Assembly (NCBI RefSeq): GCF_000382225.1
Contig: NZ_KB907811.1
Coordinates: 1-64,000, forward strand
DNA from: Hymenobacter aerophilus DSM 13606
GTDB lineage: Bacteria > Bacteroidota > Bacteroidia > Cytophagales > Hymenobacteraceae
Direction of reading: 5' to 3'
DNA: 64,000 nt
Shown here in pieces: positions 1 through 64,000 of this stretch. The notes beneath the pieces were generated by a model, which had not been told where the DNA came from, made no database searches, and worked only from the letters and a program-made list of their open reading frames with translations. The first letter of the stretch is position 1, and every line of letters starts with the position of its first letter. Made by a program: the position numbers and the translations under genes.

Positions 1-203
1 TGGTCGTCGGCCGAGAGTAGGCGCGCAGGCCCCCCGCTAGCGGGTTTAGGAGCCAGCGAGCCGGTTTCCCGCTCACGTCGTAACAGGTCGCGCACGAACG
101 AGCGGCTCACGCCGAAGCGTTGGGCGACCTGCGTCTGGCGAGCTTTCGGTTCGCGGCAGGCGGCGGCCACCCGGGTGCGTAAATCAAGCGAGTAAGGTTG
201 CAT
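1..203 (-). CDS. IS630-family transposase, N-terminal part (runs off the window)
   Basis: Reading from the ATG at 203 towards 1 gives about 67 residues starting MQPYSLDLRTRVAAACRE, followed by VAQRFGVSRSFVRDLLRR. This is the usual opening of IS630-type transposases: the PYSxDLRxRV start and a winged helix-turn-helix that binds the transposon end. The DDE catalytic domain would lie left of position 1, so the gene is cut by the window edge and its integrity cannot be judged. Family assignment rests on these N-terminal motifs alone. Confidence 0.8.
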   Translation of the reverse strand, partial: MQPYSLDLRTRVAAACREPKARQTQVAQRFGVSRSFVRDLLRRERETGSLAPKPASGGPARLLSADD

Positions 204-256
204 AATAGGGCATACGGCTAGATACCCAGAAAGGCCTAACCGTTCACGAATCCGCT

Positions 257-306
257 ATATAAGCGAAACCCACTTGCGGGCTAAGTAGATATAAGCGAAA
301 CTCACT
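257..306. repeat. 18-bp direct repeat upstream of the IS630 transposase
   Basis: The word atataagcgaaaccCact occurs at 257-274 and again at 289-306 with one change (C to T), 32 bp apart, starting about 55 bp from the transposase start codon. Paired transposase-binding sites near an element end are known for IS630/mariner elements. I infer these are such sites. I could not define the terminal inverted repeat or the TA target duplication. Confidence 0.5.
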
Positions 307-345
307 CACCGCCGCAAGTCGCGGCAATAGGAATGTTGTGTGCAA

Positions 346-738
346 TTAAGGCAGCACCAAACGAAATCCGTCAAACCCTTCTTTTTTGAACGGCTCAACG
401 TGACATTTAATAGGCGGTTGTAAATTCAATTCGTTTATAACCGTTTTGCCTGACAAGAACCAGCTTTTGTTTTGGTACTGCATTTTAAACCCGTTGTGCT
501 GTTCTTCTCTTTTCGGACGTAATATGTAAATGTGCTTGATAGGCTTTTCATCTTCATCTGTTCCTACCAACCATCGTTCATCTTTTTTAAAATCCATGCT
601 TTGAGCAAAAGCAGACTTCAATCTGATTTGCCCTGTTTTACCAATAAGTGCAAACCCTTGCTCAATTTTGCCACTCCCGTAAAATTTCAATTTCATCTTG
701 ACTGAATTTAACCGCACACAACATTGGTATTTATGCAA
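346..738 (-). CDS. Hypothetical protein, AT-rich, probably acquired
   Basis: An open frame of 130 codons with no family I recognise. The first 14 codons may not be used: a second ATG at 696 (MKLKFYGSGKIEQGFALIG) gives 116 residues. The product is Lys-rich and looks globular, with no signal peptide or membrane segment. Base composition is clearly more AT-rich than every neighbour, which with the adjacent transposase suggests recent transfer. 739-850 between this gene and the next hairpin shows nothing I can name. Confidence 0.5.
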   Translation of the reverse strand: MHKYQCCVRLNSVKMKLKFYGSGKIEQGFALIGKTGQIRLKSAFAQSMDFKKDERWLVGTDEDEKPIKHIYILRPKREEQHNGFKMQYQNKSWFLSGKTVINELNLQPPIKCHVEPFKKEGFDGFRLVLP

Positions 739-850
739 GTGGGGCAGACGGTTAAAGGCTCATCTTTTGTAATTCTATTTAGCGCCTGTGCAAGTATGGA
801 CTGACGAGCCATGAAGCCCACACCTGCATAAATACCCGTCCGTTATAGCT

Positions 851-903
851 AATACAGCAAAAAGCGCCCGCAACTCTACGTTGCGGGCGCTTTTCGCTGT
901 ATT
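851..903. terminator. Long hairpin next to the displaced transketolase 3' end
   Basis: A 53-bp near-perfect palindrome. Arm 851-874 pairs with 880-903 around a 5-nt loop (tctac), with one mismatch. The inner stem is 15 bp of mostly G/C flanked by A and T runs, the form of a bidirectional intrinsic terminator. It lies 16 bp beyond the stop codon of the displaced transketolase fragment at 920, as expected if this was once the natural end of that gene. Confidence 0.75.
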
Positions 904-919
904 ACGAATTAACCGAAAG

Positions 920-1037
920 CTACTTGGCTTTACGGGCCATTACTTTCTCCACGGCGGCCACAATGGCCGCTTCGTTGAGGCCGTACTTTTCCATCAGCTG
1001 GTCGGGCGTGCCCGATTCGCCGAACGAGTCGTTGACG
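920..1037 (-). pseudogene. Displaced 3' end of transketolase C-terminal-half gene
   Basis: Read on the minus strand this stretch encodes the last 37 or so residues of the transketolase C-terminal subunit, from NDSFGESGTPDQ to ARKAK and a TAG stop. It matches the intact gene's 3' end (1748-1867) with about 7 mismatches in 115 bp by eye, nearly all silent; one changes Thr to Ala. Homology stops abruptly near 1037. There is no start, so it cannot encode a subunit. The toxin-antitoxin pair at 1065-1675 lies exactly between the two copies. Confidence 0.85.
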
Positions 1038-1064
1038 GCAGGATAGCGTTGCCGCCCTTCCCTG

Positions 1065-1394
1065 TTACTCATCCAGTAGGCCGAGCAGGCCCAGTATATG
1101 CTGGTCGCTGAGGCTGCTTTGCTCCGATTTGTCGTAGATAGCCAACAGGAAAACGGTTTCGTTCACCACCTGTACATAAGTGATGACGCGGGCACCGCCC
1201 CGTTTACCGGCACCTTTACTGGCCACGGCCAGCCGGATTTTGTAGCAGTTGTGGCCGATGCCGGTACCCTTGTATGGGTTGTCGCGCAACTCCTGTACTA
1301 CGGCGTTCAAATCGTCGGGCAGCGACCTGTATTTCTTGCCGAGCCGCTTGACATCGCGCTTGAAGCTGGCAATAGGTTTTACCTGGAAGCTCAT
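1065..1394 (-). CDS. RelE/ParE-superfamily toxin
   Basis: The 109-residue product has the YafQ/RelE form: MSFQVKPIASFKRDVKRLGKKY, then LPDDLNAVVQELRDNPYKG, then a basic strand (KIRLAVASKGAGKRGGARVI) and the terminal strand VFLLAIYDKSE. Such toxins usually cleave mRNA on the ribosome. The start overlaps the stop of the upstream small gene by 4 nt (ATGA), so the pair is translationally coupled in the order antitoxin then toxin. The family is clear, but I cannot choose between the RelE, YafQ and ParE subgroups, and so between ribosome and gyrase as target. Confidence 0.8.
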   Translation of the reverse strand: MSFQVKPIASFKRDVKRLGKKYRSLPDDLNAVVQELRDNPYKGTGIGHNCYKIRLAVASKGAGKRGGARVITYVQVVNETVFLLAIYDKSEQSSLSDQHILGLLGLLDE

Positions 1395-1675
1395 TGTTGC
1401 TGCGAATCCCTGCTTTCAGCGGCTAATGGGCCTGGTTCGGTCTCCTGTTCCGCCTTCAGTTCGGCATAAAGCTCCTCCCAGCTCTGAGATACTACCTCCT
1501 CACCCCGCTTAATCCGGGCCAGTTCTTGGCCGGCTTCCCGCAGGCTTTCCATGAGCCGCAAATCGGCCGCCGTGGGCGCCTTGCTAGGCGACTTTACCTT
1601 CACGCGCTTGATGCCTCGCACCAGTTCCAGCACGCGGGCTACGTCTTTGTCGGGCACTTCCAGTACGATTTCCAT
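1391..1675 (-). CDS. Antitoxin partner of the RelE-type toxin
   Basis: A 94-residue acidic protein that starts MEIVLEVPDKDVARVLELVR, has a basic middle (IKRVKVKSPSKAP) and ends in a charged helical region with SWEELYAELKAEQETEP. The size, position immediately upstream of the toxin, 4-nt overlap and helical C-terminus fit a type II antitoxin. I see no clear ribbon-helix-helix or AbrB motif, so the DNA-binding class is unknown. On the coding strand about 40 nt upstream there is a TATCTTGT box, one step from the Bacteroidota -7 consensus. Confidence 0.65.
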   Translation of the reverse strand: MEIVLEVPDKDVARVLELVRGIKRVKVKSPSKAPTAADLRLMESLREAGQELARIKRGEEVVSQSWEELYAELKAEQETEPGPLAAESRDSQQQ

Positions 1676-1747
1676 CAGGTTGGTTTCTTAGCGGTTCGAT
1701 TACAAGATACACAACGCCCCGGCCGAACCGGAAGTGCCTGGCAACGA

Positions 1748-2707
1748 TTACTTGGCCTTGCGGGCCATTACTTTCTCTACGGCGGCCACGATGGCCGTTT
1801 CGTTGAGGCCGTACTTTTCCATCAGCTGGTCGGGCGTGCCGGATTCGCCGAACGAGTCGTTCACGGCCACCATTTCCAGCGGCAGGGGCTCCTCGCGGGC
1901 CAGCAGCTGGGCGATGGAGTCGCCGAGGCCGCCGTTCATCTGGTGCTCCTCGGCCGTTACCACGCAGCGCGTTTTGCGGGTCGACTCCAGAATCAGGCGG
2001 GCATCGAGGGGCTTGATGGTGTGGATGTTGATGATTTCGGCGTTGATGCCCTTGTCGGCCAGCAGCTTGCCAGCCAGGATGGCCTTCCACACCAAATGGC
2101 CGGTGGCGAAGATGCTCACGTCGGCCCCCTCATTGAGCACGATGCCCTTGCCGATTTCAAACGGCTGGTCGGCGGGGGTGAAGTTGGGCACTACGGGGCG
2201 GCCGAAGCGCAGGTACACGGGCCCCTCGTAGTCGGCAATGGCCAGGGTGGCGGCTTTGGTCTGGTTGTAGTCGCAGGGGTTGATGACGCACATGTGGGGC
2301 AGCATCTTCATCAGCCCGATGTCCTCCAGAATCTGGTGGGTGGCGCCGTCTTCGCCCAGCGTGAGGCCGGCGTGGGAGGCACAGATTTTCACGTTCTTGC
2401 CCGAGTAGGCAATGCTCTGGCGAATCTGGTCATAGACGCGGCCAGTGCTGAAGTTGGCGAACGTGCCGGTAAAGGGAATTTTGCCGCCGATGGTGAGGCC
2501 GGCCGCCAGGCCCATCATGTTGGCCTCGGCAATGCCCACCTGGAAAAACCGCTCGGGGAAATCCTTCACGAAGGCATCCATTTTAAGCGAGCCAATCAGG
2601 TCGGCGCACAGGGCCACCACGTTGGGGTTGGTTTTGCCCAGCTCGTGCAAACCGGCACCAAAGCCGCTACGGGTATCCTTCGATTCGGTGTAGGGAAAGT
2701 TTTTCAT
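1748..2707 (-). CDS. Transketolase, C-terminal subunit (pyrimidine-binding and C-terminal domains)
   Basis: The 319-residue product is the second half of a split transketolase. It carries the pyrimidine-domain features GIAEANMMGLAAGL (catalytic Glu that activates thiamine diphosphate), SHAGLTLGEDGATHQ and the C-terminal transketolase domain. With the N-terminal half at 5145-6035 it would form an enzyme moving two-carbon units in the pentose phosphate pathway; a 1-deoxyxylulose-phosphate-synthase-like role is less likely. The two halves are usually adjacent, but here two unrelated genes separate them. Its last 37 codons are duplicated at 920-1037, implying recombination at this 3' end. Confidence 0.9.
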   Translation of the reverse strand: MKNFPYTESKDTRSGFGAGLHELGKTNPNVVALCADLIGSLKMDAFVKDFPERFFQVGIAEANMMGLAAGLTIGGKIPFTGTFANFSTGRVYDQIRQSIAYSGKNVKICASHAGLTLGEDGATHQILEDIGLMKMLPHMCVINPCDYNQTKAATLAIADYEGPVYLRFGRPVVPNFTPADQPFEIGKGIVLNEGADVSIFATGHLVWKAILAGKLLADKGINAEIINIHTIKPLDARLILESTRKTRCVVTAEEHQMNGGLGDSIAQLLAREEPLPLEMVAVNDSFGESGTPDQLMEKYGLNETAIVAAVEKVMARKAK

Positions 2708-2710
2708 TCT

Positions 2711-2746
2711 TTAGGGCTTAGGGACTTAGGGGTTAGGTCTTGGGTT
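2711..2746. repeat. Single arm of 7-bp-periodic repeat (ttagggc type)
   Basis: In the gap between the dioxygenase stop and the transketolase start the + strand reads as degenerate heptads (ttagggc, ttaggga, cttaggg, gttaggt). A similar short run (ttaggtg, ttagggc, ttagg) lies at 51113-51131. I found no inverted partner nearby, unlike most other heptad elements in this window. Confidence 0.5.
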
Positions 2747-2789
2747 ATCGTGGGTTGGAAGAACTGCGGACTGCTGCTTGGTCGGGCGT

Positions 2790-3578
2790 TCAGGTGGCAA
2801 GTTCCGGCTTTTTGACTTCGGGAGGCAAATCCAGCCGCTCGCGCCACTGTAAGCCGGATGGCAACTCAGCGGTGCTAAACTCCAAATGGATTACGCGGCG
2901 GGGCTGGGAACTGGTGCTCCGCTGAGAAGCATGTAGAGTCAAAGGCTGCATCAGCAGCAGGCCCCCGGCCGGCACCGCACAGGTTACTGCCTGAGAAATT
3001 AAATCGGGGTACTGCTCATTGGCGATGATGCCGTGGCGGTGCGAGCCGGGCACGACACGCAGGGCGCCGTTGGCGGCGTCGCAGTCGTCGAGGTGCAAGC
3101 GTACGGTGATGATGCCCGCCAGAATTTCGCGCGGGGGCCGGACGGTGATTTCCCCGCCCTTATTACTCCAGGGGCCATAACCGGGCAGCTCTTGGCGCTG
3201 GTCAACGGCCACCATCACATCCTGGTGCCAGGCTACCAGCCAGTTGGAACCGGCCGGCTTATCGAAGTAAATAGCTTTAACTAAATGCGGCGCTTGACCG
3301 CGAAACAGCCCCACCAGCACTTCCCGGAGCCGCGGCGTCAGCAGTTGCGGCCACAGCGCCGGTAACTCACTCAGAAGGTCGCGGATAGCAAACACATCCT
3401 GCGTGCGGCGGAAGTTGGGCGAGGCCGAACCGGCTGATTCGATAGTTCGAAGTAGCGCGGCTGCTTCTTCGGGGGAGAAGATGTTGGGTAGGATGGCGTA
3501 GCCTTCAGCAGCTAGTTGGACGGCCGGTGAAACAGGTGTAGCCTCTCTCATGCTTTCATGCTGCATTCGATTTCTCAT
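2790..3578 (-). CDS. Phytanoyl-CoA dioxygenase (PhyH)-family protein
   Basis: A 262-residue Fe(II)/2-oxoglutarate dioxygenase of the PhyH family. Visible features are the facial-triad motif WHQDVMVAV (His and Asp ligands), RLHLDDCDAANGALRVVPGSHRHG, and the distal MQPLTLHASQRST His followed by RRVIHLEF, where the Arg should bind 2-oxoglutarate. The substrate cannot be told; bacterial members hydroxylate lipids, amino acids and secondary metabolites. The start codon overlaps the stop of the vWA gene by 4 nt (ATGA), so the two are co-translated. MQHES at residue 5 is an alternative start. Confidence 0.85.
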   Translation of the reverse strand: MRNRMQHESMREATPVSPAVQLAAEGYAILPNIFSPEEAAALLRTIESAGSASPNFRRTQDVFAIRDLLSELPALWPQLLTPRLREVLVGLFRGQAPHLVKAIYFDKPAGSNWLVAWHQDVMVAVDQRQELPGYGPWSNKGGEITVRPPREILAGIITVRLHLDDCDAANGALRVVPGSHRHGIIANEQYPDLISQAVTCAVPAGGLLLMQPLTLHASQRSTSSQPRRVIHLEFSTAELPSGLQWRERLDLPPEVKKPELAT

Positions 3579-4981
3579 CTTCCGAACAAGCTAACCGAGC
3601 TGGTCTGGCCCGAGCGGATGGTGAAGTTGCGCACGTCGGTGAAACGGCTGCCGATGGCGGTGGCGGTGCGGAATACGAGGCGGTAGGCGCCCGGCTGCAG
3701 CGGCAGGTTCAATTTGCTGCTGCCGCCGGCGGGCAGGTCGTACACCCACGTCTGCTCGCCGTCGGGGCCAAGCTGGTAGATGCTGCCGAAGCCCTTATAG
3801 TCGGACACGATGTTGAGGATGCCGGGCGCCTCGTAGGTTACAGCCGTTTCCTGGCCCTGCCGGATGCTGAGGCGCCGCACCTGCCGGGGCAGGGTCAGCA
3901 GCTCCACTTCGTAGTCGCCGGCCAGCAGCTTCTGGCGGTTGCCGAAGGGCAGGGCCAGCACAGTTTCGGGGTTGCCGCGGGCCCGTACCACGGCCTGCAC
4001 CCGGCCGTAGGGGTTAGGCGACAGGCTGGGGTTTTGGAGCCGCAGCGTGCCCTGGGGCGTTTTGTAGGTGAGCACGTTGGCGCGGCCCGGCTTGATGGCC
4101 AGGTTGGTGGCCCGCACCGGCGGCACCGTGTTGATGGTTAAATCGTAGCTCTGGAGCGCATCAATGTCGAGGGCATCGGGCTGGCCCTGGGCGTTGCGGT
4201 AGTGCACGTAGTTGTATTCGGGCTGGCCCGTGACGTTGTTGACGAACGTCAGGTTCACGTCCGATTCTACCGGGCGGCCCCGCTCGTCGGTCAGGTTTAC
4301 GGCCACGGTGGTTTTGGCCAGCGTCTGGGCCACCACGTCGTTGAGGATGGTGCGGAAGGTGCTGACATCAGCCGCGTTGTAGTAGGTACCCAGGCACTCC
4401 AGCTGCTTGCCGAACTCCCGCTCGGCCCCGATGCCAATCACGAAGGGCTTCAGAAACACGCGCTTGCGCTGCAGCGCAAGCGAAGTAGCGCACGGGTCGC
4501 CCTTGCACGATTCGAGGCCGTCGGTAATCAGAATCAGCACGTTGCGGCTCTGCTTATCGGCCGGGAAGTCGTTGGCCGACTGCAGGAGCGAGTAGGTGAT
4601 GGGCGTGTTGCCGCGGGGCTGAATGGTTTTGAGGCGGGTTTTGATGGCGGCGGCGTTTTTGGGCGCAAACGGCACTTCGAGCCGCGAGTCCTCGCAGTTG
4701 TTCTCCTTGTTGTCGTGCTGATGGCCGTAGGCGCGCAACGCCAGCTCCAGGTGCGGATAGGTATTGAGCGAATCCACCATTTTGGAGAGCAGCCGCTTGG
4801 CCACGTCCCAGCGCTGTTCGCCCTCCCAGGGCGCCCGCATCGAGCCCGAGGCATCGAGCAAAAACAGGATGCGGGTGGTGCGCGGCGCGGCCGGGGCGGC
4901 GTTCTGGGCACGGCCGGCGCCGGGCAGCAGCAGCAGCAGCAACAACCCCAGAAACGCCAGCCACTGCCGCATGTTTTGCAT
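3575..4981 (-). CDS. Exported von Willebrand factor A-domain protein
   Basis: I start the gene at the ATG at 4981, giving 468 residues; ATGs at 4999 and 4972 are alternatives. A signal peptide (WLAFLGLLLLLLLPGAGRAQ) is followed by a vWA domain with a complete MIDAS metal site: DASGS, then RGNTPITYSL and ITDGLESC. A long beta-rich region of repeated immunoglobulin- or CarboxypepD_reg-like segments fills the rest. I infer a periplasmic or surface protein that binds a ligand through a metal ion. It is coupled to the PhyH gene by a 4-nt overlap and lies between the two transketolase halves. Confidence 0.8.
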   Translation of the reverse strand: MQNMRQWLAFLGLLLLLLLPGAGRAQNAAPAAPRTTRILFLLDASGSMRAPWEGEQRWDVAKRLLSKMVDSLNTYPHLELALRAYGHQHDNKENNCEDSRLEVPFAPKNAAAIKTRLKTIQPRGNTPITYSLLQSANDFPADKQSRNVLILITDGLESCKGDPCATSLALQRKRVFLKPFVIGIGAEREFGKQLECLGTYYNAADVSTFRTILNDVVAQTLAKTTVAVNLTDERGRPVESDVNLTFVNNVTGQPEYNYVHYRNAQGQPDALDIDALQSYDLTINTVPPVRATNLAIKPGRANVLTYKTPQGTLRLQNPSLSPNPYGRVQAVVRARGNPETVLALPFGNRQKLLAGDYEVELLTLPRQVRRLSIRQGQETAVTYEAPGILNIVSDYKGFGSIYQLGPDGEQTWVYDLPAGGSSKLNLPLQPGAYRLVFRTATAIGSRFTDVRNFTIRSGQTSSVSLFGR

Positions 4982-5012
4982 AGAAAAAGTATCGTGCAAC
5001 GTCGCACATCAC

Positions 5013-5054
5013 CCCCCGGCCCCCTCTCCTCGGGGGAGAGGGGGAGCCAGACGG
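5013..5054. repeat. GC-rich hairpin repeat, copy 1
   Basis: This 42-bp stretch, starting cccccggccccctctcc and containing gggggagagggggagcc, folds on itself. It closely matches 51167-51205, where it is one arm of a larger inverted repeat. It sits between the transketolase N-half and the vWA gene. An extragenic palindromic repeat of unknown role. Confidence 0.65.
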
Positions 5055-5144
5055 CTTTTTGAGAGTGGTACTGCGCAGCCAAACCGCTTAGCTGGTCACG
5101 TAAGAATCAGCGTCATCAGCGCAAAAATCAGCGCTAATCAGTGA

Positions 5145-6035
5145 TTAGTAGTCCGAGGCCTTCTCTACCGCCAGCTGCTTAAGCGCCTTGTCGAGCTGCT
5201 CGTCGTTGGGCGCTACGCCGTGCCACTTGTGCGAGCCCATCATGAAGTCGACGCCGAAGCCCATCTGGGTGTCCATGATGACCATAATCGGCTGGCCCTG
5301 GCCGAGCAGGCTCTGGGCTTCTTCGATGGCGGGCAGCAGGGTTTCGAACTGGTTGCCGTCGGCTTCGAGCACGCGCCAGCCGAAGGATTCGAACTTGGGC
5401 CGCAGGTCGCCGAGGCCGCCGATTTCGGCGGTGGGGCCGTCAATCTGCTGGCCATTGCGGTCAACGAAGGCAATCAGGTTGTCCACTTTGTGGTGGGGGG
5501 CATAGAGGGCCGCTTCCCAAATCTGACCTTCTTCCAGCTCGCCGTCGCCCATGAGCACGAACACCGTACGGTCGTCGTCGTTGAGCTTTTTGGCCTGGGC
5601 CGCGCCGATGGCCACGCTCAGGCCCTGGCCCAAGGAGCCCGAAGCCACCCGAATGCCGGGCAGGTGCTCGTGGGTGGCGGGGTGGCCCTGCAGCCGCGAG
5701 TTGAGCTTGCGGAACGTGGCCAGCTCGCTCACCGGGAAATAGCCCGAGCGGGCCAGCACCGAGTAGAACACCGGCGAAATGTGGCCGTTCGATAGAAAGA
5801 ACAAATCCTGGCCGATGCCATCCATATCAAACGGCTCGGGCGTGTGCTTCATCACCTTGAAATACAGCGAAACCAGCAGCTCGGTGCAGCCCAGCGAACC
5901 ACCGGGGTGGCCCGAGTTCACGGCGTGCACCATGCGCACGATGTCGCGCCTTACCTGGGTGGCAATCTGCTTGAGCTCAGGAATGGTTTTGGTGGCTTCG
6001 GGAGCGTGGGTTTCGGAAGTGGTAGCTTGGGCCAT
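5145..6035 (-). CDS. Transketolase, N-terminal subunit (thiamine diphosphate-binding)
   Basis: The product (296 residues from the chosen start) has the transketolase N-domain signatures NSGHPGGSLGCTELLVSLYF and the thiamine-diphosphate/Mg motif GDGELEEGQIWEAA ending DRNGQ. It should pair with the C-half at 1748-2707. I choose the ATG at 6035 (MAQATTSETH) over the one at 6065 because a TACCTTTG promoter box lies at 6063-6070 on the same strand, so the longer start would precede the transcript. The next gene downstream is the vWA gene, about 160 bp away, not the partner half. Confidence 0.9.
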   Translation of the reverse strand: MAQATTSETHAPEATKTIPELKQIATQVRRDIVRMVHAVNSGHPGGSLGCTELLVSLYFKVMKHTPEPFDMDGIGQDLFFLSNGHISPVFYSVLARSGYFPVSELATFRKLNSRLQGHPATHEHLPGIRVASGSLGQGLSVAIGAAQAKKLNDDDRTVFVLMGDGELEEGQIWEAALYAPHHKVDNLIAFVDRNGQQIDGPTAEIGGLGDLRPKFESFGWRVLEADGNQFETLLPAIEEAQSLLGQGQPIMVIMDTQMGFGVDFMMGSHKWHGVAPNDEQLDKALKQLAVEKASDY

Positions 6036-6062
6036 GCGGGTTAGGAAGGGTTGATAGTAGGG

Positions 6063-6094
6063 CAAAGGTAGGTTTTGTGAGCTGCAAGCTACAA
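6063..6094 (-). promoter_or_regulatory. Bacteroidota-type promoter of the transketolase N-half gene
   Basis: On the minus strand TACCTTTG (6070 to 6063) matches the -7 consensus TAnnTTTG, and a TTG at 6094-6092 lies 21 bp upstream, within the normal spacing. The -33 element falls inside the heptad repeat arm at 6077-6111. Confidence 0.55.
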
Positions 6095-6180
6095 GCTACA
6101 AGCCGCAAGCTTTCTGAACGTACTCGAGGCTTGCCGCTCGCTCACAGCTTGTGGCTTGCGGCTTGCAGCTTGCGGCTCAC
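6077..6180. repeat. Inverted heptad-repeat element (gcaagct type)
   Basis: Two 35-bp arms, 6077-6111 and 6146-6180, are inverted copies with about five transition differences. Each arm is five degenerate heptads (ctgcaag, ctacaag, ctacaag, ccgcaag). The right arm ends inside the stop codon of the peroxiredoxin gene (6177-6179); the left arm overlaps the -33 region of the transketolase promoter. The arm sequence is close to that at 37838-37972. Confidence 0.8.
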
Positions 6181-6626
6181 AAAAGTTGGGCGGCGTGGTT
6201 TTTAGTGTCGACTTTGGTGATGACGCGCTCGATATTGCCCGCCTCGTCAATGAGGAAGGTGTAGCGCATGATGCCCATGTACTTGCGGCCGTACATCGAT
6301 TTTTCCTGCCACACGCCGTAGTCCTGCACCAGTTTTTTGTCCTCATCCACCAGCAGCGGGAAGGGCAGCTCGTGCTTGGCAGTGAACTTCTGGTGCGATT
6401 TGGCCGAGTCGATGCTTACGCCCAGTACCTGAATGCCGGCCGCCTGCAGCTGCTGGTAGTTGTCGCGCAGGTCGCAGGCCTGGGCCGTGCAGCCGCTGGT
6501 GTCGTCTTTGGGGTAGAAGTAGAGCGCCACTTTGCGGCCCGCGTAATCGGCGAGCCGGTGCACGGTGCCGTTCTGGTCGGGGGCCTCGAAAGCCGGAGCC
6601 GGCTCGCCTGCCTGGGGAACTGACAT
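6177..6626 (-). CDS. bcp: Peroxiredoxin, BCP/PrxQ type
   Basis: A 149-residue thioredoxin-fold peroxidase that reduces hydrogen and alkyl hydroperoxides in the cytoplasm. The motif YPKDDTSGCTAQACDLRD gives the peroxidatic Cys46 and the resolving Cys51 five residues later, the two-cysteine PrxQ arrangement, so an intramolecular disulfide reduced by thioredoxin is expected. Length is normal for the family. Its last codon and stop lie in a heptad repeat arm. Confidence 0.92.
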   Translation of the reverse strand: MSVPQAGEPAPAFEAPDQNGTVHRLADYAGRKVALYFYPKDDTSGCTAQACDLRDNYQQLQAAGIQVLGVSIDSAKSHQKFTAKHELPFPLLVDEDKKLVQDYGVWQEKSMYGRKYMGIMRYTFLIDEAGNIERVITKVDTKNHAAQLL

Positions 6627-6810
6627 GAGGTGAGATGGTGAGATGGTGAAATAGTGAGTTTGACGGGCCAGGGGCCAGTTGGCGCGTGAGGCCCTTCAAA
6701 GCGGTAGAAGTAGCGGCAAAACTAGCCAAAACCTACTTCGCGCCAACAGGACAGCACGCCGCCAGGGCTCCGAAACGTCACCTCACCATCTCACCACTCA
6801 CCACCTCACC
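6627..6810. repeat. Inverted 8-bp-periodic element (gagatggt type)
   Basis: Arm 6627-6658 (units gagatggt, gagatggt, gaaatagt) and arm 6779-6810 (units of the form tcaccatc) are rough inverted copies flanking the gap between the lipocalin stop and the peroxiredoxin start. The right arm runs into the lipocalin stop codon at 6806-6808. Related arms occur at 56034-56250 and 56825-57055. Confidence 0.7.
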
Positions 6811-7375
6811 TTTCCGGTTGCGGGGTGAAAAGCAGGTCTTCTACCGGGAAGCCCAACTCCCGGCCGATGCCAATCAGACGACTGCGGGTGGGGTGGTCGA
6901 GGTGCGGTTTGCGGCTCAGAATCCAGAGCGTTTCGCGGTCGGGCGAGCCTACCAGCGCGTATTGGTAGTCGGCTTCATCGAGGGCCAGAATCCAGTAGTC
7001 GCCGGTGAAGGGCCAGAAGAACTGGACTTTGAGCTTGGAATTCGTGCCGTCGGTGGCCCAGGCGGTGGCGGTGGCCGTGGTGGCGGGGCCGCCGATGCTG
7101 CCCTGGTGGCAGGTGTTGCGCACGCCCACCTTACCATCGGACCGCACCTTGTACTCGGCCGTTACGTGCTGGCAGCCCTTCTCGAAGCGCACCGGCAGCC
7201 GGGCAATTTCGTGCCACAGGCCGGCGTAGCGGTGCAAATCGACGTGGGCCACGGTGGGCAAATGGGGGTGGGCTTTGCGGCGCGAGTAGGCGTAGGCGGC
7301 CACGCCGGCACTTACCACGGCGGCCGTTGCGGCCAGCAGCGTGGGCCGGCGGCGTTTGAGCAGGTTATCAGGCAT
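6806..7375 (-). CDS. Blc-like lipocalin
   Basis: A 189-residue lipocalin, with the first structurally conserved region clear: VDLHRYAGLWHEIARLPVRF ending FEKGC, matching the GxW signature of bacterial lipocalin Blc. SRKPHLDHPTRSRLIGIG near the end is also typical. Blc proteins bind lysophospholipids or fatty acids at the outer membrane. Unlike E. coli Blc there is no lipobox; instead residues 12-30 form one hydrophobic segment after KRRR, so it is probably anchored in the inner membrane facing the periplasm. Confidence 0.85.
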   Translation of the reverse strand: MPDNLLKRRRPTLLAATAAVVSAGVAAYAYSRRKAHPHLPTVAHVDLHRYAGLWHEIARLPVRFEKGCQHVTAEYKVRSDGKVGVRNTCHQGSIGGPATTATATAWATDGTNSKLKVQFFWPFTGDYWILALDEADYQYALVGSPDRETLWILSRKPHLDHPTRSRLIGIGRELGFPVEDLLFTPQPER

Positions 7376-7436
7376 CTTGCTGGATCAGAATATAAACCTG
7401 AGTGTACGCGCCCCGGCCGGGAAAGGTACCCGCGGC

Positions 7437-9485
7437 CTACAGCACCACGTTGATGACCTTCTCGTTGCCGGCCTGGTCGGTGAGGCGCAGGGTGGCGGGG
7501 CCGCGCAGGGCCGGGCCCAGCGTATCGGTGCGCTCGGTGAACAGCGTGGCGCTTTTGTGCTCGTAGCGCAGCAGCCGGAACTGCCCGTTCACTTCCAGCT
7601 TATAGCTGGCCAGCCCCGAAAGGTCGTCGCCCACCTTGAACACCACCCCGGCCGCGCCCTTGCTCAGCAGCCGGCCCGAGGGGGGCACGGTGTCGGTAAG
7701 GATGCGGAACTGCCCGAAGGCGCGGATGGGGGCCGTGATGCTGCTGCCGTCCTCACTCCACTTACCGCCCACGTAGCCCTTGCCGCCCTTGGCCGTGATG
7801 CTGTAGATGGCCGAGCGGCGCAAATCGGCCGGGGGCGTGTCGGGGCGCAGCGTGAGGGCCAGGTTTTCGTAGAGCGGCGTGCGCGGCATATGCACCGTCC
7901 AGAGGCCCTGCCGGTAGCTGGTTTGGAGGTACAGCGTGTCAAACAGCGTTTTCGGCTTGAACTCCAGCCCCATATTCGCCGTGGCGAAGCTGAACTCGCG
8001 GCCGGCCGGAATCAGGGCCTCGCGGCTGAAACGCTGGGTGAGCTTACCGAACCGGATGGAATCGGGGCGGCCGGCGCGCAGGTCGTAGAGGTAGGTGCTC
8101 TGGCTTTGGTCGGTGTAGCTGGGGCGCAGCGTCAGGCGCCGGCCGCCGCGCAGCAGCGTTACGGGGCCCGTTACGGCGGCCGTGTCGTGGTCCGAGGTTT
8201 TCACTACCAGCAGGTTGCGGCTCACGTCGTAGCTCAGGGCGGGCGTTTTCACGGCCGCCGAGCGGGTGTGGAAGTAGGCCGGCTCTGTGCCCCGCAGCAC
8301 CAGCCGCAGCGGCGTGGTGTTGCCGTACGAGTCGGCCAGGCGGATTTCCACGTTGTACACCTTACCCGGCTCTACGTTCAGGCGGCCCTTGCCGGGGCCG
8401 GCGGTGTACATGCTCAGGTCGTTGCCGTCGTCCACGAACAGCTTCTCGAACTGCCGGCCCTGGGTGGCGCGCCACTCGTAATCGACGTGGCGGTTTATCT
8501 GGCGCGAGCCGTCGGGAAACGGCACGTCATCAATGGTGTGCTGGTACACCTGCTGCCCGTTCACGAGCACGGTAGCCTGCTGAATACCGTTTTTGTTCCA
8601 CACCTTGTCAAACCGGTCGAAGCCCTGTACCAGCAGGCCCACCGAGCCGCTGGCGGCAATGGTATCGGGCCAGACGTAGCTGCCATCGGCCAGCGGGGCC
8701 TTGGGCACGAACACGCGCTTGCCGAACCGGCCTTCTACCCGCGCCGCAATGCCCAGCGCCTCCACCGCAAACGCCTGCACCGTGGGGGCTACGTGGTCCT
8801 GGATTTCGGCAAAGCCACCCCACTGCAGCGGGTTCAGCTGGTGGCCGGTGGCGGTGCGCACCTCCCAGTGCACGTGCGGGCCCGCCGAGCCACCGGTGTT
8901 GCCGCTCAGGGCCACTACTTCGCCGCGCTGCACCGGAAACTGGCCGGGCTCAAAAAACAGCTCCAGCTCGTAGGTCTGCTTGGCGTACTGCTGGCGCCGC
9001 AGCTCCTCGGCCACGGGGCCCTTAAAGCTGTTCAGGTGCCCGTACACCGTCGTCAGGCCGTTGGGGTGGGTGATGTAGAGCACGTTGCCGTAGCCGAAGC
9101 TGCTCTGCTTCAGGCGCGACACGTAGCCGTCGGCCGAGGCGTGCACCGGCAAATCCACCCGGCCATCGGTTTTAATGTCGAGGCCGCCGTGGAAGTGGTT
9201 GGGCCGCAGCTCGCCCATGCTGCCCGACAGAAAGTTCTCCTGCCCCGGCTTGATGGGAAACAGGAAATAGCCCTTCTCAACGGCCGGAATGCCCGCCCGC
9301 CGACCCGGCGCGGCGGCCGCTTCGGCCGGCGTTTCGTCGGCAGCGGGGCCGGCCGGTTGCTGCGAGGCAGGGGCCGATTGTGGGCTTTGGCAGGCCGAGG
9401 GCTGCACGCCCATCAGCAGTAAAAACGGCAGCGCGAAGCTGAAATGGGCCTTTAGCTGGAAGCTATTGGCGGTTAGCTTTTTCAA
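7437..9485 (-). CDS. M23 (LytM)-family metallopeptidase with long C-terminal beta region
   Basis: The 682-residue product has an N-terminal signal (FALPFLLLMGVQPSAC, lipobox-like, Cys at about residue 32) and a LytM zinc-peptidase domain at about 85-225. The zinc ligands are visible in HFHGGLDI and HVHWEV. The remaining 450 residues are beta-rich, as in other large Bacteroidota M23 proteins. It should cut peptidoglycan cross-links or activate amidases. The first codons (MKKLTANSFQLK) lie in a heptad repeat arm, so the signal peptide's start seems to have been shaped by the repeat. Confidence 0.85.
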   Translation of the reverse strand: MKKLTANSFQLKAHFSFALPFLLLMGVQPSACQSPQSAPASQQPAGPAADETPAEAAAAPGRRAGIPAVEKGYFLFPIKPGQENFLSGSMGELRPNHFHGGLDIKTDGRVDLPVHASADGYVSRLKQSSFGYGNVLYITHPNGLTTVYGHLNSFKGPVAEELRRQQYAKQTYELELFFEPGQFPVQRGEVVALSGNTGGSAGPHVHWEVRTATGHQLNPLQWGGFAEIQDHVAPTVQAFAVEALGIAARVEGRFGKRVFVPKAPLADGSYVWPDTIAASGSVGLLVQGFDRFDKVWNKNGIQQATVLVNGQQVYQHTIDDVPFPDGSRQINRHVDYEWRATQGRQFEKLFVDDGNDLSMYTAGPGKGRLNVEPGKVYNVEIRLADSYGNTTPLRLVLRGTEPAYFHTRSAAVKTPALSYDVSRNLLVVKTSDHDTAAVTGPVTLLRGGRRLTLRPSYTDQSQSTYLYDLRAGRPDSIRFGKLTQRFSREALIPAGREFSFATANMGLEFKPKTLFDTLYLQTSYRQGLWTVHMPRTPLYENLALTLRPDTPPADLRRSAIYSITAKGGKGYVGGKWSEDGSSITAPIRAFGQFRILTDTVPPSGRLLSKGAAGVVFKVGDDLSGLASYKLEVNGQFRLLRYEHKSATLFTERTDTLGPALRGPATLRLTDQAGNEKVINVVL

Positions 9486-9563
9486 ATCAGAACGTACTTG
9501 GTAACGGAAGGGCAGGAGGGCCGCACGACAGCTAGCAGCTACCAGCTGTCAGCTAACAGCTTA
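9453..9563. repeat. Heptad-repeat arms (agctnnn type) around the M23 start
   Basis: At 9530-9563 the sequence is five heptads beginning agct (agctagc, agctacc, agctgtc, agctaac, agctta). A degenerate inverted counterpart at about 9453-9480 overlaps the first codons of the M23 gene. The pair brackets the gap between the FAH-family gene and the M23 gene. Confidence 0.65.
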
Positions 9564-9572
9564 GGTTGTGGC

Positions 9573-10187
9573 TTACTTAACGGCCAGCTCCAGCATTTTT
9601 TCGTCGCCGATGAAGCCTGTGAGCTGGTCGCCGATGTGCACGGGGCCGACGCCGCTGGGCGTGCCGGTGAAAATCAGGTCGCCCATTTTCAGGGTGATGA
9701 AGCGCGAGATGTAGCTGATGATTTTGTTGAAATCGTGCAGCATGAGGCCCGAGTTGCCCTGCTGGCGCACCTGCCCGTTCACTTCGAGCCGGAAGTCGAT
9801 GTTGCCCAGATCGGCGAAATCGGTTACCGGTTTGAAGGTTTGCGAGATGGGCGCCGAGCCGTCGAAGCCCTTGGCCAGCTCCCAGGGCAGGCCTTTGCTC
9901 TTGAGCTGGCTCTGCAGGTCGCGGGCCGTAAAGTCGATGCCGAGCCCGATGGCGTCGAAGTAGGTGGGCGCAAACTGCTCGTCGATATTCTTGCCGTTTT
10001 TGCACACGCGCAGCACCAGCTCAATCTCGTGGTGAATGTCCTGCGAGAAATCGGGCATGAAAAACGGCTGGTTGCGCTGGAGCAGGGCCGTATCGGGCTT
10101 GGCAAAAATGACGGGCGCGGCGGGCGTCTCGTTCTGGAGTTCGGCAATATGCTCCGCGTAGTTGCGGCCGATGCACAGGATTTTCAT
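9573..10187 (-). CDS. Fumarylacetoacetate hydrolase-family protein
   Basis: From the ATG at 10187 the protein is 204 residues, the short single-domain FAH form (FAHD1/YcgM type). Metal-binding features are present: HHEIELVLRV (Glu ligands), GIDFTARDLQ (Asp) and TGTPSGVG near the end. Members act as acylpyruvate hydrolases or oxaloacetate decarboxylases; the substrate here is not determined. The frame stays open upstream of 10187, but the start at MKILCIGRNYAEH matches the family. Confidence 0.88.
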   Translation of the reverse strand: MKILCIGRNYAEHIAELQNETPAAPVIFAKPDTALLQRNQPFFMPDFSQDIHHEIELVLRVCKNGKNIDEQFAPTYFDAIGLGIDFTARDLQSQLKSKGLPWELAKGFDGSAPISQTFKPVTDFADLGNIDFRLEVNGQVRQQGNSGLMLHDFNKIISYISRFITLKMGDLIFTGTPSGVGPVHIGDQLTGFIGDEKMLELAVK

Positions 10188-10463
10188 GGAGAAGGCAGGT
10201 TGAGGCGTGGGGGCCGGCGGCAGCAGTGGCCGGCCGAAAGCAGCCCGCAGCCAACCACCCAACCCGCCGGGGCCCCTCAAACCCAAAAGTAACGGTAATT
10301 CGTGGGCCGATGCTACCAAAAGCGGCCGGTTTTTGGTTGGGCGGCGCCAAATGCAAACATTTTGGCGGGTTCCTGACGTATAGGCCCTCAACAACGGCCG
10401 CGTTTGGCCCGGGCCCCGGGCCGGGGTGGCGGCCGTTTTTCTTCCCTCTTCATTCAAGCAGAT

Positions 10464-11258
10464 ATGTTCAAGAAACTTGCCCTCGCCAGTTGCCTGTTCG
10501 TGGCCGCGGCCTGCTCCACCGTTCCCATTACCGGGCGTCGCCAACTCAGCCTGGTGTCCGACACCGAAATGAACCAGATGGCCGCTCAGGAATACCAGAA
10601 AGTGCTGGCCAGCAGCCAGGTAGTCAGCAGCGGTGCGCAGGCGGCCATGGTGAAGCGCGTGGGCCAGCGCATCGAGCAGGCCGTGGAGCAATATTTCCGC
10701 CAGCAAAACCAGTCGCAGCAACTCGAAGGCTACGCCTGGCAGTTCAACCTGCTGCAGGACAAGCAGGAAAACGCCTGGTGCATGCCCGGCGGCAAAGTGG
10801 CGGTGTACAGCGGTATTTTACCAATCACGCAGGATGAAAACGGCCTGGCCGTGGTGATGGGCCACGAAATTGCCCACGCCGTAGCCCGGCACAGCTCCGA
10901 GCGCATGAGCCAGCAGATGGCCGCGCAGGGCCTGGGCGGGGTGGTATCAACCGCCGTGGGCCAAAGCCCGACGGCCACCCAGAACGTGTTTCTGCAGGCT
11001 GTGGGCGTGGGTACGCAGTTGGGCCTGCTGCGCTACGGCCGCAATCAGGAGTCGGAAGCCGACCGCCTGGGCCTGATTTTTATGGCCATGGCCGGGTATA
11101 ACCCCGACGGCGCCGTGCAGTTCTGGCAGCGCATGGATGCGCGCGAAAACCAGGCTTCCCCGCCCGAATTCCTGTCGACGCACCCCTCCAACGGCACGCG
11201 CATTGCCAGCATTCAGCAGGAGTTGCCCGAGGCCCGCAAGTACTACAAGGCCCGCTAA
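10464..11258 (+). CDS. M48-family metalloprotease, lipoprotein
   Basis: A 264-residue lipoprotein: signal MFKKLALASCLFVAAACS with the lipobox Cys at 17, then a peptidase domain with the zinc motif HEIAH and the downstream glutamate ligand in NQESEADRLG. This is the LoiP/YcaL/BepA-like periplasmic branch that degrades misfolded outer-membrane proteins. I chose the ATG at 10464 because it gives a clean lipoprotein signal. The gene is divergent from the FAH-family gene across 276 bp in which I see no clear promoter. Confidence 0.9.
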   Translation: MFKKLALASCLFVAAACSTVPITGRRQLSLVSDTEMNQMAAQEYQKVLASSQVVSSGAQAAMVKRVGQRIEQAVEQYFRQQNQSQQLEGYAWQFNLLQDKQENAWCMPGGKVAVYSGILPITQDENGLAVVMGHEIAHAVARHSSERMSQQMAAQGLGGVVSTAVGQSPTATQNVFLQAVGVGTQLGLLRYGRNQESEADRLGLIFMAMAGYNPDGAVQFWQRMDARENQASPPEFLSTHPSNGTRIASIQQELPEARKYYKAR

Positions 11259-11279
11259 CTCAACCGTCCCGGCCGCCCG

Positions 11280-11325
11280 AAAAGCGGGAGTATGCTGCGC
11301 AACGTGGCGGCGTACTCCCGCTTTT
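11280..11325 (+). terminator. Intrinsic terminator after the M48 gene
   Basis: A perfect 13-bp stem (11280-11292 with 11313-11325; aaaagcgggagta) followed by a T run lies 20 bp beyond the M48 stop. Confidence 0.8.
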
Positions 11326-11357
11326 TAGGCATAAGACACCCATTTTTCCTATCTTGA

Positions 11358-11927
11358 ATGATGAATCGTTTTTTACGCACCAGTGCCGGCATCTGCCTGA
11401 GCGCCGCTTTGCTGCTGGGGGGGCTGAGCGCCTGCGAAACCACCAAGCGCGGCTTTCCGGAGCTTAGCTCGCCCAACAACAACCCCGACGAGCTGGGGCG
11501 GCGCCAGCTGGAGGCTACCAGCAAGCAGGTGGCGCAGGTGGTGAACAGCAAAGTGGAGTACCTGACGCCCAAGCAGGAACTGGCCACTCGCTTCACAAAG
11601 CAGTTCGGCGACGGCACGTCGGTCAACAAAACCATCATCCGCAAGGTGCAGGAAACGCCCAAAGACAAGGCCGTGTACTATCTGGTGGGCATGGGCCTGC
11701 TCGACGGCCGGTTCCGGGCCATGGCCATTCCGCTCCAGACTTCGTCGAATAACAGTCTGTACCTGAGCTCCAACGCCCCGCGCTACATTCTCAACAGCGT
11801 GGGCTGCACGTTCTGCTACTTCAACTTCGAGCGCAACGAAATTGTGGGCACCTCGTGCGAGGAAAACACCGGCGGCAGCCGCTGCGACCTGACCGTAGAG
11901 AACAACAACGCCTTCTTCGCCCGCTAA
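11358..11927 (+). CDS. Hypothetical lipoprotein with four C-terminal cysteines
   Basis: A 189-residue protein with a lipoprotein signal (SAALLLGGLSAC, Cys about 26). No known domain recognised. The C-terminal third holds four Cys in the pattern GCTFCYFNF...SCEEN...RCDL, suggesting disulfides or a metal site after export. A TATCTTGA box ends directly before the ATG, near the -7 consensus, so the transcript may be leaderless. The hairpin at 11280-11325 separates it from the protease gene. Confidence 0.7.
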   Translation: MMNRFLRTSAGICLSAALLLGGLSACETTKRGFPELSSPNNNPDELGRRQLEATSKQVAQVVNSKVEYLTPKQELATRFTKQFGDGTSVNKTIIRKVQETPKDKAVYYLVGMGLLDGRFRAMAIPLQTSSNNSLYLSSNAPRYILNSVGCTFCYFNFERNEIVGTSCEENTGGSRCDLTVENNNAFFAR

Positions 11928-11929
11928 CT

Positions 11930-12073
11930 ATGGCATCTGGTCGCAAATGGCTGCTGCGCCTCTCGCTCACGGCCCTGGCCCTGCTCGTAACTACGGACAA
12001 GCGGCGGCCCCGGCCCACCCCGCCGCCCAAGCCCGCAAAGGAGCCGGATCCAGCGCCCGATAAGCTCACCTGA
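11930..12073 (+). CDS. Possible small membrane or exported peptide
   Basis: An open frame of 47 codons starts 2 nt after the previous stop. It encodes one hydrophobic segment (WLLRLSLTALALLVTT) followed by a Pro/Lys-rich tail (KRRPRPTPPPKPAKE). The spacing suggests co-transcription with the lipoprotein gene and translational coupling. No homologue recognised; short GC-rich frames of this kind can arise by chance. Confidence 0.35.
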   Translation: MASGRKWLLRLSLTALALLVTTDKRRPRPTPPPKPAKEPDPAPDKLT

Positions 12074-12118
12074 CTGTCGATCCGCTTAGTGGCTTGGCAG
12101 CGTTAGAAGCATAGCAGA

Positions 12119-12152
12119 ACAGCGCCGGCCGGTTGGCTGGCGCTGTTTTGTT
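12119..12152 (+). terminator. Intrinsic terminator after the lipoprotein unit
   Basis: An 8-bp stem (acagcgcc 12119-12126 with ggcgctgt 12139-12146) followed by tttgtttgt. It ends the transcript from 11358 before ppk1. Confidence 0.65.
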
Positions 12153-12313
12153 TGTAGGCTCGGGCGAAAACAGATCAGACCAGCCGCCCGGTTGCTGCCC
12201 TGGCTATTGCCGGGCCAGCTGTACTGGCTGGACTTGCGCGCCGCATTTCCGGGGCTGAAAACACGTAACGGCGCGGTTTTACCGTATTTTGCCTCTTCAA
12301 GCCCGCTATACCT

Positions 12314-14635
12314 ATGAAAGTCTTCAAATCCGCCGACCTGATCCGTAAAAGCAAGTACATCAGCCGCGACCTGAGCTGGCTGCGCTTCAACTACCGGGTG
12401 CTCGATCAGGCCCGCGACACCAGCCGCTCGCTCTTCGATCGGCTGCGCTTTATGGCCATTACCAGCTCCAACCTCGACGAGTTTTTCATGATTCGCGTCG
12501 GCTCGCTTTATAACTATATCGATTACGGCAAGGAGCGGGTGGATTACTCGGGCCTGCGCGAAATGCCCTTCCGGCGCAAGCTGCTCGACTTTGCCCACCG
12601 CTTCGTCAATGACCAGTCGATGACGTATTTGAACGATTTGAAGCCGCAGTTCGAGAAGAACGGCTTCAACGTGCTGGGCCTCGACGAGCTGACCGAAGTG
12701 GAGCTGAAGAAGGCCGACGGCTACTTCAAAAACACCGTGTTTCCGCTGCTCACGCCCATGGTCTACGACTCGTACCACGGCTTCCCGCTGATGATGAACC
12801 AGATGCTCATCTTCGGCGTGGTAACGCGCACGGGCTCGGGCGACATCGAGATGGAGAAGGGGCAGGAGCGGCTCACGTTCGTGCAGATTCCGCAGAACCT
12901 GTCGCGCTTTTTTGAGCTCACGCGGCGCGACAAAGTGCTGTTTGTGCCCATTGAGGAAATCGTGCGCGCCAATTTGCGCAAGCTGTTCCGCAACGTCGAA
13001 ATCCTGTCGGCCGACCTGTTTCGGATTACCCGCAACGGCGACTTCACGCTGGAAGAGTCGGACGACATCGACGCCAACTTCATCAAGGAAATCCAATCGG
13101 GCCTGAAAACCCGCAAGAAGGGCCGGGTAGTGCGGCTGGAAGTGGAGCCCAACGCGGCCGCTTTCTTGATGCAGGTGCTACGCGAGCGGTGGAATATTGA
13201 CAACGGCAACGTGTTCGTTATCAACTCGCTGATTGACATGAAGGGTCTGCTGCAAATCCTGAAGCACCCCCATTTCCGGGGCAAGGGGTTCAAGCAGCCG
13301 GCCCCGGTGCCGCCGCTCACGCTGCCCGACACGGTGGAGGAAAACCTGTTCGACTACCTCAAGCACCAGGATGTGCTGCTGCACCACCCCTACAACAGCA
13401 TCGACCCGGTGGTGCGGCTGCTGGAGCAGGCGGCCGAAGACCCGCACGTGCTGGGCATCAAGCAAACCATTTATCGCCTCGCCGACGACTCGCGCGTTAC
13501 GGCCGCGCTGCTGAAGGCGGCCGAAAACGGCAAGCACGTGTCGGTGCTGTTCGAGGTGAAGGCGCGCTTCGATGAGGAGCGCAATATCCGGGAAGGCGCG
13601 CGGCTCGAAAAGGCCGGCTGCTTCGTGATTTACGGGGTCAGCAAGTTCAAGACCCACACCAAGATGCTCATGATTATCCGCCGCGAAGGCGAGAAAGTGA
13701 CGCGCTACGTGCACCTGGGCACCGGCAACTACAACGAGCAGACCTCGCGCATCTACACCGACGTCAGCCTGCTGACCACCGATGAAGTGTACGGCCACGA
13801 CGTGTCGGAATTCTTCAATGTGATAACCGGCCACAGCCAGCCCGACGAGTACGAGTACCTGATTACGGCCCCCAAAGACATGCGCCAGCAGTTGGTGCAC
13901 CTGGTGCGCGAGGAGGTGAAGAACGCCAAGAAAGGCCTGCCCAGCGGCATCGTGATGAAGATGAACTCGCTGGAAGACAAGGAGATGATTGATGAGTTCT
14001 ACAAAGCCAGCAAGGCCGGCGTACCCATCCGGTTTATCGTGCGCGGCATCTGCTGCCTGCGGCCGGGCCGGGCGGGCCTGAGCGACAACATTGAGGTGCG
14101 CAGCATCGTGGGCGACTACCTGGAGCACGCCCGGCTGTTCTATTTCCACCAGGCCGGCAGCCCGAAAGTGTACGCCGGCTCGGCCGATTTGATGGTGCGC
14201 TCCTTCGAGCGGCGGCTGGAGGCGCTGTTTCTGCTGGCCAACCCCCAGATCAAGCGCGAGGCCACCAACATCCTCTACTACAACCTGCTCGACAACCAGA
14301 ACACCTACGTGATGCGCGAGGATGGCGCCTACGTGCGCCGCACGCCGGCCGAGGGCGAGCCGGTTTCCGACCTGCACAAGGAGTTCTACAACCGCAACTT
14401 CACGGTGATGCCCGAAACGGCGCTCTACGACGACTGGCTCTGCGTGGCCAACATTCAGGCGTCGTCGCAGGATGCCAACGGCCAGCCTAAAGAGGCTGTG
14501 GTCGTGGTTACATCGGAAATGCTGCCGCCAGCAGCCGACGAGGTGGTGGAAACCGACCCCGAGCGCCCCCAGCAGGAAGTGCCCATGAACGCCGGCACCA
14601 GCTACGACGCGCAGGAGGAAGCCGATTTGGCGTGA
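12314..14635 (+). CDS. ppk1: Polyphosphate kinase 1
   Basis: The 773-residue product has the PPK1 layout: N-terminal domain (YISRDLSWLRFNYRVLDQA), head domain and two phospholipase-D-like catalytic domains. The phosphorylated His is in FKTHTKMLMI, and a second His is in GDYLEHARLFYF. It makes long-chain polyphosphate from ATP reversibly. A Pro/Glu-rich tail of about 40 residues follows the catalytic core. It converges on a ppx/gppA gene, so synthesis and breakdown genes face each other across a palindromic element. Confidence 0.96.
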   Translation: MKVFKSADLIRKSKYISRDLSWLRFNYRVLDQARDTSRSLFDRLRFMAITSSNLDEFFMIRVGSLYNYIDYGKERVDYSGLREMPFRRKLLDFAHRFVNDQSMTYLNDLKPQFEKNGFNVLGLDELTEVELKKADGYFKNTVFPLLTPMVYDSYHGFPLMMNQMLIFGVVTRTGSGDIEMEKGQERLTFVQIPQNLSRFFELTRRDKVLFVPIEEIVRANLRKLFRNVEILSADLFRITRNGDFTLEESDDIDANFIKEIQSGLKTRKKGRVVRLEVEPNAAAFLMQVLRERWNIDNGNVFVINSLIDMKGLLQILKHPHFRGKGFKQPAPVPPLTLPDTVEENLFDYLKHQDVLLHHPYNSIDPVVRLLEQAAEDPHVLGIKQTIYRLADDSRVTAALLKAAENGKHVSVLFEVKARFDEERNIREGARLEKAGCFVIYGVSKFKTHTKMLMIIRREGEKVTRYVHLGTGNYNEQTSRIYTDVSLLTTDEVYGHDVSEFFNVITGHSQPDEYEYLITAPKDMRQQLVHLVREEVKNAKKGLPSGIVMKMNSLEDKEMIDEFYKASKAGVPIRFIVRGICCLRPGRAGLSDNIEVRSIVGDYLEHARLFYFHQAGSPKVYAGSADLMVRSFERRLEALFLLANPQIKREATNILYYNLLDNQNTYVMREDGAYVRRTPAEGEPVSDLHKEFYNRNFTVMPETALYDDWLCVANIQASSQDANGQPKEAVVVVTSEMLPPAADEVVETDPERPQQEVPMNAGTSYDAQEEADLA

Positions 14636-14778
14636 GGTGATTTGGTGAGAAAAGGAACGTCATTCTGAGCGCAGCGAAGAATCTCGCGTGCAATGGTAAT
14701 CCTGTCGTCAGGAATTGTTTTGGCACGCGAGATTCTTCGCTGCGCTCAGAATGACGTTCCTTTTCTCACCAAATCACC
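14636..14778. repeat. Palindromic element A, perfect 56-bp arms
   Basis: Arms 14636-14691 and 14723-14778 are perfect reverse complements by eye, with a 31-bp centre. The element begins right after the ppk1 stop and ends 1 bp before the ppx/gppA stop, so it fills the whole convergent gap. The inner arm carries the shared core (gtcattctgagcgcagcg, then gaagaatctcgcgtgc); the outer arm has 8-bp-like units (ggtgattt, ggtgagaa). It may serve as a bidirectional terminator. Confidence 0.9.
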
Positions 14779-14779
14779 G

Positions 14780-15778
14780 CTACTCTACCTCCGTGGGCCT
14801 GCTTTGGATGGTGGTTTGGGGGCCGCCGGGGCGGTGGTCGTCGCGGGCGCGAAGCTCCTCGAAGTGCTCCTCAAACAGGGCCTGGAGCATGCCGTCTTTG
14901 AGGCCGATATCGGGCACGAACATGTGCTGCACATCGGCCCACTCCATGGCCGAGAGGTAGATGTGGCCGGCCGGCACAATCACGTCGGCGCGGTCGGGGT
15001 TGAGCAGGGCCACGTTCACGCGCTCGTCCATGCTCATGCCCGTGATGCTGGCCAGCAACTCGGCGATGCGCTGGCGGCTCACGGGCTTGTCGAGGGCGGT
15101 GCCGGCCTGGGCCATGCTGTAGATTTTGTTGATGTTGCCGCCCGTGCCGATGGCCCGCGTGACGTGGTAGCGGCGGGCGTTTTCGCGCACCCAGTCTTCC
15201 ATGCGCTGCCAGGTTTCGCGCATGGCCTCGGTGCTCAGGCCGGCTTCCTCCTGCTGCATCCGCCGGATGCTGCCCACCTCGAACGACTGCGAGGCCACTT
15301 TGCGGCGGTCGTGGTAGATGTTGAACTCGGTGCTGCCGCCGCCCACGTCGATGTGCAGGTAGTGCTTGTTGTCTTCGAGCAGGTGCTCGATTACCTGGTT
15401 GATGTAAGAGGCCTCGGCCTGCCCGTCAATCACGTTCACGCGCATGCCCAGCTCCCGCTCGATGCGGGCCGATACCTCGGGGCCGTTGAGGGCGGTGCGC
15501 ATGGCCGAGGTGGCGCAGATGAGGTAGTGATTGGGCGCCACGTCGTGCACCTCCATCAGCAGGCGCAGCGCGTGCAGAAATTTGATGAACTTGGCCTGCT
15601 TGGCCTCCGAAATCCGGCCGGTGGCAAACACGTCTTCGCCCAGCCGCAGCGGGTAGCGGATGTACTCGACCCGCTTGAGCCGGTAGCGGTCTTCGTGGTG
15701 CAATACGGCCGAAATCTGACACCGCACGGCATTCGACCCAATATCAATAGCGGCAAGCTTGAGGAGAGGAAACTGCAT
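14780..15778 (-). CDS. Ppx/GppA-family phosphatase
   Basis: A 332-residue member of the exopolyphosphatase / pppGpp phosphohydrolase family, with the actin-like ATPase fold motifs LAAIDIGSNAVRC and HIDVGGGSTEFNIY. The short single-core form lacks the C-terminal HD-like domain of E. coli Ppx. Facing ppk1 it most likely degrades polyphosphate; pppGpp hydrolysis is possible. I start at the ATG at 15778 (MQFPLLKL), because the promoter box at 15782-15789 overlaps the alternative ATG at 15784. Confidence 0.9.
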   Translation of the reverse strand: MQFPLLKLAAIDIGSNAVRCQISAVLHHEDRYRLKRVEYIRYPLRLGEDVFATGRISEAKQAKFIKFLHALRLLMEVHDVAPNHYLICATSAMRTALNGPEVSARIERELGMRVNVIDGQAEASYINQVIEHLLEDNKHYLHIDVGGGSTEFNIYHDRRKVASQSFEVGSIRRMQQEEAGLSTEAMRETWQRMEDWVRENARRYHVTRAIGTGGNINKIYSMAQAGTALDKPVSRQRIAELLASITGMSMDERVNVALLNPDRADVIVPAGHIYLSAMEWADVQHMFVPDIGLKDGMLQALFEEHFEELRARDDHRPGGPQTTIQSRPTEVE

Positions 15779-15781
15779 AGG

Positions 15782-15789
15782 CAAATATA
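15782..15789 (-). promoter_or_regulatory. Promoter box of ppx/gppA; predicted leaderless
   Basis: TATATTTG on the minus strand fits TAnnTTTG exactly and ends 3 nt before the ATG at 15778. Transcription would then start at or next to the first base of the start codon. I saw no -33 TTG at normal spacing. Confidence 0.5.
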
Positions 15790-15800
15790 GAGTGATTTTG

Positions 15801-15833
15801 AGCTGTTAGCTGAGAGCTATCAGCTGTTAGCTC
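15801..15833. repeat. Heptad repeats (agctnnn type) upstream of ppx/gppA
   Basis: Five consecutive heptads starting agct (agctgtt, agctgag, agctatc, agctgtt, agctc) lie just upstream of the ppx/gppA promoter box. They match the type seen at 9530-9563 and 52865-52900. Confidence 0.65.
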
Positions 15834-15863
15834 TTGTGCTTTAAGCCAAGGCGATGCTATAAA

Positions 15864-16003
15864 AGAACGTCATTCAGAGCATGCTGCGCTTAGAGCAGGG
15901 ACGAAGAATCTCGCGTGCCATGCTAACTCTATCGTCAGGATTACCGTGGCACGCGAGATTCTTCGTCCCTGCTCTAAGCGCAGCATGCTCTGAATGACGT
16001 TCT
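15864..16003. repeat. Palindromic element B, perfect 57-bp arms
   Basis: Arms 15864-15920 and 15947-16003 are perfect reverse complements by eye, with a 26-bp centre. It shares the outer word gaacgtcattc and the inner gaagaatctcgcgtgcc with the other elements but has its own insert (atgctgcgcttagagcag) present symmetrically in both arms. It lies between the phosphoesterase-BamA gene stop and ppx/gppA. Confidence 0.9.
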
Positions 16004-16024
16004 ACCTTGGCAACTGGCAACAGA

Positions 16025-19000
16025 CTATTTATCAATCCGGAAGCCCAAGCCGAACTGAAGGAGGTTGTTTTCGACGGACTTCTGGTAGGAAACCGAGAAG
16101 GCCAGTTGCTCGGAAACCGGGGCGATGTAGAGGCCCGCGCCGTAGCCCTGGTGCCAGCCGCCGGGCGAGGCGCCGTTCAGGTACACACGGCCCCGGTCGT
16201 AGAAGCCGAACAGGCCGTAGGAGAAGGGCAGAAATGAATTCTTGGATTTGCCCAGCGCCAGCCGCAGCTCGGTGTTGAGGTAGAGGCTGGCGTCGCCGCT
16301 GAAACGGTTGCGGTAGTAGCCGCGCAGGCCTTCGCGCAAGCCCAGGCTGGTGAATTTGTAGAACGGAATGTCGTCGTTGTTGCCGTAGTTTTTGGCGCCG
16401 CCGCCTTTCACTACCAGCGTTACCGGAATCAGCAGGCGGGCCGTGCCGTAGTACTGGGCAAAGCCCTGAGTCAGACCGAAATTGCCCTTGGCCCCGTTGA
16501 GCTGGTGGTAAGAATCGTGCTGCACGAGCAGGCGGATGCCGCGCCGGGCAAATGCGGTCCGGTCGCGTAAATCCAGATCGAGCAGCGCATTCAGGCCCAC
16601 CAGGCGCTGGAAGCTGGTGTTAGGCAGTTGGTCGGAGGGCAGGCCGGGGGTGGTAGGCAGCGTGCCCAGGTAGCTGTCGGCCGCGAAGTCGTTGTTGTAG
16701 TATTCGTAGCTCGGGCCCACGCGCAACACGCTGCGCTCAAAAAAGCTGCGCTCCAGAAAGCCGCTCACCTGAATGCCCTTGTAGCGGGCTTTATAGAACT
16801 TGTCGTCGTAGCGGTCCTGGCTGATTTCGGTGTTGTTGCCCAGGCCGAAGAAGTTGTAGTACGGAAAGTAGCTGCCGTAGCTGAAGGCGGCGCCGGCATC
16901 GACCTTGCCGATGGCGTAGCGGTGGCGGGTGCTGGCCGTGAACTGGCGCTGGCCACCGGTGCTGCCTTCGAGCAGGAAATCGTAGCGGTTTTTGTAGCCT
17001 GGCTTGCGGAAACCCTGCGTGAGGAAGCCCACGCCCGCGCTGGCCGCAAAGCCGTCGTTGCGGTTGTAGCCCAGCCCGATGGTGGGCCGGTAGGAGTTGA
17101 ATTCGAACTGCTCGCGGTCGTAGGAATTCACGCCGGGCTTGGTTGAGGTGCGGTTGTCGGCCTCGGAGCCCAGCTGCATCTCGGTAGACGGCACGTCGTA
17201 CACCTTGGTAAGTGTGCGCAGGCCCCGCACCCGCGAGTTGTCGGCTATCTGGTCTTTGCCCGCTCCGCCGATGATGCGCACCAGAATGCTGTTTTTGGCC
17301 TCGCCGGTTACCGTGAACACGTCGCGCCCATCGAGCCCGTACAGGCTGATTTCGTCGGTTTCTTCGGGCTGAAAGGTGCGGTCGAACAGGGCCGGGCCGT
17401 TGGGCTCGTTGCCCCCACTGGCCCGGTCGAACATCTGCACGCGCACCGTGCCATCGGCCAGCCGCTTCACTTGGAATACCTCACCCTTATTGGAGCCCAC
17501 CACATCCACGCGCTGGGCCAGCAGCAAATAGTAGCGGTCCAGCGCCTGGGGCAGCTCCTGAATGCGGGCCTTGAGCTTGCGGTTGATGTCATCGCCCGAT
17601 AGGCTTTTGAGTTCGGGTGGCAGCGTGGCGGTAGCCTCGTCGATGGCGGCCGGGGTGATATTGGCCTGCAGATACCGGGCAATTTCCTGCCACTGCTGGC
17701 GGTTCAGGCTCTGCAGCAGGAACCGGTCGAGGTGGCGGGCGGGCCAGTTCAGGCTCTTCATATCGCCAAACTTACTCTGGAAATCCTCGATGCTGCCCAC
17801 GGCCCACTCGCGGTTGGCTAAGTAGGTCAGCGCCCCGTTCCAGAGGGTAAAGGCCTGGTCCCGGTCGCGCGGAATGGGCTTGTAGAGGGCATTTTTGCCG
17901 TTGTCGTACTCGGCCCACTTCCAGTTGTCCTCGTGTTTGCCGAAGTCGGCCACCAGCATATCGAAGGCCCGGGCCCGGCCCAGCGCCACGGCATCCACGC
18001 GGTTGTCGTTGTCTTTATAAAGCTGGCGGAAAAAGCTGAACGAGCGGCGGATATTGTCGGCATTGGCGAAGCCCAGCAGGTTGGGCTTGGGGTCCTTGGG
18101 GCGCTCCTCCAGCGTGCCGAGCAGGCCGGCATAATCGTCGCGGTAGGGGCCCAGTTGCTGGTTATCGGGCAGCACGAACAGCCGGGGCCGGGCGTGCAGA
18201 ATATCGGTTTTATCGAGCAGCGAGCTAATAACCAGCGCCGAGTAGGGGTGGGCCGTGGGCGTAATGTCGCGCAGCACGTCGGCCGCAAACGAGCGCCGCA
18301 GCTCGGGCGGCAGAATCTTGGTCACGTCCTTGTCCACCGACCGAAACACGTACTCCGACGAGTCGGCGGCAATCAGCTTGAGCGAGGTCGTCTGGCGCCC
18401 GCCGCCGCGCCCGAACGGCCGCAGTCCACCAAATTCGGTGTTTAGGTTGAGCGTGCGCACCTGCACCGGCTGGGTCCAGGAGGTGCGGTACACCGGCCCC
18501 AGCCAAAAGCGCGACGACTTGCTGCCGCCGTACTGGGCGCCGGCCGGCAGCGTCTGCACGGCCACAAAGGGCACATCGGGCTTGGGGTCGGCCACGCCTG
18601 CGGGGGCCGAGGGGCACTCGGGAATGAAGCTGTTCACCGGCACGCCCGGCAGGCGCGGCTCCTGGCAGGCGCTCTGGAAAAGCGTGCCCGCGTAAGCCAG
18701 CCGCACGGTGTCGCCGGCCTTATCGAAGGTGTAAAATGTGGTTTTTACGGTGCCGTCGGCGTAATATTCCAGCGCCGAAAAACCCTGCTCGGCCTCGTTG
18801 AACTGCGATTCGCGGTTGCTGGCTACGTGCCGGGCTTTGGTAAACGAGCCCGAAACCAGGTGGTAGCTGCCCTGGAAAGGCGTAAGCTGCAGGCTGTAGT
18901 CGTGGGCCGAAGCATACACGGCGCCGGGGTGGTCGCGCAACGTGTTCAGCATCTCTTTCTGATACTGCTGGTAGCGCGGGTTGGCCATATCGCGCGGCGA

Positions 19001-19753
19001 GCCCACATTCTGGTGGTAGGCGGCGCTGATGGCCCCGGCCACCGGCGGCCACAGGTAGCGGCCCAGCGGCAGGTTGCCGCCGTACTCGCCGTTGCTGACG
19101 ACCGGCTGGTGGCCCACCAGCAGCACGTTGCGGTCCTTGGTGTCGTCGAGCACATCTTGCAACTGCTCGCGGAATTCCTCCTGGGTCAGGGTTTTGCAGT
19201 CGGTGTCGGGTGCTTCGGGCTTGTTGTAGGGATGGGTGAACCAGGGCGAGTTGAGGGCTACCAGCCGCACCTGGGGCGCCACATCAAGCACGTAGGGGCC
19301 GGGGCAGCCGTTTTCGGGAATGAAGGTGTGCTCGCCGTTGTGCTTGCTGATGTACTTTTCAAGCCGCCGCACCCGCTTCAGGCCGTCGGGGCCCGAGTTG
19401 TCCCAGTCCTTGTCGCCGGGCACAAAAAACAGCTTGCCGTTGGGCAGACCCTTCACCAAGGAAATCAGCGCGTCAATCCGCTCAGTCTGGCCGCTGCGGC
19501 TGGAATCCTGCTTGCTGCCCAGACCTTCGGGCGCCACTACATCGCCCAAATGCACTACCGTAAAGGGGCCGGTTTGCCCTTCCAGTGTGCGGCGCAACGC
19601 CTGCAGATGGCGGGCCGGCAGCTCGGTGCCGGCCGTGTTGCCGAGCAGGTAAACCGTGTGGGCCGGGGCCGTAGTCGTCGTCTGGGCGAAGACTGACAGG
19701 GAAACCGTGAGGCCCAACCCCGTCAGTAGCGGGCGCGCGTAGCTGAATGTCAT
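16025..19753 (-). CDS. Metallophosphoesterase fused to a BamA/Omp85-type outer-membrane barrel
   Basis: A 1242-residue protein with a signal peptide (to about residue 23). Next is a calcineurin-like phosphoesterase domain, about 33-310: VVHLGDVV, VPGDKDWD, LLVGHQPV and SAHDYSLQ. A middle region of about 500 residues follows, then a C-terminal surface-antigen beta-barrel that ends in NLLQFGLGFRIDK. The barrel has BamA/TamA-like features such as RGYYRNRFSGDAS. The first phosphoesterase metal motif, normally GDxG or GDxH, reads LLGNTAG, so a metal-ligand Asp is replaced by Asn and activity is uncertain. The catalytic domain would be periplasmic or surface-exposed depending on topology. Confidence 0.82.
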   Translation of the reverse strand: MTFSYARPLLTGLGLTVSLSVFAQTTTTAPAHTVYLLGNTAGTELPARHLQALRRTLEGQTGPFTVVHLGDVVAPEGLGSKQDSSRSGQTERIDALISLVKGLPNGKLFFVPGDKDWDNSGPDGLKRVRRLEKYISKHNGEHTFIPENGCPGPYVLDVAPQVRLVALNSPWFTHPYNKPEAPDTDCKTLTQEEFREQLQDVLDDTKDRNVLLVGHQPVVSNGEYGGNLPLGRYLWPPVAGAISAAYHQNVGSPRDMANPRYQQYQKEMLNTLRDHPGAVYASAHDYSLQLTPFQGSYHLVSGSFTKARHVASNRESQFNEAEQGFSALEYYADGTVKTTFYTFDKAGDTVRLAYAGTLFQSACQEPRLPGVPVNSFIPECPSAPAGVADPKPDVPFVAVQTLPAGAQYGGSKSSRFWLGPVYRTSWTQPVQVRTLNLNTEFGGLRPFGRGGGRQTTSLKLIAADSSEYVFRSVDKDVTKILPPELRRSFAADVLRDITPTAHPYSALVISSLLDKTDILHARPRLFVLPDNQQLGPYRDDYAGLLGTLEERPKDPKPNLLGFANADNIRRSFSFFRQLYKDNDNRVDAVALGRARAFDMLVADFGKHEDNWKWAEYDNGKNALYKPIPRDRDQAFTLWNGALTYLANREWAVGSIEDFQSKFGDMKSLNWPARHLDRFLLQSLNRQQWQEIARYLQANITPAAIDEATATLPPELKSLSGDDINRKLKARIQELPQALDRYYLLLAQRVDVVGSNKGEVFQVKRLADGTVRVQMFDRASGGNEPNGPALFDRTFQPEETDEISLYGLDGRDVFTVTGEAKNSILVRIIGGAGKDQIADNSRVRGLRTLTKVYDVPSTEMQLGSEADNRTSTKPGVNSYDREQFEFNSYRPTIGLGYNRNDGFAASAGVGFLTQGFRKPGYKNRYDFLLEGSTGGQRQFTASTRHRYAIGKVDAGAAFSYGSYFPYYNFFGLGNNTEISQDRYDDKFYKARYKGIQVSGFLERSFFERSVLRVGPSYEYYNNDFAADSYLGTLPTTPGLPSDQLPNTSFQRLVGLNALLDLDLRDRTAFARRGIRLLVQHDSYHQLNGAKGNFGLTQGFAQYYGTARLLIPVTLVVKGGGAKNYGNNDDIPFYKFTSLGLREGLRGYYRNRFSGDASLYLNTELRLALGKSKNSFLPFSYGLFGFYDRGRVYLNGASPGGWHQGYGAGLYIAPVSEQLAFSVSYQKSVENNLLQFGLGFRIDK

Positions 19754-19838
19754 AGAAGAAACGATGTAGGGTCTTCTTCTACGGCCCGGCCCGGTTTCCG
19801 ATTTAATCCGGCTTTAATTTTTTATAGCGGTGGGCATC

Positions 19839-20378
19839 TCAGGCCACGCGCACCCGGCGCCGCACGGCGGCCTGCACCAGCAGCAGCAGCGCGCAGGGCA
19901 GCACCACCCATTTCACCTCACTGCGCAGCACGCGCGCACCCCATTCGCCCAGAAAGTTCTTAATGCCGATGGGCGAAACCGCAATCGGGCGGAATCCGAA
20001 AAAGTGCCGCTCGGCATCAAACGGACTGAAGAACGCCACGCCCAGCCCGCCGGTCGTCATGGCATCGAGCACGCCGTGCGAGGCGGTGGCCAGAAACAGC
20101 AGCACCCACAGCCGCCCGGGCGGCGGCGCGCCGGCCCGGCCACCCACCAGCAAAACCACCCCGGTAGCCATCACCAGGGCCGCCAGCAGCGAGTGGCTCA
20201 GCCCGCGGTGGCCCCACAGGCTGTCGTAGGCTACGTGCAATTTGAAGCCCACCACATCGGCATCAGGCAGAAAGGCGCAGGCGGCGGCCAGCAGCCAGTA
20301 GGGCCAGTAGCGCCGCTCGGGCAGCAGCAGCTTGGCCAGCGTGGCGCCCAGGACGCAGTGTCCGACTATTGAGGCCAT
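19839..20378 (-). CDS. YdjM/DUF457-type membrane-bound metal-dependent hydrolase
   Basis: The 179-residue protein has four or five hydrophobic segments and the conserved polar motifs of the YdjM family: FLPDADVV, WGHRGLSHSLLAAL and SHGVLDAMTTGG. The His/Asp residues probably bind a metal near the membrane. The substrate of the family is unknown. The phrase FFSPFDAERHFFGFRPI is also typical. Confidence 0.85.
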   Translation of the reverse strand: MASIVGHCVLGATLAKLLLPERRYWPYWLLAAACAFLPDADVVGFKLHVAYDSLWGHRGLSHSLLAALVMATGVVLLVGGRAGAPPPGRLWVLLFLATASHGVLDAMTTGGLGVAFFSPFDAERHFFGFRPIAVSPIGIKNFLGEWGARVLRSEVKWVVLPCALLLLVQAAVRRRVRVA

Positions 20379-20424
20379 ATTAGGAGGCGGGAAGGGGTGA
20401 GTTGTAAGTGCTAAAATCGGGTGA

Positions 20425-21129
20425 TTACGCTCCTTTATCGGCCAGCTGCTCCCGTAGCTCCTGCGCTACGCGGGGCAGGCCGGTGGTAGCGGGCTCGGTG
20501 ATGAAGTGCAGGCGCGGGCGGTGCGCCACCGGCGGCCGGCCGGGGTCGATGATGTAGATGGGGGCGGTGCGCGGCACGTAATCGACCAGGCCGGCGGCGG
20601 GGTACACCTGCAGCGAAGTGCCCACCACCAGCAGCGCATCGGCGGTGGCTACCTCTTCCATGGCCACTTCCATCATCGGCACGGCCTCGCCAAACCACAC
20701 GATGTTGGGCCGCAGCTGATGGCCCCGTTCGCAGTTGTCGCCCAACTCGATACGGTTGCCGTGCATGGGGTACACCAGCTCCTCATGGCGCGAGCTGCGA
20801 CTCTCGAACAGCTTGCCGTGCAGGTGCAGTACCCGCGACGAGCCGGCCCGCTCGTGCAAATCGTCCACATTCTGGGTAATCACCACCACCTCAAACTGGT
20901 CTTCCAGCGCCGCCAAAGCCCGGTGGCCGGCGTTGGGCTGGGCGGCCCGGGCGGCGGCGCGGCGCTGGTTGTAGAACTCCAGCACCAAGGCCGGGTTTTT
21001 GGCCCAGCCTTCAGGCGTGGCCACGTCCTCGATGCGGTGGTTTTCCCAGAGTCCATCGGAGGCCCGAAACGTGGCCAGCCCGCTTTCGGCCGAAATGCCG
21101 GCGCCGGTTAAGGCTACAATCTTCTTCAT
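20425..21129 (-). CDS. SIR2-family NAD-dependent deacylase, CobB type, lacking most zinc cysteines
   Basis: A 234-residue sirtuin with GAGISAESGLATFR (NAD binding), TQNVDDLHERAG, catalytic His in HLHGKLF, and VVGTSLQVYPAAGL. YNQRR at about residues 53-57 supplies the Tyr and Arg that mark class III desuccinylases/demalonylases. The zinc ribbon region, which normally has four Cys, has only one (GDNCERGHQLRP), so the domain must fold without structural zinc. Cytoplasmic regulator or repair enzyme for acyl-lysines. Confidence 0.9.
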   Translation of the reverse strand: MKKIVALTGAGISAESGLATFRASDGLWENHRIEDVATPEGWAKNPALVLEFYNQRRAAARAAQPNAGHRALAALEDQFEVVVITQNVDDLHERAGSSRVLHLHGKLFESRSSRHEELVYPMHGNRIELGDNCERGHQLRPNIVWFGEAVPMMEVAMEEVATADALLVVGTSLQVYPAAGLVDYVPRTAPIYIIDPGRPPVAHRPRLHFITEPATTGLPRVAQELREQLADKGA

Positions 21130-21206
21130 ACTGAATACTGGTAGATGGAAAGTGCAGGAAAGGCCATTGGAGCTGCTATAATTTCAGGCAAGGTGGCTTC
21201 ATCAGC

Positions 21207-22130
21207 CTACTCGAAACGGCCCAGCTCGGTGCTTCGGAACGTCCATTCGGGCGTGCCCACGCGCGCCTGTGCCGGGTCGAGGTAGAACCAGGCGCCCAGG
21301 CCGGTATCGTCGTAGAGGTTGGTGAGCACGTGCATCTGCTGGGCGGGCATGTAGCTCTGGGCCAGCAGCACCACTCGGCGGCCGGTGCCGGGCTGCGTGG
21401 CCACATCGAGCACCAGCACGGCGTGGCCCGGCGAGCCGCCCCGAATCAGCACGTCGCCGGCCTGCACCTGCGCCAGCGGCGTGGGTTGCAGCTCCTTGCT
21501 CAGCGAGAGGGTGCCGGCGTAGGTGAAAATCTGGTCGAGGTAGCGGCGGAAGTTGGCGTGGCTGGGCGCCTCGGCGGGCCGGGTGGCGGGTAGCACGGCG
21601 TCGCCCTTCACCTTAAATCCGCGGCCCGAATACCAGTCCCGAAAACCAATATCGTCGCCGCTGGTGAGGTGGAAGTGCACCTGATCGGGGTTCTGGCTGA
21701 ACAGGTACTCGGCCCGTAGCCGGATAACGGCATCGGCGCACTGCTGCAGGTCGCGCTGGCCCACGTCGATGTCGAGCACGGCCGCGTGCACGTCCTGGCG
21801 GTCTTTGGGCTGGCCGTTGTAGAGCTTTACGGGCGTGCCGGCCGGCAGCAGCGGCAGGTAGCGCAGCCACTCGCCAAACGAGCCGGCCGTCACTGCCACC
21901 CGCTTATAGCCGGCCGGCGGCGCAAACCGGGCCGCCACCGTCTGGCCGGCCCGGTAGCGGCCGGCTGGCAGCCAGGCGTACACGCCGGGGGCCGGCGGAG
22001 CAAGGGGTGCCGGTACATCGGCCTCGGCTACAAGTGGCTGCCCGGCGGGCAATTCGCCGGCTACCGAATCGGTGCCGGGGCTGGTGCAGCTCAGTAACAA
22101 AGGCAACAGCAGTAAAGGGCTTGCTCGCAA
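21207..22130 (-). CDS. DUF4846 lipoprotein
   Basis: A 307-residue lipoprotein (signal LLLLPLLLSC, Cys about 15) with the DUF4846 pattern: PVKLYNGQPKDRQDVHAAVL, LRAEYLFSQ, and near the end GDVLIRGGSPGHAVLVLDVA then LLAQSYMPAQQMHV. The region around GGSPGHAV looks like a papain-like or NlpC-like fold, but I cannot assign a catalytic Cys. Function unknown; envelope location inferred. Confidence 0.8.
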   Translation of the reverse strand: MRASPLLLLPLLLSCTSPGTDSVAGELPAGQPLVAEADVPAPLAPPAPGVYAWLPAGRYRAGQTVAARFAPPAGYKRVAVTAGSFGEWLRYLPLLPAGTPVKLYNGQPKDRQDVHAAVLDIDVGQRDLQQCADAVIRLRAEYLFSQNPDQVHFHLTSGDDIGFRDWYSGRGFKVKGDAVLPATRPAEAPSHANFRRYLDQIFTYAGTLSLSKELQPTPLAQVQAGDVLIRGGSPGHAVLVLDVATQPGTGRRVVLLAQSYMPAQQMHVLTNLYDDTGLGAWFYLDPAQARVGTPEWTFRSTELGRFE

Positions 22131-22196
22131 GGCGCAGGGTTTGGGGAGGTGAAAAATGAAAACGCGCCCGCAGATTAGTTATTTGACGGCTCAACC

Positions 22197-22233
22197 ACAA
22201 AAAAAAGCTCCGGCCAGTTACGGCCGGAGCTTT
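22197..22233 (-). terminator. Intrinsic terminator of topA
   Basis: A 12-bp perfect stem (22204-22215 with 22222-22233, aaagctccggcc) is followed on the minus strand by a run of T. It lies 57 bp beyond the topA stop. Confidence 0.85.
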
Positions 22234-22289
22234 GCAGAAGTGCGGGCCAGCTTAAACCGCCGCCCGAAAAAGACAGACTACCTTAAAGC

Positions 22290-24797
22290 TTATTCAGCCT
22301 TTTTGGTGGGCTTTTTTGCCGCTGGTTTCTTGGCCGCCGCAGTGCCGGCCGCCTTCTTGGCCGGGGCCTTTTTCTTGGCAGCGGGCTTCTTGGCAGCCGG
22401 TTTCTTCTTGGCTGGCGTGTCCGTCTTTTCCTCCGTCGAAGGGGCGGCTTTCTTGGCGAAACGGCCACCGCGAGCAGGCTTGTCGGGGGTGGCCTCGGCC
22501 AGTTCCAGGCAACGCTCCAGTGTCAGCTCGGTGGGCTCCTCGCCCTTCGGAATCTTCACGTTCTTCTTGCCCGCCACGATGTAGGGCCCAAAACGACCGT
22601 TGAGCACCTGGATATCGTGGTTTTCGGGGAAGGCCTTGATGAGCCGCTCGGCGTCGGCCTTACGCTTGGCCTCAATCAACTCCACGGCCTCCTCGCCCGT
22701 GATGGTGTGCGGGTCCTGGTCCTTGCGGAGCGAGTAAAACTTGCTGTCGTGGCGGATGTAAGGGCCGAAACGACCGAGAGCGGCCGTCATGCTCTTGTCC
22801 TCAAACTCGCCCACCACCCGCGGCAGCCGGAACAGGTCGAGGGCTTCCTCAATGGTCAGGCTCTCGATGAACTGGCCTTTGCGCAGGCTGGCGTACACCG
22901 GCTTCTCGTCTTCGGGGGCGCCTTCGAGCGGCTCGATCTGCACGTAGGGGCCGTAGCGGCCCAGGCGGGCGGTCAGCTTCTGGCCCGTTTCGGGGTGCAG
23001 GCCGATTTCGCGGGTCGAGCCCAGCGTGCTGCGCTCAATCTCCTCGCCCAGCTCCACGGTTTTGTGGAAGGGCGCGTAGAAGCCGCTCAGCATATCGGTC
23101 CAGTTGTCCAGCCCGTCGGCAATGCGGTCGAACTCGTCCTCCACTTTGGCCGTGAACTGGAAATCGACAATGGCCGGGAAGTGGTCGACCAGAAAGTCGG
23201 TTACCACCATGGCCACGTCGGTCGGGAACAGTTTGGCTTTGTCGGCGCCGTAGGTTTCGGTCTTGACCTCCGTTTTCACCTGCTCGCCGTCCAGCGTGAG
23301 CACATGAAACTTGCGCTCCTTGCCCTCGCGCGAGTCCTTTTCCACGTAGCCGCGCTTCTGAATGGTGCTGATGGTGGGGGCGTAAGTCGAAGGCCGGCCG
23401 ATGCCCATTTCCTCCAGCTTTTTCACCAGCGAAGCCTCCGTGAAGCGGGCCGCCGGCGAGGCAAACCGCTCGGTGGCGCGCAGCTGCTGCAGCGGCAGCT
23501 GCTGGCCCACGCTCAGCGGCGGCAGACCGCGCGAGAACGATGATTCGGCTGGTTCGTCGGCGTCCTGCTCCTCCTCGTCCTTGCTCTCGGCATAGGCTTT
23601 CAGAAAGCCCTCGAAGGTGATAACCTCGCCGCTGGCCGTCATCGTAACGCCCGGCTGGGTGCTGATGCCGATGGTGGCCACGGTGCGCTCAATCACGGCA
23701 TCAGCCATCTGCGAAGCCATGGCCCGCTTGCGGATGAGGTCGTAGAGGCGCTGCTCCTGCGAGTCGGCGCCGGCCTTGAGCAGCGTGAAGTCGGTGGGGC
23801 GGATGGCTTCGTGCGCCTCCTGGGCCGAGGCCGACTTGGTTTTGAAGTGGCGCGTGTGGGCGTACTCGGCGCCGTAGGCGTCGGTAATAGCGGTTTTGGC
23901 GGCCGCAATGGCGTCTTCCGACAGATTGAGCGAGTCGGTCCGCATGTAGCTGATGCGGCCGGCTTCGTAGAGCTTCTGGGCCACGCTCATCGTCTGGGCC
24001 ACCGAGAAGCCGAGCTTGCGCGAGGCCTCCTGCTGCAGCGTGGAGGTGGTAAAGGGGGGCGCAGGCGTGCGCTTGCCGGGCTTCTGCTCCAGGTTCTCGA
24101 TGCGGTAATCGGCGCCCACGCAGCGGGCCAGAAAGGCCTCGGCCTCGGCGCGGGTTTTGAAGCGGGTGGGCAACTCGGCTTCGAGCACTGCCCCCCGGCC
24201 GGCATCGAAACGGGCTACGACGCGGTAGGCCGAGCTAACCTTGAAGCCGCTGATTTCCCGCTCCCGGTCGACTACCAGCCGCACGGCCACGCTCTGCACC
24301 CGGCCAGCCGAGAGGCCGGCCTTCACTTTTTTCCACAGCACCGGGCTCAGCTCGAAGCCTACCAGCCGGTCGAGCACGCGGCGGGCCTGCTGGGCATTCA
24401 CCAAATTCAGGTCGATTTCGCGCGGGTTTTCGATGGCCCGCAGAATGGCGCCCTTCGTGATTTCGCGGAACACGATGCGCCGCGTCTTCTCGCTGTTCAG
24501 GTTCAGCGTTTCGGCCAGGTGCCAGCTGATGGCCTCGCCCTCCCGGTCATCGTCACTGGCCAGCCAGACGGTTTCGGCTTCCTTGGCCAGCTTTTTCAAC
24601 TGGCTGATAATCTCACGTTTATCGGCTGAAACCACGTAGGTGGGCTTGAAGCCGTTGGCAATATCAATAGCGTTGTTGTCTTTGGGCAGGTCCCGGACGT
24701 GGCCGAAGGACGAGCGCACGACGAAGTCTTTGCCGAGGTAGCCCTCGATGGTTTTGGCTTTGGCGGGCGATTCGACGATGACTAAATTTTTGACCAT
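22290..24797 (-). CDS. topA: DNA topoisomerase I
   Basis: From the ATG at 24797 (MVKNLVIVESPAKAKTIEG) the enzyme is 835 residues. Visible are the Toprim motifs VESPAKAKTIEGYLG and ASDDDREGEAISWH, the nucleophilic Tyr in RISYMRTDSLNLS, and C-terminal repeats of the GRFGPYIRHDSKFYSL type in place of zinc fingers. It relaxes negative supercoils. The last 45 residues are a Lys/Ala/Pro-rich histone H1-like tail (KKPAAKKPAAKKKAPAKK), which should add non-specific DNA binding. The upstream frame stays open, but this start fits the family. Confidence 0.96.
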   Translation of the reverse strand: MVKNLVIVESPAKAKTIEGYLGKDFVVRSSFGHVRDLPKDNNAIDIANGFKPTYVVSADKREIISQLKKLAKEAETVWLASDDDREGEAISWHLAETLNLNSEKTRRIVFREITKGAILRAIENPREIDLNLVNAQQARRVLDRLVGFELSPVLWKKVKAGLSAGRVQSVAVRLVVDREREISGFKVSSAYRVVARFDAGRGAVLEAELPTRFKTRAEAEAFLARCVGADYRIENLEQKPGKRTPAPPFTTSTLQQEASRKLGFSVAQTMSVAQKLYEAGRISYMRTDSLNLSEDAIAAAKTAITDAYGAEYAHTRHFKTKSASAQEAHEAIRPTDFTLLKAGADSQEQRLYDLIRKRAMASQMADAVIERTVATIGISTQPGVTMTASGEVITFEGFLKAYAESKDEEEQDADEPAESSFSRGLPPLSVGQQLPLQQLRATERFASPAARFTEASLVKKLEEMGIGRPSTYAPTISTIQKRGYVEKDSREGKERKFHVLTLDGEQVKTEVKTETYGADKAKLFPTDVAMVVTDFLVDHFPAIVDFQFTAKVEDEFDRIADGLDNWTDMLSGFYAPFHKTVELGEEIERSTLGSTREIGLHPETGQKLTARLGRYGPYVQIEPLEGAPEDEKPVYASLRKGQFIESLTIEEALDLFRLPRVVGEFEDKSMTAALGRFGPYIRHDSKFYSLRKDQDPHTITGEEAVELIEAKRKADAERLIKAFPENHDIQVLNGRFGPYIVAGKKNVKIPKGEEPTELTLERCLELAEATPDKPARGGRFAKKAAPSTEEKTDTPAKKKPAAKKPAAKKKAPAKKAAGTAAAKKPAAKKPTKKAE

Positions 24798-25175
24798 AGG
24801 GTGGGGGGGACGCGGAACGGGTATGACTAGGAAACGGGTGGGCCCGCGCAAAAGTTGAATTTCGCCGCAAAGATGCGGCAATAATCTGCCCCCATCCTAA
24901 CTGCCTCCGCACAAGCCCACTGGCCGCACTCCTTATTATAGAGGAGCCGGGGCGGCTACGGTCGGGCGCCGGGCCGGGCTAGCCGGTTGGCCGCTAGTTA
25001 GTAAGCCCGGCTTCGGGGAGCGGGCGGGCCCGCCGTAGTATTTTTTGGCGGGATGATGCGGCCGGGTGCGGTCAAATCGGCAGTTCTGCTACCTTTGCTT
25101 ACCAAGCAACCCTATCCCCGGTGGTTTCGTTTGCGCTCTGCCTGCGCCGCGCGCATCTGGTTACTTTTACTTCCT
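24798..25175. other. Divergent intergenic region topA / chemosensory operon
   Basis: This 378-bp gap holds the start regions of topA (minus) and of the chemoreceptor (plus). TACCTTTG at 25090-25097 on the + strand is a full -7 match and would start the chemosensory operon about 75 nt before its ATG. No -33 TTG at correct spacing and no clear topA promoter were seen. The rest is very GC-rich without obvious structure. Confidence 0.5.
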
Positions 25176-28100
25176 ATGGCTTCAGCAAAGACGTCTCCCT
25201 CCACCCGTCCGGCCGCCGCTATGCCGGACTCGGCCACTGCCACGGCACCCGATACCGCCCCGCGCCCGGACCGTAGCAACCACACCCGCAAAAAAGGGGC
25301 GGAGGATTACCGGCATACCTCGGTGCAGAGCTCCGACTCCGACTACATCAACGACCAGCTCAACCGGGTGCTTTACGCCCTTGACGCCTTTAAGAAGGGC
25401 GATGTGAGCGTGCGGCTGACCAAGCAGAACGACGACATTTTTGCCGAAATTGCCGAGGCCTACAACTCGATGGTGGACATGATTGCCGGGGTAGGCGGCG
25501 AGGTGTCGCGCATCTCGAAAGTGGCCGGCGTGGAAGGCAACCTGAAGGCCCGCGCCTCGGTGGATAACGCGGCGGGCTTCTGGCGCGACATGATCAACAA
25601 CATCAACGGCCTTGTGGACAGCATTGCCGTGCCGGTACTGGAAGTGGGCAAAGTACTCACCAACATCAGCCGCGGCAACCTCGACGAGACGTTCCAGATT
25701 CCGGTGTCGGGCGACTTCAAGGTGATGGCCGAAACCATCAACAAGACCATCGACAACCTCAACCTGTTTGCCGGCGAAGTAACCCGCGTGGCCCAGGAGG
25801 TGGGCACCGAAGGCAAGCTCGGCGGCCAGGCCTCCGTGCCCAACGTGGGCGGCGTGTGGAAAGACCTGACGGACAACGTGAACACGATGGCCAGCAACCT
25901 GACGAGTCAGGTGCGCGACATTGCCAACGTAGCCACCGCCGTAGCCCGCGGCGACCTGAGCCAGAAAATCACCGTCGATGTAAAAGGCGAGCTGCTGGAT
26001 CTGAAGCAGAACCTCAACCAGATGGTGGACTCGCTGAACCTGTTTGCCGGCGAGGTAACCCGCGTGGCCCAGGAAGTAGGCACCGAGGGCAAGCTCGGCG
26101 GCCAGGCCTCGGTGCCCAACGTGGCTGGCACCTGGAAGGAGCTGACCGACAACGTGAACACAATGGCCAGCAACCTGACTAGTCAGGTGCGCGACATTGC
26201 CAACGTGGCCACCGCCGTGGCTAAAGGTGATTTGACGCAGAAGATGACCGTGGATGTGAAGGGCGAAATCCTGGAGCTCAAGGACATCCTCAACCAGATG
26301 GTGGACTCGCTCAACGTATTCGGCGACGAGGTAACCCGCGTGGCCCGCGAAGTAGGCACCGAAGGCAAGCTCGGCGGCCAGGCCTCCGTGCCCAACGTAG
26401 GTGGCACCTGGAAGGAGCTGACCGACAACGTGAACACGATGGCCAGCAACCTGACGAGTCAGGTGCGCGACATTGCCAACGTGGCCACGGCGGTGGCAAA
26501 AGGTGACCTGACGCAGAAGATGACCGTGGACGTGAAGGGCGAAATCTTGGAACTCAAGGACATCCTCAACCAGATGGTGGACTCGCTCAACGTGTTTGCC
26601 GGCGAGGTAACCCGCGTAGCCCGCGAGGTGGGTACAGAAGGTATCCTGGGTGGCCAGGCCAACGTGCCGAGCGTTTCGGGCACGTGGAAAGACCTGACCG
26701 ACAACGTGAACACGATGGCCAGCAACCTGACGAGTCAGGTGCGCGACATTGCCAACGTGGCTACGGCCGTAGCCCGCGGGGATTTGAGCCAGAAAGTATC
26801 GGTTGATGTGAAGGGCGAGCTGTTCCAGCTCAAGGAAAACCTCAACCAGATGGTGGACTCGCTCAACACCTTCGGCGACGAAGTAACCCGCGTGGCCCGC
26901 GAGGTAGGCACCGAGGGCAAGCTCGGCGGCCAGGCCGTGGTGCCCAACGTGCGCGGCACCTGGAAAGACCTGACCGACAACGTAAATACCATGGCCGCCT
27001 CGCTCACGAGCCAGGTGCGCGACATTGCCAACGTAACCACCGCCGTAGCCCGCGGTGATTTGAGCCAGAAAGTATCGGTTGATGTGAAAGGCGAGTTGCT
27101 CGACCTCAAGGACAACATCAACCAGATGGTGGACTCGCTCAACGTGTTTGCCGGCGAAGTAACCCGCGTGGCCCAGGAAGTGGGCACCGAGGGTCGACTT
27201 GGCGGTCAGGCCAACGTGCCCAACGTGAGCGGCGTGTGGAAGCAGCTGACCGACAACGTAAACACCATGGCCGCCAACCTCACCACCCAGGTGCGGGGCC
27301 TCGTGAAAGTAGTAACGGCCGTTTCGCAGGGCGACCTGACCCAGACGCTGACCCTCGGCGCGCAGGGCGAAGTGGCCGACCTGGCCGATACCATCAACCG
27401 CATGGTGGACGACCTGAACCGTTTGGCCGTGGAAGTAAGCCGGGTAGCCAAGGTGGCCGGCGGCGAAGGCAAACTCGCCGAGCGGGCCACGGTAACGGGC
27501 GTATCCGGCTCGTGGAAAGAACTGGTCGACACGCTCAACGCCCTCATCGAATCCATTGCCTCGCCGGTGCTCGAAGTGAGCCGCGTGGTGCGGGCCATTT
27601 CGGAGGGCGACCTGCAGCAGCGGGCCGAAATTGAGACAACCGGCGACATCCGCGCCATGGCCGACGCCCTGAACCTGGCCGTTGATAACCTCAACGAGCT
27701 GCTGGGCGAAATCAACGAGTCGTCGCAGATTGTGGGCGAGTCGTCGGAGGAGATGGTGGAGAAGGGTCAGGCCATGAGCCAGGTAACGGCCGACGTGGCC
27801 CGCGCCATGCAGCAGATGGCCGAAGGCGCCCAGAACCAGGCCCTCAAAACCGACCAGGCCTTCAAGCTGATTGAGGAAATCATGCAGGCCACCAAGGAAA
27901 CCGCTGGCAAAGCCGATGTGGGTATCAAGGCCGCGCAGCTGGGTGAGCAGACCTCGCAGCTGGGCCTGAAAACGGTGGCCGAAGTGGTAAAGAACATGGA
28001 GGAAATCAGCTCGGCCGCCGCCCAGACCTCGAAAACCATCGAAGTGCTGAGCACCCGTTCGGGCGAAATCAGCAAGTCGCTGGGCGTGATTACCGACATT

Positions 28101-28976
28101 GCCTCCCAGACCAACCTGCTGGCCCTGAACGCCGCCATCGAGGCCGCGCGGGCCGGTGAGGCCGGCCGTGGCTTTGCCGTGGTTGCCGAAGAAATCCGCA
28201 AGCTGGCCGAGGGCTCGCGCAAGTCGGCCAGCGAAATTGCCACGCTGGTAGAGGACGTTCGCAAGGACACCACCTCGGCCGCAACCGCCATCAGCACCAT
28301 GGAAGGCCGGGTACTGAAGGGCAAGAACGCCACCTTCGAGGCCAGCTCGGCCTTTAAGAACATTGCTACCAGCAGCGGCGAAACCCTGCGCACCAGCCGC
28401 GATATTCTCACGGCCACCGAGATTCAGAAAACGAGTATCGGCGACGTGGTCAAGTACGTGGAGGAAGTGGTAGCCATTGCCGAACAGACGGCCTCGGGCA
28501 CGCAGCAGGTGGCCGGTACCGCGAAGCAGCTCTCCACGAGCATGCAGGAGCTGACCACCAGCAGCCAGAACCTGACCGACATTGCCGACGACCTGCAACT
28601 GGGGCTTTCGGCCTTCCAGCTGATGGAATACCTCGAACCCGAGCCTGAGCCGGAACCCGAGCCCATCCGGCGCCGGATGGCCCGCCGCCCTGCCCCGGCA
28701 GCGGCACCGGTGGCCGCGCCGGTAGCGGTTGCGACATCGCGCCGCCCTGCCCGGGCGGCCGCGGCCCAGCCGCAGCCCGAACCCGAGCCGGCCCGCCGGC
28801 CGGTGCGTCGGGCCACCGCCACTAAGCTAGCTGCAGCTGCCGCCGAAACGCCCGCAGCCAAGCCGGCGGCTTCGGTGCGGCGCAAGTCGGCCCCCGCGGC
28901 AACTCCGGCAGCTACTGAGAAGCCAGCTGCGGCTAAAGGCAAAACGGCCAAGGGTAAAACCACCAAGAGCAAGTAG
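25176..28976 (+). CDS. Soluble poly-HAMP methyl-accepting chemotaxis protein
   Basis: From the ATG at 25176, the start downstream of the promoter box, the protein is 1266 residues. A polar N-terminus leads into eight tandem modules of exactly 92 residues; the middle six are nearly identical. Each contains [18 protein letters not shown], then a WK-LTDNVN-M stretch and a [14 protein letters not shown] stretch. This is the HAMP-repeat consensus known from fungal Nik1 (group III) histidine kinases. A chemoreceptor signalling domain follows ([20 protein letters not shown] at the hairpin tip). The last 110 residues alternate acidic EPEPEP and basic Ala/Pro/Lys/Arg-rich stretches. No transmembrane segment or periplasmic sensor is present, so it is cytoplasmic. 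First gene of the operon. Confidence 0.93.
25482..27689 (+). repeat. Array of eight 276-bp coding repeats (HAMP modules)
   Basis: Units begin near 25482, 25758, 26034, 26310, 26586, 26862, 27138 and 27414, each 276 bp (92 codons). The units from 25758 to about 27300 are very similar at DNA level; the first and last are diverged. Homologous recombination between units could change the copy number in frame. Confidence 0.9.
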
Positions 28977-29030
28977 CCCTCGGCCACTTAAACCTGCCAG
29001 CCACTTAGTACCCGATACCCCACCGTTCGC

Positions 29031-29540
29031 ATGCCCAATTCTGAGAAAGCCACCGCGCCCGACCCGCTTATTCAGCTAATCGTTTTCCGATTGGGGCAGG
29101 AGGAGTATGGCATCCGCATCGAGCAGGTGAAGGAAGTAACCCTGACGCCCGAAATTGCCCGCATGCCCAAAACGCCGTCGTTCGTGAAGGGTATTGCCAA
29201 TCTGCGGGGCGATATCATTACCGTTGTCGATCTGGAGGAGCGGTTTCAGCTGCGGGAGGCGGCCGAGGTTGCCGAGGAAGCAGCGGCCCACACCTACACC
29301 ATGGCCATCGAAGCCAAAGACTACACCATTGGCGTAGTCGTGCGCGAGGTGCCCCAGCCGCTGTCGGTGCCCCAGTCGGCCATCGAGCAAACGCCCGATT
29401 TCATTCAGGAAGCCAACATTCACGATAAATATATCGAGGGCATTGCCCGCGTGGGCGACCGGATTATTGTGGTGCTCGACATGCTGAAACTGCTTACACC
29501 CTCCGAAATCATGCAGCTGACGGCCCCGGCGGCATCTTAG
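29031..29540 (+). CDS. cheW: Chemotaxis coupling protein CheW
   Basis: A 169-residue single-domain CheW: IVFRLGQEEYGIRIEQVKEV at the start, FVKGIANLRGDIITVVDL in the middle and VEGIARVGDRIIVVLDM-type end (here IEGIARVG). It links the receptor to CheA. It lies 54 bp after the receptor gene on the same strand. Confidence 0.95.
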   Translation: MPNSEKATAPDPLIQLIVFRLGQEEYGIRIEQVKEVTLTPEIARMPKTPSFVKGIANLRGDIITVVDLEERFQLREAAEVAEEAAAHTYTMAIEAKDYTIGVVVREVPQPLSVPQSAIEQTPDFIQEANIHDKYIEGIARVGDRIIVVLDMLKLLTPSEIMQLTAPAAS

Positions 29541-29617
29541 CCCCCCGGTTGCCGTACAACGGGCCAAGCCGGCCACCGGGCGGCGCTACACCCACTCATT
29601 TCGCTTTTCTCTTTCCC

Positions 29618-29980
29618 ATGAAAAACCGCATTCTCATCGTCGACGATTCGTTCTATATGCGGACGATGCTCAAGAATATGCTTACCGATGCCGGCTACGA
29701 AGTAGTCGGTGAAGCCGCCAACGGCCAGCAGGCCCTGGAAATGGCCATCGAAACCAAGCCCGACCTGATTACGCTCGACGTGATTCTGCCCGACAACACC
29801 GGCCTCGACGTGCTGCGCGGCATCCGCCAGGAGCAGCCCGATGTGAAGGTGGTGATGTGCTCGGCCGTCGGCCAGGAGGTCATCGTGAACGAAGCCCTCG
29901 AAAGCGGCGCCTCTGCCTACATCGTAAAGCCGTTTTCCGAGGAGAAAGTGCTCGAAATTGTGGGCAACGCCCTCCAATAG
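29618..29980 (+). CDS. cheY: CheY-type response regulator
   Basis: From the ATG at 29618 the protein is 120 residues, a lone receiver domain: VDDSFYMRTML (acidic pocket), the phospho-acceptor Asp in LITLDVILPDNTG, Ser in VVMCSAVG, and Lys in AYIVKPFSEE. All key residues are present. It accepts phosphate from CheA; the output partner (gliding or twitching apparatus) is not in the window. Confidence 0.95.
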   Translation: MKNRILIVDDSFYMRTMLKNMLTDAGYEVVGEAANGQQALEMAIETKPDLITLDVILPDNTGLDVLRGIRQEQPDVKVVMCSAVGQEVIVNEALESGASAYIVKPFSEEKVLEIVGNALQ

Positions 29981-29995
29981 ATAGGTACCAGTAGC

Positions 29996-30141
29996 CAGTT
30001 GTCGGTTGCCAGGGAAAGAACGTCATTCAGAGCGGAGCGAAGAATCTCACTTGAGTCGTTCATCCGTAATCGTTCAGCGAGTTCAGGCGAGATTCTTCGC
30101 TTCGCTCCGAATGACGTTCTTTCCCTGACAACTAACAACTG
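29996..30141. repeat. Palindromic element C inside the chemosensory operon
   Basis: Arms 29996-30048 and 30089-30141 (53 bp each) pair with about five mismatches. The inner part has the shared core (gaacgtcattcagagcggag, gaagaatctc); the outer part and the following bases to 30164 are heptads (aactggt, aactgac, aactgac). The element separates cheY from cheA in an otherwise tight operon and could lower cheA expression. Confidence 0.88.
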
Positions 30142-30268
30142 GTAACTGACAACTGACAACTGACTATCGTGTCGACTTCCCCAACCCCGCTTCCTGCCCT
30201 TGCCGAAGAGCCGCCCGCCCCCGTGCGCGGGCGGGCCGGCGGCGTGGGCGCCAACCAGTTGTGGCACG

Positions 30269-31906
30269 ATGAGTAACCGGGAGCAGGAGTACCGCGAGCT
30301 TTTCATGGCCGAGGCGTTGGAATACTACGACGCCATGAGCCGCCACATCAGCGAGCTGGAGCGCAATCCGGCCGATGAGGAGGCGTTGCGCGAGCTGTTC
30401 CGGCTCATGCACAACCTCAAGTCGAACGCCCGGGCCATGGGCTACACCAGCATCGGCGAGGCGGCCCACCACATGGAAACCGTGTTCGGCCAGCTGCGCG
30501 ACGGGCAGGCCACCTTCACCGGCAGCATGGTGCCGGTGCTGTTTGGCGGCATCGACACGCTGGGCGAGCTGATCCGGGCCGTGGGCGAGGAGCAGGCGCT
30601 GCCCGACGTGCAGCGCCTGCTCGACAACCTCGACCGCATCAGCCGGGGCGAGGAGCCCGACCTGGAAGGGGAGGAGGCCGACGACGACGAGGACGTCAGC
30701 CGCAAGCTGGAGCTTTCCGACCTCGTGTATATTCAGGTGCGCAAGCTCGACCACCTGATGAACCTGATGGGCGAGCTGATTATCGACCGGGACCGGATAC
30801 TGACGCTGAGCCGCGAAATCGACCACCCGGCCCTCACGACGGCCGCCGCCCACTTCTCGCGCATTGCCGAAGAGCTGCAGTACAGCGTGATGGATGCCCG
30901 GCTGGTGGGCGTGGGCTCGTTGTTCAGCAAATTCCCGCGGGTGGTGCGCGACGTGGCCAGCACCGAAGGCAAGGAAGTGAACCTGACCCTGCAGGGCGAG
31001 GACATCCAGATCGACCGCAACATCCTGCAAATTATCACCGATGCGCTGCTTCACCTGGTGCGCAACGCCATCGGCCACGGCCTCGAAACGGCCGCCGAGC
31101 GCGAGGCGGCCGGCAAGCCCGCCCAGGGCCAGATAACGCTTTCGGCCCAGGCCGAGCGCGACGATGTGCTGGTGCAGGTGCAGGACGACGGCCGCGGCAT
31201 CGACGTGGCCAGCGTGCGGCGCAAAGCTGTGGAGCGCGGCCTAGTAACGCGGGCTGCCGCCGCCCAGCTGCCCGATGCCGCCGTGCGCGCTTTCCTGTTC
31301 GAGCCCGGTTTCTCGATGGCCAAGGAGGTAACCGAAATTTCGGGTCGCGGCGTGGGCCTCGATGTGGTGAAGCTGGCCATCGACTCGCTCGGCGGCCAGC
31401 TGCGCGTCGATTCGGTGCTGGGCGAGGGCACCACCTTCACGCTGGTGCTGCCCACGTCCATTGCCGTGAAGGGCGCGTTGCTCTTCGAGCTCGACGAGCG
31501 CAGCTACGCCCTGCCGCTCATGCACACCGACTCGGTGGTGTCGCTGCTGCCCGACCGCTTCAGCGTGGTGGGCGGGGTGCTGCTCACGCGCCTGCAGGGC
31601 GAAAACGTGCCCGTAGTGTCGTTGCGCGAACTGCTACAGCTCGAAGGCGACCAGGTGCTGGCGCCGGCCCGCAAAGCCACGCTCCACGGCCGTCAGGATA
31701 TCATCATTGTCAACTACAACAACCGCCGGCTCGGCCTGATCGTCGACCGGTTTCTGCGCCAGCAGGACATCGTGGTGAAAGCCATGAGCAAGCCGCTGGA
31801 CACCATCGATTTGTTTGGCGGCGTGACGCTGCTCGGCAGCGGGCAGGTGTGCCTGGTGCTCGACGTGCCCGCCTTAACTCGTCTGTTTTTAGCCAAACGG
31901 CCGTAA
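30269..31906 (+). CDS. cheA: Chemotaxis histidine kinase CheA, compact form
   Basis: A 545-residue CheA starting at the ATG at 30269. The HPt domain carries phospho-accepting His48 in FRLMHNLKSNARAMG. After a short acidic linker (EGEEADDDEDVSR) come the dimerisation helices, the ATPase domain (N box HLVRNAIGHGLE, G1 VQDDGRGID, G2 GRGVGLDVVK) and a CheW-like regulatory domain to the end. The P2 domain that normally docks CheY/CheB is absent. Predicted autokinase for the cheY at 29618. Confidence 0.95.
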   Translation: MSNREQEYRELFMAEALEYYDAMSRHISELERNPADEEALRELFRLMHNLKSNARAMGYTSIGEAAHHMETVFGQLRDGQATFTGSMVPVLFGGIDTLGELIRAVGEEQALPDVQRLLDNLDRISRGEEPDLEGEEADDDEDVSRKLELSDLVYIQVRKLDHLMNLMGELIIDRDRILTLSREIDHPALTTAAAHFSRIAEELQYSVMDARLVGVGSLFSKFPRVVRDVASTEGKEVNLTLQGEDIQIDRNILQIITDALLHLVRNAIGHGLETAAEREAAGKPAQGQITLSAQAERDDVLVQVQDDGRGIDVASVRRKAVERGLVTRAAAAQLPDAAVRAFLFEPGFSMAKEVTEISGRGVGLDVVKLAIDSLGGQLRVDSVLGEGTTFTLVLPTSIAVKGALLFELDERSYALPLMHTDSVVSLLPDRFSVVGGVLLTRLQGENVPVVSLRELLQLEGDQVLAPARKATLHGRQDIIIVNYNNRRLGLIVDRFLRQQDIVVKAMSKPLDTIDLFGGVTLLGSGQVCLVLDVPALTRLFLAKRP

Positions 31907-31963
31907 CTCTCGTATTGCAGTCTGGCCGGATGCCCTGGTGACCGGCCCTTTCACTTGATTTAT

Positions 31964-32602
31964 ATGGAATTGCACATGACGGAACTGGAGCGCGACATCA
32001 TCCGCGAAATCCTGAACATCGGCCTGGCCCGCGCCGCCGACTCGTTCGCGGTGGTGGCCCAGGAGAAGGTGCTGCTCGAAGTGCCCAACCTCGACATTGT
32101 ATCGGGGCGCAGCATTCTGGAAAAAGTAAGCGACCTGCAGGCCGGCCACGTGGTTATCCAGTCCGATATCCGGGGCGACTTCAACGGCACCACGCTCATG
32201 TTTTTCTCCGGCCAGCACGTGCAGCGCCTCTCGCGGGTGTGCCTGCGCATGCAAACCGCCGACTCCATCGACATCGACTCGATGCAGGAGTCGCTGCTGC
32301 TCGAAATCAGCAACATCATCACCGGGGCGCTGGTCACGCAGCTGGCCAACATCCTCAAGGCCCGCATCTACGGTGCGCCGCCCGCCCATCCGCAGGGCGA
32401 CATGGACGCGGCCCTGCGCAGCCTGCTGCACGACCACCCGATGGTGCAGCCGCTCATTTTCTCGGTGATTACCCAGTTTTCGGACAAAGAAAATTCGGTG
32501 GAGCTGCCGCTGATGATCTTCTTCGACCGCGAAACGTTCGACAAAATCATCACCATCATCCGCACCTACGACTTTATGGGCGGCCAGCAATTCGGCGCCT
32601 AA
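31964..32602 (+). CDS. cheC: CheC-like chemotaxis phosphatase
   Basis: A 212-residue protein with two copies of the CheC/CheX/FliY active-site pattern E-x-x-N: ELERDIIREILNIGLARAAD near the N-terminus and ESLLLEISNIITGAL near 115. These Glu/Asn pairs dephosphorylate CheY-P. Last gene of the operon. ATGs at 31955 and 31976 are alternative starts. No CheD partner is visible. Confidence 0.88.
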   Translation: MELHMTELERDIIREILNIGLARAADSFAVVAQEKVLLEVPNLDIVSGRSILEKVSDLQAGHVVIQSDIRGDFNGTTLMFFSGQHVQRLSRVCLRMQTADSIDIDSMQESLLLEISNIITGALVTQLANILKARIYGAPPAHPQGDMDAALRSLLHDHPMVQPLIFSVITQFSDKENSVELPLMIFFDRETFDKIITIIRTYDFMGGQQFGA

Positions 32603-32630
32603 GCCGCTGACCTGCCCCGGCTTATTGCCT

Positions 32631-32716
32631 ACCGCAAAAAATCCGTTTCGTGATAAGCCGGCACGTTCCTTTACAGGAGGCGCGCCCGGGCTGTTGCGAA
32701 ACGGATTTTTTGCGGT
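32631..32716 (+). terminator. Terminator of the chemosensory operon
   Basis: A perfect 20-bp inverted repeat (accgcaaaaaatccgtttcg at 32631-32650 and its complement at 32697-32716) encloses 46 bp. It lies 28 bp after the cheC stop, and the T-rich right arm fits a terminator. Confidence 0.65.
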
Positions 32717-32780
32717 ACTTCGGTTTCGTTCCGGTTTTCAACTCCTACGCTTTACCTCCAAGTCTCAACCCGATTTACCT

Positions 32781-33869
32781 ATGGCTGACTCCGCCACTGC
32801 ACTCGAACAAAAACTGGCCAACTTCGACCCTAATGCCCTCGGCGACGCCGCCGGCGGCCTGTTTGGCCTGCCCTTCACGCCCGAAGAGGCCCAGGTGGTT
32901 GTGGTGCCCGTGCCCTGGGAAGTAACCGTGTCGTACCGCGCCGGCACGGCCCAGGGCCCCGAAGCCATGCACACGGCCTCGCTGCAGGTCGACCTCTACG
33001 ACCCCGACCTGCCCGAGGCCTGGCGCCTGGGCCTGGCCATGGAGGAGCCCGACGCCGCCATTGCGGCCGAAAGCGACGAGCTGCGCCCGCTGGCCGAGGC
33101 CTACATCGGCTGGCTCGAAGACGGCCAGCCCGACGAAGCCCGCGACCAGCATCTGCCCAATGCGGCCCGCATCAACGAGCGCGGGGCGGCGCTACGCGAG
33201 TGGCTCAAGGCCAAAACCGGCGCCCTGCTCGATGCCGGCAAAGGCGTGGTGGTGCTCGGCGGCGACCATAGCACGCCGCTGGGCTACCTGCACGCGCTGT
33301 CCGAGCGAAACGAGGAGTTCGGCATTCTGCAGATTGACGCCCACTGCGACCTGCGCCCCGCCTACGAAGGCTTCGAGTTTTCGCACGCCTCCATCATGCA
33401 CAACGCCCTGCAACTGCCGCAGGTGAAGAAGTTGGTGCAGGTGGGCATCCGCGACTACTGCCAGCAGGAGGCCGATTTCATCGACCAGAGCAACGGCCGC
33501 GTGGCCCTGTTCGCCGACCGGTTCCTGAAGGCCGAAATGCTGGGCGGCAAGTCGTGGAAGAAGGAGTGCAAGAAAATCATTGCCCAGCTGCCGCAGAAGG
33601 TGTACCTGAGCTTCGATATCGACGGCCTCGACCCCAAGCTCTGCCCCGGCACCGGCACGCCCGTACCTGGTGGCCTTGAGTTCGAGCAGGCCGTGTACCT
33701 GCTGCGCCAGGTGGTGCGCTCGGGCCGCACCATCATCGGCTGCGACCTGAACGAGGTAGCGCCCGGCGACACCGAGTGGAACGCCATTGTGGGCGCCCGC
33801 CTGCTCTACCACATGGCCAACTGGATGGCCGTTTCGCAGGGGCGCCTGAAAGCCCGCACGGTGGAATAG
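32781..33869 (+). CDS. Ureohydrolase (agmatinase/arginase/formiminoglutamase family)
   Basis: A 362-residue binuclear-metal hydrolase. Metal-binding motifs are intact: GGDHSTPLG, DAHCDLRPAYEGF and SFDIDGLDPKLCPGTGTP. Family members hydrolyse guanidino groups of arginine, agmatine, guanidinobutyrate, formiminoglutamate or free guanidine. The 110-residue N-terminal extension and SHASIMHNAL loop match the agmatinase-like subgroup common in Bacteroidota, whose substrate I cannot determine. I start at the ATG at 32781 although the frame is open from 32625, since the upstream part overlaps the operon terminator. Confidence 0.88.
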   Translation: MADSATALEQKLANFDPNALGDAAGGLFGLPFTPEEAQVVVVPVPWEVTVSYRAGTAQGPEAMHTASLQVDLYDPDLPEAWRLGLAMEEPDAAIAAESDELRPLAEAYIGWLEDGQPDEARDQHLPNAARINERGAALREWLKAKTGALLDAGKGVVVLGGDHSTPLGYLHALSERNEEFGILQIDAHCDLRPAYEGFEFSHASIMHNALQLPQVKKLVQVGIRDYCQQEADFIDQSNGRVALFADRFLKAEMLGGKSWKKECKKIIAQLPQKVYLSFDIDGLDPKLCPGTGTPVPGGLEFEQAVYLLRQVVRSGRTIIGCDLNEVAPGDTEWNAIVGARLLYHMANWMAVSQGRLKARTVE

Positions 33870-33904
33870 TTGCCGGTGACGAGTATCCAGTTGCCAGTGA
33901 ACGG

Positions 33905-34027
33905 CAAAAGCAGAACTGTCATTCTGAGCGGAGCGAAGAATCTCGCGTGCAGTAGTAATCCAAACGTCAGGATATACTGTGGCACGCGAGATTCTTCGCT
34001 CCGCTCAGAATGACAGTTCTGCTTTTG
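33905..34027. repeat. Palindromic element D, perfect 46-bp arms
   Basis: Arms 33905-33950 and 33982-34027 are perfect reverse complements by eye, containing the shared core. The outer flanks 33870-33904 and 34106-34140 (words ttgccggt, atccagttgcc) are also rough inverted copies, but the right side is interrupted by a 15-bp tandem array. Confidence 0.9.
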
Positions 34028-34109
34028 ACAGTTCTGCTTTTGACAGTTCTGCTTTTGACAGTTCTGCTTTTGACAGTTCTGCTTTTGACAGTTCTGCTTT
34101 TGACAGTTC
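34021..34109. repeat. 15-bp tandem array, six units
   Basis: Unit gcttttgacagttct is repeated five times exactly and once truncated. It derives from the right outer arm of palindromic element D. Because 15 is a multiple of three, it makes an open frame of repeated SSAFD that runs in frame into the holin-like gene at 34216. Confidence 0.95.
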
Positions 34110-34215
34110 ACCGGCAACTGACAACTGGATACCGGCAACGGAAAAAGGGCTGGCGCGTATTGTATTCAACTCCCTGAATACTGTACATCTCTCATTCAAC
34201 GCCATTTTTTGCCTT

Positions 34216-34551
34216 ATGAGCTTCATTCTCAAATTCATCCTCTCAGCCGTCGTTACGTACCTGCTGGCCACTTTCCTGCCCGGCGCCTACATCCGGGGCT
34301 TCACCGATGCCATGATTCTGGTGGTGGTGCTGGCCATTCTCAACGCGGTGGTTAAGCCTATTCTGCAGATTATCGGGCTGCCCATTACCATTCTCACGCT
34401 GGGCTTGTTTCTGTTCGTCATCAACGCGCTCATCATCATGCTGGCCAGCTACCTGATGGCCGGTTTCGAAATTGACGGCTTCTTCTCGGCGCTGCTCTTC
34501 AGCATCGTCCTTTCGCTGGCCACCTCAGTGGTCGATTTAGTGGTTGACTAA
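34216..34551 (+). CDS. Phage holin family 4 (DUF360-like) membrane protein
   Basis: A 111-residue protein with four hydrophobic segments; pattern FLPGAYIRGFTDAMILVVVL then AVVKPILQIIGLPITILTLG is diagnostic of the holin-4 superfamily (PF04020). Such proteins are common single genes in bacterial chromosomes and need not be phage-derived. I start at 34216; the frame is open to 33979, but that part is palindromic repeat and 15-bp array and is most likely untranslated. Confidence 0.88.
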   Translation: MSFILKFILSAVVTYLLATFLPGAYIRGFTDAMILVVVLAILNAVVKPILQIIGLPITILTLGLFLFVINALIIMLASYLMAGFEIDGFFSALLFSIVLSLATSVVDLVVD

Positions 34552-34573
34552 GTAGCAAAAAATAATAACCCAC

Positions 34574-34617
34574 ACGCAAAATGCCCCGCCGACAGCTGTC
34601 GACGGGGCATTTTGCGT
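34574..34617. terminator. Bidirectional terminator between holin-like gene and DUF4349 gene
   Basis: A 15-bp perfect stem (acgcaaaatgccccg 34574-34588 with its complement 34603-34617) with a further palindromic centre (cgacagctgtcg). It lies between convergent genes. Confidence 0.85.
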
Positions 34618-34634
34618 GATACAAGCAGCCGGAC

Positions 34635-35411
34635 TCAGCCTTTTTCGGGGGCGATGAAAGCGCCCTGCCGCCAGCGCCAGTAGCCCCAGCCGACGAGGCC
34701 CAGCAGCAGCGGCCAGCCATAGGCCAGTCCCACCAGCAGCAGTCCTACCAGGCGCCAGCCAAATTCCAGCCCGGCTACGAGGCGCGGACCGATGGCGGCA
34801 GCCGGGGTGAGGTCGGAGGCGGGGCGGAGCTGGAAATAGGTCAGCCGGAGTGTACCCAGAGCGGCCTGCTCGGTTAGGAGTTGGCTTACCGCGGCGGCGC
34901 GGTTGGCCACGGCCGTATCGGTGGCCGTGGCGGCGGTAGCTTGCTGTCGGGCCAGCTCGGCGGCAATATCGCGCGAGCTTATCTGCTTGCTCTGCACCCG
35001 GCCCAGGCGGCTTAAGCGCGACGTAAGGGCGAGAAACCGCGCCGACGGCACCCGAATGACCAGCATCTGCTGATGGCGGTCGGCGTCGGTGGTTTCGTTG
35101 GCGTCGGTCAGGTAGGCGCCGTACTGGCTGAGCAGCGTGTCGAGCCGGGCCGAAGCCTTCTCGAACTCGCTCACCTCCAGCTCCATGCTACCCTGATAGA
35201 TTACCGGGTGGCCCGTGGCGCGCCACAGTCGCGCCAGCGGAACTTCGGAGCTTGCGGCCGGGCTGCCGGGCTCCGAAGTGCTGGCCGTAGCCGCTGCCGG
35301 AAAGGTTGCCACGGGCTCACTTTCAGCCACGGATTGGTCCTGATGATTGGGAGCCTGGGAGCAGGCGGCCAGCAACAGGGCCGGCAACAGCAGATGCGCG
35401 TAGTTTTTCAT
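34635..35411 (-). CDS. DUF4349 lipoprotein, shorter paralogue
   Basis: A 258-residue lipoprotein (MKNYAHLLLPALLLAACS, Cys 17), a low-complexity linker, a DUF4349 domain (VIYQGSMELEVSEFEKASAR, then LGRVQSKQISSRDI) and a C-terminal membrane helix followed by WRWRQG. The central coiled coil of the family is reduced, replaced by an Ala/Thr-rich stretch. It lies 33 bp downstream of a second DUF4349 gene; together they may form a hetero-oligomer. Function unknown. Confidence 0.8.
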   Translation of the reverse strand: MKNYAHLLLPALLLAACSQAPNHQDQSVAESEPVATFPAAATASTSEPGSPAASSEVPLARLWRATGHPVIYQGSMELEVSEFEKASARLDTLLSQYGAYLTDANETTDADRHQQMLVIRVPSARFLALTSRLSRLGRVQSKQISSRDIAAELARQQATAATATDTAVANRAAAVSQLLTEQAALGTLRLTYFQLRPASDLTPAAAIGPRLVAGLEFGWRLVGLLLVGLAYGWPLLLGLVGWGYWRWRQGAFIAPEKG

Positions 35412-35444
35412 CGGAGTAGGAGTAAGGATGAAACTGACGAAAGC

Positions 35445-36350
35445 TTATTTCAGGCTTTGGGCCCGCCGACGACGCCAAGCCCGCCAGCCGGCCAGCACGG
35501 CCGCAGCCAGCAGCAGCAGCGGCCAGGCCGCCACGAAGCCCAGCACTAGGTCGGTGAGCAGCTCCCAGCCGCCGTAGAACGATTCGAGCAGCCGGCTGCC
35601 GAAGGAAAGCACGGGCGCGTCGGGCCGCCGCTGGCTGAGTTCCTGGTAGTAGGTGAGGGTGATGGTGGAGTAAGCTACCTCGTCGTTGAGGGCGCGCAGG
35701 CGGCTTTGGGTGGCCTCGATTTCCTCGCGGATTTCGCCTACTTTCTGCTCAATTTCGAGCAGATCGGACACTTTATTGGCTTTTTTCAGCAGCTCCAGGT
35801 ACCGTTGCTCCAGCGCCCGCTTGGAAGCCAGCCGGGCCGTTATATCGGCGTGCTGGGCCGTTACGTCGTCGGTCGAAAGCTGCTTGGACTCGACGGTGCC
35901 GAACCGGCCCAACCCGGCCAGCAGGGCCTGGAAGCGGGCCGGTGCCACCCGGATTTTCATCTCGTGCCGCCACTCGCCATCCTCGCGCTCCTCCGACGCG
36001 CCTTCCACAAAAGCCCCGACGGCGCGGGTTAGGCTGTCCATGCGCTGGTTGGCGCGGGCCAGGTCGGCCACTTTCATGCGCACCGTGGCGTGGTACACCA
36101 GCTTACGGTTGACGGCCGGCGCGGCGGAAGCGGCTTGGCCAGCCGCCGGCTGGTCAGCCGACTCGTAGGCCTTGGCTTCCACTGCCGAAGGAGCCATGGG
36201 CGGCGGCGGTGGCGCCATCATAGCAGCGTCGCCGCCCACTTCGGCATCGGCCGTAACTTCGACGGACGGTTCGCCCATCGACGACTGGCTGTTGCCGCAA
36301 CTCAGCAGCCCCAGCGTTAAACTCAGCCACAATAAAACCGGGATACGCAT
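35445..36350 (-). CDS. DUF4349 lipoprotein with coiled coil
   Basis: The 301-residue product has a lipoprotein signal (LTLGLLSCG, Cys 18) and a Pro/Ala-rich linker. The DUF4349 domain follows (RKLVYHATVRMKVADLARAN, RFGTVESKQLSTDDVTAQ). A long coiled coil (about 165-235; LKKANKVSDLLEIEQKVGEI) and a C-terminal transmembrane helix ending in RRRR complete it. The lipid anchor plus C-terminal helix suggest attachment at both ends. Upstream paralogue of the 34635 gene. Confidence 0.85.
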   Translation of the reverse strand: MRIPVLLWLSLTLGLLSCGNSQSSMGEPSVEVTADAEVGGDAAMMAPPPPPMAPSAVEAKAYESADQPAAGQAASAAPAVNRKLVYHATVRMKVADLARANQRMDSLTRAVGAFVEGASEEREDGEWRHEMKIRVAPARFQALLAGLGRFGTVESKQLSTDDVTAQHADITARLASKRALEQRYLELLKKANKVSDLLEIEQKVGEIREEIEATQSRLRALNDEVAYSTITLTYYQELSQRRPDAPVLSFGSRLLESFYGGWELLTDLVLGFVAAWPLLLLAAAVLAGWRAWRRRRAQSLK

Positions 36351-36450
36351 ACGGCAGGATTTTTACGGGTTTCGACTGGACGAAGTAGGCTAACGCCTGC
36401 CCTTCATACCCGCCCTGCCGGAAGGTAACCTGCTGCCGGGCCGTTAAACA

Positions 36451-36488
36451 CCGCCGCCCGGCCCCCACGAGTGGGAGCCGGGCGGCGG
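36451..36488 (-). terminator. Hairpin downstream of murA
   Basis: A 12-bp GC stem (36451-36462 with 36477-36488, ccgccgcccggc) with an inner cccac/tggg pair. It lies 37 bp past the murA stop. The T run is short, so intrinsic termination is only probable. Confidence 0.5.
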
Positions 36489-36524
36489 GGCTTTACGGAA
36501 TTTGTCTAGCAGCTCTCGGCCAAT

Positions 36525-37829
36525 CTACAGCCGCCGAATCTGGGCGCCGAGGGCGATAAGGCGCTGGTCGATGTGCTGGTAGCCGCGGTCAATCTGCTCC
36601 ACGTTTTCAATCACGCTGCGGCCCTCGGCCGAGAGGGCGGCAATGAGCAGCGCCACGCCCGCCCGGATATCGGGCGAGGTCATGGTGATGCCGTGCAGGC
36701 GTTTCTGGTGGTTGAGGCCGATAACGGTGGCCCGGTGCGGGTCGCACAAAATCACCTGGGCGCCCATGTCGATGAGCTTATCGACGAAGAACAGCCGCGA
36801 CTCAAACATCTTCTGATGAATAAGCACCGTGCCTTTGGCCTGGGTGGCCACTACCAGCACCACGCTCAGCAAATCGGGCGTGAAACCGGGCCAGGTGTGG
36901 TCGGAAATCGTGAGGATGCTGCCGTCGAGGTAGGTATCGATTTCGTAGTGCTGCTGCGCCGGAATATGAATATCGTCGCCCCGGAATTCGAGCCGGATGC
37001 CCAGCTTGCGGAACGTGTCGGGAATGAGGCCCAGCTCGGCAATCTGGCAGTCCTTGATGGTGATTTCGGAGCCCGTCATGGCCGCCAGACCAATAAAGGA
37101 GCCGATTTCAATCATGTCGGGCAGCATGCGGTGCTCGGTGCCGCCGAGCTGCTCCACGCCCTCGATGGTGAGCAGGTTGGAGCCGATACCGTTGATGTTG
37201 GCGCCCATGCGCACCAGCATCTTGCAGAGCTGCTGCAGATACGGCTCGCAGGCAGCATTGTAGATGGTGGTTACACCTTTAGCCAGCACGGCGGCCATCA
37301 CAATGTTGGCCGTGCCCGTTACCGAAGCCTCGTCCAGCATCATGTAGGCGCCGGTCAGGCCATCTTCGGCCTTGATGCGGTAAAAATCCTTGCCTTCGAG
37401 CGTGAGTTTGCCGCCCAGCTTTTCGAGGCCCAGAAAGTGCGTATCCATGGGCCGGCGGCCGATTTTGTCGCCACCGGGCTTGGGCAGCTGGCAGCGCCCG
37501 AAGCGGGCCAGCATGGGTCCCAGAATCATCACCGAGCCCCGCAACGCCCCGGCCTGGGCTATGAACTCGGGCGTATCGAGGTAGGCCAGGTTCACGTTGT
37601 CGGCTTGAAAGCGGTAGGAGTCGGGCGACAGGCGGCCCACTTTCACGCCCAAATCGCGCAACAGCTCGATGAGCTTGTTCACGTCGCGGATGTCGGGCAC
37701 ATTGCTGATGGTAACCGGCTCCGGGGTCAGCAGCACGGCGCACAGAATCTGCAGGGCTTCGTTTTTGGCGCCCTGGGGCACAATTTCACCATGCAGCGGC
37801 TTACCGCCAATTACTTCAAAGGAGGCCAT
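36525..37829 (-). CDS. murA: UDP-N-acetylglucosamine 1-carboxyvinyltransferase
   Basis: The first committed enzyme of peptidoglycan synthesis, transferring enolpyruvate to UDP-GlcNAc; 434 residues from the ATG at 37829 (MASFEVIGGKPLHG). Family blocks include GAKNEALQILCAVLL and HTWPGFTPDL. The active-site loop reads KPGGDKIGRRPMD, so the position of the usual catalytic Cys (Cys115 in E. coli) is Asp121. Asp at this site keeps activity but blocks covalent inactivation by fosfomycin in other bacteria. It lies downstream of a DUF4290 gene, a standard Bacteroidota pair. Confidence 0.95.
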   Translation of the reverse strand: MASFEVIGGKPLHGEIVPQGAKNEALQILCAVLLTPEPVTISNVPDIRDVNKLIELLRDLGVKVGRLSPDSYRFQADNVNLAYLDTPEFIAQAGALRGSVMILGPMLARFGRCQLPKPGGDKIGRRPMDTHFLGLEKLGGKLTLEGKDFYRIKAEDGLTGAYMMLDEASVTGTANIVMAAVLAKGVTTIYNAACEPYLQQLCKMLVRMGANINGIGSNLLTIEGVEQLGGTEHRMLPDMIEIGSFIGLAAMTGSEITIKDCQIAELGLIPDTFRKLGIRLEFRGDDIHIPAQQHYEIDTYLDGSILTISDHTWPGFTPDLLSVVLVVATQAKGTVLIHQKMFESRLFFVDKLIDMGAQVILCDPHRATVIGLNHQKRLHGITMTSPDIRAGVALLIAALSAEGRSVIENVEQIDRGYQHIDQRLIALGAQIRRL

Positions 37830-37837
37830 TTCTTGGG

Positions 37838-37972
37838 GAGCTTCAGGCTTCAAGCTACAGGCTGCAAGCTTTCACGAAGGAGAAAGTCTTGGTTAGCTAT
37901 AAGCTAATGCTAAGGAATATAAATAGATGTTGCTGGTAAAGCTTGCGGCTTGTAGCTTGAAGCCTGCAGCTC
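37838..37972. repeat. Inverted heptad-repeat element (gcaagct type)
   Basis: Arms 37838-37872 and 37938-37972, 35 bp each, are inverted copies with about four differences and closely match the arms at 6077-6180. They sit at the two edges of the murA/DUF4290 gap: one starts 9 bp from the murA start, the other ends 8 bp from the DUF4290 stop. Confidence 0.82.
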
Positions 37973-37980
37973 AAACCAGA

Positions 37981-38706
37981 CTACTGCGGGGGCTGCTGGG
38001 GCTCGTTGCGGTTTTTGCGGCCGCCGCGGCGCTGCTTGTCGCGCCGGTTGCCACCGCCGCCGCTGTTGCCGCCACTGCGCCGGTTGCCGCCGCCGTCGCG
38101 CTCCTGCCGGGGCTGAGGCACGATAAAGGGGGCCGGCCGGCCGCCGGTGCTCACGAACTCGAACAGGTTTTCGTTCTGCACCCGGTCGGGGTCGAGGCTG
38201 AGCTGGTTGTTCGACAGCTCGCGCAGGTGCTTGATGATGGTCAGGTCCTTGGCGTTTTCCTTGTTGTGAGAACGGTACAAAAACTTCATCGTGCGGCCGA
38301 TGATGATGGCGGCCTGCTCGCGCTCCGTGGCATCTTCCAGCGTGAGGGCCTGGGCCACCAGCTGCTCCACGGCCTGCCCGTAGGCCCGGAACCTGGGGCC
38401 TTTGGCGGGGTAGGCGAGGCGCTTGGGCGGCCCTAAGTTCACCTGTGCGGCCAGCGCGAAGGGCGCGTCCACGTCCAGCTCGCCATCGGCCATTTCGAAG
38501 ATGTGGTTCCAGACCTTGGCCTGGCTGTCGGGCTGGTCGCGCAGGGCGGGCTGCAGGCGAAAAATGAGCTGCACAATCTGCTGGGCGCGGCGGGTCCGCT
38601 CGTCGCGGTCCTCGATGCCGGCCAGCTGCTGCACGAGCTGAAAGGTGCTCTGGCCGTATTCGCGCTGGAGCAGCTCGTGTTTATGAAGAGAGGGGGGGAG
38701 GGTCAT
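37981..38706 (-). CDS. DUF4290-domain protein with Arg/Gly-rich tail
   Basis: From the ATG at 38706 (MTLPPSLHKHELLQREYGQS) the protein is 241 residues. The first 190 are the helical DUF4290 domain, whose function is unknown. The last 45 are rich in Arg, Gly, Asn and Gln (RRSGGNSGGGGNRR), an RGG-like tail that suggests RNA binding. Start chosen because the TATATTTG box at 38728-38735 lies just upstream. Partner of murA. Confidence 0.85.
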   Translation of the reverse strand: MTLPPSLHKHELLQREYGQSTFQLVQQLAGIEDRDERTRRAQQIVQLIFRLQPALRDQPDSQAKVWNHIFEMADGELDVDAPFALAAQVNLGPPKRLAYPAKGPRFRAYGQAVEQLVAQALTLEDATEREQAAIIIGRTMKFLYRSHNKENAKDLTIIKHLRELSNNQLSLDPDRVQNENLFEFVSTGGRPAPFIVPQPRQERDGGGNRRSGGNSGGGGNRRDKQRRGGRKNRNEPQQPPQ

Positions 38707-38727
38707 TATCAAAAATATGCGAAGGGT

Positions 38728-38735
38728 CAAATATA
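38728..38735 (-). promoter_or_regulatory. Promoter box of the DUF4290-murA unit
   Basis: TATATTTG on the minus strand, exact TAnnTTTG, 22 nt upstream of the chosen ATG. No clear -33 TTG. Confidence 0.5.
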
Positions 38736-38875
38736 CGCCAAAGCTCGTCCGGCTGGCGGCGCCGGTTGTACAAAAACAAGCCGGAAGAAGTTGGCGCGAA
38801 GCCACGGCGGCCGGCCGGCGGCGTTACGAGCTTCTAAAAGTAACGCAAAGCCGCCGAAGCCGGCCGAACCACCCA

Positions 38876-41137
38876 TTAATGCACCCGCAGCTTAGCAAAA
38901 CTTAGCAGCAGCGTTTTCTCACCCACTTCCTCGAACTGAATGATGGCTTTAGTGGAGCCCTGCACCGTTTCGAGGCTGGTAACTTTGCCAAAGCCGAACT
39001 TGGGGTGCTCCACGCGCTGGCCGGTTTGCAGGTTGCTCGTGTCGGAAGGCGTGAAGTCGGCGGGGGCCACATACTTGGTTGCGGCGTTCTTGCGGGGTGG
39101 GGGCGGCACCAGGTTCGAGCGGCGCTCAAACACGTGGCCGAACGGCGACTCGCCCGGGCCGGCACGGTCGGGTCCGGGGCCCGAGGAAAACTTGAAATCG
39201 ACGTATTTGGGGTCAATTTCATCGAGGAAACGGCTTTTCTCGCAGCTGCGCAGGTTGCCCCACTGGTAGCGCGAGGTAGCGTAGCTCAGGGTCAGCTTCT
39301 TCTCGGCCCGCGTGATGGCCACGTAGAACAGCCGGCGCTCCTCCTCCAAATCGGCCCGCGAGGTAATCATCATCTGGCTCGGAAACAGGTTTTCCTCCAG
39401 GCCCACGATGTAGACGTTGCGAAACTCCAGGCCCTTGGCCGAGTGGATGGTCATCATGGTCACCTGCTCGCCCTCCTGGGCCGCGTCCTTGAGGTCCGAA
39501 TCCGTCACCAGCGCAATGTCCTGCAGGAAGGAGCCGAGCGTTTTGTCCTCACGCTCGGGGTCCTCCACGAAGGCCTTGATGCCGTTGAGCAACTCCTGGA
39601 TGTTCTCGTAGCGGCTCAGGCCCTCGATGCTCTTGTCGGCGTACAGCTCCTCAATCATGCCCGAGTTCTTGGCAATGAACTTGGCCGCCTCAAACGCATC
39701 CTCCTTGGCCGCCACGGCGGTGTAGGCCTTGATTTTCTCCGCGAAATCGACAATGGGGTTGGCCGTGCGGGTGGGCAGAAACTTATCGGCGTTGCTGACG
39801 ACCTCCCAGATGGTGTGGTTACTTTCCTCGGCCGCGTTGATGAGCTTGGCCAGCGTCGTGTCGCCGATGCCGCGCTTGGGGTAGTTGATGACCCGGCGCA
39901 GGGCCTGCTCGTCGTTGGGATTCACCGTGAGGCGCAGGTAGGCCACCAAATCCTTGATTTCCTTGCGCTGATAAAAGCTCAGGCCGCCCACGATTTTGTA
40001 GCGGATGCCCAGCTTGCGCAGGGCTTCTTCCATGGCCCGGCTCTGGGCGTTGGTGCGGTAGAGAATGGCGAAGTTGTCGTAGGACAGATGCTGGTTCATC
40101 TTGTCCTCGTAGATGCTCTGGGCCACCAGCTTGCCTTCCTCATTGTCGGAAGAAGCCTTGAACACCTCAATCAGCGGGCCTTCCTCGTTGTCGGAAAACA
40201 CGTCTTTGCGCAGCTGGGCCTGGTTGTTTTTGATAACCGAGTTGGCCGCTTTCACGATGTTCTGGGTCGAGCGGTAGTTCTGCTCCAGCTTGAACACCTG
40301 CAGCTCCGGGTAGTCCTTTTCGAAGTTGAGGATGTTCTGAATATCGGCGCCCCGGAAGGCGTAAATGCTCTGGGCATCATCACCCACCACGCAGATGTTG
40401 CGCTCCTTGGCCGCCAGCTTGCGGGCAATCAGGTACTGCGAGTAGTTGGTGTCCTGGTACTCGTCCACCATCACGTAGCGGAACATGTTCTGGTACTTGT
40501 TCAGCACGTCGGGGTGTTCCTTGAACAGCACGTTGGTCTGGTACAGCAGGTCGTCGAAGTCCATGGCCCCGGCCTTGAAGCAGCGGTTGGCGTACTGCTG
40601 GTAAATCACGCCCAGCTTGGGCCGCATAGCCGCCTCATCGTCCTGCTTGATAACCGGGTCGCTCAAGTACTGCTGCACCGAAATCAGCTTGTTTTTGGCC
40701 CCCGAAATCCGGCTCAGCACCATGTTGGGCTTGTACATCTTATCGTCCAGCTCCAGCTCCTTCAGAATCTGGCCAATCAGGGTTTTGGAGTCCTGGGTGT
40801 CGTAGATGGTGAACGAGCGGGGGTAGCCGATTTTGTCGGCCTCCGAGCGCAGAATGCGGGCAAACACGCTGTGAAACGTGCCCATCCACAGGTTTTTGGC
40901 CTCGGGGCCGACCACCTTCTCGATGCGGGCGCGCATCTCCTTGGCGGCCTTGTTGGTAAAGGTAAGGGCCAGGATATTGAACGGGTTGACCTTTTGTTCG
41001 AGCAGGTTGGCGATGCGGTAGGTGAGCACCCGGGTTTTGCCCGAGCCGGCGCCGGCAATAATCATGCAGGGCCCTTCAATCTGCATCACGGCAGCGGCCT
41101 GCGAGGGGTTGAGTAGCGCGTTATAATCGAGTCCCAT
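38876..41137 (-). CDS. pcrA: UvrD/PcrA-family superfamily 1 DNA helicase
   Basis: A 753-residue 3'-5' helicase with all SF1A motifs: Walker A IIAGAGSGKTRVLTYR, motif II VDEYQDTN, GDDAQSIYAFRGA, EQNYRSTQNI, TIHSAKGLEF and VAITRAEKKL. The C-terminus has the PcrA-type Tudor-like domain (GQRVEHPKFGFGKVTSLE) that contacts RNA polymerase. It acts in repair, replication restart and transcription-coupled repair. MGLDYNALLNPSQ is a typical Bacteroidota start. Confidence 0.95.
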   Translation of the reverse strand: MGLDYNALLNPSQAAAVMQIEGPCMIIAGAGSGKTRVLTYRIANLLEQKVNPFNILALTFTNKAAKEMRARIEKVVGPEAKNLWMGTFHSVFARILRSEADKIGYPRSFTIYDTQDSKTLIGQILKELELDDKMYKPNMVLSRISGAKNKLISVQQYLSDPVIKQDDEAAMRPKLGVIYQQYANRCFKAGAMDFDDLLYQTNVLFKEHPDVLNKYQNMFRYVMVDEYQDTNYSQYLIARKLAAKERNICVVGDDAQSIYAFRGADIQNILNFEKDYPELQVFKLEQNYRSTQNIVKAANSVIKNNQAQLRKDVFSDNEEGPLIEVFKASSDNEEGKLVAQSIYEDKMNQHLSYDNFAILYRTNAQSRAMEEALRKLGIRYKIVGGLSFYQRKEIKDLVAYLRLTVNPNDEQALRRVINYPKRGIGDTTLAKLINAAEESNHTIWEVVSNADKFLPTRTANPIVDFAEKIKAYTAVAAKEDAFEAAKFIAKNSGMIEELYADKSIEGLSRYENIQELLNGIKAFVEDPEREDKTLGSFLQDIALVTDSDLKDAAQEGEQVTMMTIHSAKGLEFRNVYIVGLEENLFPSQMMITSRADLEEERRLFYVAITRAEKKLTLSYATSRYQWGNLRSCEKSRFLDEIDPKYVDFKFSSGPGPDRAGPGESPFGHVFERRSNLVPPPPRKNAATKYVAPADFTPSDTSNLQTGQRVEHPKFGFGKVTSLETVQGSTKAIIQFEEVGEKTLLLSFAKLRVH

Positions 41138-41181
41138 ATTCGGTAGTCAGCAGCGGAAAACTAAGCCGGTTGGCTTGTTAG

Positions 41182-41189
41182 CAAATGTA
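41182..41189 (-). promoter_or_regulatory. Promoter box of pcrA/uvrD
   Basis: TACATTTG on the minus strand, exact TAnnTTTG, 44 nt upstream of the pcrA start. Confidence 0.45.
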
Positions 41190-41299
41190 CGGCTTTCGGG
41201 CGGGGGATGGAAATGCCGGGCGGCCGGCTTTTGCGGCTGCCCGGCGCGAAGTCCTGCCACAAGTCTTACCGCAAGCACTGCCAGAAGTCATGCCCGCCG

Positions 41300-41307
41300 T
41301 ACCTTTG
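41300..41307 (+). promoter_or_regulatory. Promoter box of the glycosyltransferase; predicted leaderless
   Basis: TACCTTTG, exact TAnnTTTG, ends 4 nt before the ATG at 41312. Transcription would begin at or next to the start codon. This excludes the longer open frame from 41207 as the true gene. Confidence 0.5.
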
Positions 41308-41311
41308 CCCC

Positions 41312-42448
41312 ATGCAAGCCGCCCCATTTCCCCTCTCTATCCTGTGCCTGTCCGACAGCTGGGGCGGGCTGGAGCTGAACACGGCCCGGTTTGCCGGCTG
41401 GATGGTGGCTCGGGGCTGGCCGGTGCAGGTGATTACCCGCGCCAACTCGCCGCTGGCCGCCCGCGCCGCCGAGTTGGGCGCCACCGTAATCACGCTCGAA
41501 AACCCCTGGAAAGCTCTCGACGTGCCAGCGGCCGGCCGACTGGCCAAGGCGCTGCGCGACTTCGGGACGCGGGCGCTGCTCATCAGCCGCAACGGCGACC
41601 TGGGCCTGGCCGTGCTCTGCAAGCGGCTGTACCTGCGCAGGCTGCCGCTGGTGTATCAGCAGCACATGCAGCTGGGGCTGGCCAAGCGCGGGCTGGTACA
41701 TACGTTGCGCTACCGGGCGCTGGCTGCCTGGCTGGCCCCGCTGCCCGGCCTGGCCCGGCAGGTGCTCGAAAAAACGCGCCTGAGTCCCTCAACACTGCAC
41801 GTCGTGCCGTTGGGTGTCGAGCTGGAGAAGTTCGCCGACGCGCAACTGACCATCGCCGAAGCCCGCCGCCGCTTGCAGCTGGAGCTGCCCGCCGGCACCG
41901 TACTGCTGGGCCTTATCGGCCGCCTCGACGATGGCAAGGGGCAGGATTTCGTGCTGGAAGCCCTGCCGGCGCTGCGCCAACAGTTTCCGCAGCTGCACCT
42001 GTTGCTGGTGGGCGAGCCCACCCGCAATGAGGGCAGCACCTACGCCGACGCCCTGCAAACCCGCATTCAGGAGCTGGACCTGAGCGAAGTAGTGCATTTG
42101 CGCGGCTTCACGCTCCAGCCCGAAGTGGCCTACCGGACCCTCGATATTTCCATCACGGCTTCCGTAAGCGAAACCTACGGCATGGTGACCATTGAGGCCC
42201 TGGCGGCCGGTAAACCCGTGCTGGGCGCGGCGGCCGGCGGCACCCGCGAGCTGCTCGACGACGACCGCACCGGCCTGCTGTTCGAACTCCACAACCAGGC
42301 CTCCTTCGTGGCGGCCGTAGCGCGGCTGCTGCAGGAACCGGGTCTGATGGCGCGCTTGGGCGAGGCCGGACAGCAGGAGGCCCTGGCGACCTATTCGCAC
42401 CACCGCCAATGCGAGCTGACGGAACAAATCCTCTGGTCGGTGGTGTAA
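41312..42448 (+). CDS. Glycosyltransferase family 4 protein
   Basis: A 378-residue GT-B enzyme starting MQAAPFPLSILCLSDSWGGL. The C-terminal donor-binding domain shows GLIGRLDDGKGQDFVLEAL and SETYGMVTIEALAAGKPVLG, the E-x7-E pattern of GT4 enzymes, followed by GGTRELLDD. It probably adds a hexose during polysaccharide, lipopolysaccharide or glycolipid assembly; the substrate is unknown. It is divergent from pcrA and not in a polysaccharide cluster. Confidence 0.88.
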   Translation: MQAAPFPLSILCLSDSWGGLELNTARFAGWMVARGWPVQVITRANSPLAARAAELGATVITLENPWKALDVPAAGRLAKALRDFGTRALLISRNGDLGLAVLCKRLYLRRLPLVYQQHMQLGLAKRGLVHTLRYRALAAWLAPLPGLARQVLEKTRLSPSTLHVVPLGVELEKFADAQLTIAEARRRLQLELPAGTVLLGLIGRLDDGKGQDFVLEALPALRQQFPQLHLLLVGEPTRNEGSTYADALQTRIQELDLSEVVHLRGFTLQPEVAYRTLDISITASVSETYGMVTIEALAAGKPVLGAAAGGTRELLDDDRTGLLFELHNQASFVAAVARLLQEPGLMARLGEAGQQEALATYSHHRQCELTEQILWSVV

Positions 42449-42455
42449 TTGCGGG

Positions 42456-42463
42456 TATCTTTG
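42456..42463 (+). promoter_or_regulatory. Promoter box of the DUF3109 gene
   Basis: TATCTTTG, exact TAnnTTTG, 18 nt upstream of the ATG at 42482, which it supports over the ATG at 42449. Confidence 0.5.
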
Positions 42464-42481
42464 CAGCGAGAAACCAACCCA

Positions 42482-43057
42482 ATGATTCAAATTCAGCACA
42501 CGCTTATTTCCGACGACGTTCGGGACAATTTCTTCGTCTGCAACCTCGAAGCCTGCAAGGGCGCGTGTTGCGTAGAGGGCGACCTGGGCGCGCCCCTAGA
42601 GGCCGAGGAACTCGACATCCTCAACCAGGAATACGAAGCCATTAAGCCCTTCCTCACCGACGCCGGCCGCGCCGCCATCGAACAGCAGGGTCGCTACATC
42701 AAGGACTGGGAAGGCGACTTCAGCACTACTACTATCAACGACCGGGAGTGCGCCTACGCCCTCTACGACGAGCGGGGTATCCTCAAGTGCGGCATCGAGC
42801 AGGCCTATCTGGCCGGGGCCACCAGCTTCAAAAAGCCCATCAGCTGCCACCTGTACCCCATCCGCATCACGAAGTACGACGGTTTCGAGGCCCTCAACTA
42901 CGATCGGTGGACCATCTGCTCGCCCGCCTGCTCGTTCGGGGCCAACCTGGGCGTGCGCATCTACCAGTTCCTCAAGGAGCCGCTGATCCGCAAGTACGGC
43001 GAGGGGTGGTACGGGGAGTTGGTGACGGAAATTGAGGGAGGGAGCACGCCCGGCTAA
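42482..43057 (+). CDS. DUF3109 cysteine-rich protein
   Basis: A 191-residue cytoplasmic protein ([13 protein letters not shown]). Eight Cys lie in the family pattern: [14 protein letters not shown] near the start, then [16 protein letters not shown] and CSPACSFG. The pattern resembles YkgJ-type CxxCxxCC proteins thought to bind zinc or an Fe-S cluster. Function unknown. Its last bases overlap the end of the convergent Uma2 gene by 4 nt. Confidence 0.85.
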
Positions 43058-43677
43058 TCTGGCAGCCTTAGCAGCGCCGGGCCTTCTTCCGGCCCGGTCT
43101 GCACATCCTCATAAATAGCGGCAACAGCCAATTTGACCTGCAAGGCGGTTATTTCCACCTCCTGCCCCAACTCCCGCACCGAGGACAATAGCCAGGTGTT
43201 GTCCTCATGGCGGGTGTAGCACTCCACCAGCTGCCGCCGCTGCGACACCAGCACGTAATGCTGCAGGGAGGGTAGCTGCTGGTACTGCTGAAATCTCCAG
43301 CCCCGGTCGCGGGCCTCGGTGGAGGCCGACAGGACTTCGACGATAAGCACCGGGTGATGCACGGTGCGCGGGTCATTATCGGTCGGGGCGCAACTCACCA
43401 CTACATCGGGGTAGTTGTAGTGCTGGTTTTCGTCTACGGCCGTTCGCACATTCTCGGCAAAAACCGAGCAGCCCCGGCCCCGCAGCGCGCCCCGCAGGGC
43501 TACCACGCAGTTCTGGATCAGCATGTTGTGGCGTTTTGTGCCTCCGGCCATGTTTTCGGGCGAGTCCAGCGGGAAAATCTCACCGTGATAAAACTCGTGC
43601 CGGATGTCGGAGGTGTCTTCCAGCGCAAAGTACTCTTCCACGGTGTAGCGGCGGGCGTAGTCGGGTTGCGTGGGCAT
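43054..43677 (-). CDS. Uma2-family (DUF820) predicted endonuclease
   Basis: A 207-residue protein with the PD-(D/E)xK-like Uma2 layout: [24 protein letters not shown], then YPDVVVSC (Asp) and [16 protein letters not shown] (Glu plus Lys-equivalent region). Uma2 proteins are very numerous in cyanobacteria and Hymenobacter, and their role is unresolved. No toxin or transposase is linked here. Confidence 0.85.
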
Positions 43678-43712
43678 GGCTGGCGGGATGTGGATGGCAC
43701 AACGGTTTCCTG

Positions 43713-43763
43713 TTACAAAAGAACGCCATTCAGCGCGAAGCGCTGAATGGCGTTCTTTTGTAA
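43713..43763. terminator. 24-bp perfect palindrome downstream of accC
   Basis: Arms 43713-43736 and 43740-43763 are perfectly complementary with a gaa loop. The arm (ttacaaaagaacgccattca) resembles the outer tip of the palindromic elements (gaacgtcattca), so this may be a collapsed copy that now terminates the acc operon 18 bp beyond the accC stop. Confidence 0.8.
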
Positions 43764-43780
43764 AGATGCTACGCAGCAGC

Positions 43781-45130
43781 CTACTGCAGCTGCGAGAAGT
43801 CGAATGAGTCTTCCAGGAACTTGGTGGTGAAGTCGCCGGCCAAGAACTGCTCGTTATCCATGAGGGCGAGGTGGAAGGGGATGGTCGTTTTCACGCCTTC
43901 CACTACGAACTCGCTCAGGGCGCGCTTCATCTTCACAATGGCCTCCTCACGGGTCTGGGCCACGGTGATGAGCTTGGCAATCATCGAGTCGTAGTTGGGC
44001 GGAATCTGGTAGCCCGCGTACACGTGCGTATCCACCCGCACACCGTGGCCGCCGGGGATGTGCAGCACCGAAATGCGGCCCGGCGAGGGGCGGAAGTTGT
44101 TGGCCGGGTCCTCGGCGTTGATGCGGCACTCCATGGCGTGCAGCTGCGGGAAGTAGTTGGCGCCCGAAATCGGGATGCCCGCCGCCACCTTGATCTGCTC
44201 CTTGATGAGGTCGTAGTTCACCACTTCCTCCGTCACGGGGTGCTCCACCTGAATGCGGGTATTCATCTCCATGAAGTAGAAGTCGCGGTTTTTGTCGACC
44301 AGAAACTCGATGGTGCCCACGCCCTCGTAGCCGATGGCCGACGCGCCGGCAATGGCCGCCGCACCCATCCGCTCGCGCAAATCGTCGGTCATGAAGGGCG
44401 AAGGGGCCTCCTCGACCAGCTTCTGGTGGCGACGCTGAATCGAGCAGTCGCGCTCCGAAAGGTGGCAGACGTGGCCGAACTGGTCGCCGCAAATCTGGAT
44501 TTCGATGTGGCGGGGCTCCACCACAAACTTCTCCAAATACATACCGTCGTTGCCGAAGGCCGCCTTCGACTCGGTGCGGGCATCGGTCCAGGCTTTGTCG
44601 AACTCGTCTTCGGAGTGGATGATGCGCATGCCGCGCCCGCCGCCGCCGGCCGTGGCCTTGATGATGACCGGGTACTTGATTTCGGCGGCAATCTGCTTGC
44701 CCTGCTCCGCCGATTCGAGCAGGCCAACCGAGCCGGGCACAACGGGCACACCGGCTTCAATCATGGTGGCTTTGGCCGAGGCCTTGTCGCCCATGCGGTT
44801 GATCATGTCGGGCGAGGCGCCGATGAACTTGATGCCGTTTTCGTGGCACACACGCGAGAATTCGGCGTTTTCGCTCAGGAAACCGTAGCCCGGATGGATG
44901 GCGTCGGCGTTGGTGATTTCGGCCGCCGCAATCAGCTTCGGAATGCTCAGGTAGCTCTCGGTCGAGGGCGGCGGGCCGATGCACACGGCTTCATCGGCGA
45001 AGCGTACGTGCAGGCTTTCCTTGTCGGCCGTCGAGTACACGGCCACCGTTTTGATGCCCATTTCCTTGCAGGTCCGAATCACGCGCAGCGCAATTTCACC
45101 CCGATTCGCAATCAGTATTTTCTTGAACAC
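43781..45130 (-). CDS. accC: Acetyl-CoA carboxylase, biotin carboxylase subunit
   Basis: A 449-residue ATP-grasp enzyme: [30 protein letters not shown] (ATP loop), [17 protein letters not shown] (catalytic motif) and RINAEDP. It carboxylates the biotin on AccB in the first step of fatty acid synthesis. Length and motifs are complete. It follows accB on the minus strand across an AT-rich inverted repeat. Confidence 0.97.
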
Positions 45131-45140
45131 AGCTTCTTTG

Positions 45141-45235
45141 GAATTATGAATTATGAATTATGAATTATGAATTACGAGTCAGTCCAGTTACTAAAAATGG
45201 CCAATTCATAATTCATAATTTAAAATTCATAATTC
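45141..45235. repeat. Inverted heptad-repeat element (gaattat type)
   Basis: Arm 45141-45174 is five near-perfect heptads (gaattat); arm 45203-45235 is the inverted copy with one changed unit. The right arm reaches the accB stop codon (45235-45237). The element fills the accB-accC gap. Confidence 0.88.
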
Positions 45236-45726
45236 TAAACGGCTTCAATCAGAAACAGCGGCTGGTCGTACTCGACGGGCGAGGCGTTTTCTACCAGCGC
45301 CTTCACGATGCGGCCCGACTGCTCGGCTTCAATTTCGTTGAAGAGCTTCATGGCCTCGATGATGCAGATTACCTGGCCTTTCTCCACCATATCACCCACC
45401 TGCACGAAAGCCGGCGTTTCGGGGCTGCTGCTGCGGTAGAACGTGCCAATCATCGGCGACTTCAGGGGCGTGGCGCTGCTGGCGGCCGGCGCGGCGGCAG
45501 GCGCTTCGGCGGCGGCCGGAGCCGGGGCTGCTGCCGGAGCCGCCGCCTGAGGAGCGGCCGGCGCCGGAGCCGGGGCATGCGCCGCGGCCGGGGCGGCCAT
45601 CGTCACGGTTTTGGTGCTGGGGTCGCGCTGCACCGAAATCTTAAACTCTTCGGTTTCGATGTTGACCTTGTTGAGGCCCGATTTGGCGATGAAATCAATC
45701 AGGTCCTGGAGTTCTTGGGCTTTCAT
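45235..45726 (-). CDS. accB: Biotin carboxyl carrier protein of acetyl-CoA carboxylase
   Basis: A 163-residue BCCP. An N-terminal helix ([20 protein letters not shown]) is joined by an Ala/Pro-rich flexible linker (about 45-85) to the biotinyl domain with the biotin attachment motif EAMKLFNEI. It swings biotin between AccC and the carboxyltransferase (accA/accD are not in this window). It lies 43 bp downstream of efp. Confidence 0.96.
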
Positions 45727-45769
45727 GGCAGAGGGAGAAAGGCGTAGCCGGTGGAATGGTTTGCGTGCG

Positions 45770-46333
45770 TTACTTAACGCGCTCGACGTAGCTGTAGTCG
45801 GCGGTTTTAATCCGGATTTTGGTGTCGGTGTCCACGAACAGCGGCACTTGAATGCGCGCGCCCGTCTCGACGGTAGCGGGCTTGAGCGTGTTGGTGGCGG
45901 TGTCGCCCTTCAGGCCGGGCTCGGTGTAAGTCACCATCAGCTCCACGGTCGTGGGCAGCTCGGCCGTGAGGGGCTGCTCGGTTTCGGCGTGGAACAGGAT
46001 GCCCACTTCCTGGCCTTCCTTCATCAGGTCGGCGAAGGGCACCATGGCCTCGGGCAGCACCACCTGCTCGAACGTGGCGTTGTCCATGAACGTGAAGCCG
46101 TAATCGTCCTTGAACAGGTACTGATGGGGGCGCTGCTCCACGCGGGCCGTTTCAATCTTTACCCCGGCATTGAAAGTGTTGTCGAGGGTGCGGCCGGTTT
46201 TGATGTTGCGCATTTTAGTGCGCACAAATGCCGGGCCCTTACCGGGCTTCACGTGCTGAAATTCGGTAATGACGTGCAGCTCGTTGTTGTAATTGATTAC
46301 GAGCCCGTTGCGGAAATCTGCGGTGGTGGCCAT
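45770..46333 (-). CDS. efp: Translation elongation factor P
   Basis: A 187-residue EF-P with three beta domains: [20 protein letters not shown], the domain I loop [12 protein letters not shown] with Lys32 at the tip that reaches the peptidyl-transferase centre, and the C-terminal signature region [17 protein letters not shown]. It relieves stalling at polyproline; the long Pro runs in several proteins of this window need it. Whether Lys32 is modified is not shown. Confidence 0.96.
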
Positions 46334-46340
46334 TCTATGT

Positions 46341-46456
46341 TGAATTATGAATTTTCAATGTTGAATTAAGAATTAAAAAAACTCAGGAATTGGAATTTGG
46401 CCGGTAACAGCTACGTCGAAGGGTCAATTTAAAACTCCTCATTCAAAATTCTTAAT
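46341..46456. repeat. AT-rich inverted heptad-like arms in the efp/fabH gap
   Basis: Arm 46341-46374 (gaattat, gaatttt, gaattaa units) and arm 46424-46456 (attcaaaattcttaatt) are rough inverted copies at the two edges of the gap. The right arm overlaps the fabH stop codon at 46452-46454. Confidence 0.65.
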
Positions 46457-47456
46457 TGCGCGAAGCGCCATCGTAAGCCCATTTAAGGTAGAGCGCGCCC
46501 CAGGTGAAACCGCCCCCGAAGGCGGCAATGATGAGGTTGTCGCCTTTGCGGAGCTGACTTTCGTAGTCGGCGAGGCAGAGCGGGATGGTGCCGTTGGTGG
46601 TGTTACCGTAGCGGTGGATGTTGAGCATCACCTTTTCGGGCCCGATGCCCACGCGGTGGGCCGTGGCGTCGATGATGCGCTTGTTGGCTTGGTGGGGCAC
46701 GAGCCAGTCGATGGTTTCGGCCGTCAGGCCATTGCGCTCCGACACCTGGGCGGCCACATCGGCCATGTTTTTCACGGCGAACTTGAACACCGCGGCGCCT
46801 TCCTGGTGCACGTAATGCTCGCGGTTGGCCACGGTTTCCTGCGAGGGCGGGCGGCGCGAACCACCGGCTTTCTGGTGTAGGTACTGCTCGCCGTGCCCGT
46901 CGGAGTGCAGCTCCTGGTCGAGCAGGCCCAGGCCCTCGTGGTTGGGTTCGAGCAGCACGGCCCCGGCCCCGTCGCCGAAGATGATGCAGGTTGAGCGGTC
47001 GGTGTAGTCGATGATGCTCGACATTTTGTCGGCGCCCACTACTACCACTTTTTTATAGGTACCGGTGGCAATAAACTGCGCCCCGGTGGCCAGCGCGTAC
47101 ATAAAGCCCGAGCAGGCGGCCTGCATATCGAAGCTAAAGGCCTTGGTGGCGCCCACGGCCGCCGAAATGATGTTGGCCGTGGCCGGAAATACCAGGTCGG
47201 GTGTGGTCGTGGCGCAAATCAGCAGGTCGATGTCGGCGGCGGCCACGCCGGTTTTGGCCAGCAGGCTTTCCACGGCCTTCACGCCCATTACGGAGGTGCC
47301 CTGGTTCTCGCCCTTCAGAATATGCCGCTCTTTGATGCCAGTGCGGCTCAGAATCCATTCGTCGGTCGTGTCGACCAGGCCTTCAAGTTCCTGGTTGCTG
47401 AGCACGTAATCGGGCACGTAGGCACCCACCCCGGAAATGGCGGCGGTAATCTTCAT
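46452..47456 (-). CDS. fabH: Beta-ketoacyl-ACP synthase III
   Basis: A 334-residue condensing enzyme that starts fatty acid synthesis from acyl-CoA and malonyl-ACP. The catalytic triad is visible: Cys in [12 protein letters not shown], His in [12 protein letters not shown], Asn in [11 protein letters not shown]. The last codon and stop lie in an AT-rich repeat arm. It sits 75 bp downstream of plsX. Confidence 0.95.
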
Positions 47457-47531
47457 GAGGGAAGTAAAGGAACAAACGAGGCAGCCGCAAAAAAACCGGC
47501 CCCCATCAGGGAAACCGGACGAAAGCCGAAA

Positions 47532-48473
47532 TCAGGACTTGAAAGTAGCTTTAATTTGGTCGGCAATGCCGGCCGTGGCCATCTGGAAGCCCTGCAGCAG
47601 CATGTTACAGATGGCAGTGGGAGTGCTCACGCCGTGCCCGATGATGGCGTTGCCGTTGATGCCTAGAATAGGCGAACCACCGACGGCCTCGTAGTTGAAC
47701 TGCTCGAAAAACGGGTCGCGGAAGTTGCGCTCAGCCACGGCATCATACACCGATTCGGCCATTTTCAGCAGCACGTTGCCCGTAAATCCGTCGCAGATAA
47801 TTACGTCGGCTTTCTCGTTAAACAGGTCGCGGCCTTCGATATTGCCGATGAAGTTGATGTGCGGATTCACCTTGAGCAGTTGGTAGGCGGCCTGGGTGGT
47901 AGCCGTGCCCTTGCCTTCTTCCTCGCCCAGGTTCATCAAACCCACCTTCGGCTTGGCAATGCCCAGCACATATTGGGCATACAAAGCGCCCAACTCGCCG
48001 AACTGCTCCAGCATTTCGGGCTTGCAGTCGGCGTTGGCGCCCACATCGAGCATAATGCCGGTGCCGCCGTGCAGCTTGGGTACGAAGTTGGCAATGGCCG
48101 GGCGCAGCACGCCGGGCACCGCCTTCACGCTGAACATGGCACCCACGAGCATGGCCCCGGTGTTGCCGGCCGAGCAGAACGCTTCCACCTCGCGGGCGGC
48201 CAGCATGCGGTAGCCCACGGCAATGCTCGAATCCTGCTTGTGCTGGTAGGCTTTGGCCGGGTGCTCGCCCATCTCAATAATCTGCGAGGCGGGTTTGAGC
48301 ACGAGGTCGGCGGCGGCCGCGCCGTGCGCGGTCAGCAGTGGCCGCACCGCTTCCTCCTGACCAATAAGCACAATCTGAGCCTTGCCTGCCAGCTGCTGAG
48401 CGGCCAGCACGGCCCCATCGACGGCGGCTTGGGGAGCGAAATCGCCTCCCATTGCGTCCAGGGCTATCTTCAT
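47532..48473 (-). CDS. plsX: Phosphate acyltransferase PlsX
   Basis: From the ATG at 48473 (MKIALDAMGGDFAPQ) the enzyme is 313 residues. Motifs include the opening DAMGGD, AFCSAGNTGAMLVGAM and CDGFTGNVLLKMAES. It makes acyl-phosphate from acyl-ACP for phospholipid synthesis. The upstream ATG at 48518 is in frame but would add 15 atypical residues. Confidence 0.96.
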   Translation of the reverse strand: MKIALDAMGGDFAPQAAVDGAVLAAQQLAGKAQIVLIGQEEAVRPLLTAHGAAAADLVLKPASQIIEMGEHPAKAYQHKQDSSIAVGYRMLAAREVEAFCSAGNTGAMLVGAMFSVKAVPGVLRPAIANFVPKLHGGTGIMLDVGANADCKPEMLEQFGELGALYAQYVLGIAKPKVGLMNLGEEEGKGTATTQAAYQLLKVNPHINFIGNIEGRDLFNEKADVIICDGFTGNVLLKMAESVYDAVAERNFRDPFFEQFNYEAVGGSPILGINGNAIIGHGVSTPTAICNMLLQGFQMATAGIADQIKATFKS

Positions 48474-48512
48474 GAAAGAAAAGTCAAAAGGGTCGGAAAT
48501 TTTTGAGCCGAA

Positions 48513-48638
48513 AGCCATTATCAGGCTACCGGCTGAGAGCTGCCGGCGAATAAGTTTTCACAGCAGATGTGCATAGTTAAGCACAAATCCGAGAAAGCTA
48601 CTTGCCGGGCGCTATCAGCTGGTAGCCCAATAATGGCT
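48513..48638. repeat. Inverted heptad-repeat element in the plsX/rpmF gap
   Basis: Arms 48513-48547 and 48604-48638, 35 bp each, are inverted copies with about six differences (agccattat...ggctacc.gctga). Parts show a 7-bp rhythm on agct. It lies just upstream of plsX and 20 bp from the rpmF stop. Confidence 0.72.
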
Positions 48639-48657
48639 ATCAGCTTAAAAAGAAACG

Positions 48658-48882
48658 CTATTCGTCGTCGGTGTCGAGGGGCGCGGCGGCCGAAACGGGG
48701 GCGTAGTCCTTGATGGCTACTTTGCCGTTCAGGTACAGGTCGCCGTCAACTACATAGGCTTTGTGGCGCAGGTGCAGCTCGCCGGTATTGGCGCAGAGGG
48801 TTACGGCTTTGGGGGTGAGCTTGTAGTGGCTGCGACGCTTGTCGCGGGTGGCGGAGGAGGTCCGGCGTTTAGGATGTGCCAT
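48658..48882 (-). CDS. rpmF: Ribosomal protein bL32
   Basis: A 74-residue bL32: MAHPKRRTSSATRDKRRSHY is the standard opening. The zinc-ribbon region reads LCANTGELHLRHKAY, keeping only one of the four usual Cys, so this is a zinc-independent form. A short acidic C-terminal tail (LDTDDE) follows. It lies between the DUF177 gene and plsX, the conserved arrangement. Confidence 0.95.
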   Translation of the reverse strand: MAHPKRRTSSATRDKRRSHYKLTPKAVTLCANTGELHLRHKAYVVDGDLYLNGKVAIKDYAPVSAAAPLDTDDE

Positions 48883-48933
48883 TGTGCAAAAAAAGAAAAA
48901 AGAAAAAGTAAAAAGTAAGGGGCCGGCAGGCCG

Positions 48934-49464
48934 CTAATTCAGGTTTTTGAGCGCGTTCCAGCGCGGGTCGGAGTCGTCCTCATCGTCGTCGGCATCCTCG
49001 CCGCGGGTCGTGAAGATGAGCTTGGTTTTGGCGTCGGGCTCGTCGTCGGGCTCGTTCTGGAAGCGGGGGTGCAGCTTCTTCATGGGCAGGGCCAGGCCCA
49101 CAAAATCGAACAGATGCTGGGCCAGCGGCAGCGTCTGCGTATCGGGCGTAATCTGCAGCACGTTGTCGTCGAGCTCCTTGCTTTCGTCGCCGAAGCGCAC
49201 CAGCAACTGCTCGTGGGCCTGCACGTCCTGGTCGTAGTCGTCGAGGCTCCGGTCGCACACCTGGCGCACGGTGCCTTTCAGGTCGAAATCCACCGTGATG
49301 AGGCGCTCGGTTTTGGTCAGCGTCACGTCTACGTGCACATTGCCGTCGGGAATCAGCTCCTGCTCGAACTGCTCGAAAAAAGCCCGGTCGAGGTCGAACG
49401 CGAAGTGGTGCGTTTTATCGGCCAGGCGGGCCAGGTTGATGTTGTAGGGCGAGTCCTTCTTCAC
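48934..49464 (-). CDS. DUF177 (YceD-like) protein
   Basis: An acidic DUF177 protein with the conserved stretch VDFDLKGTVRQVCDRSLDDYDQ. DUF177 proteins lie beside rpmF and help 23S rRNA accumulation or ribosome assembly in several bacteria. I prefer a GTG start at 49464 (176 residues, MKKDSPYNINLARL after Met decoding). The ATG at 49500 lies upstream of the TACTTTTG promoter box at 49488-49495 and so would not be in the mRNA. If another promoter is used, the ATG (188 residues) remains possible. Confidence 0.85.
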   Translation of the reverse strand: MKKDSPYNINLARLADKTHHFAFDLDRAFFEQFEQELIPDGNVHVDVTLTKTERLITVDFDLKGTVRQVCDRSLDDYDQDVQAHEQLLVRFGDESKELDDNVLQITPDTQTLPLAQHLFDFVGLALPMKKLHPRFQNEPDDEPDAKTKLIFTTRGEDADDDEDDSDPRWNALKNLN

Positions 49465-49487
49465 GGCAACAGGTAGAGGCAAGGAGG

Positions 49488-49495
49488 CAAAAGTA
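49488..49495 (-). promoter_or_regulatory. Promoter box of the DUF177-rpmF-plsX-fabH-efp-acc cluster
   Basis: TACTTTTG on the minus strand matches TAnnTTTG exactly, 23 nt upstream of the proposed GTG start. It would head the seven-gene cluster; internal promoters may exist in the repeat-containing gaps. Confidence 0.45.
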
Positions 49496-49538
49496 GGCAC
49501 TTTTGCCCGGTATATCAGCGAATAGCGGAGGGGCGGGG

Positions 49539-49907
49539 TCAGGCGTTCTTCAAAATGAAATCGGATGGAATTCCGAGCCGTTCGTACAGGCGTTTGGCCA
49601 GATCGAGCGTAACGCGGCGCTTGCCGCTGAGGATCTGCGAGAGGCGGCCGGCGGGTACTTCGAGCAGCTCGGCCAGCTCTTTCTGCTTGAGCCGCATCTG
49701 CTGGCGCTTGAGCTCAATCATCTCGGCCAGCGAAGTAGGCAGGTTCGGAATCGGCAGCAAACCCAGCTTGCCCTCGTACACATCGAGGGCCGCAATCAGG
49801 GCCCGGAACTCGGTTTCCAGCGCCTCGTTGCCCTCCACGCCGGCCGCCGCCAGCGCATCGAGGCGGCGCAGGGCGGTACGGTAGTCAACGGGCGTTTGAA
49901 GCAGCAT
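49539..49907 (-). CDS. XRE-family regulator, HigA-like antitoxin, apparently orphan
   Basis: From the ATG at 49907 the protein is 122 residues. The C-terminal half is a helix-turn-helix of the HigA type: MRLKQKELAELLEVPAGRLSQ then SGKRRVTLDLAKRLYERLG. The N-terminal half (YRTALRRLDALAAAG...GLLPIP) is like that of HigA antitoxins next to HigB toxins. No toxin gene lies beside it. A full promoter (49961-49991) overlapped by an inverted repeat precedes it, which suggests autoregulation. Confidence 0.82.
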   Translation of the reverse strand: MLLQTPVDYRTALRRLDALAAAGVEGNEALETEFRALIAALDVYEGKLGLLPIPNLPTSLAEMIELKRQQMRLKQKELAELLEVPAGRLSQILSGKRRVTLDLAKRLYERLGIPSDFILKNA

Positions 49908-49960
49908 AGAACTAGGAGCAAGCAAAACGCCGGAGCCCAGTGGTTCCGGCGTTTCGTCTG

Positions 49961-49991
49961 CAAAGGTAAAGCGCAATTCTGAAACTGCAAA
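49961..49991 (-). promoter_or_regulatory. Complete Bacteroidota promoter of the XRE gene
   Basis: On the minus strand TTTG (49991-49988), 19 bp spacer, TACCTTTG (49968-49961). This is the best full match to the -33/-7 consensus in the window. Confidence 0.7.
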
Positions 49992-50025
49992 CAATCTTTC
50001 GTTTTTGGAAAGAAAGTTTCGCAGT
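49983..50025. promoter_or_regulatory. Imperfect inverted repeat over the -33 element of the XRE promoter
   Basis: Left arm 49983-50000 (actgcaaac then aatctttc) and right arm 50008-50025 (gaaagaaagtttcgcagt) pair with few mismatches and one single-base gap. The left arm covers the -33 TTTG. I infer an operator for the XRE protein itself. Confidence 0.55.
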
Positions 50026-50039
50026 GGAAATGAGTAGGC

Positions 50040-51098
50040 TTACTCTCTTCTGCCTCTGTCGCGCGGGGCAGGACCGGGCACCAGGGGCACGATTTCGGCC
50101 TGCGCCTGGCGGTAGTTTACCAACTCGCAGGCCAGGTACAGCGCCTCGCGAAACGAGGTTTCGTCGGCCTTGAACTGGCCGGCCAGCCCGTAAGCGGTGC
50201 CGTGGTCGGGGGAAGTGCGCACCACCGGCAGGCCGGCCGTGTAGTTGACGCCCCGCTCGAAGGCCAGCGTTTTAAACGGAATCAGGCCCTGGTCGTGGTA
50301 AAGCGAAAGGGTGGCGTCGAACTGCTTGTACTGGCCGGTGCCGAAGTAGCCGTCGGCGGGGTAGGGGCCGAACACCAAGTGGCCGCTCTGGAGCAGCTGC
50401 TGGATAACGGGCGTTACGATGGCGGCTTCCTCGGTGCCGAGCAGCCCGTTTTCGCCGGCGTGGGGGTTGAGGCCCAGCACGGCCACCCGCGGCTTCTCGA
50501 TGCCAAAATCGTTCCTGAGCGAAGCCAGCAGGATGCGTAGCTTGGCCAGCAATAGCTCCTTGGTGAGGCGGCTGGCTACGTCTTTGAGCGGAATGTGACC
50601 CGTGACGGTGGCCACCCGCAGGTCGTCGGCCACGAGCAGCATCAGGCTTTCTTTGGCCCCGAAGAAGGTGGTCAGGAACTCGGTGTGGCCGGGGAAGCGA
50701 AAGTCGTCGGCCTGGGTGTTTTCCTTGCTGATGGGCGCCGTCACGAGGCCGTCGAGCAGGCCGGCCTTCAGGTCGCGGGCGGCGGCGAGCAGGCTCTGGC
50801 GGGCGGCCGCACCGCTGGCTGCGCTGGGCTGGCCGGGCGTCAGCTGCACGTCGTCATCGTCCCAGCAACTCACGGCGTTGTGCTTGCCCAGGGCAATATC
50901 GGCCGCCTCGCGCACCTGCCGGAACCGCAGCGGCTCCAGGTTGGGGTCGGCGGGGAAGTCATCAAACAGCACAGTAGCCGTGCCGTAGACCACGGGCGTG
51001 CAGAATTTGAGCAGGCGCGGGTCGAGGAAGGTTTTGTAGATGACCTCGGGCCCGATGCCGGCCAAATCACCGACGGAAATACCAATTCGTGGGAGCAT
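50040..51098 (-). CDS. pdxA: 4-hydroxythreonine-4-phosphate dehydrogenase
   Basis: A 352-residue PdxA for pyridoxal phosphate synthesis. Motifs: ISVGDLAGIGPEVIYK at the start, TAPISKENTQ, FPGHTEFL, and the metal/substrate His residues in GLNPHAGENGLLG, YHDQGLIPFK and TSPDHGTAYG. Complete length. MLPRIGISVGD is a normal start. The terminal RDRGRRE tail is slightly unusual. Confidence 0.95.
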   Translation of the reverse strand: MLPRIGISVGDLAGIGPEVIYKTFLDPRLLKFCTPVVYGTATVLFDDFPADPNLEPLRFRQVREAADIALGKHNAVSCWDDDDVQLTPGQPSAASGAAARQSLLAAARDLKAGLLDGLVTAPISKENTQADDFRFPGHTEFLTTFFGAKESLMLLVADDLRVATVTGHIPLKDVASRLTKELLLAKLRILLASLRNDFGIEKPRVAVLGLNPHAGENGLLGTEEAAIVTPVIQQLLQSGHLVFGPYPADGYFGTGQYKQFDATLSLYHDQGLIPFKTLAFERGVNYTAGLPVVRTSPDHGTAYGLAGQFKADETSFREALYLACELVNYRQAQAEIVPLVPGPAPRDRGRRE

Positions 51099-51166
51099 TC
51101 TTTTTGTAGAGCTTAGGTGTTAGGGCTTAGGCCGGATTGAGTATTTCGTTCTTACGCCGCACCCCG

Positions 51167-51261
51167 CCCCCGGCCCCCTCCCCTCCGGGAGAGGGGGAGC
51201 CAGACGCGAGAACTGTTCTGTCAGAACGCACCCCCTCTCCCGGAGGGGAGGGGGCCGGGGG
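51167..51261. repeat. GC-rich inverted repeat, 31-bp perfect arms (copy 2)
   Basis: Arms 51167-51197 and 51231-51261 are perfect reverse complements, and each arm is itself near-palindromic (ccctccggga-type centre). The left arm and its flank (gagggggagccagacg) match 5013-5054. The loop contains ttctgtcagaa, also palindromic. Confidence 0.88.
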
Positions 51262-51364
51262 AGGTGAAAAAATCGAGCAATTCGATGCTAGCCGGGCCAA
51301 ACCTTTTTTTTTTTTGCCCCCGCAACCCCCCGACGCTGAGCTTGAGGGAGAAGCGGAAGACGGT

Positions 51365-51389
51365 GGGGGGGGGGGGGGGGGGGGGGGGG
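51365..51389. repeat. Homopolymer of 25 G just after pepA
   Basis: An uninterrupted G run (25 as given) ends 15 bp before the pepA stop codon side, so it is a C run in the pepA 3' untranslated mRNA. Such tracts mutate in length easily and can form G-quadruplexes on the + strand; the exact count may be a sequencing artefact. Confidence 0.8.
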
Positions 51390-51404
51390 TGCGGCGCAAG
51401 GACC

Positions 51405-52856
51405 TTACGCCCGGCTCTTCAGGTACTCATACGTCAGTCGCACGGCGGTGCCGGTGCCGCCTTTGCCGCGGTACGAGTCGGAGGCAGTGAGGAAGGCGGG
51501 GCCGGCAATGTCGAAGTGCACCCAAGGGTAGCCATCGGTGTAGCGCTCCAGGAACTTGCCGGCCGAAATGGCGCCGGCTTCGGCCTTGCCCAGGTTGCTC
51601 ATGTCGGCAATGGGGCTCTTGATGTGGTCGGCGTACTCGTCCCAAAGCGGAAACTCCACCAGCCGCTCGTGGGTGGTGTCGCCGGCCTTTTTGAGCTGGT
51701 GCATCACGTCCTCGTCGGCCGTGCCCATGTACACGATGCCCTCGATGCCAATGGCGCGGGCCGCCGAGCCGGTGAGCGTGGCGTAGTCCATCACCAGCTC
51801 GGGGTCGTATTTCTTGGCGAAGGCCAGCGCGTCGGCCAGAATCAGGCGGCCTTCGGCGTCGGTGTTGAGCACTTCCACGGTCAGGCCGCTGTACATCGTA
51901 ATCACGTCGCCGGGGGCCAGGGCAGGGCCGCCGGGGCGGTTGTCGGTGGCCGGCACCAGCCCGATTACGTGCAGCGGCACCTTATTTTTGGCCAGCGCCG
52001 TGAGCACGCCCACTACCACGGCCGCGCCGCCCATGTCGCACTTCATCAGGTCCATGCTGTTGGGCGTGGGCTTGAGGCTGAGGCCGCCGGTGTCGAACAC
52101 CACGCCCTTGCCTACCAGCACAATCGGCTTGGCGTTGGTGGCACCTTCGGGCTTATACTCCATGATGCTGAAGGTGGGCGGCTCGGGGCTGCCCTGGTTC
52201 ACGGCCAGCAGCCCGCCCATGCGCAGGGCCTCAATGCGCACCAAGTCCAGCACTTCTACCCCGAAACCGGCCCGCTCGCCGGCCAGCTCGAACTGATGCG
52301 CCAGCTGGCTGGCGTTGAGGTGGCTATAGGGCTTATTAACCAGGTCGCGGGCCAGGTACACGCCCTCCAGCACCCCCGCCAGCTCGGCCACCTTCTCGGC
52401 CGACAAATCGGGGCCGACCAGCGTGAGTTTGGTGAGGGTGGGGGCGGCTTTGGATTTCTCATCAGTTTTATAGCCCGCGAACTGGTAGGCGGTCAGGGCC
52501 AGGCCTTCGGCCAGGGCCAGCGAGGCGCCGGCGGGCGTGAGGTTGCAGATGAACAGCTCCTGCACCTTATCGGCCTTGAGGCGGGCGTGCAGCTGGTGGC
52601 CGGCTTTGCGCAGCGCCTCCAGGCCCAGCGCGGGCGTTTTCTTGTCCTCGGCCACCACATAGTAGTGCTGGTGCGAGTACTGGTTGACGGCCACGAACTT
52701 CTCGTCGGCGGCCAGCTGGGCGGCCACGTACTGGCGGGCGGCCTCGGGCAAATCGGCGGCGGCGGTTACGGGCAACTCGGTGGTGCCGGCCGGCAGGATG
52801 AAGACCGTGCTGGCAATGGCGGGAAAGTCGGCGGCGTAGGCTAAGGTCAGGGACAT
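51405..52856 (-). CDS. pepA: Leucyl aminopeptidase (M17)
   Basis: A 483-residue M17 peptidase. The C-terminal catalytic domain has the two-metal motifs VGKGVVFDTGGLSLKP, MKCDMGGAAVVVG and the signature NTDAEGRLILADAL; the substrate/bicarbonate Arg is within it. It removes N-terminal amino acids from peptides in the cytoplasm, as a hexamer in relatives. A heptad repeat lies directly upstream at 52865-52900. Confidence 0.95.
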   Translation of the reverse strand: MSLTLAYAADFPAIASTVFILPAGTTELPVTAAADLPEAARQYVAAQLAADEKFVAVNQYSHQHYYVVAEDKKTPALGLEALRKAGHQLHARLKADKVQELFICNLTPAGASLALAEGLALTAYQFAGYKTDEKSKAAPTLTKLTLVGPDLSAEKVAELAGVLEGVYLARDLVNKPYSHLNASQLAHQFELAGERAGFGVEVLDLVRIEALRMGGLLAVNQGSPEPPTFSIMEYKPEGATNAKPIVLVGKGVVFDTGGLSLKPTPNSMDLMKCDMGGAAVVVGVLTALAKNKVPLHVIGLVPATDNRPGGPALAPGDVITMYSGLTVEVLNTDAEGRLILADALAFAKKYDPELVMDYATLTGSAARAIGIEGIVYMGTADEDVMHQLKKAGDTTHERLVEFPLWDEYADHIKSPIADMSNLGKAEAGAISAGKFLERYTDGYPWVHFDIAGPAFLTASDSYRGKGGTGTAVRLTYEYLKSRA

Positions 52857-52864
52857 GATGTTGG

Positions 52865-52900
52865 AGCTGTTAGCCAGCAGCTAGTAGCTGTTAGCTGTTG
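52865..52900. repeat. Heptad repeats (agctnnn type) upstream of pepA
   Basis: Consecutive units agctgtt, agccagc, agctagt, agctgtt, agctgtt. It is in the divergent pepA/rsmA gap, 9 bp from the pepA start. No inverted partner recognised. Confidence 0.7.
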
Positions 52901-52964
52901 TTCGAATGAATACGGGCTTGCTACGGCAGGCAGGAAGCACCGGCCGAAACGAGTGGCCGCGGCG

Positions 52965-52972
52965 TATCTTTG
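52965..52972 (+). promoter_or_regulatory. Promoter box of rsmA
   Basis: TATCTTTG, exact TAnnTTTG, about 178 nt upstream of the rsmA start. Palindromic element E then lies in the predicted leader RNA. Confidence 0.45.
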
Positions 52973-53008
52973 GCCGTGAAGGTAAGTTTTTTAGAGAAGG
53001 AAAAGACC

Positions 53009-53101
53009 GTCATTCAGAGCGTAGCGAAGAATCTCGGCTGCTGACGTTGCGGCACCATTCTAATGTCAGCAGGCGAGATTCTTCGCTACGCTCTGAATGA
53101 C
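53009..53101. repeat. Palindromic element E in the rsmA leader
   Basis: Arms 53009-53045 and 53065-53101 (37 bp) pair with one mismatch around a 19-bp centre. The outer 27 bp carry the shared core (gtcattcagagcgtagcg, gaagaatctc), and the inner part reads ctgctgac in place of gcgtgc. The flanks 53000-53008 and 53102-53140 (tctcactt units) are less regular. Confidence 0.88.
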
Positions 53102-53149
53102 AACCCTATCTCACTTCTCCTTTCTCAAATCTCACTTCTATAATCAATA

Positions 53150-53938
53150 ATGGATTCCGTTAAAGCCAAAAAGCACCTCGGCCAGCACTTCCTCAACGAC
53201 CCCAACATTGCGCGCAACATTGTGGAGGCCCTGCGCCTGCCGGGCGGCGTGCGGCACGTGCTCGAAATCGGGCCCGGCATGGGCGTGCTGACCCAGACGC
53301 TGCTCCAGCACCCGGAGTACGAAACGGCCGTAGTGGAAATCGACCGCGACTCGGTGGCCTATCTGCAGAAGCACTACCCCGCCCTGGAAGACCGGATTTA
53401 TTCGCAGGATTTCCTGAAAATGGACCTCGCGGCGCTCTACGGCGCCCAGCCGCTGAGCATCATCGGCAACTTCCCCTACAACATCAGCAGCCAGATTTAC
53501 TTCCAGATTCTGGCCCACCGCCAGCAGGTGCGCGAAAGCGTGGGCATGATCCAGAAGGAAGTGGCCGACCGCCTGGCCACCGGCCCCGGCTCGAAAACCT
53601 ACGGCATCCTGAGCGTGCTGCTGCAGGCCTACTACGACATCGAGTACCTGTTCACGGTGCCGCCCCACGTGTTCAGCCCGCCGCCCAAGGTGCAGTCGGC
53701 CGCAATCCGCCTCACCCGCAACGCCACCGAGCAGCTGGCCTGCGACGAAAAACTATTCTTCCGGGTGGTAAAGCAGGCCTTCTCCACCCGCCGCAAAACC
53801 CTGCGCAACGCCCTCAAGCCCTTCGGTATGCCCGTTGAAGCCACCACCGACCCCGTGTTCGACCTGCGCGCCGAGCAGCTCAGCGTGGCCGACTTCGTGG
53901 ATTTGACGAACCGCGTAGCGGCGAATAAGAGCGAGTAG
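53150..53938 (+). CDS. rsmA: 16S rRNA (adenine1518-N6/adenine1519-N6)-dimethyltransferase
   Basis: A 262-residue KsgA/RsmA. MDSVKAKKHLGQHFLNDPNI opens the protein; EIGPGMGVLTQTLL binds S-adenosylmethionine; NFPYNISSQIYF is the NLPY-type catalytic motif; FSTRRKTLRNAL follows. It dimethylates two adenines at the 3' end of 16S rRNA during 30S maturation and sets kasugamycin sensitivity. Confidence 0.96.
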   Translation: MDSVKAKKHLGQHFLNDPNIARNIVEALRLPGGVRHVLEIGPGMGVLTQTLLQHPEYETAVVEIDRDSVAYLQKHYPALEDRIYSQDFLKMDLAALYGAQPLSIIGNFPYNISSQIYFQILAHRQQVRESVGMIQKEVADRLATGPGSKTYGILSVLLQAYYDIEYLFTVPPHVFSPPPKVQSAAIRLTRNATEQLACDEKLFFRVVKQAFSTRRKTLRNALKPFGMPVEATTDPVFDLRAEQLSVADFVDLTNRVAANKSE

Positions 53939-53960
53939 AAGGAAGCTTAAACAGCCGTGC

Positions 53961-54893
53961 TCACCTCTTGTCTTTAAAATTCTGCACCGCATACACGAGG
54001 CCCAGCGTGAGGCCCTGGCTGTACTGCACGGCGCGGTCCTGGTCGTAATCGTAGAGCAGAATGCCGGTGAGGGCCACGTTGATGTAGCGGTTGACTTTGG
54101 CCGTGAGGTTGGCGTCGAGGCGGTGGTCGATGCGGCGCAGGGCCAGGTCGGAGCCGTAGTTGGCGAACAGCAGGTAGCGGGCCTTCAGGTTGATGTTGGT
54201 GGCAATGTCCTTGTCGAACTCGGCCAGCGCCTGCGCGGCCAGCACCTCAAAGCGGGTGGAATGGCCTAAGTCAACGCCGTAGGGCGTTTCGCCCAGCGCC
54301 CCCACAAACCGCTCGGGCCGGCCAACCACCGTCAGGCGCGGCGCGAAGGGCGAGAGGCGTAGTTTGAAGTAGCTGGTGGGATGGTACTCGAAGCCGTAGG
54401 CCGCCGTGAAATAGGCCGGCGCGAAAGTCGAGGACACCAGCTGGGCCTGCTGCTGGCCGTTGGCATCGTCGAAATACTTGTAGCCGGGCGCAAACTGGGT
54501 GAGCAGGTTCAGCGACACGAACGTGTCCCAGTGCGGACTCAGGGCACGGCCGTACTTGGTATCGAGGTAGATGCGGTCGAGGCTTTTGCGGAAGCCCTGG
54601 CCCTTGTTGGCCACGAAAGCATACAGTAAATCGGCCTGGTTGTCCCAGCTATGAACGCCGCGCCGGTAGTTGGCCTGGGCATTGAGCGAGGCGTTCAGGC
54701 CCAGCGAGCTGACGCCGCCCCCGCGCCAGTTGGACGAGAGCGTGGCTTCCTGAAAGTTCAGGGCTGCCTTAAAGCTTTTCTTCCACAGCGAATCGGGCGC
54801 CACCGGGCTTTCGGGCGCGGTTTGCGCCGCCGTCGGCAACGTAACACCGGCCGCCAGCAGCAGCGGCAGCAGAAGGGTAGCGGTTCGTTTCAT
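53961..54893 (-). CDS. DUF3078 outer-membrane-like beta protein
   Basis: From the ATG at 54893 the protein is 310 residues: signal peptide (ATLLLPLLLAAGVTLPTAAQ), then WKKSFKAALNFQEATLSSNW and RGGGVSSLGLNASLNAQANY. Many alternating-hydrophobic strands run to VYAVQNFKDKR. This is the DUF3078 family, probably a small outer-membrane barrel of 10-12 strands. Role unknown. It converges on rsmA. Confidence 0.82.
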   Translation of the reverse strand: MKRTATLLLPLLLAAGVTLPTAAQTAPESPVAPDSLWKKSFKAALNFQEATLSSNWRGGGVSSLGLNASLNAQANYRRGVHSWDNQADLLYAFVANKGQGFRKSLDRIYLDTKYGRALSPHWDTFVSLNLLTQFAPGYKYFDDANGQQQAQLVSSTFAPAYFTAAYGFEYHPTSYFKLRLSPFAPRLTVVGRPERFVGALGETPYGVDLGHSTRFEVLAAQALAEFDKDIATNINLKARYLLFANYGSDLALRRIDHRLDANLTAKVNRYINVALTGILLYDYDQDRAVQYSQGLTLGLVYAVQNFKDKR

Positions 54894-55087
54894 GCGGGGC
54901 ACGGGTTGGAGTAGGGCCGGTACTGGCGGGCTAAAGGTATTAAATGCGGCAGGCTCAACAATAGCCGCGGCCGCTGGTAATGGAGCCGCCTGGCGGGCGC
55001 GGGCCCTAACCTGCGCCGGCCGCCGTTGCGTTGGATAGCAATATCTTCGCCTCACCTTTCAGTAGCCCCCATCCTTAGCCGCCCACC

Positions 55088-56035
55088 ATGTCCCTCTGCC
55101 TCGTCATCGACGATATGCACCCCAGCCTGCCCGAGTACCTGGCGCCGCTGGGCCTCACGCTGCACTACCGCCCCGACCTGACGGCCGCCGAAGTGCCCGC
55201 CGCCCTGGCCGCCCACCCCTACGAGGGGCTGATGGTGCGCTCCAAGCTGCGCATCACGCGCGAGCTGCTGGCCCACGGCCCGCAGCTGCGCTACGTGGCC
55301 CGCGCCGGCGCCGGAGTCGATAATGTGGATGAGCAGGCCCTGGCCGATGCGGGCATCACGCTGCTCAACGCCCCCGAAGGCAACCGCGACGCGGTGGGCG
55401 AGTACGCGGTGGGGCTGCTGCTGGCGCTGCTGCGCAACATTGTGCGGGCCGATGCCGAGGTGCGCGTCGGGCAGTGGCGCCGCGAGGCCAACCGGGGCGA
55501 GGAGCTGGGCGGCAAAACCGTGGGCCTGCTCGGCTACGGGCACATGGGCCGCGCCTTTGCCCGCCGCCTCAGCGCGTTCGGCTGCATTGTGCTGGCCCAC
55601 GACCACGACCCCGCCTGCCTGCCCGACGAGAATGCCACGCTCGTGCCGCTGGCCGAGCTGCAGGCCCGGGCCGAAGTGCTGAGCCTGCACATTCCGTACT
55701 CGCCGGCCAACCACCATGTTGTCAACGAGGAGTTCCTGGCCGGTTTTGCCAACGCCATCTGGCTGCTGAACACGGCCCGCGGCGAAGTGCTCGACCACGC
55801 CGCGATGGTCAGCCGCCTGCGCACCGGCCAGGTGCGCGGTGCGGCCCTCGATGTGCTCGAAAACGAAAAACTGGCCGGCCTCAGCCCCGAGCAGCAGGCC
55901 CGCTTCGATTACCTGCGCACTGCGCCCAACGTCGTGCTGGCGCCCCACATTGGCGGCTGGAGCTTCCAGAGCTACGAGCGCATCAATGCGGTGCTGGCCC
56001 GCAAGCTGGCGGCGTTTCTGGGGGTGGGGGAGTGA
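55088..56035 (+). CDS. D-2-hydroxyacid dehydrogenase (SerA-like)
   Basis: A 315-residue NAD-dependent dehydrogenase. Rossmann motif LLGYGHMGRAFARRL, catalytic Arg in LNTARGEVLDH, Glu in the DVLENEK block and catalytic His in LAPHIGGWSFQS are all visible. It lacks the ACT domain of full-length SerA. 3-Phosphoglycerate dehydrogenase is the likeliest role, but a related hydroxyacid is possible. Its last bases lead straight into gtgaggag repeats. Confidence 0.87.
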   Translation: MSLCLVIDDMHPSLPEYLAPLGLTLHYRPDLTAAEVPAALAAHPYEGLMVRSKLRITRELLAHGPQLRYVARAGAGVDNVDEQALADAGITLLNAPEGNRDAVGEYAVGLLLALLRNIVRADAEVRVGQWRREANRGEELGGKTVGLLGYGHMGRAFARRLSAFGCIVLAHDHDPACLPDENATLVPLAELQARAEVLSLHIPYSPANHHVVNEEFLAGFANAIWLLNTARGEVLDHAAMVSRLRTGQVRGAALDVLENEKLAGLSPEQQARFDYLRTAPNVVLAPHIGGWSFQSYERINAVLARKLAAFLGVGE

Positions 56036-56250
56036 GGAGGTGAGGAGGTGATAAGATTGTCATTCTGAGCGGAGCGCAGCGGAGTCGAAGAATCTCGCGT
56101 GCCACAGTAATTTCTGACGACCGGATTACCATTGCCCGCGAGATTCTTCGCGCTGCTCAGAATGACAGTTCTCTTTTGTTCGACTTCCCACCTCCTCACC
56201 TCCTCACCTCCTCACCCCATCACCTCCTCACCCCATCACCCCATTACCCT
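56034..56250. repeat. Palindromic element F with 8-bp-unit flanks
   Basis: The core arms 56059-56103 and 56134-56166 carry the shared motif; the left arm has an extra block (gcagcggagt) missing from the right, so it is the least symmetric copy. The outer flanks are inverted tandem units: gtgaggag at 56034-56050 and acctcctc/accccatc at 56190-56250 (about seven units). Confidence 0.82.
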
Positions 56251-56264
56251 TTCCCCGATTTTCG

Positions 56265-56272
56265 TATATTTG
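56265..56272 (+). promoter_or_regulatory. Promoter box of greA
   Basis: TATATTTG, exact TAnnTTTG, 77 nt upstream of the greA ATG. Transcription would start near 56277, just before the leader hairpin. Confidence 0.5.
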
Positions 56273-56288
56273 CCTGCACCTACCAAGG

Positions 56289-56330
56289 GGAGAACGGCCA
56301 GCCACGCTGGCCGTTCTCCTTATTTTTTTG
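56289..56330 (+). promoter_or_regulatory. Terminator-like hairpin in the greA leader (possible attenuator)
   Basis: A perfect 14-bp stem (ggagaacggccagc 56289-56302 with 56306-56319) with a cac loop is followed at once by ttattttttt. This is a strong intrinsic terminator by form, placed between the promoter box and the greA start, so many transcripts should end here. Confidence 0.75.
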
Positions 56331-56349
56331 AGCTAATCCCACCCATGTC

Positions 56350-56823
56350 ATGTCAACTGTCAACTACTACACGCCCGAAGGTCTGCAGAAGCTCAAAACC
56401 GAGCTCCAGGACCTCAAAATCCGGGGTCGGGCCAAGGCCGCCGACGACCTGCGCGAAGCCCGCGACAAGGGCGACCTGAGCGAAAACGCCGAGTACGACG
56501 CCGCCAAGGACGCGCAGGGCCTGCTGGAGCTCAAAATTGCCAAGCTGGAAGAGGTGCTGGGCAACGCCCGCCTGCTCGACGAAACCAACCTCGACCTGAG
56601 CAAAGTGCTCATTATGAGCAAAGTGAAGCTCAAAAACCTCAAGAACAACATGGTGCTCGACTACACGCTGGTAGCCGAGGAGGAGGCCAACCTGGCCGCC
56701 GGCAAAATCTCCGTGAAGTCGCCCATCGGCAAAGGCCTGCTGGGTAAGTCGGTGGGCGAAACGGCCGAAATAACGGTGCCCGCCGGCAAGCTGCAGTTCC
56801 AGGTACTCGAAATCAGCCGTTAA
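56350..56823 (+). CDS. greA: Transcription elongation factor GreA
   Basis: A 157-residue GreA with an N-terminal coiled coil whose tip carries the acidic pair in EARDKGDLSENAEYDAAKD, needed to make RNA polymerase cleave backtracked RNA, and a C-terminal FKBP-like domain (SPIGKGLLGKSVGETAEI). Length normal. Preceded by a terminator-like hairpin that GreA itself could influence. Confidence 0.97.
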   Translation: MSTVNYYTPEGLQKLKTELQDLKIRGRAKAADDLREARDKGDLSENAEYDAAKDAQGLLELKIAKLEEVLGNARLLDETNLDLSKVLIMSKVKLKNLKNNMVLDYTLVAEEEANLAAGKISVKSPIGKGLLGKSVGETAEITVPAGKLQFQVLEISR

Positions 56824-56824
56824 A

Positions 56825-57055
56825 GTGAAATGGCGAGGTGGTGAAATGGTGAGTAACCGTTTCGGCACTTTGATTTATTTGAAAAGGGCGGGGCTGCGGC
56901 TTCGCCCTTTTGCGTTTGGGCCCGTACTTTGGAGCGGCTACCGGGGCTGCCCGGCGTTGGGCGCGGCGGCAGCGCATCGTTGTTTTGCCCGCCTCCAGCC
57001 GTGCCGTCAGGCCTTTTGAGCGTCAACTCACCATTTCACCACCTCACCATTTCAC
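56825..57055. repeat. Inverted heptad/octad arms around the greA/HIT gap
   Basis: Arms 56825-56853 and 57027-57055, 29 bp each, are inverted copies with one mismatch (units of gtgaaat, ggtgagg). One starts 2 bp after the greA stop; the other ends 3 bp before the HIT start. The greA terminator lies between them. Confidence 0.88.
56882..56911 (+). terminator. greA terminator
   Basis: A 9-bp stem (aaaagggcg 56882-56890 with cgccctttt 56903-56911). Confidence 0.65.
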
Positions 57056-57058
57056 CTC

Positions 57059-57970
57059 ATGGCTTCCATTTTCTCGCGCATTGTGGCCGGCGAGCTGCCC
57101 GCTTACAAGGTGGCCGAAGACGAGCACCACCTGGCTTTTCTTGACATTACGCCGCTCGTGGAGGGGCACACGCTGGTTATTCCGAAGCGCGAAGTCGATT
57201 ATATTTTCGATTTGCCGCCCGCCGAGCTGGCGGCGCTGCACCTGTTTGCCCAGCGCGTGGCGGCCGGCGTGCGGGCCGCGGTGCCTTGCAAGCGCGTGGG
57301 CGTGGCCGTTATCGGGCTCGAAGTGCCGCACGCCCACATCCACCTGATTCCGATGACCAAGGTGGCCGACATGAACTTCGCCAACCCCAAAATCAAGGTG
57401 GATGAGCGGCGCATGAACGAGCTGGCCGCCGCCATCGGGGCCCAGGTGCCGGCCGTGGTAACCGGCACGCCCGAGCTGCCCGCCGACCCGCGCGACACCA
57501 AAGGCGGCCGCGAAACCGTGGAAGCCTCCGAGCCCGACGCCTTCCAGGCCCCCGCCCCCGATGGCGCTGCCGCCCCCGACGACGCCACCCTGGAGCCCCT
57601 GCGCGAGATGACCAAAGGCCTGAGCTACGTCAGCGAAGCCGATGCGCCGCTGGAGGCCGTGAGCTTCGCGGCCCCGGCCGGCGGCCTCACCGATGAGGCC
57701 CTAGCCAAGCTGGCCGGCGTACCGGCCGGCACGCCCGTCGAGCGGCAGGAGCTGACCTATTTCCTGCGTAACCACACCGCCGACCAGGGCGTGACCGGCA
57801 GTGCCGAAAGCGCCAACCGCTTCAAGCAGCTGCAACTATTTATGAAGCAGGAGCTAAGCGGCACCCAGGTGTACCGCTTCGGCCAGGGCCCGCAGGTGCC
57901 GGTGCTGGTGCTCGGCGAGGGCGAAGGCGGCCGGCTGCAGGGCTTCAAAACGGTGCTCACCGAAACCTAA
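57059..57970 (+). CDS. HIT hydrolase fused to a NuiA-like nuclease-inhibitor domain
   Basis: A 303-residue two-domain protein. Residues 1-135 are a HIT domain (SIFSRIVAGELPAYKVAEDE; catalytic HAHIHLIP, His91/93/95), a nucleotide phosphoramidase or Ap4A-type hydrolase. After a Pro/Glu/Asp-rich linker, residues about 176-303 resemble NuiA, the inhibitor of Anabaena nuclease NucA. They show GLSYVSEADAPLEAVSF (compare GLLFMSESEYPFEVF), FKQLQLFMKQEL, TQVYRFGQGPQVPVLVLGE, and a C-terminal end TVLTET (compare STKVVET). NuiA residues that reach the nuclease metal, Glu24 and the C-terminal Thr, have counterparts Glu193 and Thr303. No signal peptide, so cytoplasmic. The NuiA comparison is from memory. 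Confidence 0.82.
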   Translation: MASIFSRIVAGELPAYKVAEDEHHLAFLDITPLVEGHTLVIPKREVDYIFDLPPAELAALHLFAQRVAAGVRAAVPCKRVGVAVIGLEVPHAHIHLIPMTKVADMNFANPKIKVDERRMNELAAAIGAQVPAVVTGTPELPADPRDTKGGRETVEASEPDAFQAPAPDGAAAPDDATLEPLREMTKGLSYVSEADAPLEAVSFAAPAGGLTDEALAKLAGVPAGTPVERQELTYFLRNHTADQGVTGSAESANRFKQLQLFMKQELSGTQVYRFGQGPQVPVLVLGEGEGGRLQGFKTVLTET

Positions 57971-57989
57971 TCGGCAGACTGGCAAGAAC

Positions 57990-58040
57990 TACAAACGGCC
58001 TGTGGGCCTGAGTTACGCTCAGGCTCACAGGCCGTTTGTA
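57990..58040. terminator. Bidirectional terminator between HIT-NuiA and AI-2E genes
   Basis: A 23-bp stem with one mismatch (57990-58012 with 58018-58040) and a 5-nt loop, between convergent genes, with T/A-rich ends. Confidence 0.82.
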
Positions 58041-58066
58041 TACAACACAAGCCTTGAGCGCCGACG

Positions 58067-59164
58067 TTATTGGGGTAGCGGCGGCAGCGGCCCGGCGGGG
58101 GGCACGAGGGGCGCGGTGGCGGGCAGCTGCGGCTCAGTCTGGAACCGCTTGAGCAGGCCGTTTTCGCGCTCGAACACTCCCACCAGCACAATCAGGTAGG
58201 AGAGCAGCAGCGGCCCCATCACCAGGCCCAGGATGCCGAACAGCTCGACGCCCAGCACCACGCCGGCCAGCGTGATGAGCGGGTGAATGTCGCCCATGCG
58301 CTTGGCCAGCACGATGCGCAGCAGGTTGTCGATGTTGATAATGACGATGACGCCCACCAGCAAAATGCCCACGCCCTGGCCCACGTGGCCCTGCGCCAGT
58401 TTGAAGATGGCCGCCGGGCCCCACACCAGTGGCGTGCCCAGCACCGGAATAAAGGCCGTGAAAAAGGCCAGCGTGCCCCAAAAAAGCGCGTCCTCGACCC
58501 CGAAAATCCAGAGGGTGAGGCCCGTGAAGGCGGCCTGCACCAGCGCAATGAGCGCCTGGCCAAGCACGTTGGCATTCACCGTGTTGCGCAGCGAGTCGCC
58601 CAGCTCCTGCAGCGTGGCTTCGCGGAAGGGCAGGTAGCGGCGCAGGCCCCGCAGAAACGTTTCTTCCTGCACAAACATGAAGTAGAGCGTGAACAGCATC
58701 AGGCCGATGATGACGATGAAGTGCAGCAGCCCGCTGGCCAGCGACGGAATGCGCGTGCTCAGCCAGCCCACCACCTGCTCAATCAGGCCGCGCACGTTGT
58801 TTTCGGTGGTGAACTGGTAGCCGGTTTTCTGCTCTACCAGATGCAGCACGGTCATAATCTGGCTGGTATCTTGGGCGTAGAGGCGGATGCGGTTGACGAG
58901 CATCAGCACCAGCCCGGTGAAGGGCATGATGATGACGACCACCGCAAACACCAGCAGCAGGGCCGTTACGAGCTGCCGGTTCCAGTGGCGGCGGTGCACC
59001 AGGGCCGTAAACCAGGGCCGCAGCACCACGTACAGCACGCCCGCCCCCAGAAACGCCGTGATGTAGGAGCCCAGCCCCAGCAGAATCAGCCCGGCCAGGC
59101 CCACGAGGCACACAATCAGCAGCACGTACTGCTGGCGGGGCGTGTAGATGTTTTCGACGGACAC
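58067..59164 (-). CDS. AI-2E family transporter
   Basis: A 365-residue inner-membrane protein with about eight transmembrane segments and the family's conserved middle: FGVEDALFWGTLAFFTAFIP and the loop LGTPLVWGPAAI. The end carries GLVMGPLLLSYLIVLVGVFE and a Pro-rich tail. Members export AI-2 or act in Na+/H+ antiport; the substrate here is unknown. It lies between the HIT-NuiA gene and the nuclease gene, in the same direction as the nuclease and 175 bp downstream of it. Confidence 0.88.
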   Translation of the reverse strand: MSVENIYTPRQQYVLLIVCLVGLAGLILLGLGSYITAFLGAGVLYVVLRPWFTALVHRRHWNRQLVTALLLVFAVVVIIMPFTGLVLMLVNRIRLYAQDTSQIMTVLHLVEQKTGYQFTTENNVRGLIEQVVGWLSTRIPSLASGLLHFIVIIGLMLFTLYFMFVQEETFLRGLRRYLPFREATLQELGDSLRNTVNANVLGQALIALVQAAFTGLTLWIFGVEDALFWGTLAFFTAFIPVLGTPLVWGPAAIFKLAQGHVGQGVGILLVGVIVIINIDNLLRIVLAKRMGDIHPLITLAGVVLGVELFGILGLVMGPLLLSYLIVLVGVFERENGLLKRFQTEPQLPATAPLVPPAGPLPPLPQ

Positions 59165-59172
59165 TTTTTGGG

Positions 59173-59348
59173 AAATTATGGATTATGAATTATAAATTTT
59201 GAATTAGGGGCGTTGAGCATGGTGAAGGCCGGTTGCTTCGCGCCTCCTTGCCACTCCGCTCTGCCCTGTTCTATGATACGCTAAGCAAGCGCTTCACGCC
59301 ACATTCCGGCAGTCCAATCCATAATTCAAAATTCAAAATTTATAATTC
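59173..59348. repeat. AT-rich inverted heptad arms in the AI-2E/nuclease gap
   Basis: Arm 59173-59206 (aattatg, gattatg, aattata, aattttg) and arm 59313-59348 (ataattc, aaaattc, aaaattt, ataattcc) are inverted copies at the two edges of the gap. The right arm contains the nuclease stop codon (59340-59342) and its last two or three codons. Same type as 45141-45235. Confidence 0.82.
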
Positions 59349-60797
59349 CCCGTTGTCTACCTGCGCCTCCAGCCGCTCCTGGGCGGCCAGGGGCAGGGCC
59401 GAGAGCAGGTCGAGGCCGGTAGCCGTTTCCAGCGCGTCGATGCTGGTGCGGTACTGGCTCCAGTCGGGGTTCACCTGCTGGCCGTTGGGCGTGTCGATGG
59501 CCAGCAGGCGGGCCTGGCCGGCCGCGATGCGCTGCAGGTCGTTGTCGCCCTCGGGCAGCAGCACCAGCACCTTCCAGATGCGGGCCGGCACGGTTACGCG
59601 GCCTTCGTCAATCGTGGCCTGGAAGCCTTTAACGCCGGTGCCGCCCTGCCCGTAGCTGCCCATGATGACGTAGGCCTCCTGGCCGCGCTGCACCTGGGCG
59701 CGGGTCCACTCTTCGAGGCCCGCCCAGGTGCGCTGGTTGTTGTTGGCAGCCTGCGGAATCATGTTGGTCATCAGGAAAGTGGCCGAGTTGTCGTCGAGGG
59801 TGCGGCGACGGTCGGCGCTGGGGCAGTTGTGGCCCCGGTCGAAGCCCGAGCCCGAGTAGGAGCGGGGCGACACGGCGTAGAATTGCCGGGGCAGGGCCGG
59901 GTCGGGCCGGAAATCGTCCTGGCGGGGTGCCTGGCCCATATCGGCGGCGCTCAGGTGCCAGCTTACCCAGGTGGGCGTGCCGCGGCGGGCACTGTAGCCC
60001 ACCGCGTATTGGAGGCGCGTGAGCAGGTAGTTGTTGGGTGTGCTCAGCGAGGCCGTAGCGCCGCTGGGGTTGCCCAGGGCCAGGTTGAGGTCGGAGGAGC
60101 TGGGGGCCGAAGTGGTTTGGGCGCCTGGAGCCGGTGGGTTGGTTTGGGCCGGCGCCGGACTGGGCTGGCCCGCTACCGTGCCCGGCTGGTCCGCTCCGCT
60201 ATCCGTGCCGGCCCCGCCTGAGCCGGTTTCGAGGCGGATATCATCAATATTGAGTCGGCCCGAGCCCGTATCGGTTTTGCGGATTTCGAGGCGCAGCGGG
60301 CGGGTGCTGCCGCCCTCGAAGGTGGCCGTGCGCAGCTCCGGGCCCTGGGTGCGCACGGCCGCCCCGATGCGGCGGTAGCTGCGGCCGCCGTCCTGGCTGC
60401 CCCACAGCTCCCAGGTGCTGGCCGCATCCTGGCCGTAGGCGGCCGCGCTGATGCGGATGCGCTGCACGCCGGCGGGCGCGTCGAAGGTCATGCCCAGGCG
60501 GCCACCCAGGCGCAGGCGGGCGGCGCGGGCGCCGTGCTTGTGGTCCTGGTCCGACGTGCCGATGAGGGCTTCGGTGAGCTGCCAGGGGCCCGTTTCGAGC
60601 GTTTCGGGGGCGGGGGCGTAGCTGCCTTTGCTGCCCGTTTCGAAGGTTTCGAGCAGGCCGGCCGCGGCGGGGGCCGGGGCGCTGGCGGCAATGGCCGGCG
60701 GGCCGGTGGGAGCCGGTTGGCGCAGGGTTTCGGCGGGCTGCTGCGAGCAGGCGGCGCTCAGCAGCAGCGAGAGCAGGGCGGGGGCGAGGCGAATCAT
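59340..60797 (-). CDS. NucA-type DNA/RNA non-specific endonuclease, lipoprotein
   Basis: From the ATG at 60797 the protein is 485 residues. A lipoprotein signal (LAPALLSLLLSAAC, Cys17) is followed by a beta-sandwich-like domain (about 45-190; ETFETGSKGSYAPAPETLET, TWELWGSQDGGRSYRRIG), a Pro/Ser/Thr-rich linker, and an Endonuclease_NS domain (about 235-470). The beta-beta-alpha-metal site is intact: GFDRGHNCPSADRRRTLDDN with His323 as base, then FLMTNMIPQAANNNQRTWAG supplying the Mg-binding Asn, and Glu362. It should cut DNA and RNA outside the cytoplasm. Its natural inhibitor class, NuiA, is encoded 1.4 kb away. Confidence 0.88.
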   Translation of the reverse strand: MIRLAPALLSLLLSAACSQQPAETLRQPAPTGPPAIAASAPAPAAAGLLETFETGSKGSYAPAPETLETGPWQLTEALIGTSDQDHKHGARAARLRLGGRLGMTFDAPAGVQRIRISAAAYGQDAASTWELWGSQDGGRSYRRIGAAVRTQGPELRTATFEGGSTRPLRLEIRKTDTGSGRLNIDDIRLETGSGGAGTDSGADQPGTVAGQPSPAPAQTNPPAPGAQTTSAPSSSDLNLALGNPSGATASLSTPNNYLLTRLQYAVGYSARRGTPTWVSWHLSAADMGQAPRQDDFRPDPALPRQFYAVSPRSYSGSGFDRGHNCPSADRRRTLDDNSATFLMTNMIPQAANNNQRTWAGLEEWTRAQVQRGQEAYVIMGSYGQGGTGVKGFQATIDEGRVTVPARIWKVLVLLPEGDNDLQRIAAGQARLLAIDTPNGQQVNPDWSQYRTSIDALETATGLDLLSALPLAAQERLEAQVDNGEL

Positions 60798-60945
60798 GGG
60801 GCAATTTAGGCACAACCGGCAAGCTATCAGCCGGAGCCGGGCCACGGTGGTCCGCCGAACGGGCCGGGGGCCGGAACTCCCGCCCCTCGCCCCCCGATGC
60901 CCGTACAAGAAGCCAGCTTTCCACTTAACCCGGCCACCCCCGCCC

Positions 60946-61959
60946 ATGCCCCGCCTGCAACGCCTGCTGCTCAGTTTGCTGTTCATTGTTACTGTGCCCG
61001 CCGTGCTGGCAACGCTGCTTTCCCTGCTCACGGCCCAGGTGTGGTGGCTGAAGCTGCTCGATTTTCCGCGCTTCCAGCTGTTGCTGCTGCACCTGGGGCT
61101 ACTGCTGGCGCTGGCCGGGCTGCTGGGGCTGGGGCGGCGGCAGCGGCAGGCGGCCCGGCGCTGGGTGCTGGGGCTCAACGTGCTCGGGGCGGCCGGGCAG
61201 CTTTCCTTGCTGTTGCCCTACGCGCCCTTCATGTTTCGGGTGCTGCCCGATGCTACCGAGGCCCAGCTGGCCGATACCGGCGCCCGCCTGCGGGTGCTGG
61301 AGGCCAACGTGCTGCAAAAAAACACCCGCGCCGACCTGCTGCTGGCCCGCGTGGCGCAGCAGCAGCCCGACCTGCTGCTGGCCCTCGAAACCAACCAGCG
61401 TTGGGTAGATGCCCTGCGCCCGCTCCGGCAGCAGTACCCCTACTTCATCGAGCTGCCCTGGCCCAACACCTACGGCATGGTGCTGTACTCGCGCCGGCCG
61501 CTGCTGCACCCGCGGGTATATGCGTTCCAGGAACCCCATGTGCCCACCATCATCACCGATGTGCAACTGCCCAACGGGCGCACCGTGCGCCTGTACGCCG
61601 TGCACCCCACGCCGCCGGTGCCCAGCCGCCACCCCACCAGCCTCAGCCAGCCCAACCGCACCCTGTTGCAGGTGGGCCGGCACATTCAGCAGCACGCCGG
61701 CCCGGCCCTGGTGCTGGGCGACTTCAACGACGTGTCGTGGTCGAGGGCGACGCGCCTGTTCGAGGCCAGCGGCGAGCTGTACAACGTGCGTCGGGGGCGG
61801 GGCATGTTCAGCACCTTTGATGCCAACAGCGGCCTGTGGCGCTGGCCGCTCGACCACCTGTTTGCCACCAAGGAATTCCGGCTGGCCCGGCTGGAGCGGC
61901 TGCCCGCCATCGGCTCCGACCACTTCCCGCTGCTGGCCGAGGTGGTGCTGAGCGAGTAG
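60946..61959 (+). CDS. Membrane-anchored endonuclease/exonuclease/phosphatase (EEP) protein
   Basis: A 337-residue protein: three N-terminal membrane helices (about 5-95) then an EEP domain. LRVLEANVLQKN, LLALETNQRW, YAVHPTPPVPS, GDFNDVSWS and IGSDHFPLLAEV give the metal Glu, the His/Asp pair and the catalytic Asp-His of the family. Related to the YafD-like group; the substrate may be a phospholipid, phosphodiester or nucleic acid outside the cytoplasm. Divergent from the NucA-type nuclease across 148 bp. Confidence 0.86.
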   Translation: MPRLQRLLLSLLFIVTVPAVLATLLSLLTAQVWWLKLLDFPRFQLLLLHLGLLLALAGLLGLGRRQRQAARRWVLGLNVLGAAGQLSLLLPYAPFMFRVLPDATEAQLADTGARLRVLEANVLQKNTRADLLLARVAQQQPDLLLALETNQRWVDALRPLRQQYPYFIELPWPNTYGMVLYSRRPLLHPRVYAFQEPHVPTIITDVQLPNGRTVRLYAVHPTPPVPSRHPTSLSQPNRTLLQVGRHIQQHAGPALVLGDFNDVSWSRATRLFEASGELYNVRRGRGMFSTFDANSGLWRWPLDHLFATKEFRLARLERLPAIGSDHFPLLAEVVLSE

Positions 61960-62064
61960 GGGTGAGGGCGGCTGGGCGGCTGGCAGCAGGCACCGGGCGG
62001 GTTCTGGCGGGTTTTTTGCGCAGCGTCGCCGAGTCAACCTATTACCCACTTTAAGTGCCTGTTT

Positions 62065-62520
62065 ATGCTACGCTCTGTACTCCTGTTAGCTGTTGGGCTG
62101 CTGCTCGGCGGCGCCCCGGCCTTCGCCCAAACGGCCGGTCTGCGCACCCAGCCCATCGATTTCGACAACACGCTGGTCGTAACGCTGCCCGACGAGGGGC
62201 AGGTGGCCTGGCAGCGGGCCGGCCGGCTGCTGGCCCGGCGCGGCTACCTGGTGCGCTTTGCCAGCCCCGAGCTGCTCACCATCAGCACCGAGCCGGTAAA
62301 CAACTTTGCGCAGCACCTGATGGGCGTGTATCTGGTGGTGGATGGGCACGAGCTGCAGCTGCAGGGCTACATCCCGGCCGGCGACAACACAATTAACTGG
62401 CTGCACGTCATCGAATACGACAATGGCAAGGGCGTGAGCGGCCGCCGCTGGCAGGAGCTGGAGGAAATAGCCCGCCTGCTGGGCGGCCCGGTGCGCTACG
62501 CCCGCACCCCCACCCACTAG
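62065..62520 (+). CDS. Exported hypothetical protein, paralogue 1
   Basis: A 151-residue protein with a signal peptide (LLLAVGLLLGGAPAFAQ) and a single small domain with the pattern VAWQRAGRLLARRGYLVRF. Similar in design to the next gene (VAWQRAAGVLAARGYTFRY), so the pair arose by duplication. No known family recognised; periplasmic location inferred. Confidence 0.72.
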   Translation: MLRSVLLLAVGLLLGGAPAFAQTAGLRTQPIDFDNTLVVTLPDEGQVAWQRAGRLLARRGYLVRFASPELLTISTEPVNNFAQHLMGVYLVVDGHELQLQGYIPAGDNTINWLHVIEYDNGKGVSGRRWQELEEIARLLGGPVRYARTPTH

Positions 62521-62577
62521 CTGCCCGGCCCGGCCCCGTTGCGGGCCCCGGCTTCCTGCCTTTTAGCGTCTATTCTG

Positions 62578-63024
62578 ATGAAAAAACTATTGCTGCCGCT
62601 GCTGCTGCTGGCCGTCGGGCCGGCCTTGGCCCAACTACCCGCCCTGCACGCCACGCCCGAAAAAAACGACGATACCATTGTGCTCACCCTCACCGACGAG
62701 CCCCGCGTGGCCTGGCAGCGGGCCGCCGGCGTGCTGGCCGCTCGGGGCTACACCTTCCGCTACTCCGACGCCGACCTGCTCGCCCTCAGCACCGATTTCA
62801 TCGATCTGAAATCCACTTCCATCATCGCTATTTTCGTGCAGGTGCAGGACAACCAGCTGTTGCTGCGCGGCCGCTGGATTACGGGCAGCGACCTGACCAC
62901 CAATAGCAGGGCGGTACGGCGGGGCGGTTTTCTGGGCGGCACCAGCAGCGAGTGGCCCGAGCTGGAAGCCATTGCCCACCAGCTGGGCAGCACGGCGGGC
63001 TACTACGAGTCGGAGGCCGAATAG
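62578..63024 (+). CDS. Exported hypothetical protein, paralogue 2
   Basis: A 148-residue protein from the ATG at 62578 (MKKLLLPLLLLAVGPALAQ). The domain shows DDTIVLTLTDEPRVAWQRA, LLALSTDFIDLKSTSI and ends with EWPELEAIAHQLGSTAGYYE, parallel to RWQELEEIARLLGGPVRYA in paralogue 1. The two are 57 bp apart in the same direction and likely co-transcribed. Confidence 0.72.
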   Translation: MKKLLLPLLLLAVGPALAQLPALHATPEKNDDTIVLTLTDEPRVAWQRAAGVLAARGYTFRYSDADLLALSTDFIDLKSTSIIAIFVQVQDNQLLLRGRWITGSDLTTNSRAVRRGGFLGGTSSEWPELEAIAHQLGSTAGYYESEAE

Positions 63025-63218
63025 GGCAGCGAAGGGCCGTTCTGGCGGGGCACCTCACCCGCTGGCCCCCCCTCCGAAAAGCAAGCGGAGCAACTAGCTT
63101 GGAGTTTGCTGGAACCAGAGCCGCTACCACCAGCCTAAAAAGCAGGATTTGGTTCTCCCGCGCCTTTTTCGGAGAGCGGGGCAGGAAGCGGGGCGCAACG
63201 CCTGGCCAATAGGCGCGT

Positions 63219-63260
63219 GGGGTGTTCGGCAACACCCGGCGGGGTGTTGCCGAACACCCC
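63219..63260. repeat. 19-bp perfect palindrome
   Basis: Arms 63219-63237 and 63242-63260 (ggggtgttcggcaacaccc) with a 4-nt loop; each arm is itself partly palindromic (gtgttcggcaacac). It follows the paralogue pair and leads into the tandem array. Confidence 0.88.
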
Positions 63261-63264
63261 GGCC

Positions 63265-63455
63265 GGACCAAATTAGCCCGGCCAAGGGGTGAAATGGCCC
63301 GGCACCGGACCAGATTGGCCCGGCCGGGGGGCAAAATGGCCCGGCCAGGGGGTAAAAAGGCCCGGCGCCGGACCAACTTGGCCCGGCCGGGGGGTAAAAA
63401 GGCCCGGCCCCGAACCAAATTGGCTCGGGGCCGGGCCTTTTTACCCCCCGGCCGG
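63265..63455. repeat. 42-bp GC-rich tandem array ending in a 31-bp perfect inverted repeat
   Basis: Units start at 63265 (42 bp), 63307 (63 bp, one and a half units) and 63370 (42 bp), each beginning ggaccaaattggcccggcc with variation. The last unit pairs with what follows: 63383-63413 and 63425-63455 are perfect complements over 31 bp, with aaaaaggcccggcccc in the stem, giving a strong hairpin. The region 63025-63516 holds no gene. Confidence 0.85.
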
Positions 63456-63516
63456 GCCATTGCACCGCCAACGCCGGCCGGCGGGCGGGTGGGCCGGAAA
63501 GAGAAAGGGCGACGGG

Positions 63517-63993
63517 CTACTTGCGGCTGGCGCTACCGTTGGGGCCGGAGCGGCCGGGGAAGCGCTGCCGGAGGTCGTCGTAGGCGGTTTGGGCGCCGGG
63601 CTGCCTTTTTTCGGCCATGAACTTGATGTTCTGGTAAATGCTCAGGGCCGAGGCATAGGCTTCGGAGCCGGCCAGCATCATGGTGGAGTCGAGTAGCTCG
63701 GTGAGCTGGGCCAGCTGCTGGTGCAGGGGCGTGAGCTGCTGCACGCCCTGCAAATCCTGCTTCAGGTCGGGCAGGCTCACGAAACCTGGGGCGAAGGCGG
63801 GAGTGGTGGTGGCGTAGTCGGCGGTTTTTTGCACGAAGGCCACGGTTTTGTCGGCCATGCGCAGCATCGAGCGGCGCTCGTCGGGGGTGAGGGCGTGCAG
63901 GTACTGCTCGAGGGCGGTACGGAAGGCGTCGAGGGCGGCCTGGGCCTGCTGGAGGGCGGTGGCCGGAATGTCCTGCGAAAACTGGTTGGGCAT
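63517..63993 (-). CDS. Conserved helical hypothetical protein
   Basis: A 158-residue, soluble, mostly helical protein (MPNQFSQDIPATALQQAQAA; LRMADKTVAFVQKTADYA; AYASALSIYQNIKFMAEKRQ). No signal peptide or catalytic motif seen. I believe similar proteins occur in other Bacteroidota without a known function. Its start lies at the window edge and its promoter is outside. Confidence 0.65.
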   Translation of the reverse strand: MPNQFSQDIPATALQQAQAALDAFRTALEQYLHALTPDERRSMLRMADKTVAFVQKTADYATTTPAFAPGFVSLPDLKQDLQGVQQLTPLHQQLAQLTELLDSTMMLAGSEAYASALSIYQNIKFMAEKRQPGAQTAYDDLRQRFPGRSGPNGSASRK

Positions 63994-64000
63994 GGGAGAG

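What the first reader, a model, noticed from the sequence alone, without database searches (positions are those of the whole stretch)
56265..56350. Terminator-like hairpin in the greA leader: possible GreA feedback and a small RNA
A TATATTTG promoter box is followed within about 15 nt by a perfect 14-bp hairpin with a T run, then greA 20 nt later. In E. coli the greA leader also has an internal terminator that yields the GraL small RNAs. If transcription often stops here, the leader would form a short stable RNA, and GreA, which affects pausing, could tune its own read-through. The same logic in Bacteroidota would be convergent.
Basis: partly seen in the sequence, partly recalled or inferred. 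Interest (0 to 1): 0.62.

Follow-up and report, generated by a model that had tools for sequence, protein, structure and literature searches.

The report
Conserved greA leader terminator in Bacteroidota
A short stop-signal hairpin sits between the promoter and the start of the gene for GreA, a helper of stalled RNA polymerase, and the same arrangement recurs in most of the related bacteria sampled, so it probably limits how much GreA is made, much as in E. coli.

Summary
A TATATTTG box (56265-56272) is followed 16 nt later by a perfect 14-bp inverted repeat with a 3-nt loop (56289-56319), a T run (to 56329) and, 20 nt on, greA (56350).

It is neither chance nor local. All 112 distinct leaders collected from the family carry GAACGG...CCGTTC with a T-rich tail; inner pairs covary, the outer six never change. 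Of 161 other Bacteroidota leaders, 139 have a terminator-like hairpin, with clade-specific sequences. In 30 genomes of 15 families, greA scores 26 of 30, against 3, 2 and 2 of 30 for recA, ksgA and lepA. Where the upstream gene appears divergent, the hairpin is usually still there, so it is not just that gene's terminator.

Best reading: an intrinsic terminator in the greA leader that releases an RNA of roughly 35-50 nt and lets a fraction of polymerases through, as E. coli GraL does. No antiterminator is conserved, so tuning would act on the polymerase. GreA feedback is plausible (both catalytic acids are present) but untested. greA-leader terminators are published for Proteobacteria, bacilli and clostridia; I found no report for Bacteroidota.

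The parts
56265..56272 (+). TATATTTG, predicted -7 promoter box (TAnnTTTG)
   Evidence: An exact box lies within 35 nt upstream of GAACGG in 74 of 112 family leaders, with at most one mismatch in 102 of 112.
56273..56288 (+). predicted transcription start region and short 5' head of the leader (start near 56277, inferred from box geometry that is recalled, not measured)
   Evidence: Head plus 5' arm alone fold at only -1.9 kcal/mol in the window copy, so no antiterminator is seen.
56287..56321 (+). terminator-like hairpin; perfect 14-bp arms 56289-56302 and 56306-56319, loop 56303-56305; invariant core GAACGG/CCGTTC
   Evidence: conservation and covariation.
56320..56329 (+). T tract TTATTTTTTT
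   Evidence: T-rich tail after CCGTTC in the family leaders.
56330..56349 (+). 20-nt spacer between T tract and greA start
   Evidence: no exact promoter box between hairpin and ATG in 112 family leaders.
56350..56823 (+). greA, 157 aa, with D42 and E45 matching E. coli D41 and E44
   Evidence: NCBIfam; alignment with E. coli GreA, 36% identity.

Best explanation
The hairpin and T tract are a promoter-proximal intrinsic terminator inside the greA leader. RNA polymerase starts a few bases after the TATATTTG box and makes the hairpin almost at once. In some fraction of rounds it releases an RNA of about 50 nt; the rest read through and make greA mRNA, so the terminator sets GreA supply. There is little room for, and no conserved, competing antiterminator fold, so the read-through fraction most likely depends on the state of the polymerase (pausing, backtracking, GreA or other secondary-channel factors). 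Negative feedback by GreA, as in E. coli, is the tuning I think most likely (about 0.4 on its own). Shown here: leader position, terminator anatomy, covariation, recurrence in the phylum, specificity to greA. Inferred: the start site, actual termination, the short RNA and the feedback. The confidence given is for partial termination in the leader.
For: All 112 distinct family leaders hold GAACGG-N10..16-CCGTTC and score as terminators on the sense strand, against 22 of 112 antisense and 45 of 560 shuffles; other Bacteroidota 139 of 161 against 28 of 161 antisense and 24 of 805 shuffles. In 30 genomes of 15 families greA 26 of 30, recA 3, ksgA 2, lepA 2 of 30. Hairpin plus box (at most one mismatch) just upstream: 206 of 273 greA leaders against 20 of 394 other leaders; exact box 149 against 2. 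Inner pairs 1-3 vary and stay paired in all 56 distinct hairpins tabulated. In 41 family genomes the full motif occurs at 35 places, 33 of them just upstream of greA (coordinates). 60 of 69 non-family loci with a divergent upstream ORF keep a hairpin. The scorer recovers the known E. coli greA leader terminator. GreA here has the two acids needed for E. coli autoregulation or cleavage (PMC6829880).
Against: No expression data: start site, stop site and RNA are all predicted. 22 of 161 non-family leaders do not score, some by the strictness of the scorer, some with no visible hairpin. In part of the family the box is degenerate: 10 of 112 leaders have two mismatches. Terminator-like hairpins also occur upstream of 88 of 394 other ORFs in the same loci. 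Leaders within a clade are related, so counts are not independent. The invariant outer six pairs are more than pairing alone needs. One genus (L005, L153-L158, L160) has a 5' head that could pair with the 5' arm at about -8 kcal/mol, an antiterminator-like fold.
Confidence: 0.78

Rival explanations
1. It is the plain 3' terminator (or an insulator) of the upstream co-directional gene, which ends at 56035, and greA is made from a promoter downstream of it or by read-through.
For: The upstream gene is co-directional here and by a crude ORF test in 91 of 112 family loci. Two other AGAACGG palindromes of this genome lie 3' of genes. The window's own T tract holds TATTTTTT, one base from the box consensus.
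Against: A promoter box sits upstream of the hairpin. In 60 of 69 non-family loci with a divergent upstream ORF the hairpin is still there. No exact box between hairpin and ATG in 112 leaders, 10 with one mismatch.
Confidence: 0.1
2. It is a 5' hairpin that protects the greA mRNA from decay or tunes translation, not a terminator.
For: The hairpin is very stable and starts close to the predicted 5' end.
Against: The T tract is conserved and one-sided, which stability alone does not need. The hairpin ends about 30 nt or more before the ATG, so it does not cover the start.
Confidence: 0.07
3. The repeat is a DNA operator bound by a repressor at the start of greA.
For: The outer arms GAACGG and CCGTTC are invariant in 112 of 112 family leaders.
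Against: The distance between the arms varies from 10 to 16 nt. Inner pairs change together and include U-G and G-U wobbles that break a DNA palindrome but keep an RNA stem. Other clades use unrelated sequences.
Confidence: 0.05

Closest known systems
E. coli greA leader terminator and GraL RNAs (PMC6829880: outline, introduction, part 1 of results and discussion read; Potrykus 2010 known only through it)
   Same: Intrinsic terminator between greA promoter and greA; predicted short RNA of similar size (family median 50 nt, GraL 37-59 nt); little sequence before the stem; the GreA acids are present.
   Different: No shared hairpin sequence was noticed. The E. coli hairpin ends 102 nt before the ATG, here about 30 nt. 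Termination, trans action and GreA feedback are shown in E. coli, not here.
greA- and rnk-leaders of Naville and Gautheret 2010 (PMC2965389, passages)
   Same: Predicted premature terminators upstream of greA-family genes, in Proteobacteria, bacilli and clostridia.
   Different: They report a clear antiterminator in each case; none is conserved here. Bacteroid- and Flavobacter- words do not occur in that paper's main text.
Structured 5' regions of Flavobacterium psychrophilum (PMC9723704, passages)
   Same: Leader structures in Bacteroidota, some thought to act by attenuation.
   Different: The passages name pheA, hisG, ftsY, acsA, alaS and rimP, not greA. Its Table S7 of 64 cases could not be read, so greA may be listed there.

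Membership tests
greA-leader terminators (E. coli GraL kind) | intrinsic-terminator hairpin with T tract upstream of greA on the coding strand | tested here: met
greA-leader terminators (E. coli GraL kind) | greA promoter lies upstream of the hairpin | tested here: inconclusive
   Conserved -7 box upstream and no exact box downstream, but no mapped start.
greA-leader terminators (E. coli GraL kind) | partial termination that yields a short RNA | not testable with these tools
   Needs RNA data.
greA-leader terminators (E. coli GraL kind) | GreA with catalytic acids raises termination and lowers greA expression | not testable with these tools
   Only the presence of D42 and E45 was checked.
greA-leaders with antiterminator (PMC2965389) | competing antiterminator fold | tested here: not met
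   Head plus 5' arm fold at -5 kcal/mol or lower in 22 of 112 family leaders; -1.9 in the window copy. Possible in one genus only.
any Rfam family | covariance-model match at gathering score | tested here: not met
   Window 55900-56900: only matches below gathering scores. Ten greA loci from several clades: 0 matches.

The most novel reading that the evidence does not exclude
Most Bacteroidota carry a minimal GreA feedback device: a terminator made within the first 35-50 nt of the greA transcript, without an antiterminator, read directly by the polymerase and GreA. In the Cytophagales the stem core (AACGG/CCGTT) is held constant while the rest of the stem changes, because the polymerase, GreA or a partner factor recognises it, or because the released RNA acts in trans.
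Probability: 0.3. Interest if true: 0.72.

Novelty: new member of a known kind. Interest (0 to 1): 0.55.

Why it matters
If true, leader termination of greA is used in at least three large bacterial groups with unlike hairpins, which points to a shared need to cap or sense GreA. The Bacteroidota version has almost nothing but the terminator, so it is a clean template for the open E. coli question of how GreA raises termination at its own leader, seen in vivo but not in a defined in vitro system (PMC6829880). The natural variants listed here could be used in that test.

Tried and rejected
Rfam on the window region gave only matches below gathering scores, to unrelated families; ten greA loci gave none. 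A conserved antiterminator was sought and not found, except possibly in one genus. A second promoter between hairpin and ATG was sought: 0 of 112 exact, 10 of 112 with one mismatch. Two Gre-like paralogues of this genome had no scoring hairpin in the 200 nt upstream of the ORF start chosen. The '-' strand match is the palindrome itself.

Flawed versions: mishandled control loci, so recA, ksgA and lepA counts come only. The greA count of 26 of 30 uses three same-genus stand-ins (L238, L233, L236); four leaders did not score (L227, L235, L205, L231). The pattern was mis-spaced (the window copy has an 11-nt gap, 4-10 were allowed), so its zero says nothing.

Rows dropped: of 163 non-family loci, two (L030, L054) had under 150 nt upstream, leaving 161. 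Family loci were made distinct by their last 120 nt, leaving 112. In one search four spacing classes were tabulated, 109 of 112 leaders, 56 distinct hairpins.

Paper searches. Word-start searches also match 'great', so searches are noisy. The whole-word searches listed 1, 16 and 14 papers, and no title or abstract start is about a Bacteroidota greA leader. PMC10994844 and PMC2864571 were seen in passages only and gave nothing on greA. Supplementary files and most subscription papers were not searched.

Full report
What is there. The nearest named greA relatives are Hymenobacter (L003-L005, 86-89% identity); the window lies in an unnamed 4.25-Mb genome. greA (56350-56823) is preceded by TATATTTG at 56265-56272, a perfect 14-bp inverted repeat at 56289-56319 with a 3-nt loop, and TTATTTTTTT at 56320-56329. 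The product passes NCBIfam GreA cut-offs. The stretch 56277-56360 folds at -31 kcal/mol, better than all 200 shuffles. The simple scan gives the hairpin 16 pairs. My scorer ranks it second of 8 separate hits of 36 or more on the + strand of the window.

Conservation in the family. greA loci of genus and family were collected, giving 112 distinct leaders. All 112 hold GAACGG-N10..16-CCGTTC and all 112 score as terminator-like on the sense strand, against 22 of 112 on the antisense strand and 45 of 560 dinucleotide shuffles. In the four spacing classes tabulated (56 distinct hairpins, 109 of the 112 leaders) the six outer pairs never vary. Inner pairs 1-3 vary among T-A, C-G, A-T, G-C and wobble forms and are paired in every hairpin. 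Pair 4 is less regular outside the largest class (13 of 17, 5 of 9 and 5 of 6). The best box lies 15-20 nt before GAACGG in 73 leaders (all exact), 5-9 nt in 31 (mostly one or two mismatches), 14 nt in 4 and 35 nt in 4. So the constant core goes with the hairpin, not with its distance from the promoter.

Specific to greA. In 41 family genomes the pattern AGAACGG-N3..22-CCGTTCTYYTTNTTT gave 35 places in 33 genomes, and the reversed pattern none. Compared with the greA coordinates, 33 of the 35 lie just upstream of greA; the other two are one palindrome read both ways in genome G092. Eight genomes had no exact match; the tail pattern is strict. In this genome two more AGAACGG palindromes lie 3' of other genes, so this stem also serves at ordinary gene ends.

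Across the phylum. All 148 genomes sampled have greA. I read leaders from 88 of the 146 that are outside the genus: 28 best matches and 60 fetched one per further genus, plus 75 named loci. Two were too short, leaving 161. Of these 139 score, against 28 of 161 antisense and 24 of 805 shuffles. At stricter cut-offs 28 and 32 the greA counts are 127 and 93 of 161. The 22 that do not score are listed; by eye a few (for example L027, L082, L258) still show a hairpin, which I did not count. Sequences are clade-specific: AAATCCCGT..ATGGGATTT in Flavobacterium, AAGACTATGTAG..ATGTAGTCTT in Pedobacter-like genomes, CAACGC..GCGTTG in another group. AACGG..CCGTT occurs in 17 of 161, against 2 of 394 control leaders and 6 of 5460 shuffles; 15 of the 17 are Cytophagales by record name (placing recalled) or listed as the same order, and two (L272, L286) look like chance.

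Controls. Leaders of 394 other ORFs in the same loci and the window score in 88 cases; the ORFs were called mechanically, and real 3' terminators of neighbours may be among the hits. The cleaner control takes 30 genomes of 30 genera and 15 families: greA 26 of 30 (with three same-genus stand-ins), recA 3, ksgA 2, lepA 2 of 30. With a box of at most one mismatch just upstream, greA gives 206 of 273 against 20 of 394; with an exact box 149 against 2. The scorer finds the E. coli K-12 greA leader terminator, ending 102 nt before its ATG. Leaders within clades are related, so these are not independent trials.

Not the upstream gene's terminator. Judged by the longest ORF in the 900 nt upstream, which is crude in GC-rich genomes, 60 of 69 non-family loci with a divergent upstream ORF keep a hairpin; in the family 21 of 112 appear divergent and 91 co-directional. 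No exact box lies between hairpin and ATG in 112 family leaders, 10 have one with a mismatch.

Mechanism. If transcription starts about 4 nt after the box (geometry recalled, not measured), the terminated RNA would be about 50 nt in the family (39-65) and about 36 nt in the 104 other leaders with a box. E. coli GraL RNAs are 37-59 nt, about two thirds of transcripts stop there, and GreA raises GraL and lowers greA in vivo, needing D41, though not in a defined in vitro system (PMC6829880, sections read). The matching residues D42 and E45 are present. Naville and Gautheret report antiterminators in the greA-leaders they describe (PMC2965389, passages); here the head plus 5' arm folds at -5 kcal/mol or lower in only 22 of 112, mainly not including the window copy at -1.9, though one genus has a fold of about -8. 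I therefore infer that the polymerase itself, with GreA, is the sensor.

Novelty. greA-leader attenuators are a known kind. I found no report for Bacteroidota, within an open-licence library. Table S7 of PMC9723704 might hold the Flavobacterium case and could not be read. New here are the recurrence in the phylum, the lack of a conserved antiterminator and the invariant stem core, which pairing alone does not explain.

Noticed in passing
56021-56252: Between the upstream gene and the greA promoter lie 8-nt repeats (CACCTCCT and variants, seven registers found) facing inverted copies at 56020-56055, around an inner inverted repeat whose ends are TGTCATTCTGAGC and GCTCAGAATGACA (56058-56167); it looks like a small mobile or repeat element.
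   Followed up: partly
56829-57057: Similar short repeats (GGTGAAATGG and its complement) flank the greA to HIT-gene gap.
   Followed up: no
57992-58038: A strong two-way terminator-like hairpin between the converging HIT-family gene and a gene on the other strand.
   Followed up: no
56345: An out-of-frame ATG lies 5 nt before the greA start; three close relatives (L084-L086) show it too.
   Followed up: no
L005, L153-L158, L160: In one genus the leader head CCTGTTC can pair with GAACGG at about -8 kcal/mol, a possible antiterminator.
   Followed up: partly
L243, L245, L247, L248, L265: Another set of genomes shares a different greA leader stem core, AACGC..GCGTT.
   Followed up: no
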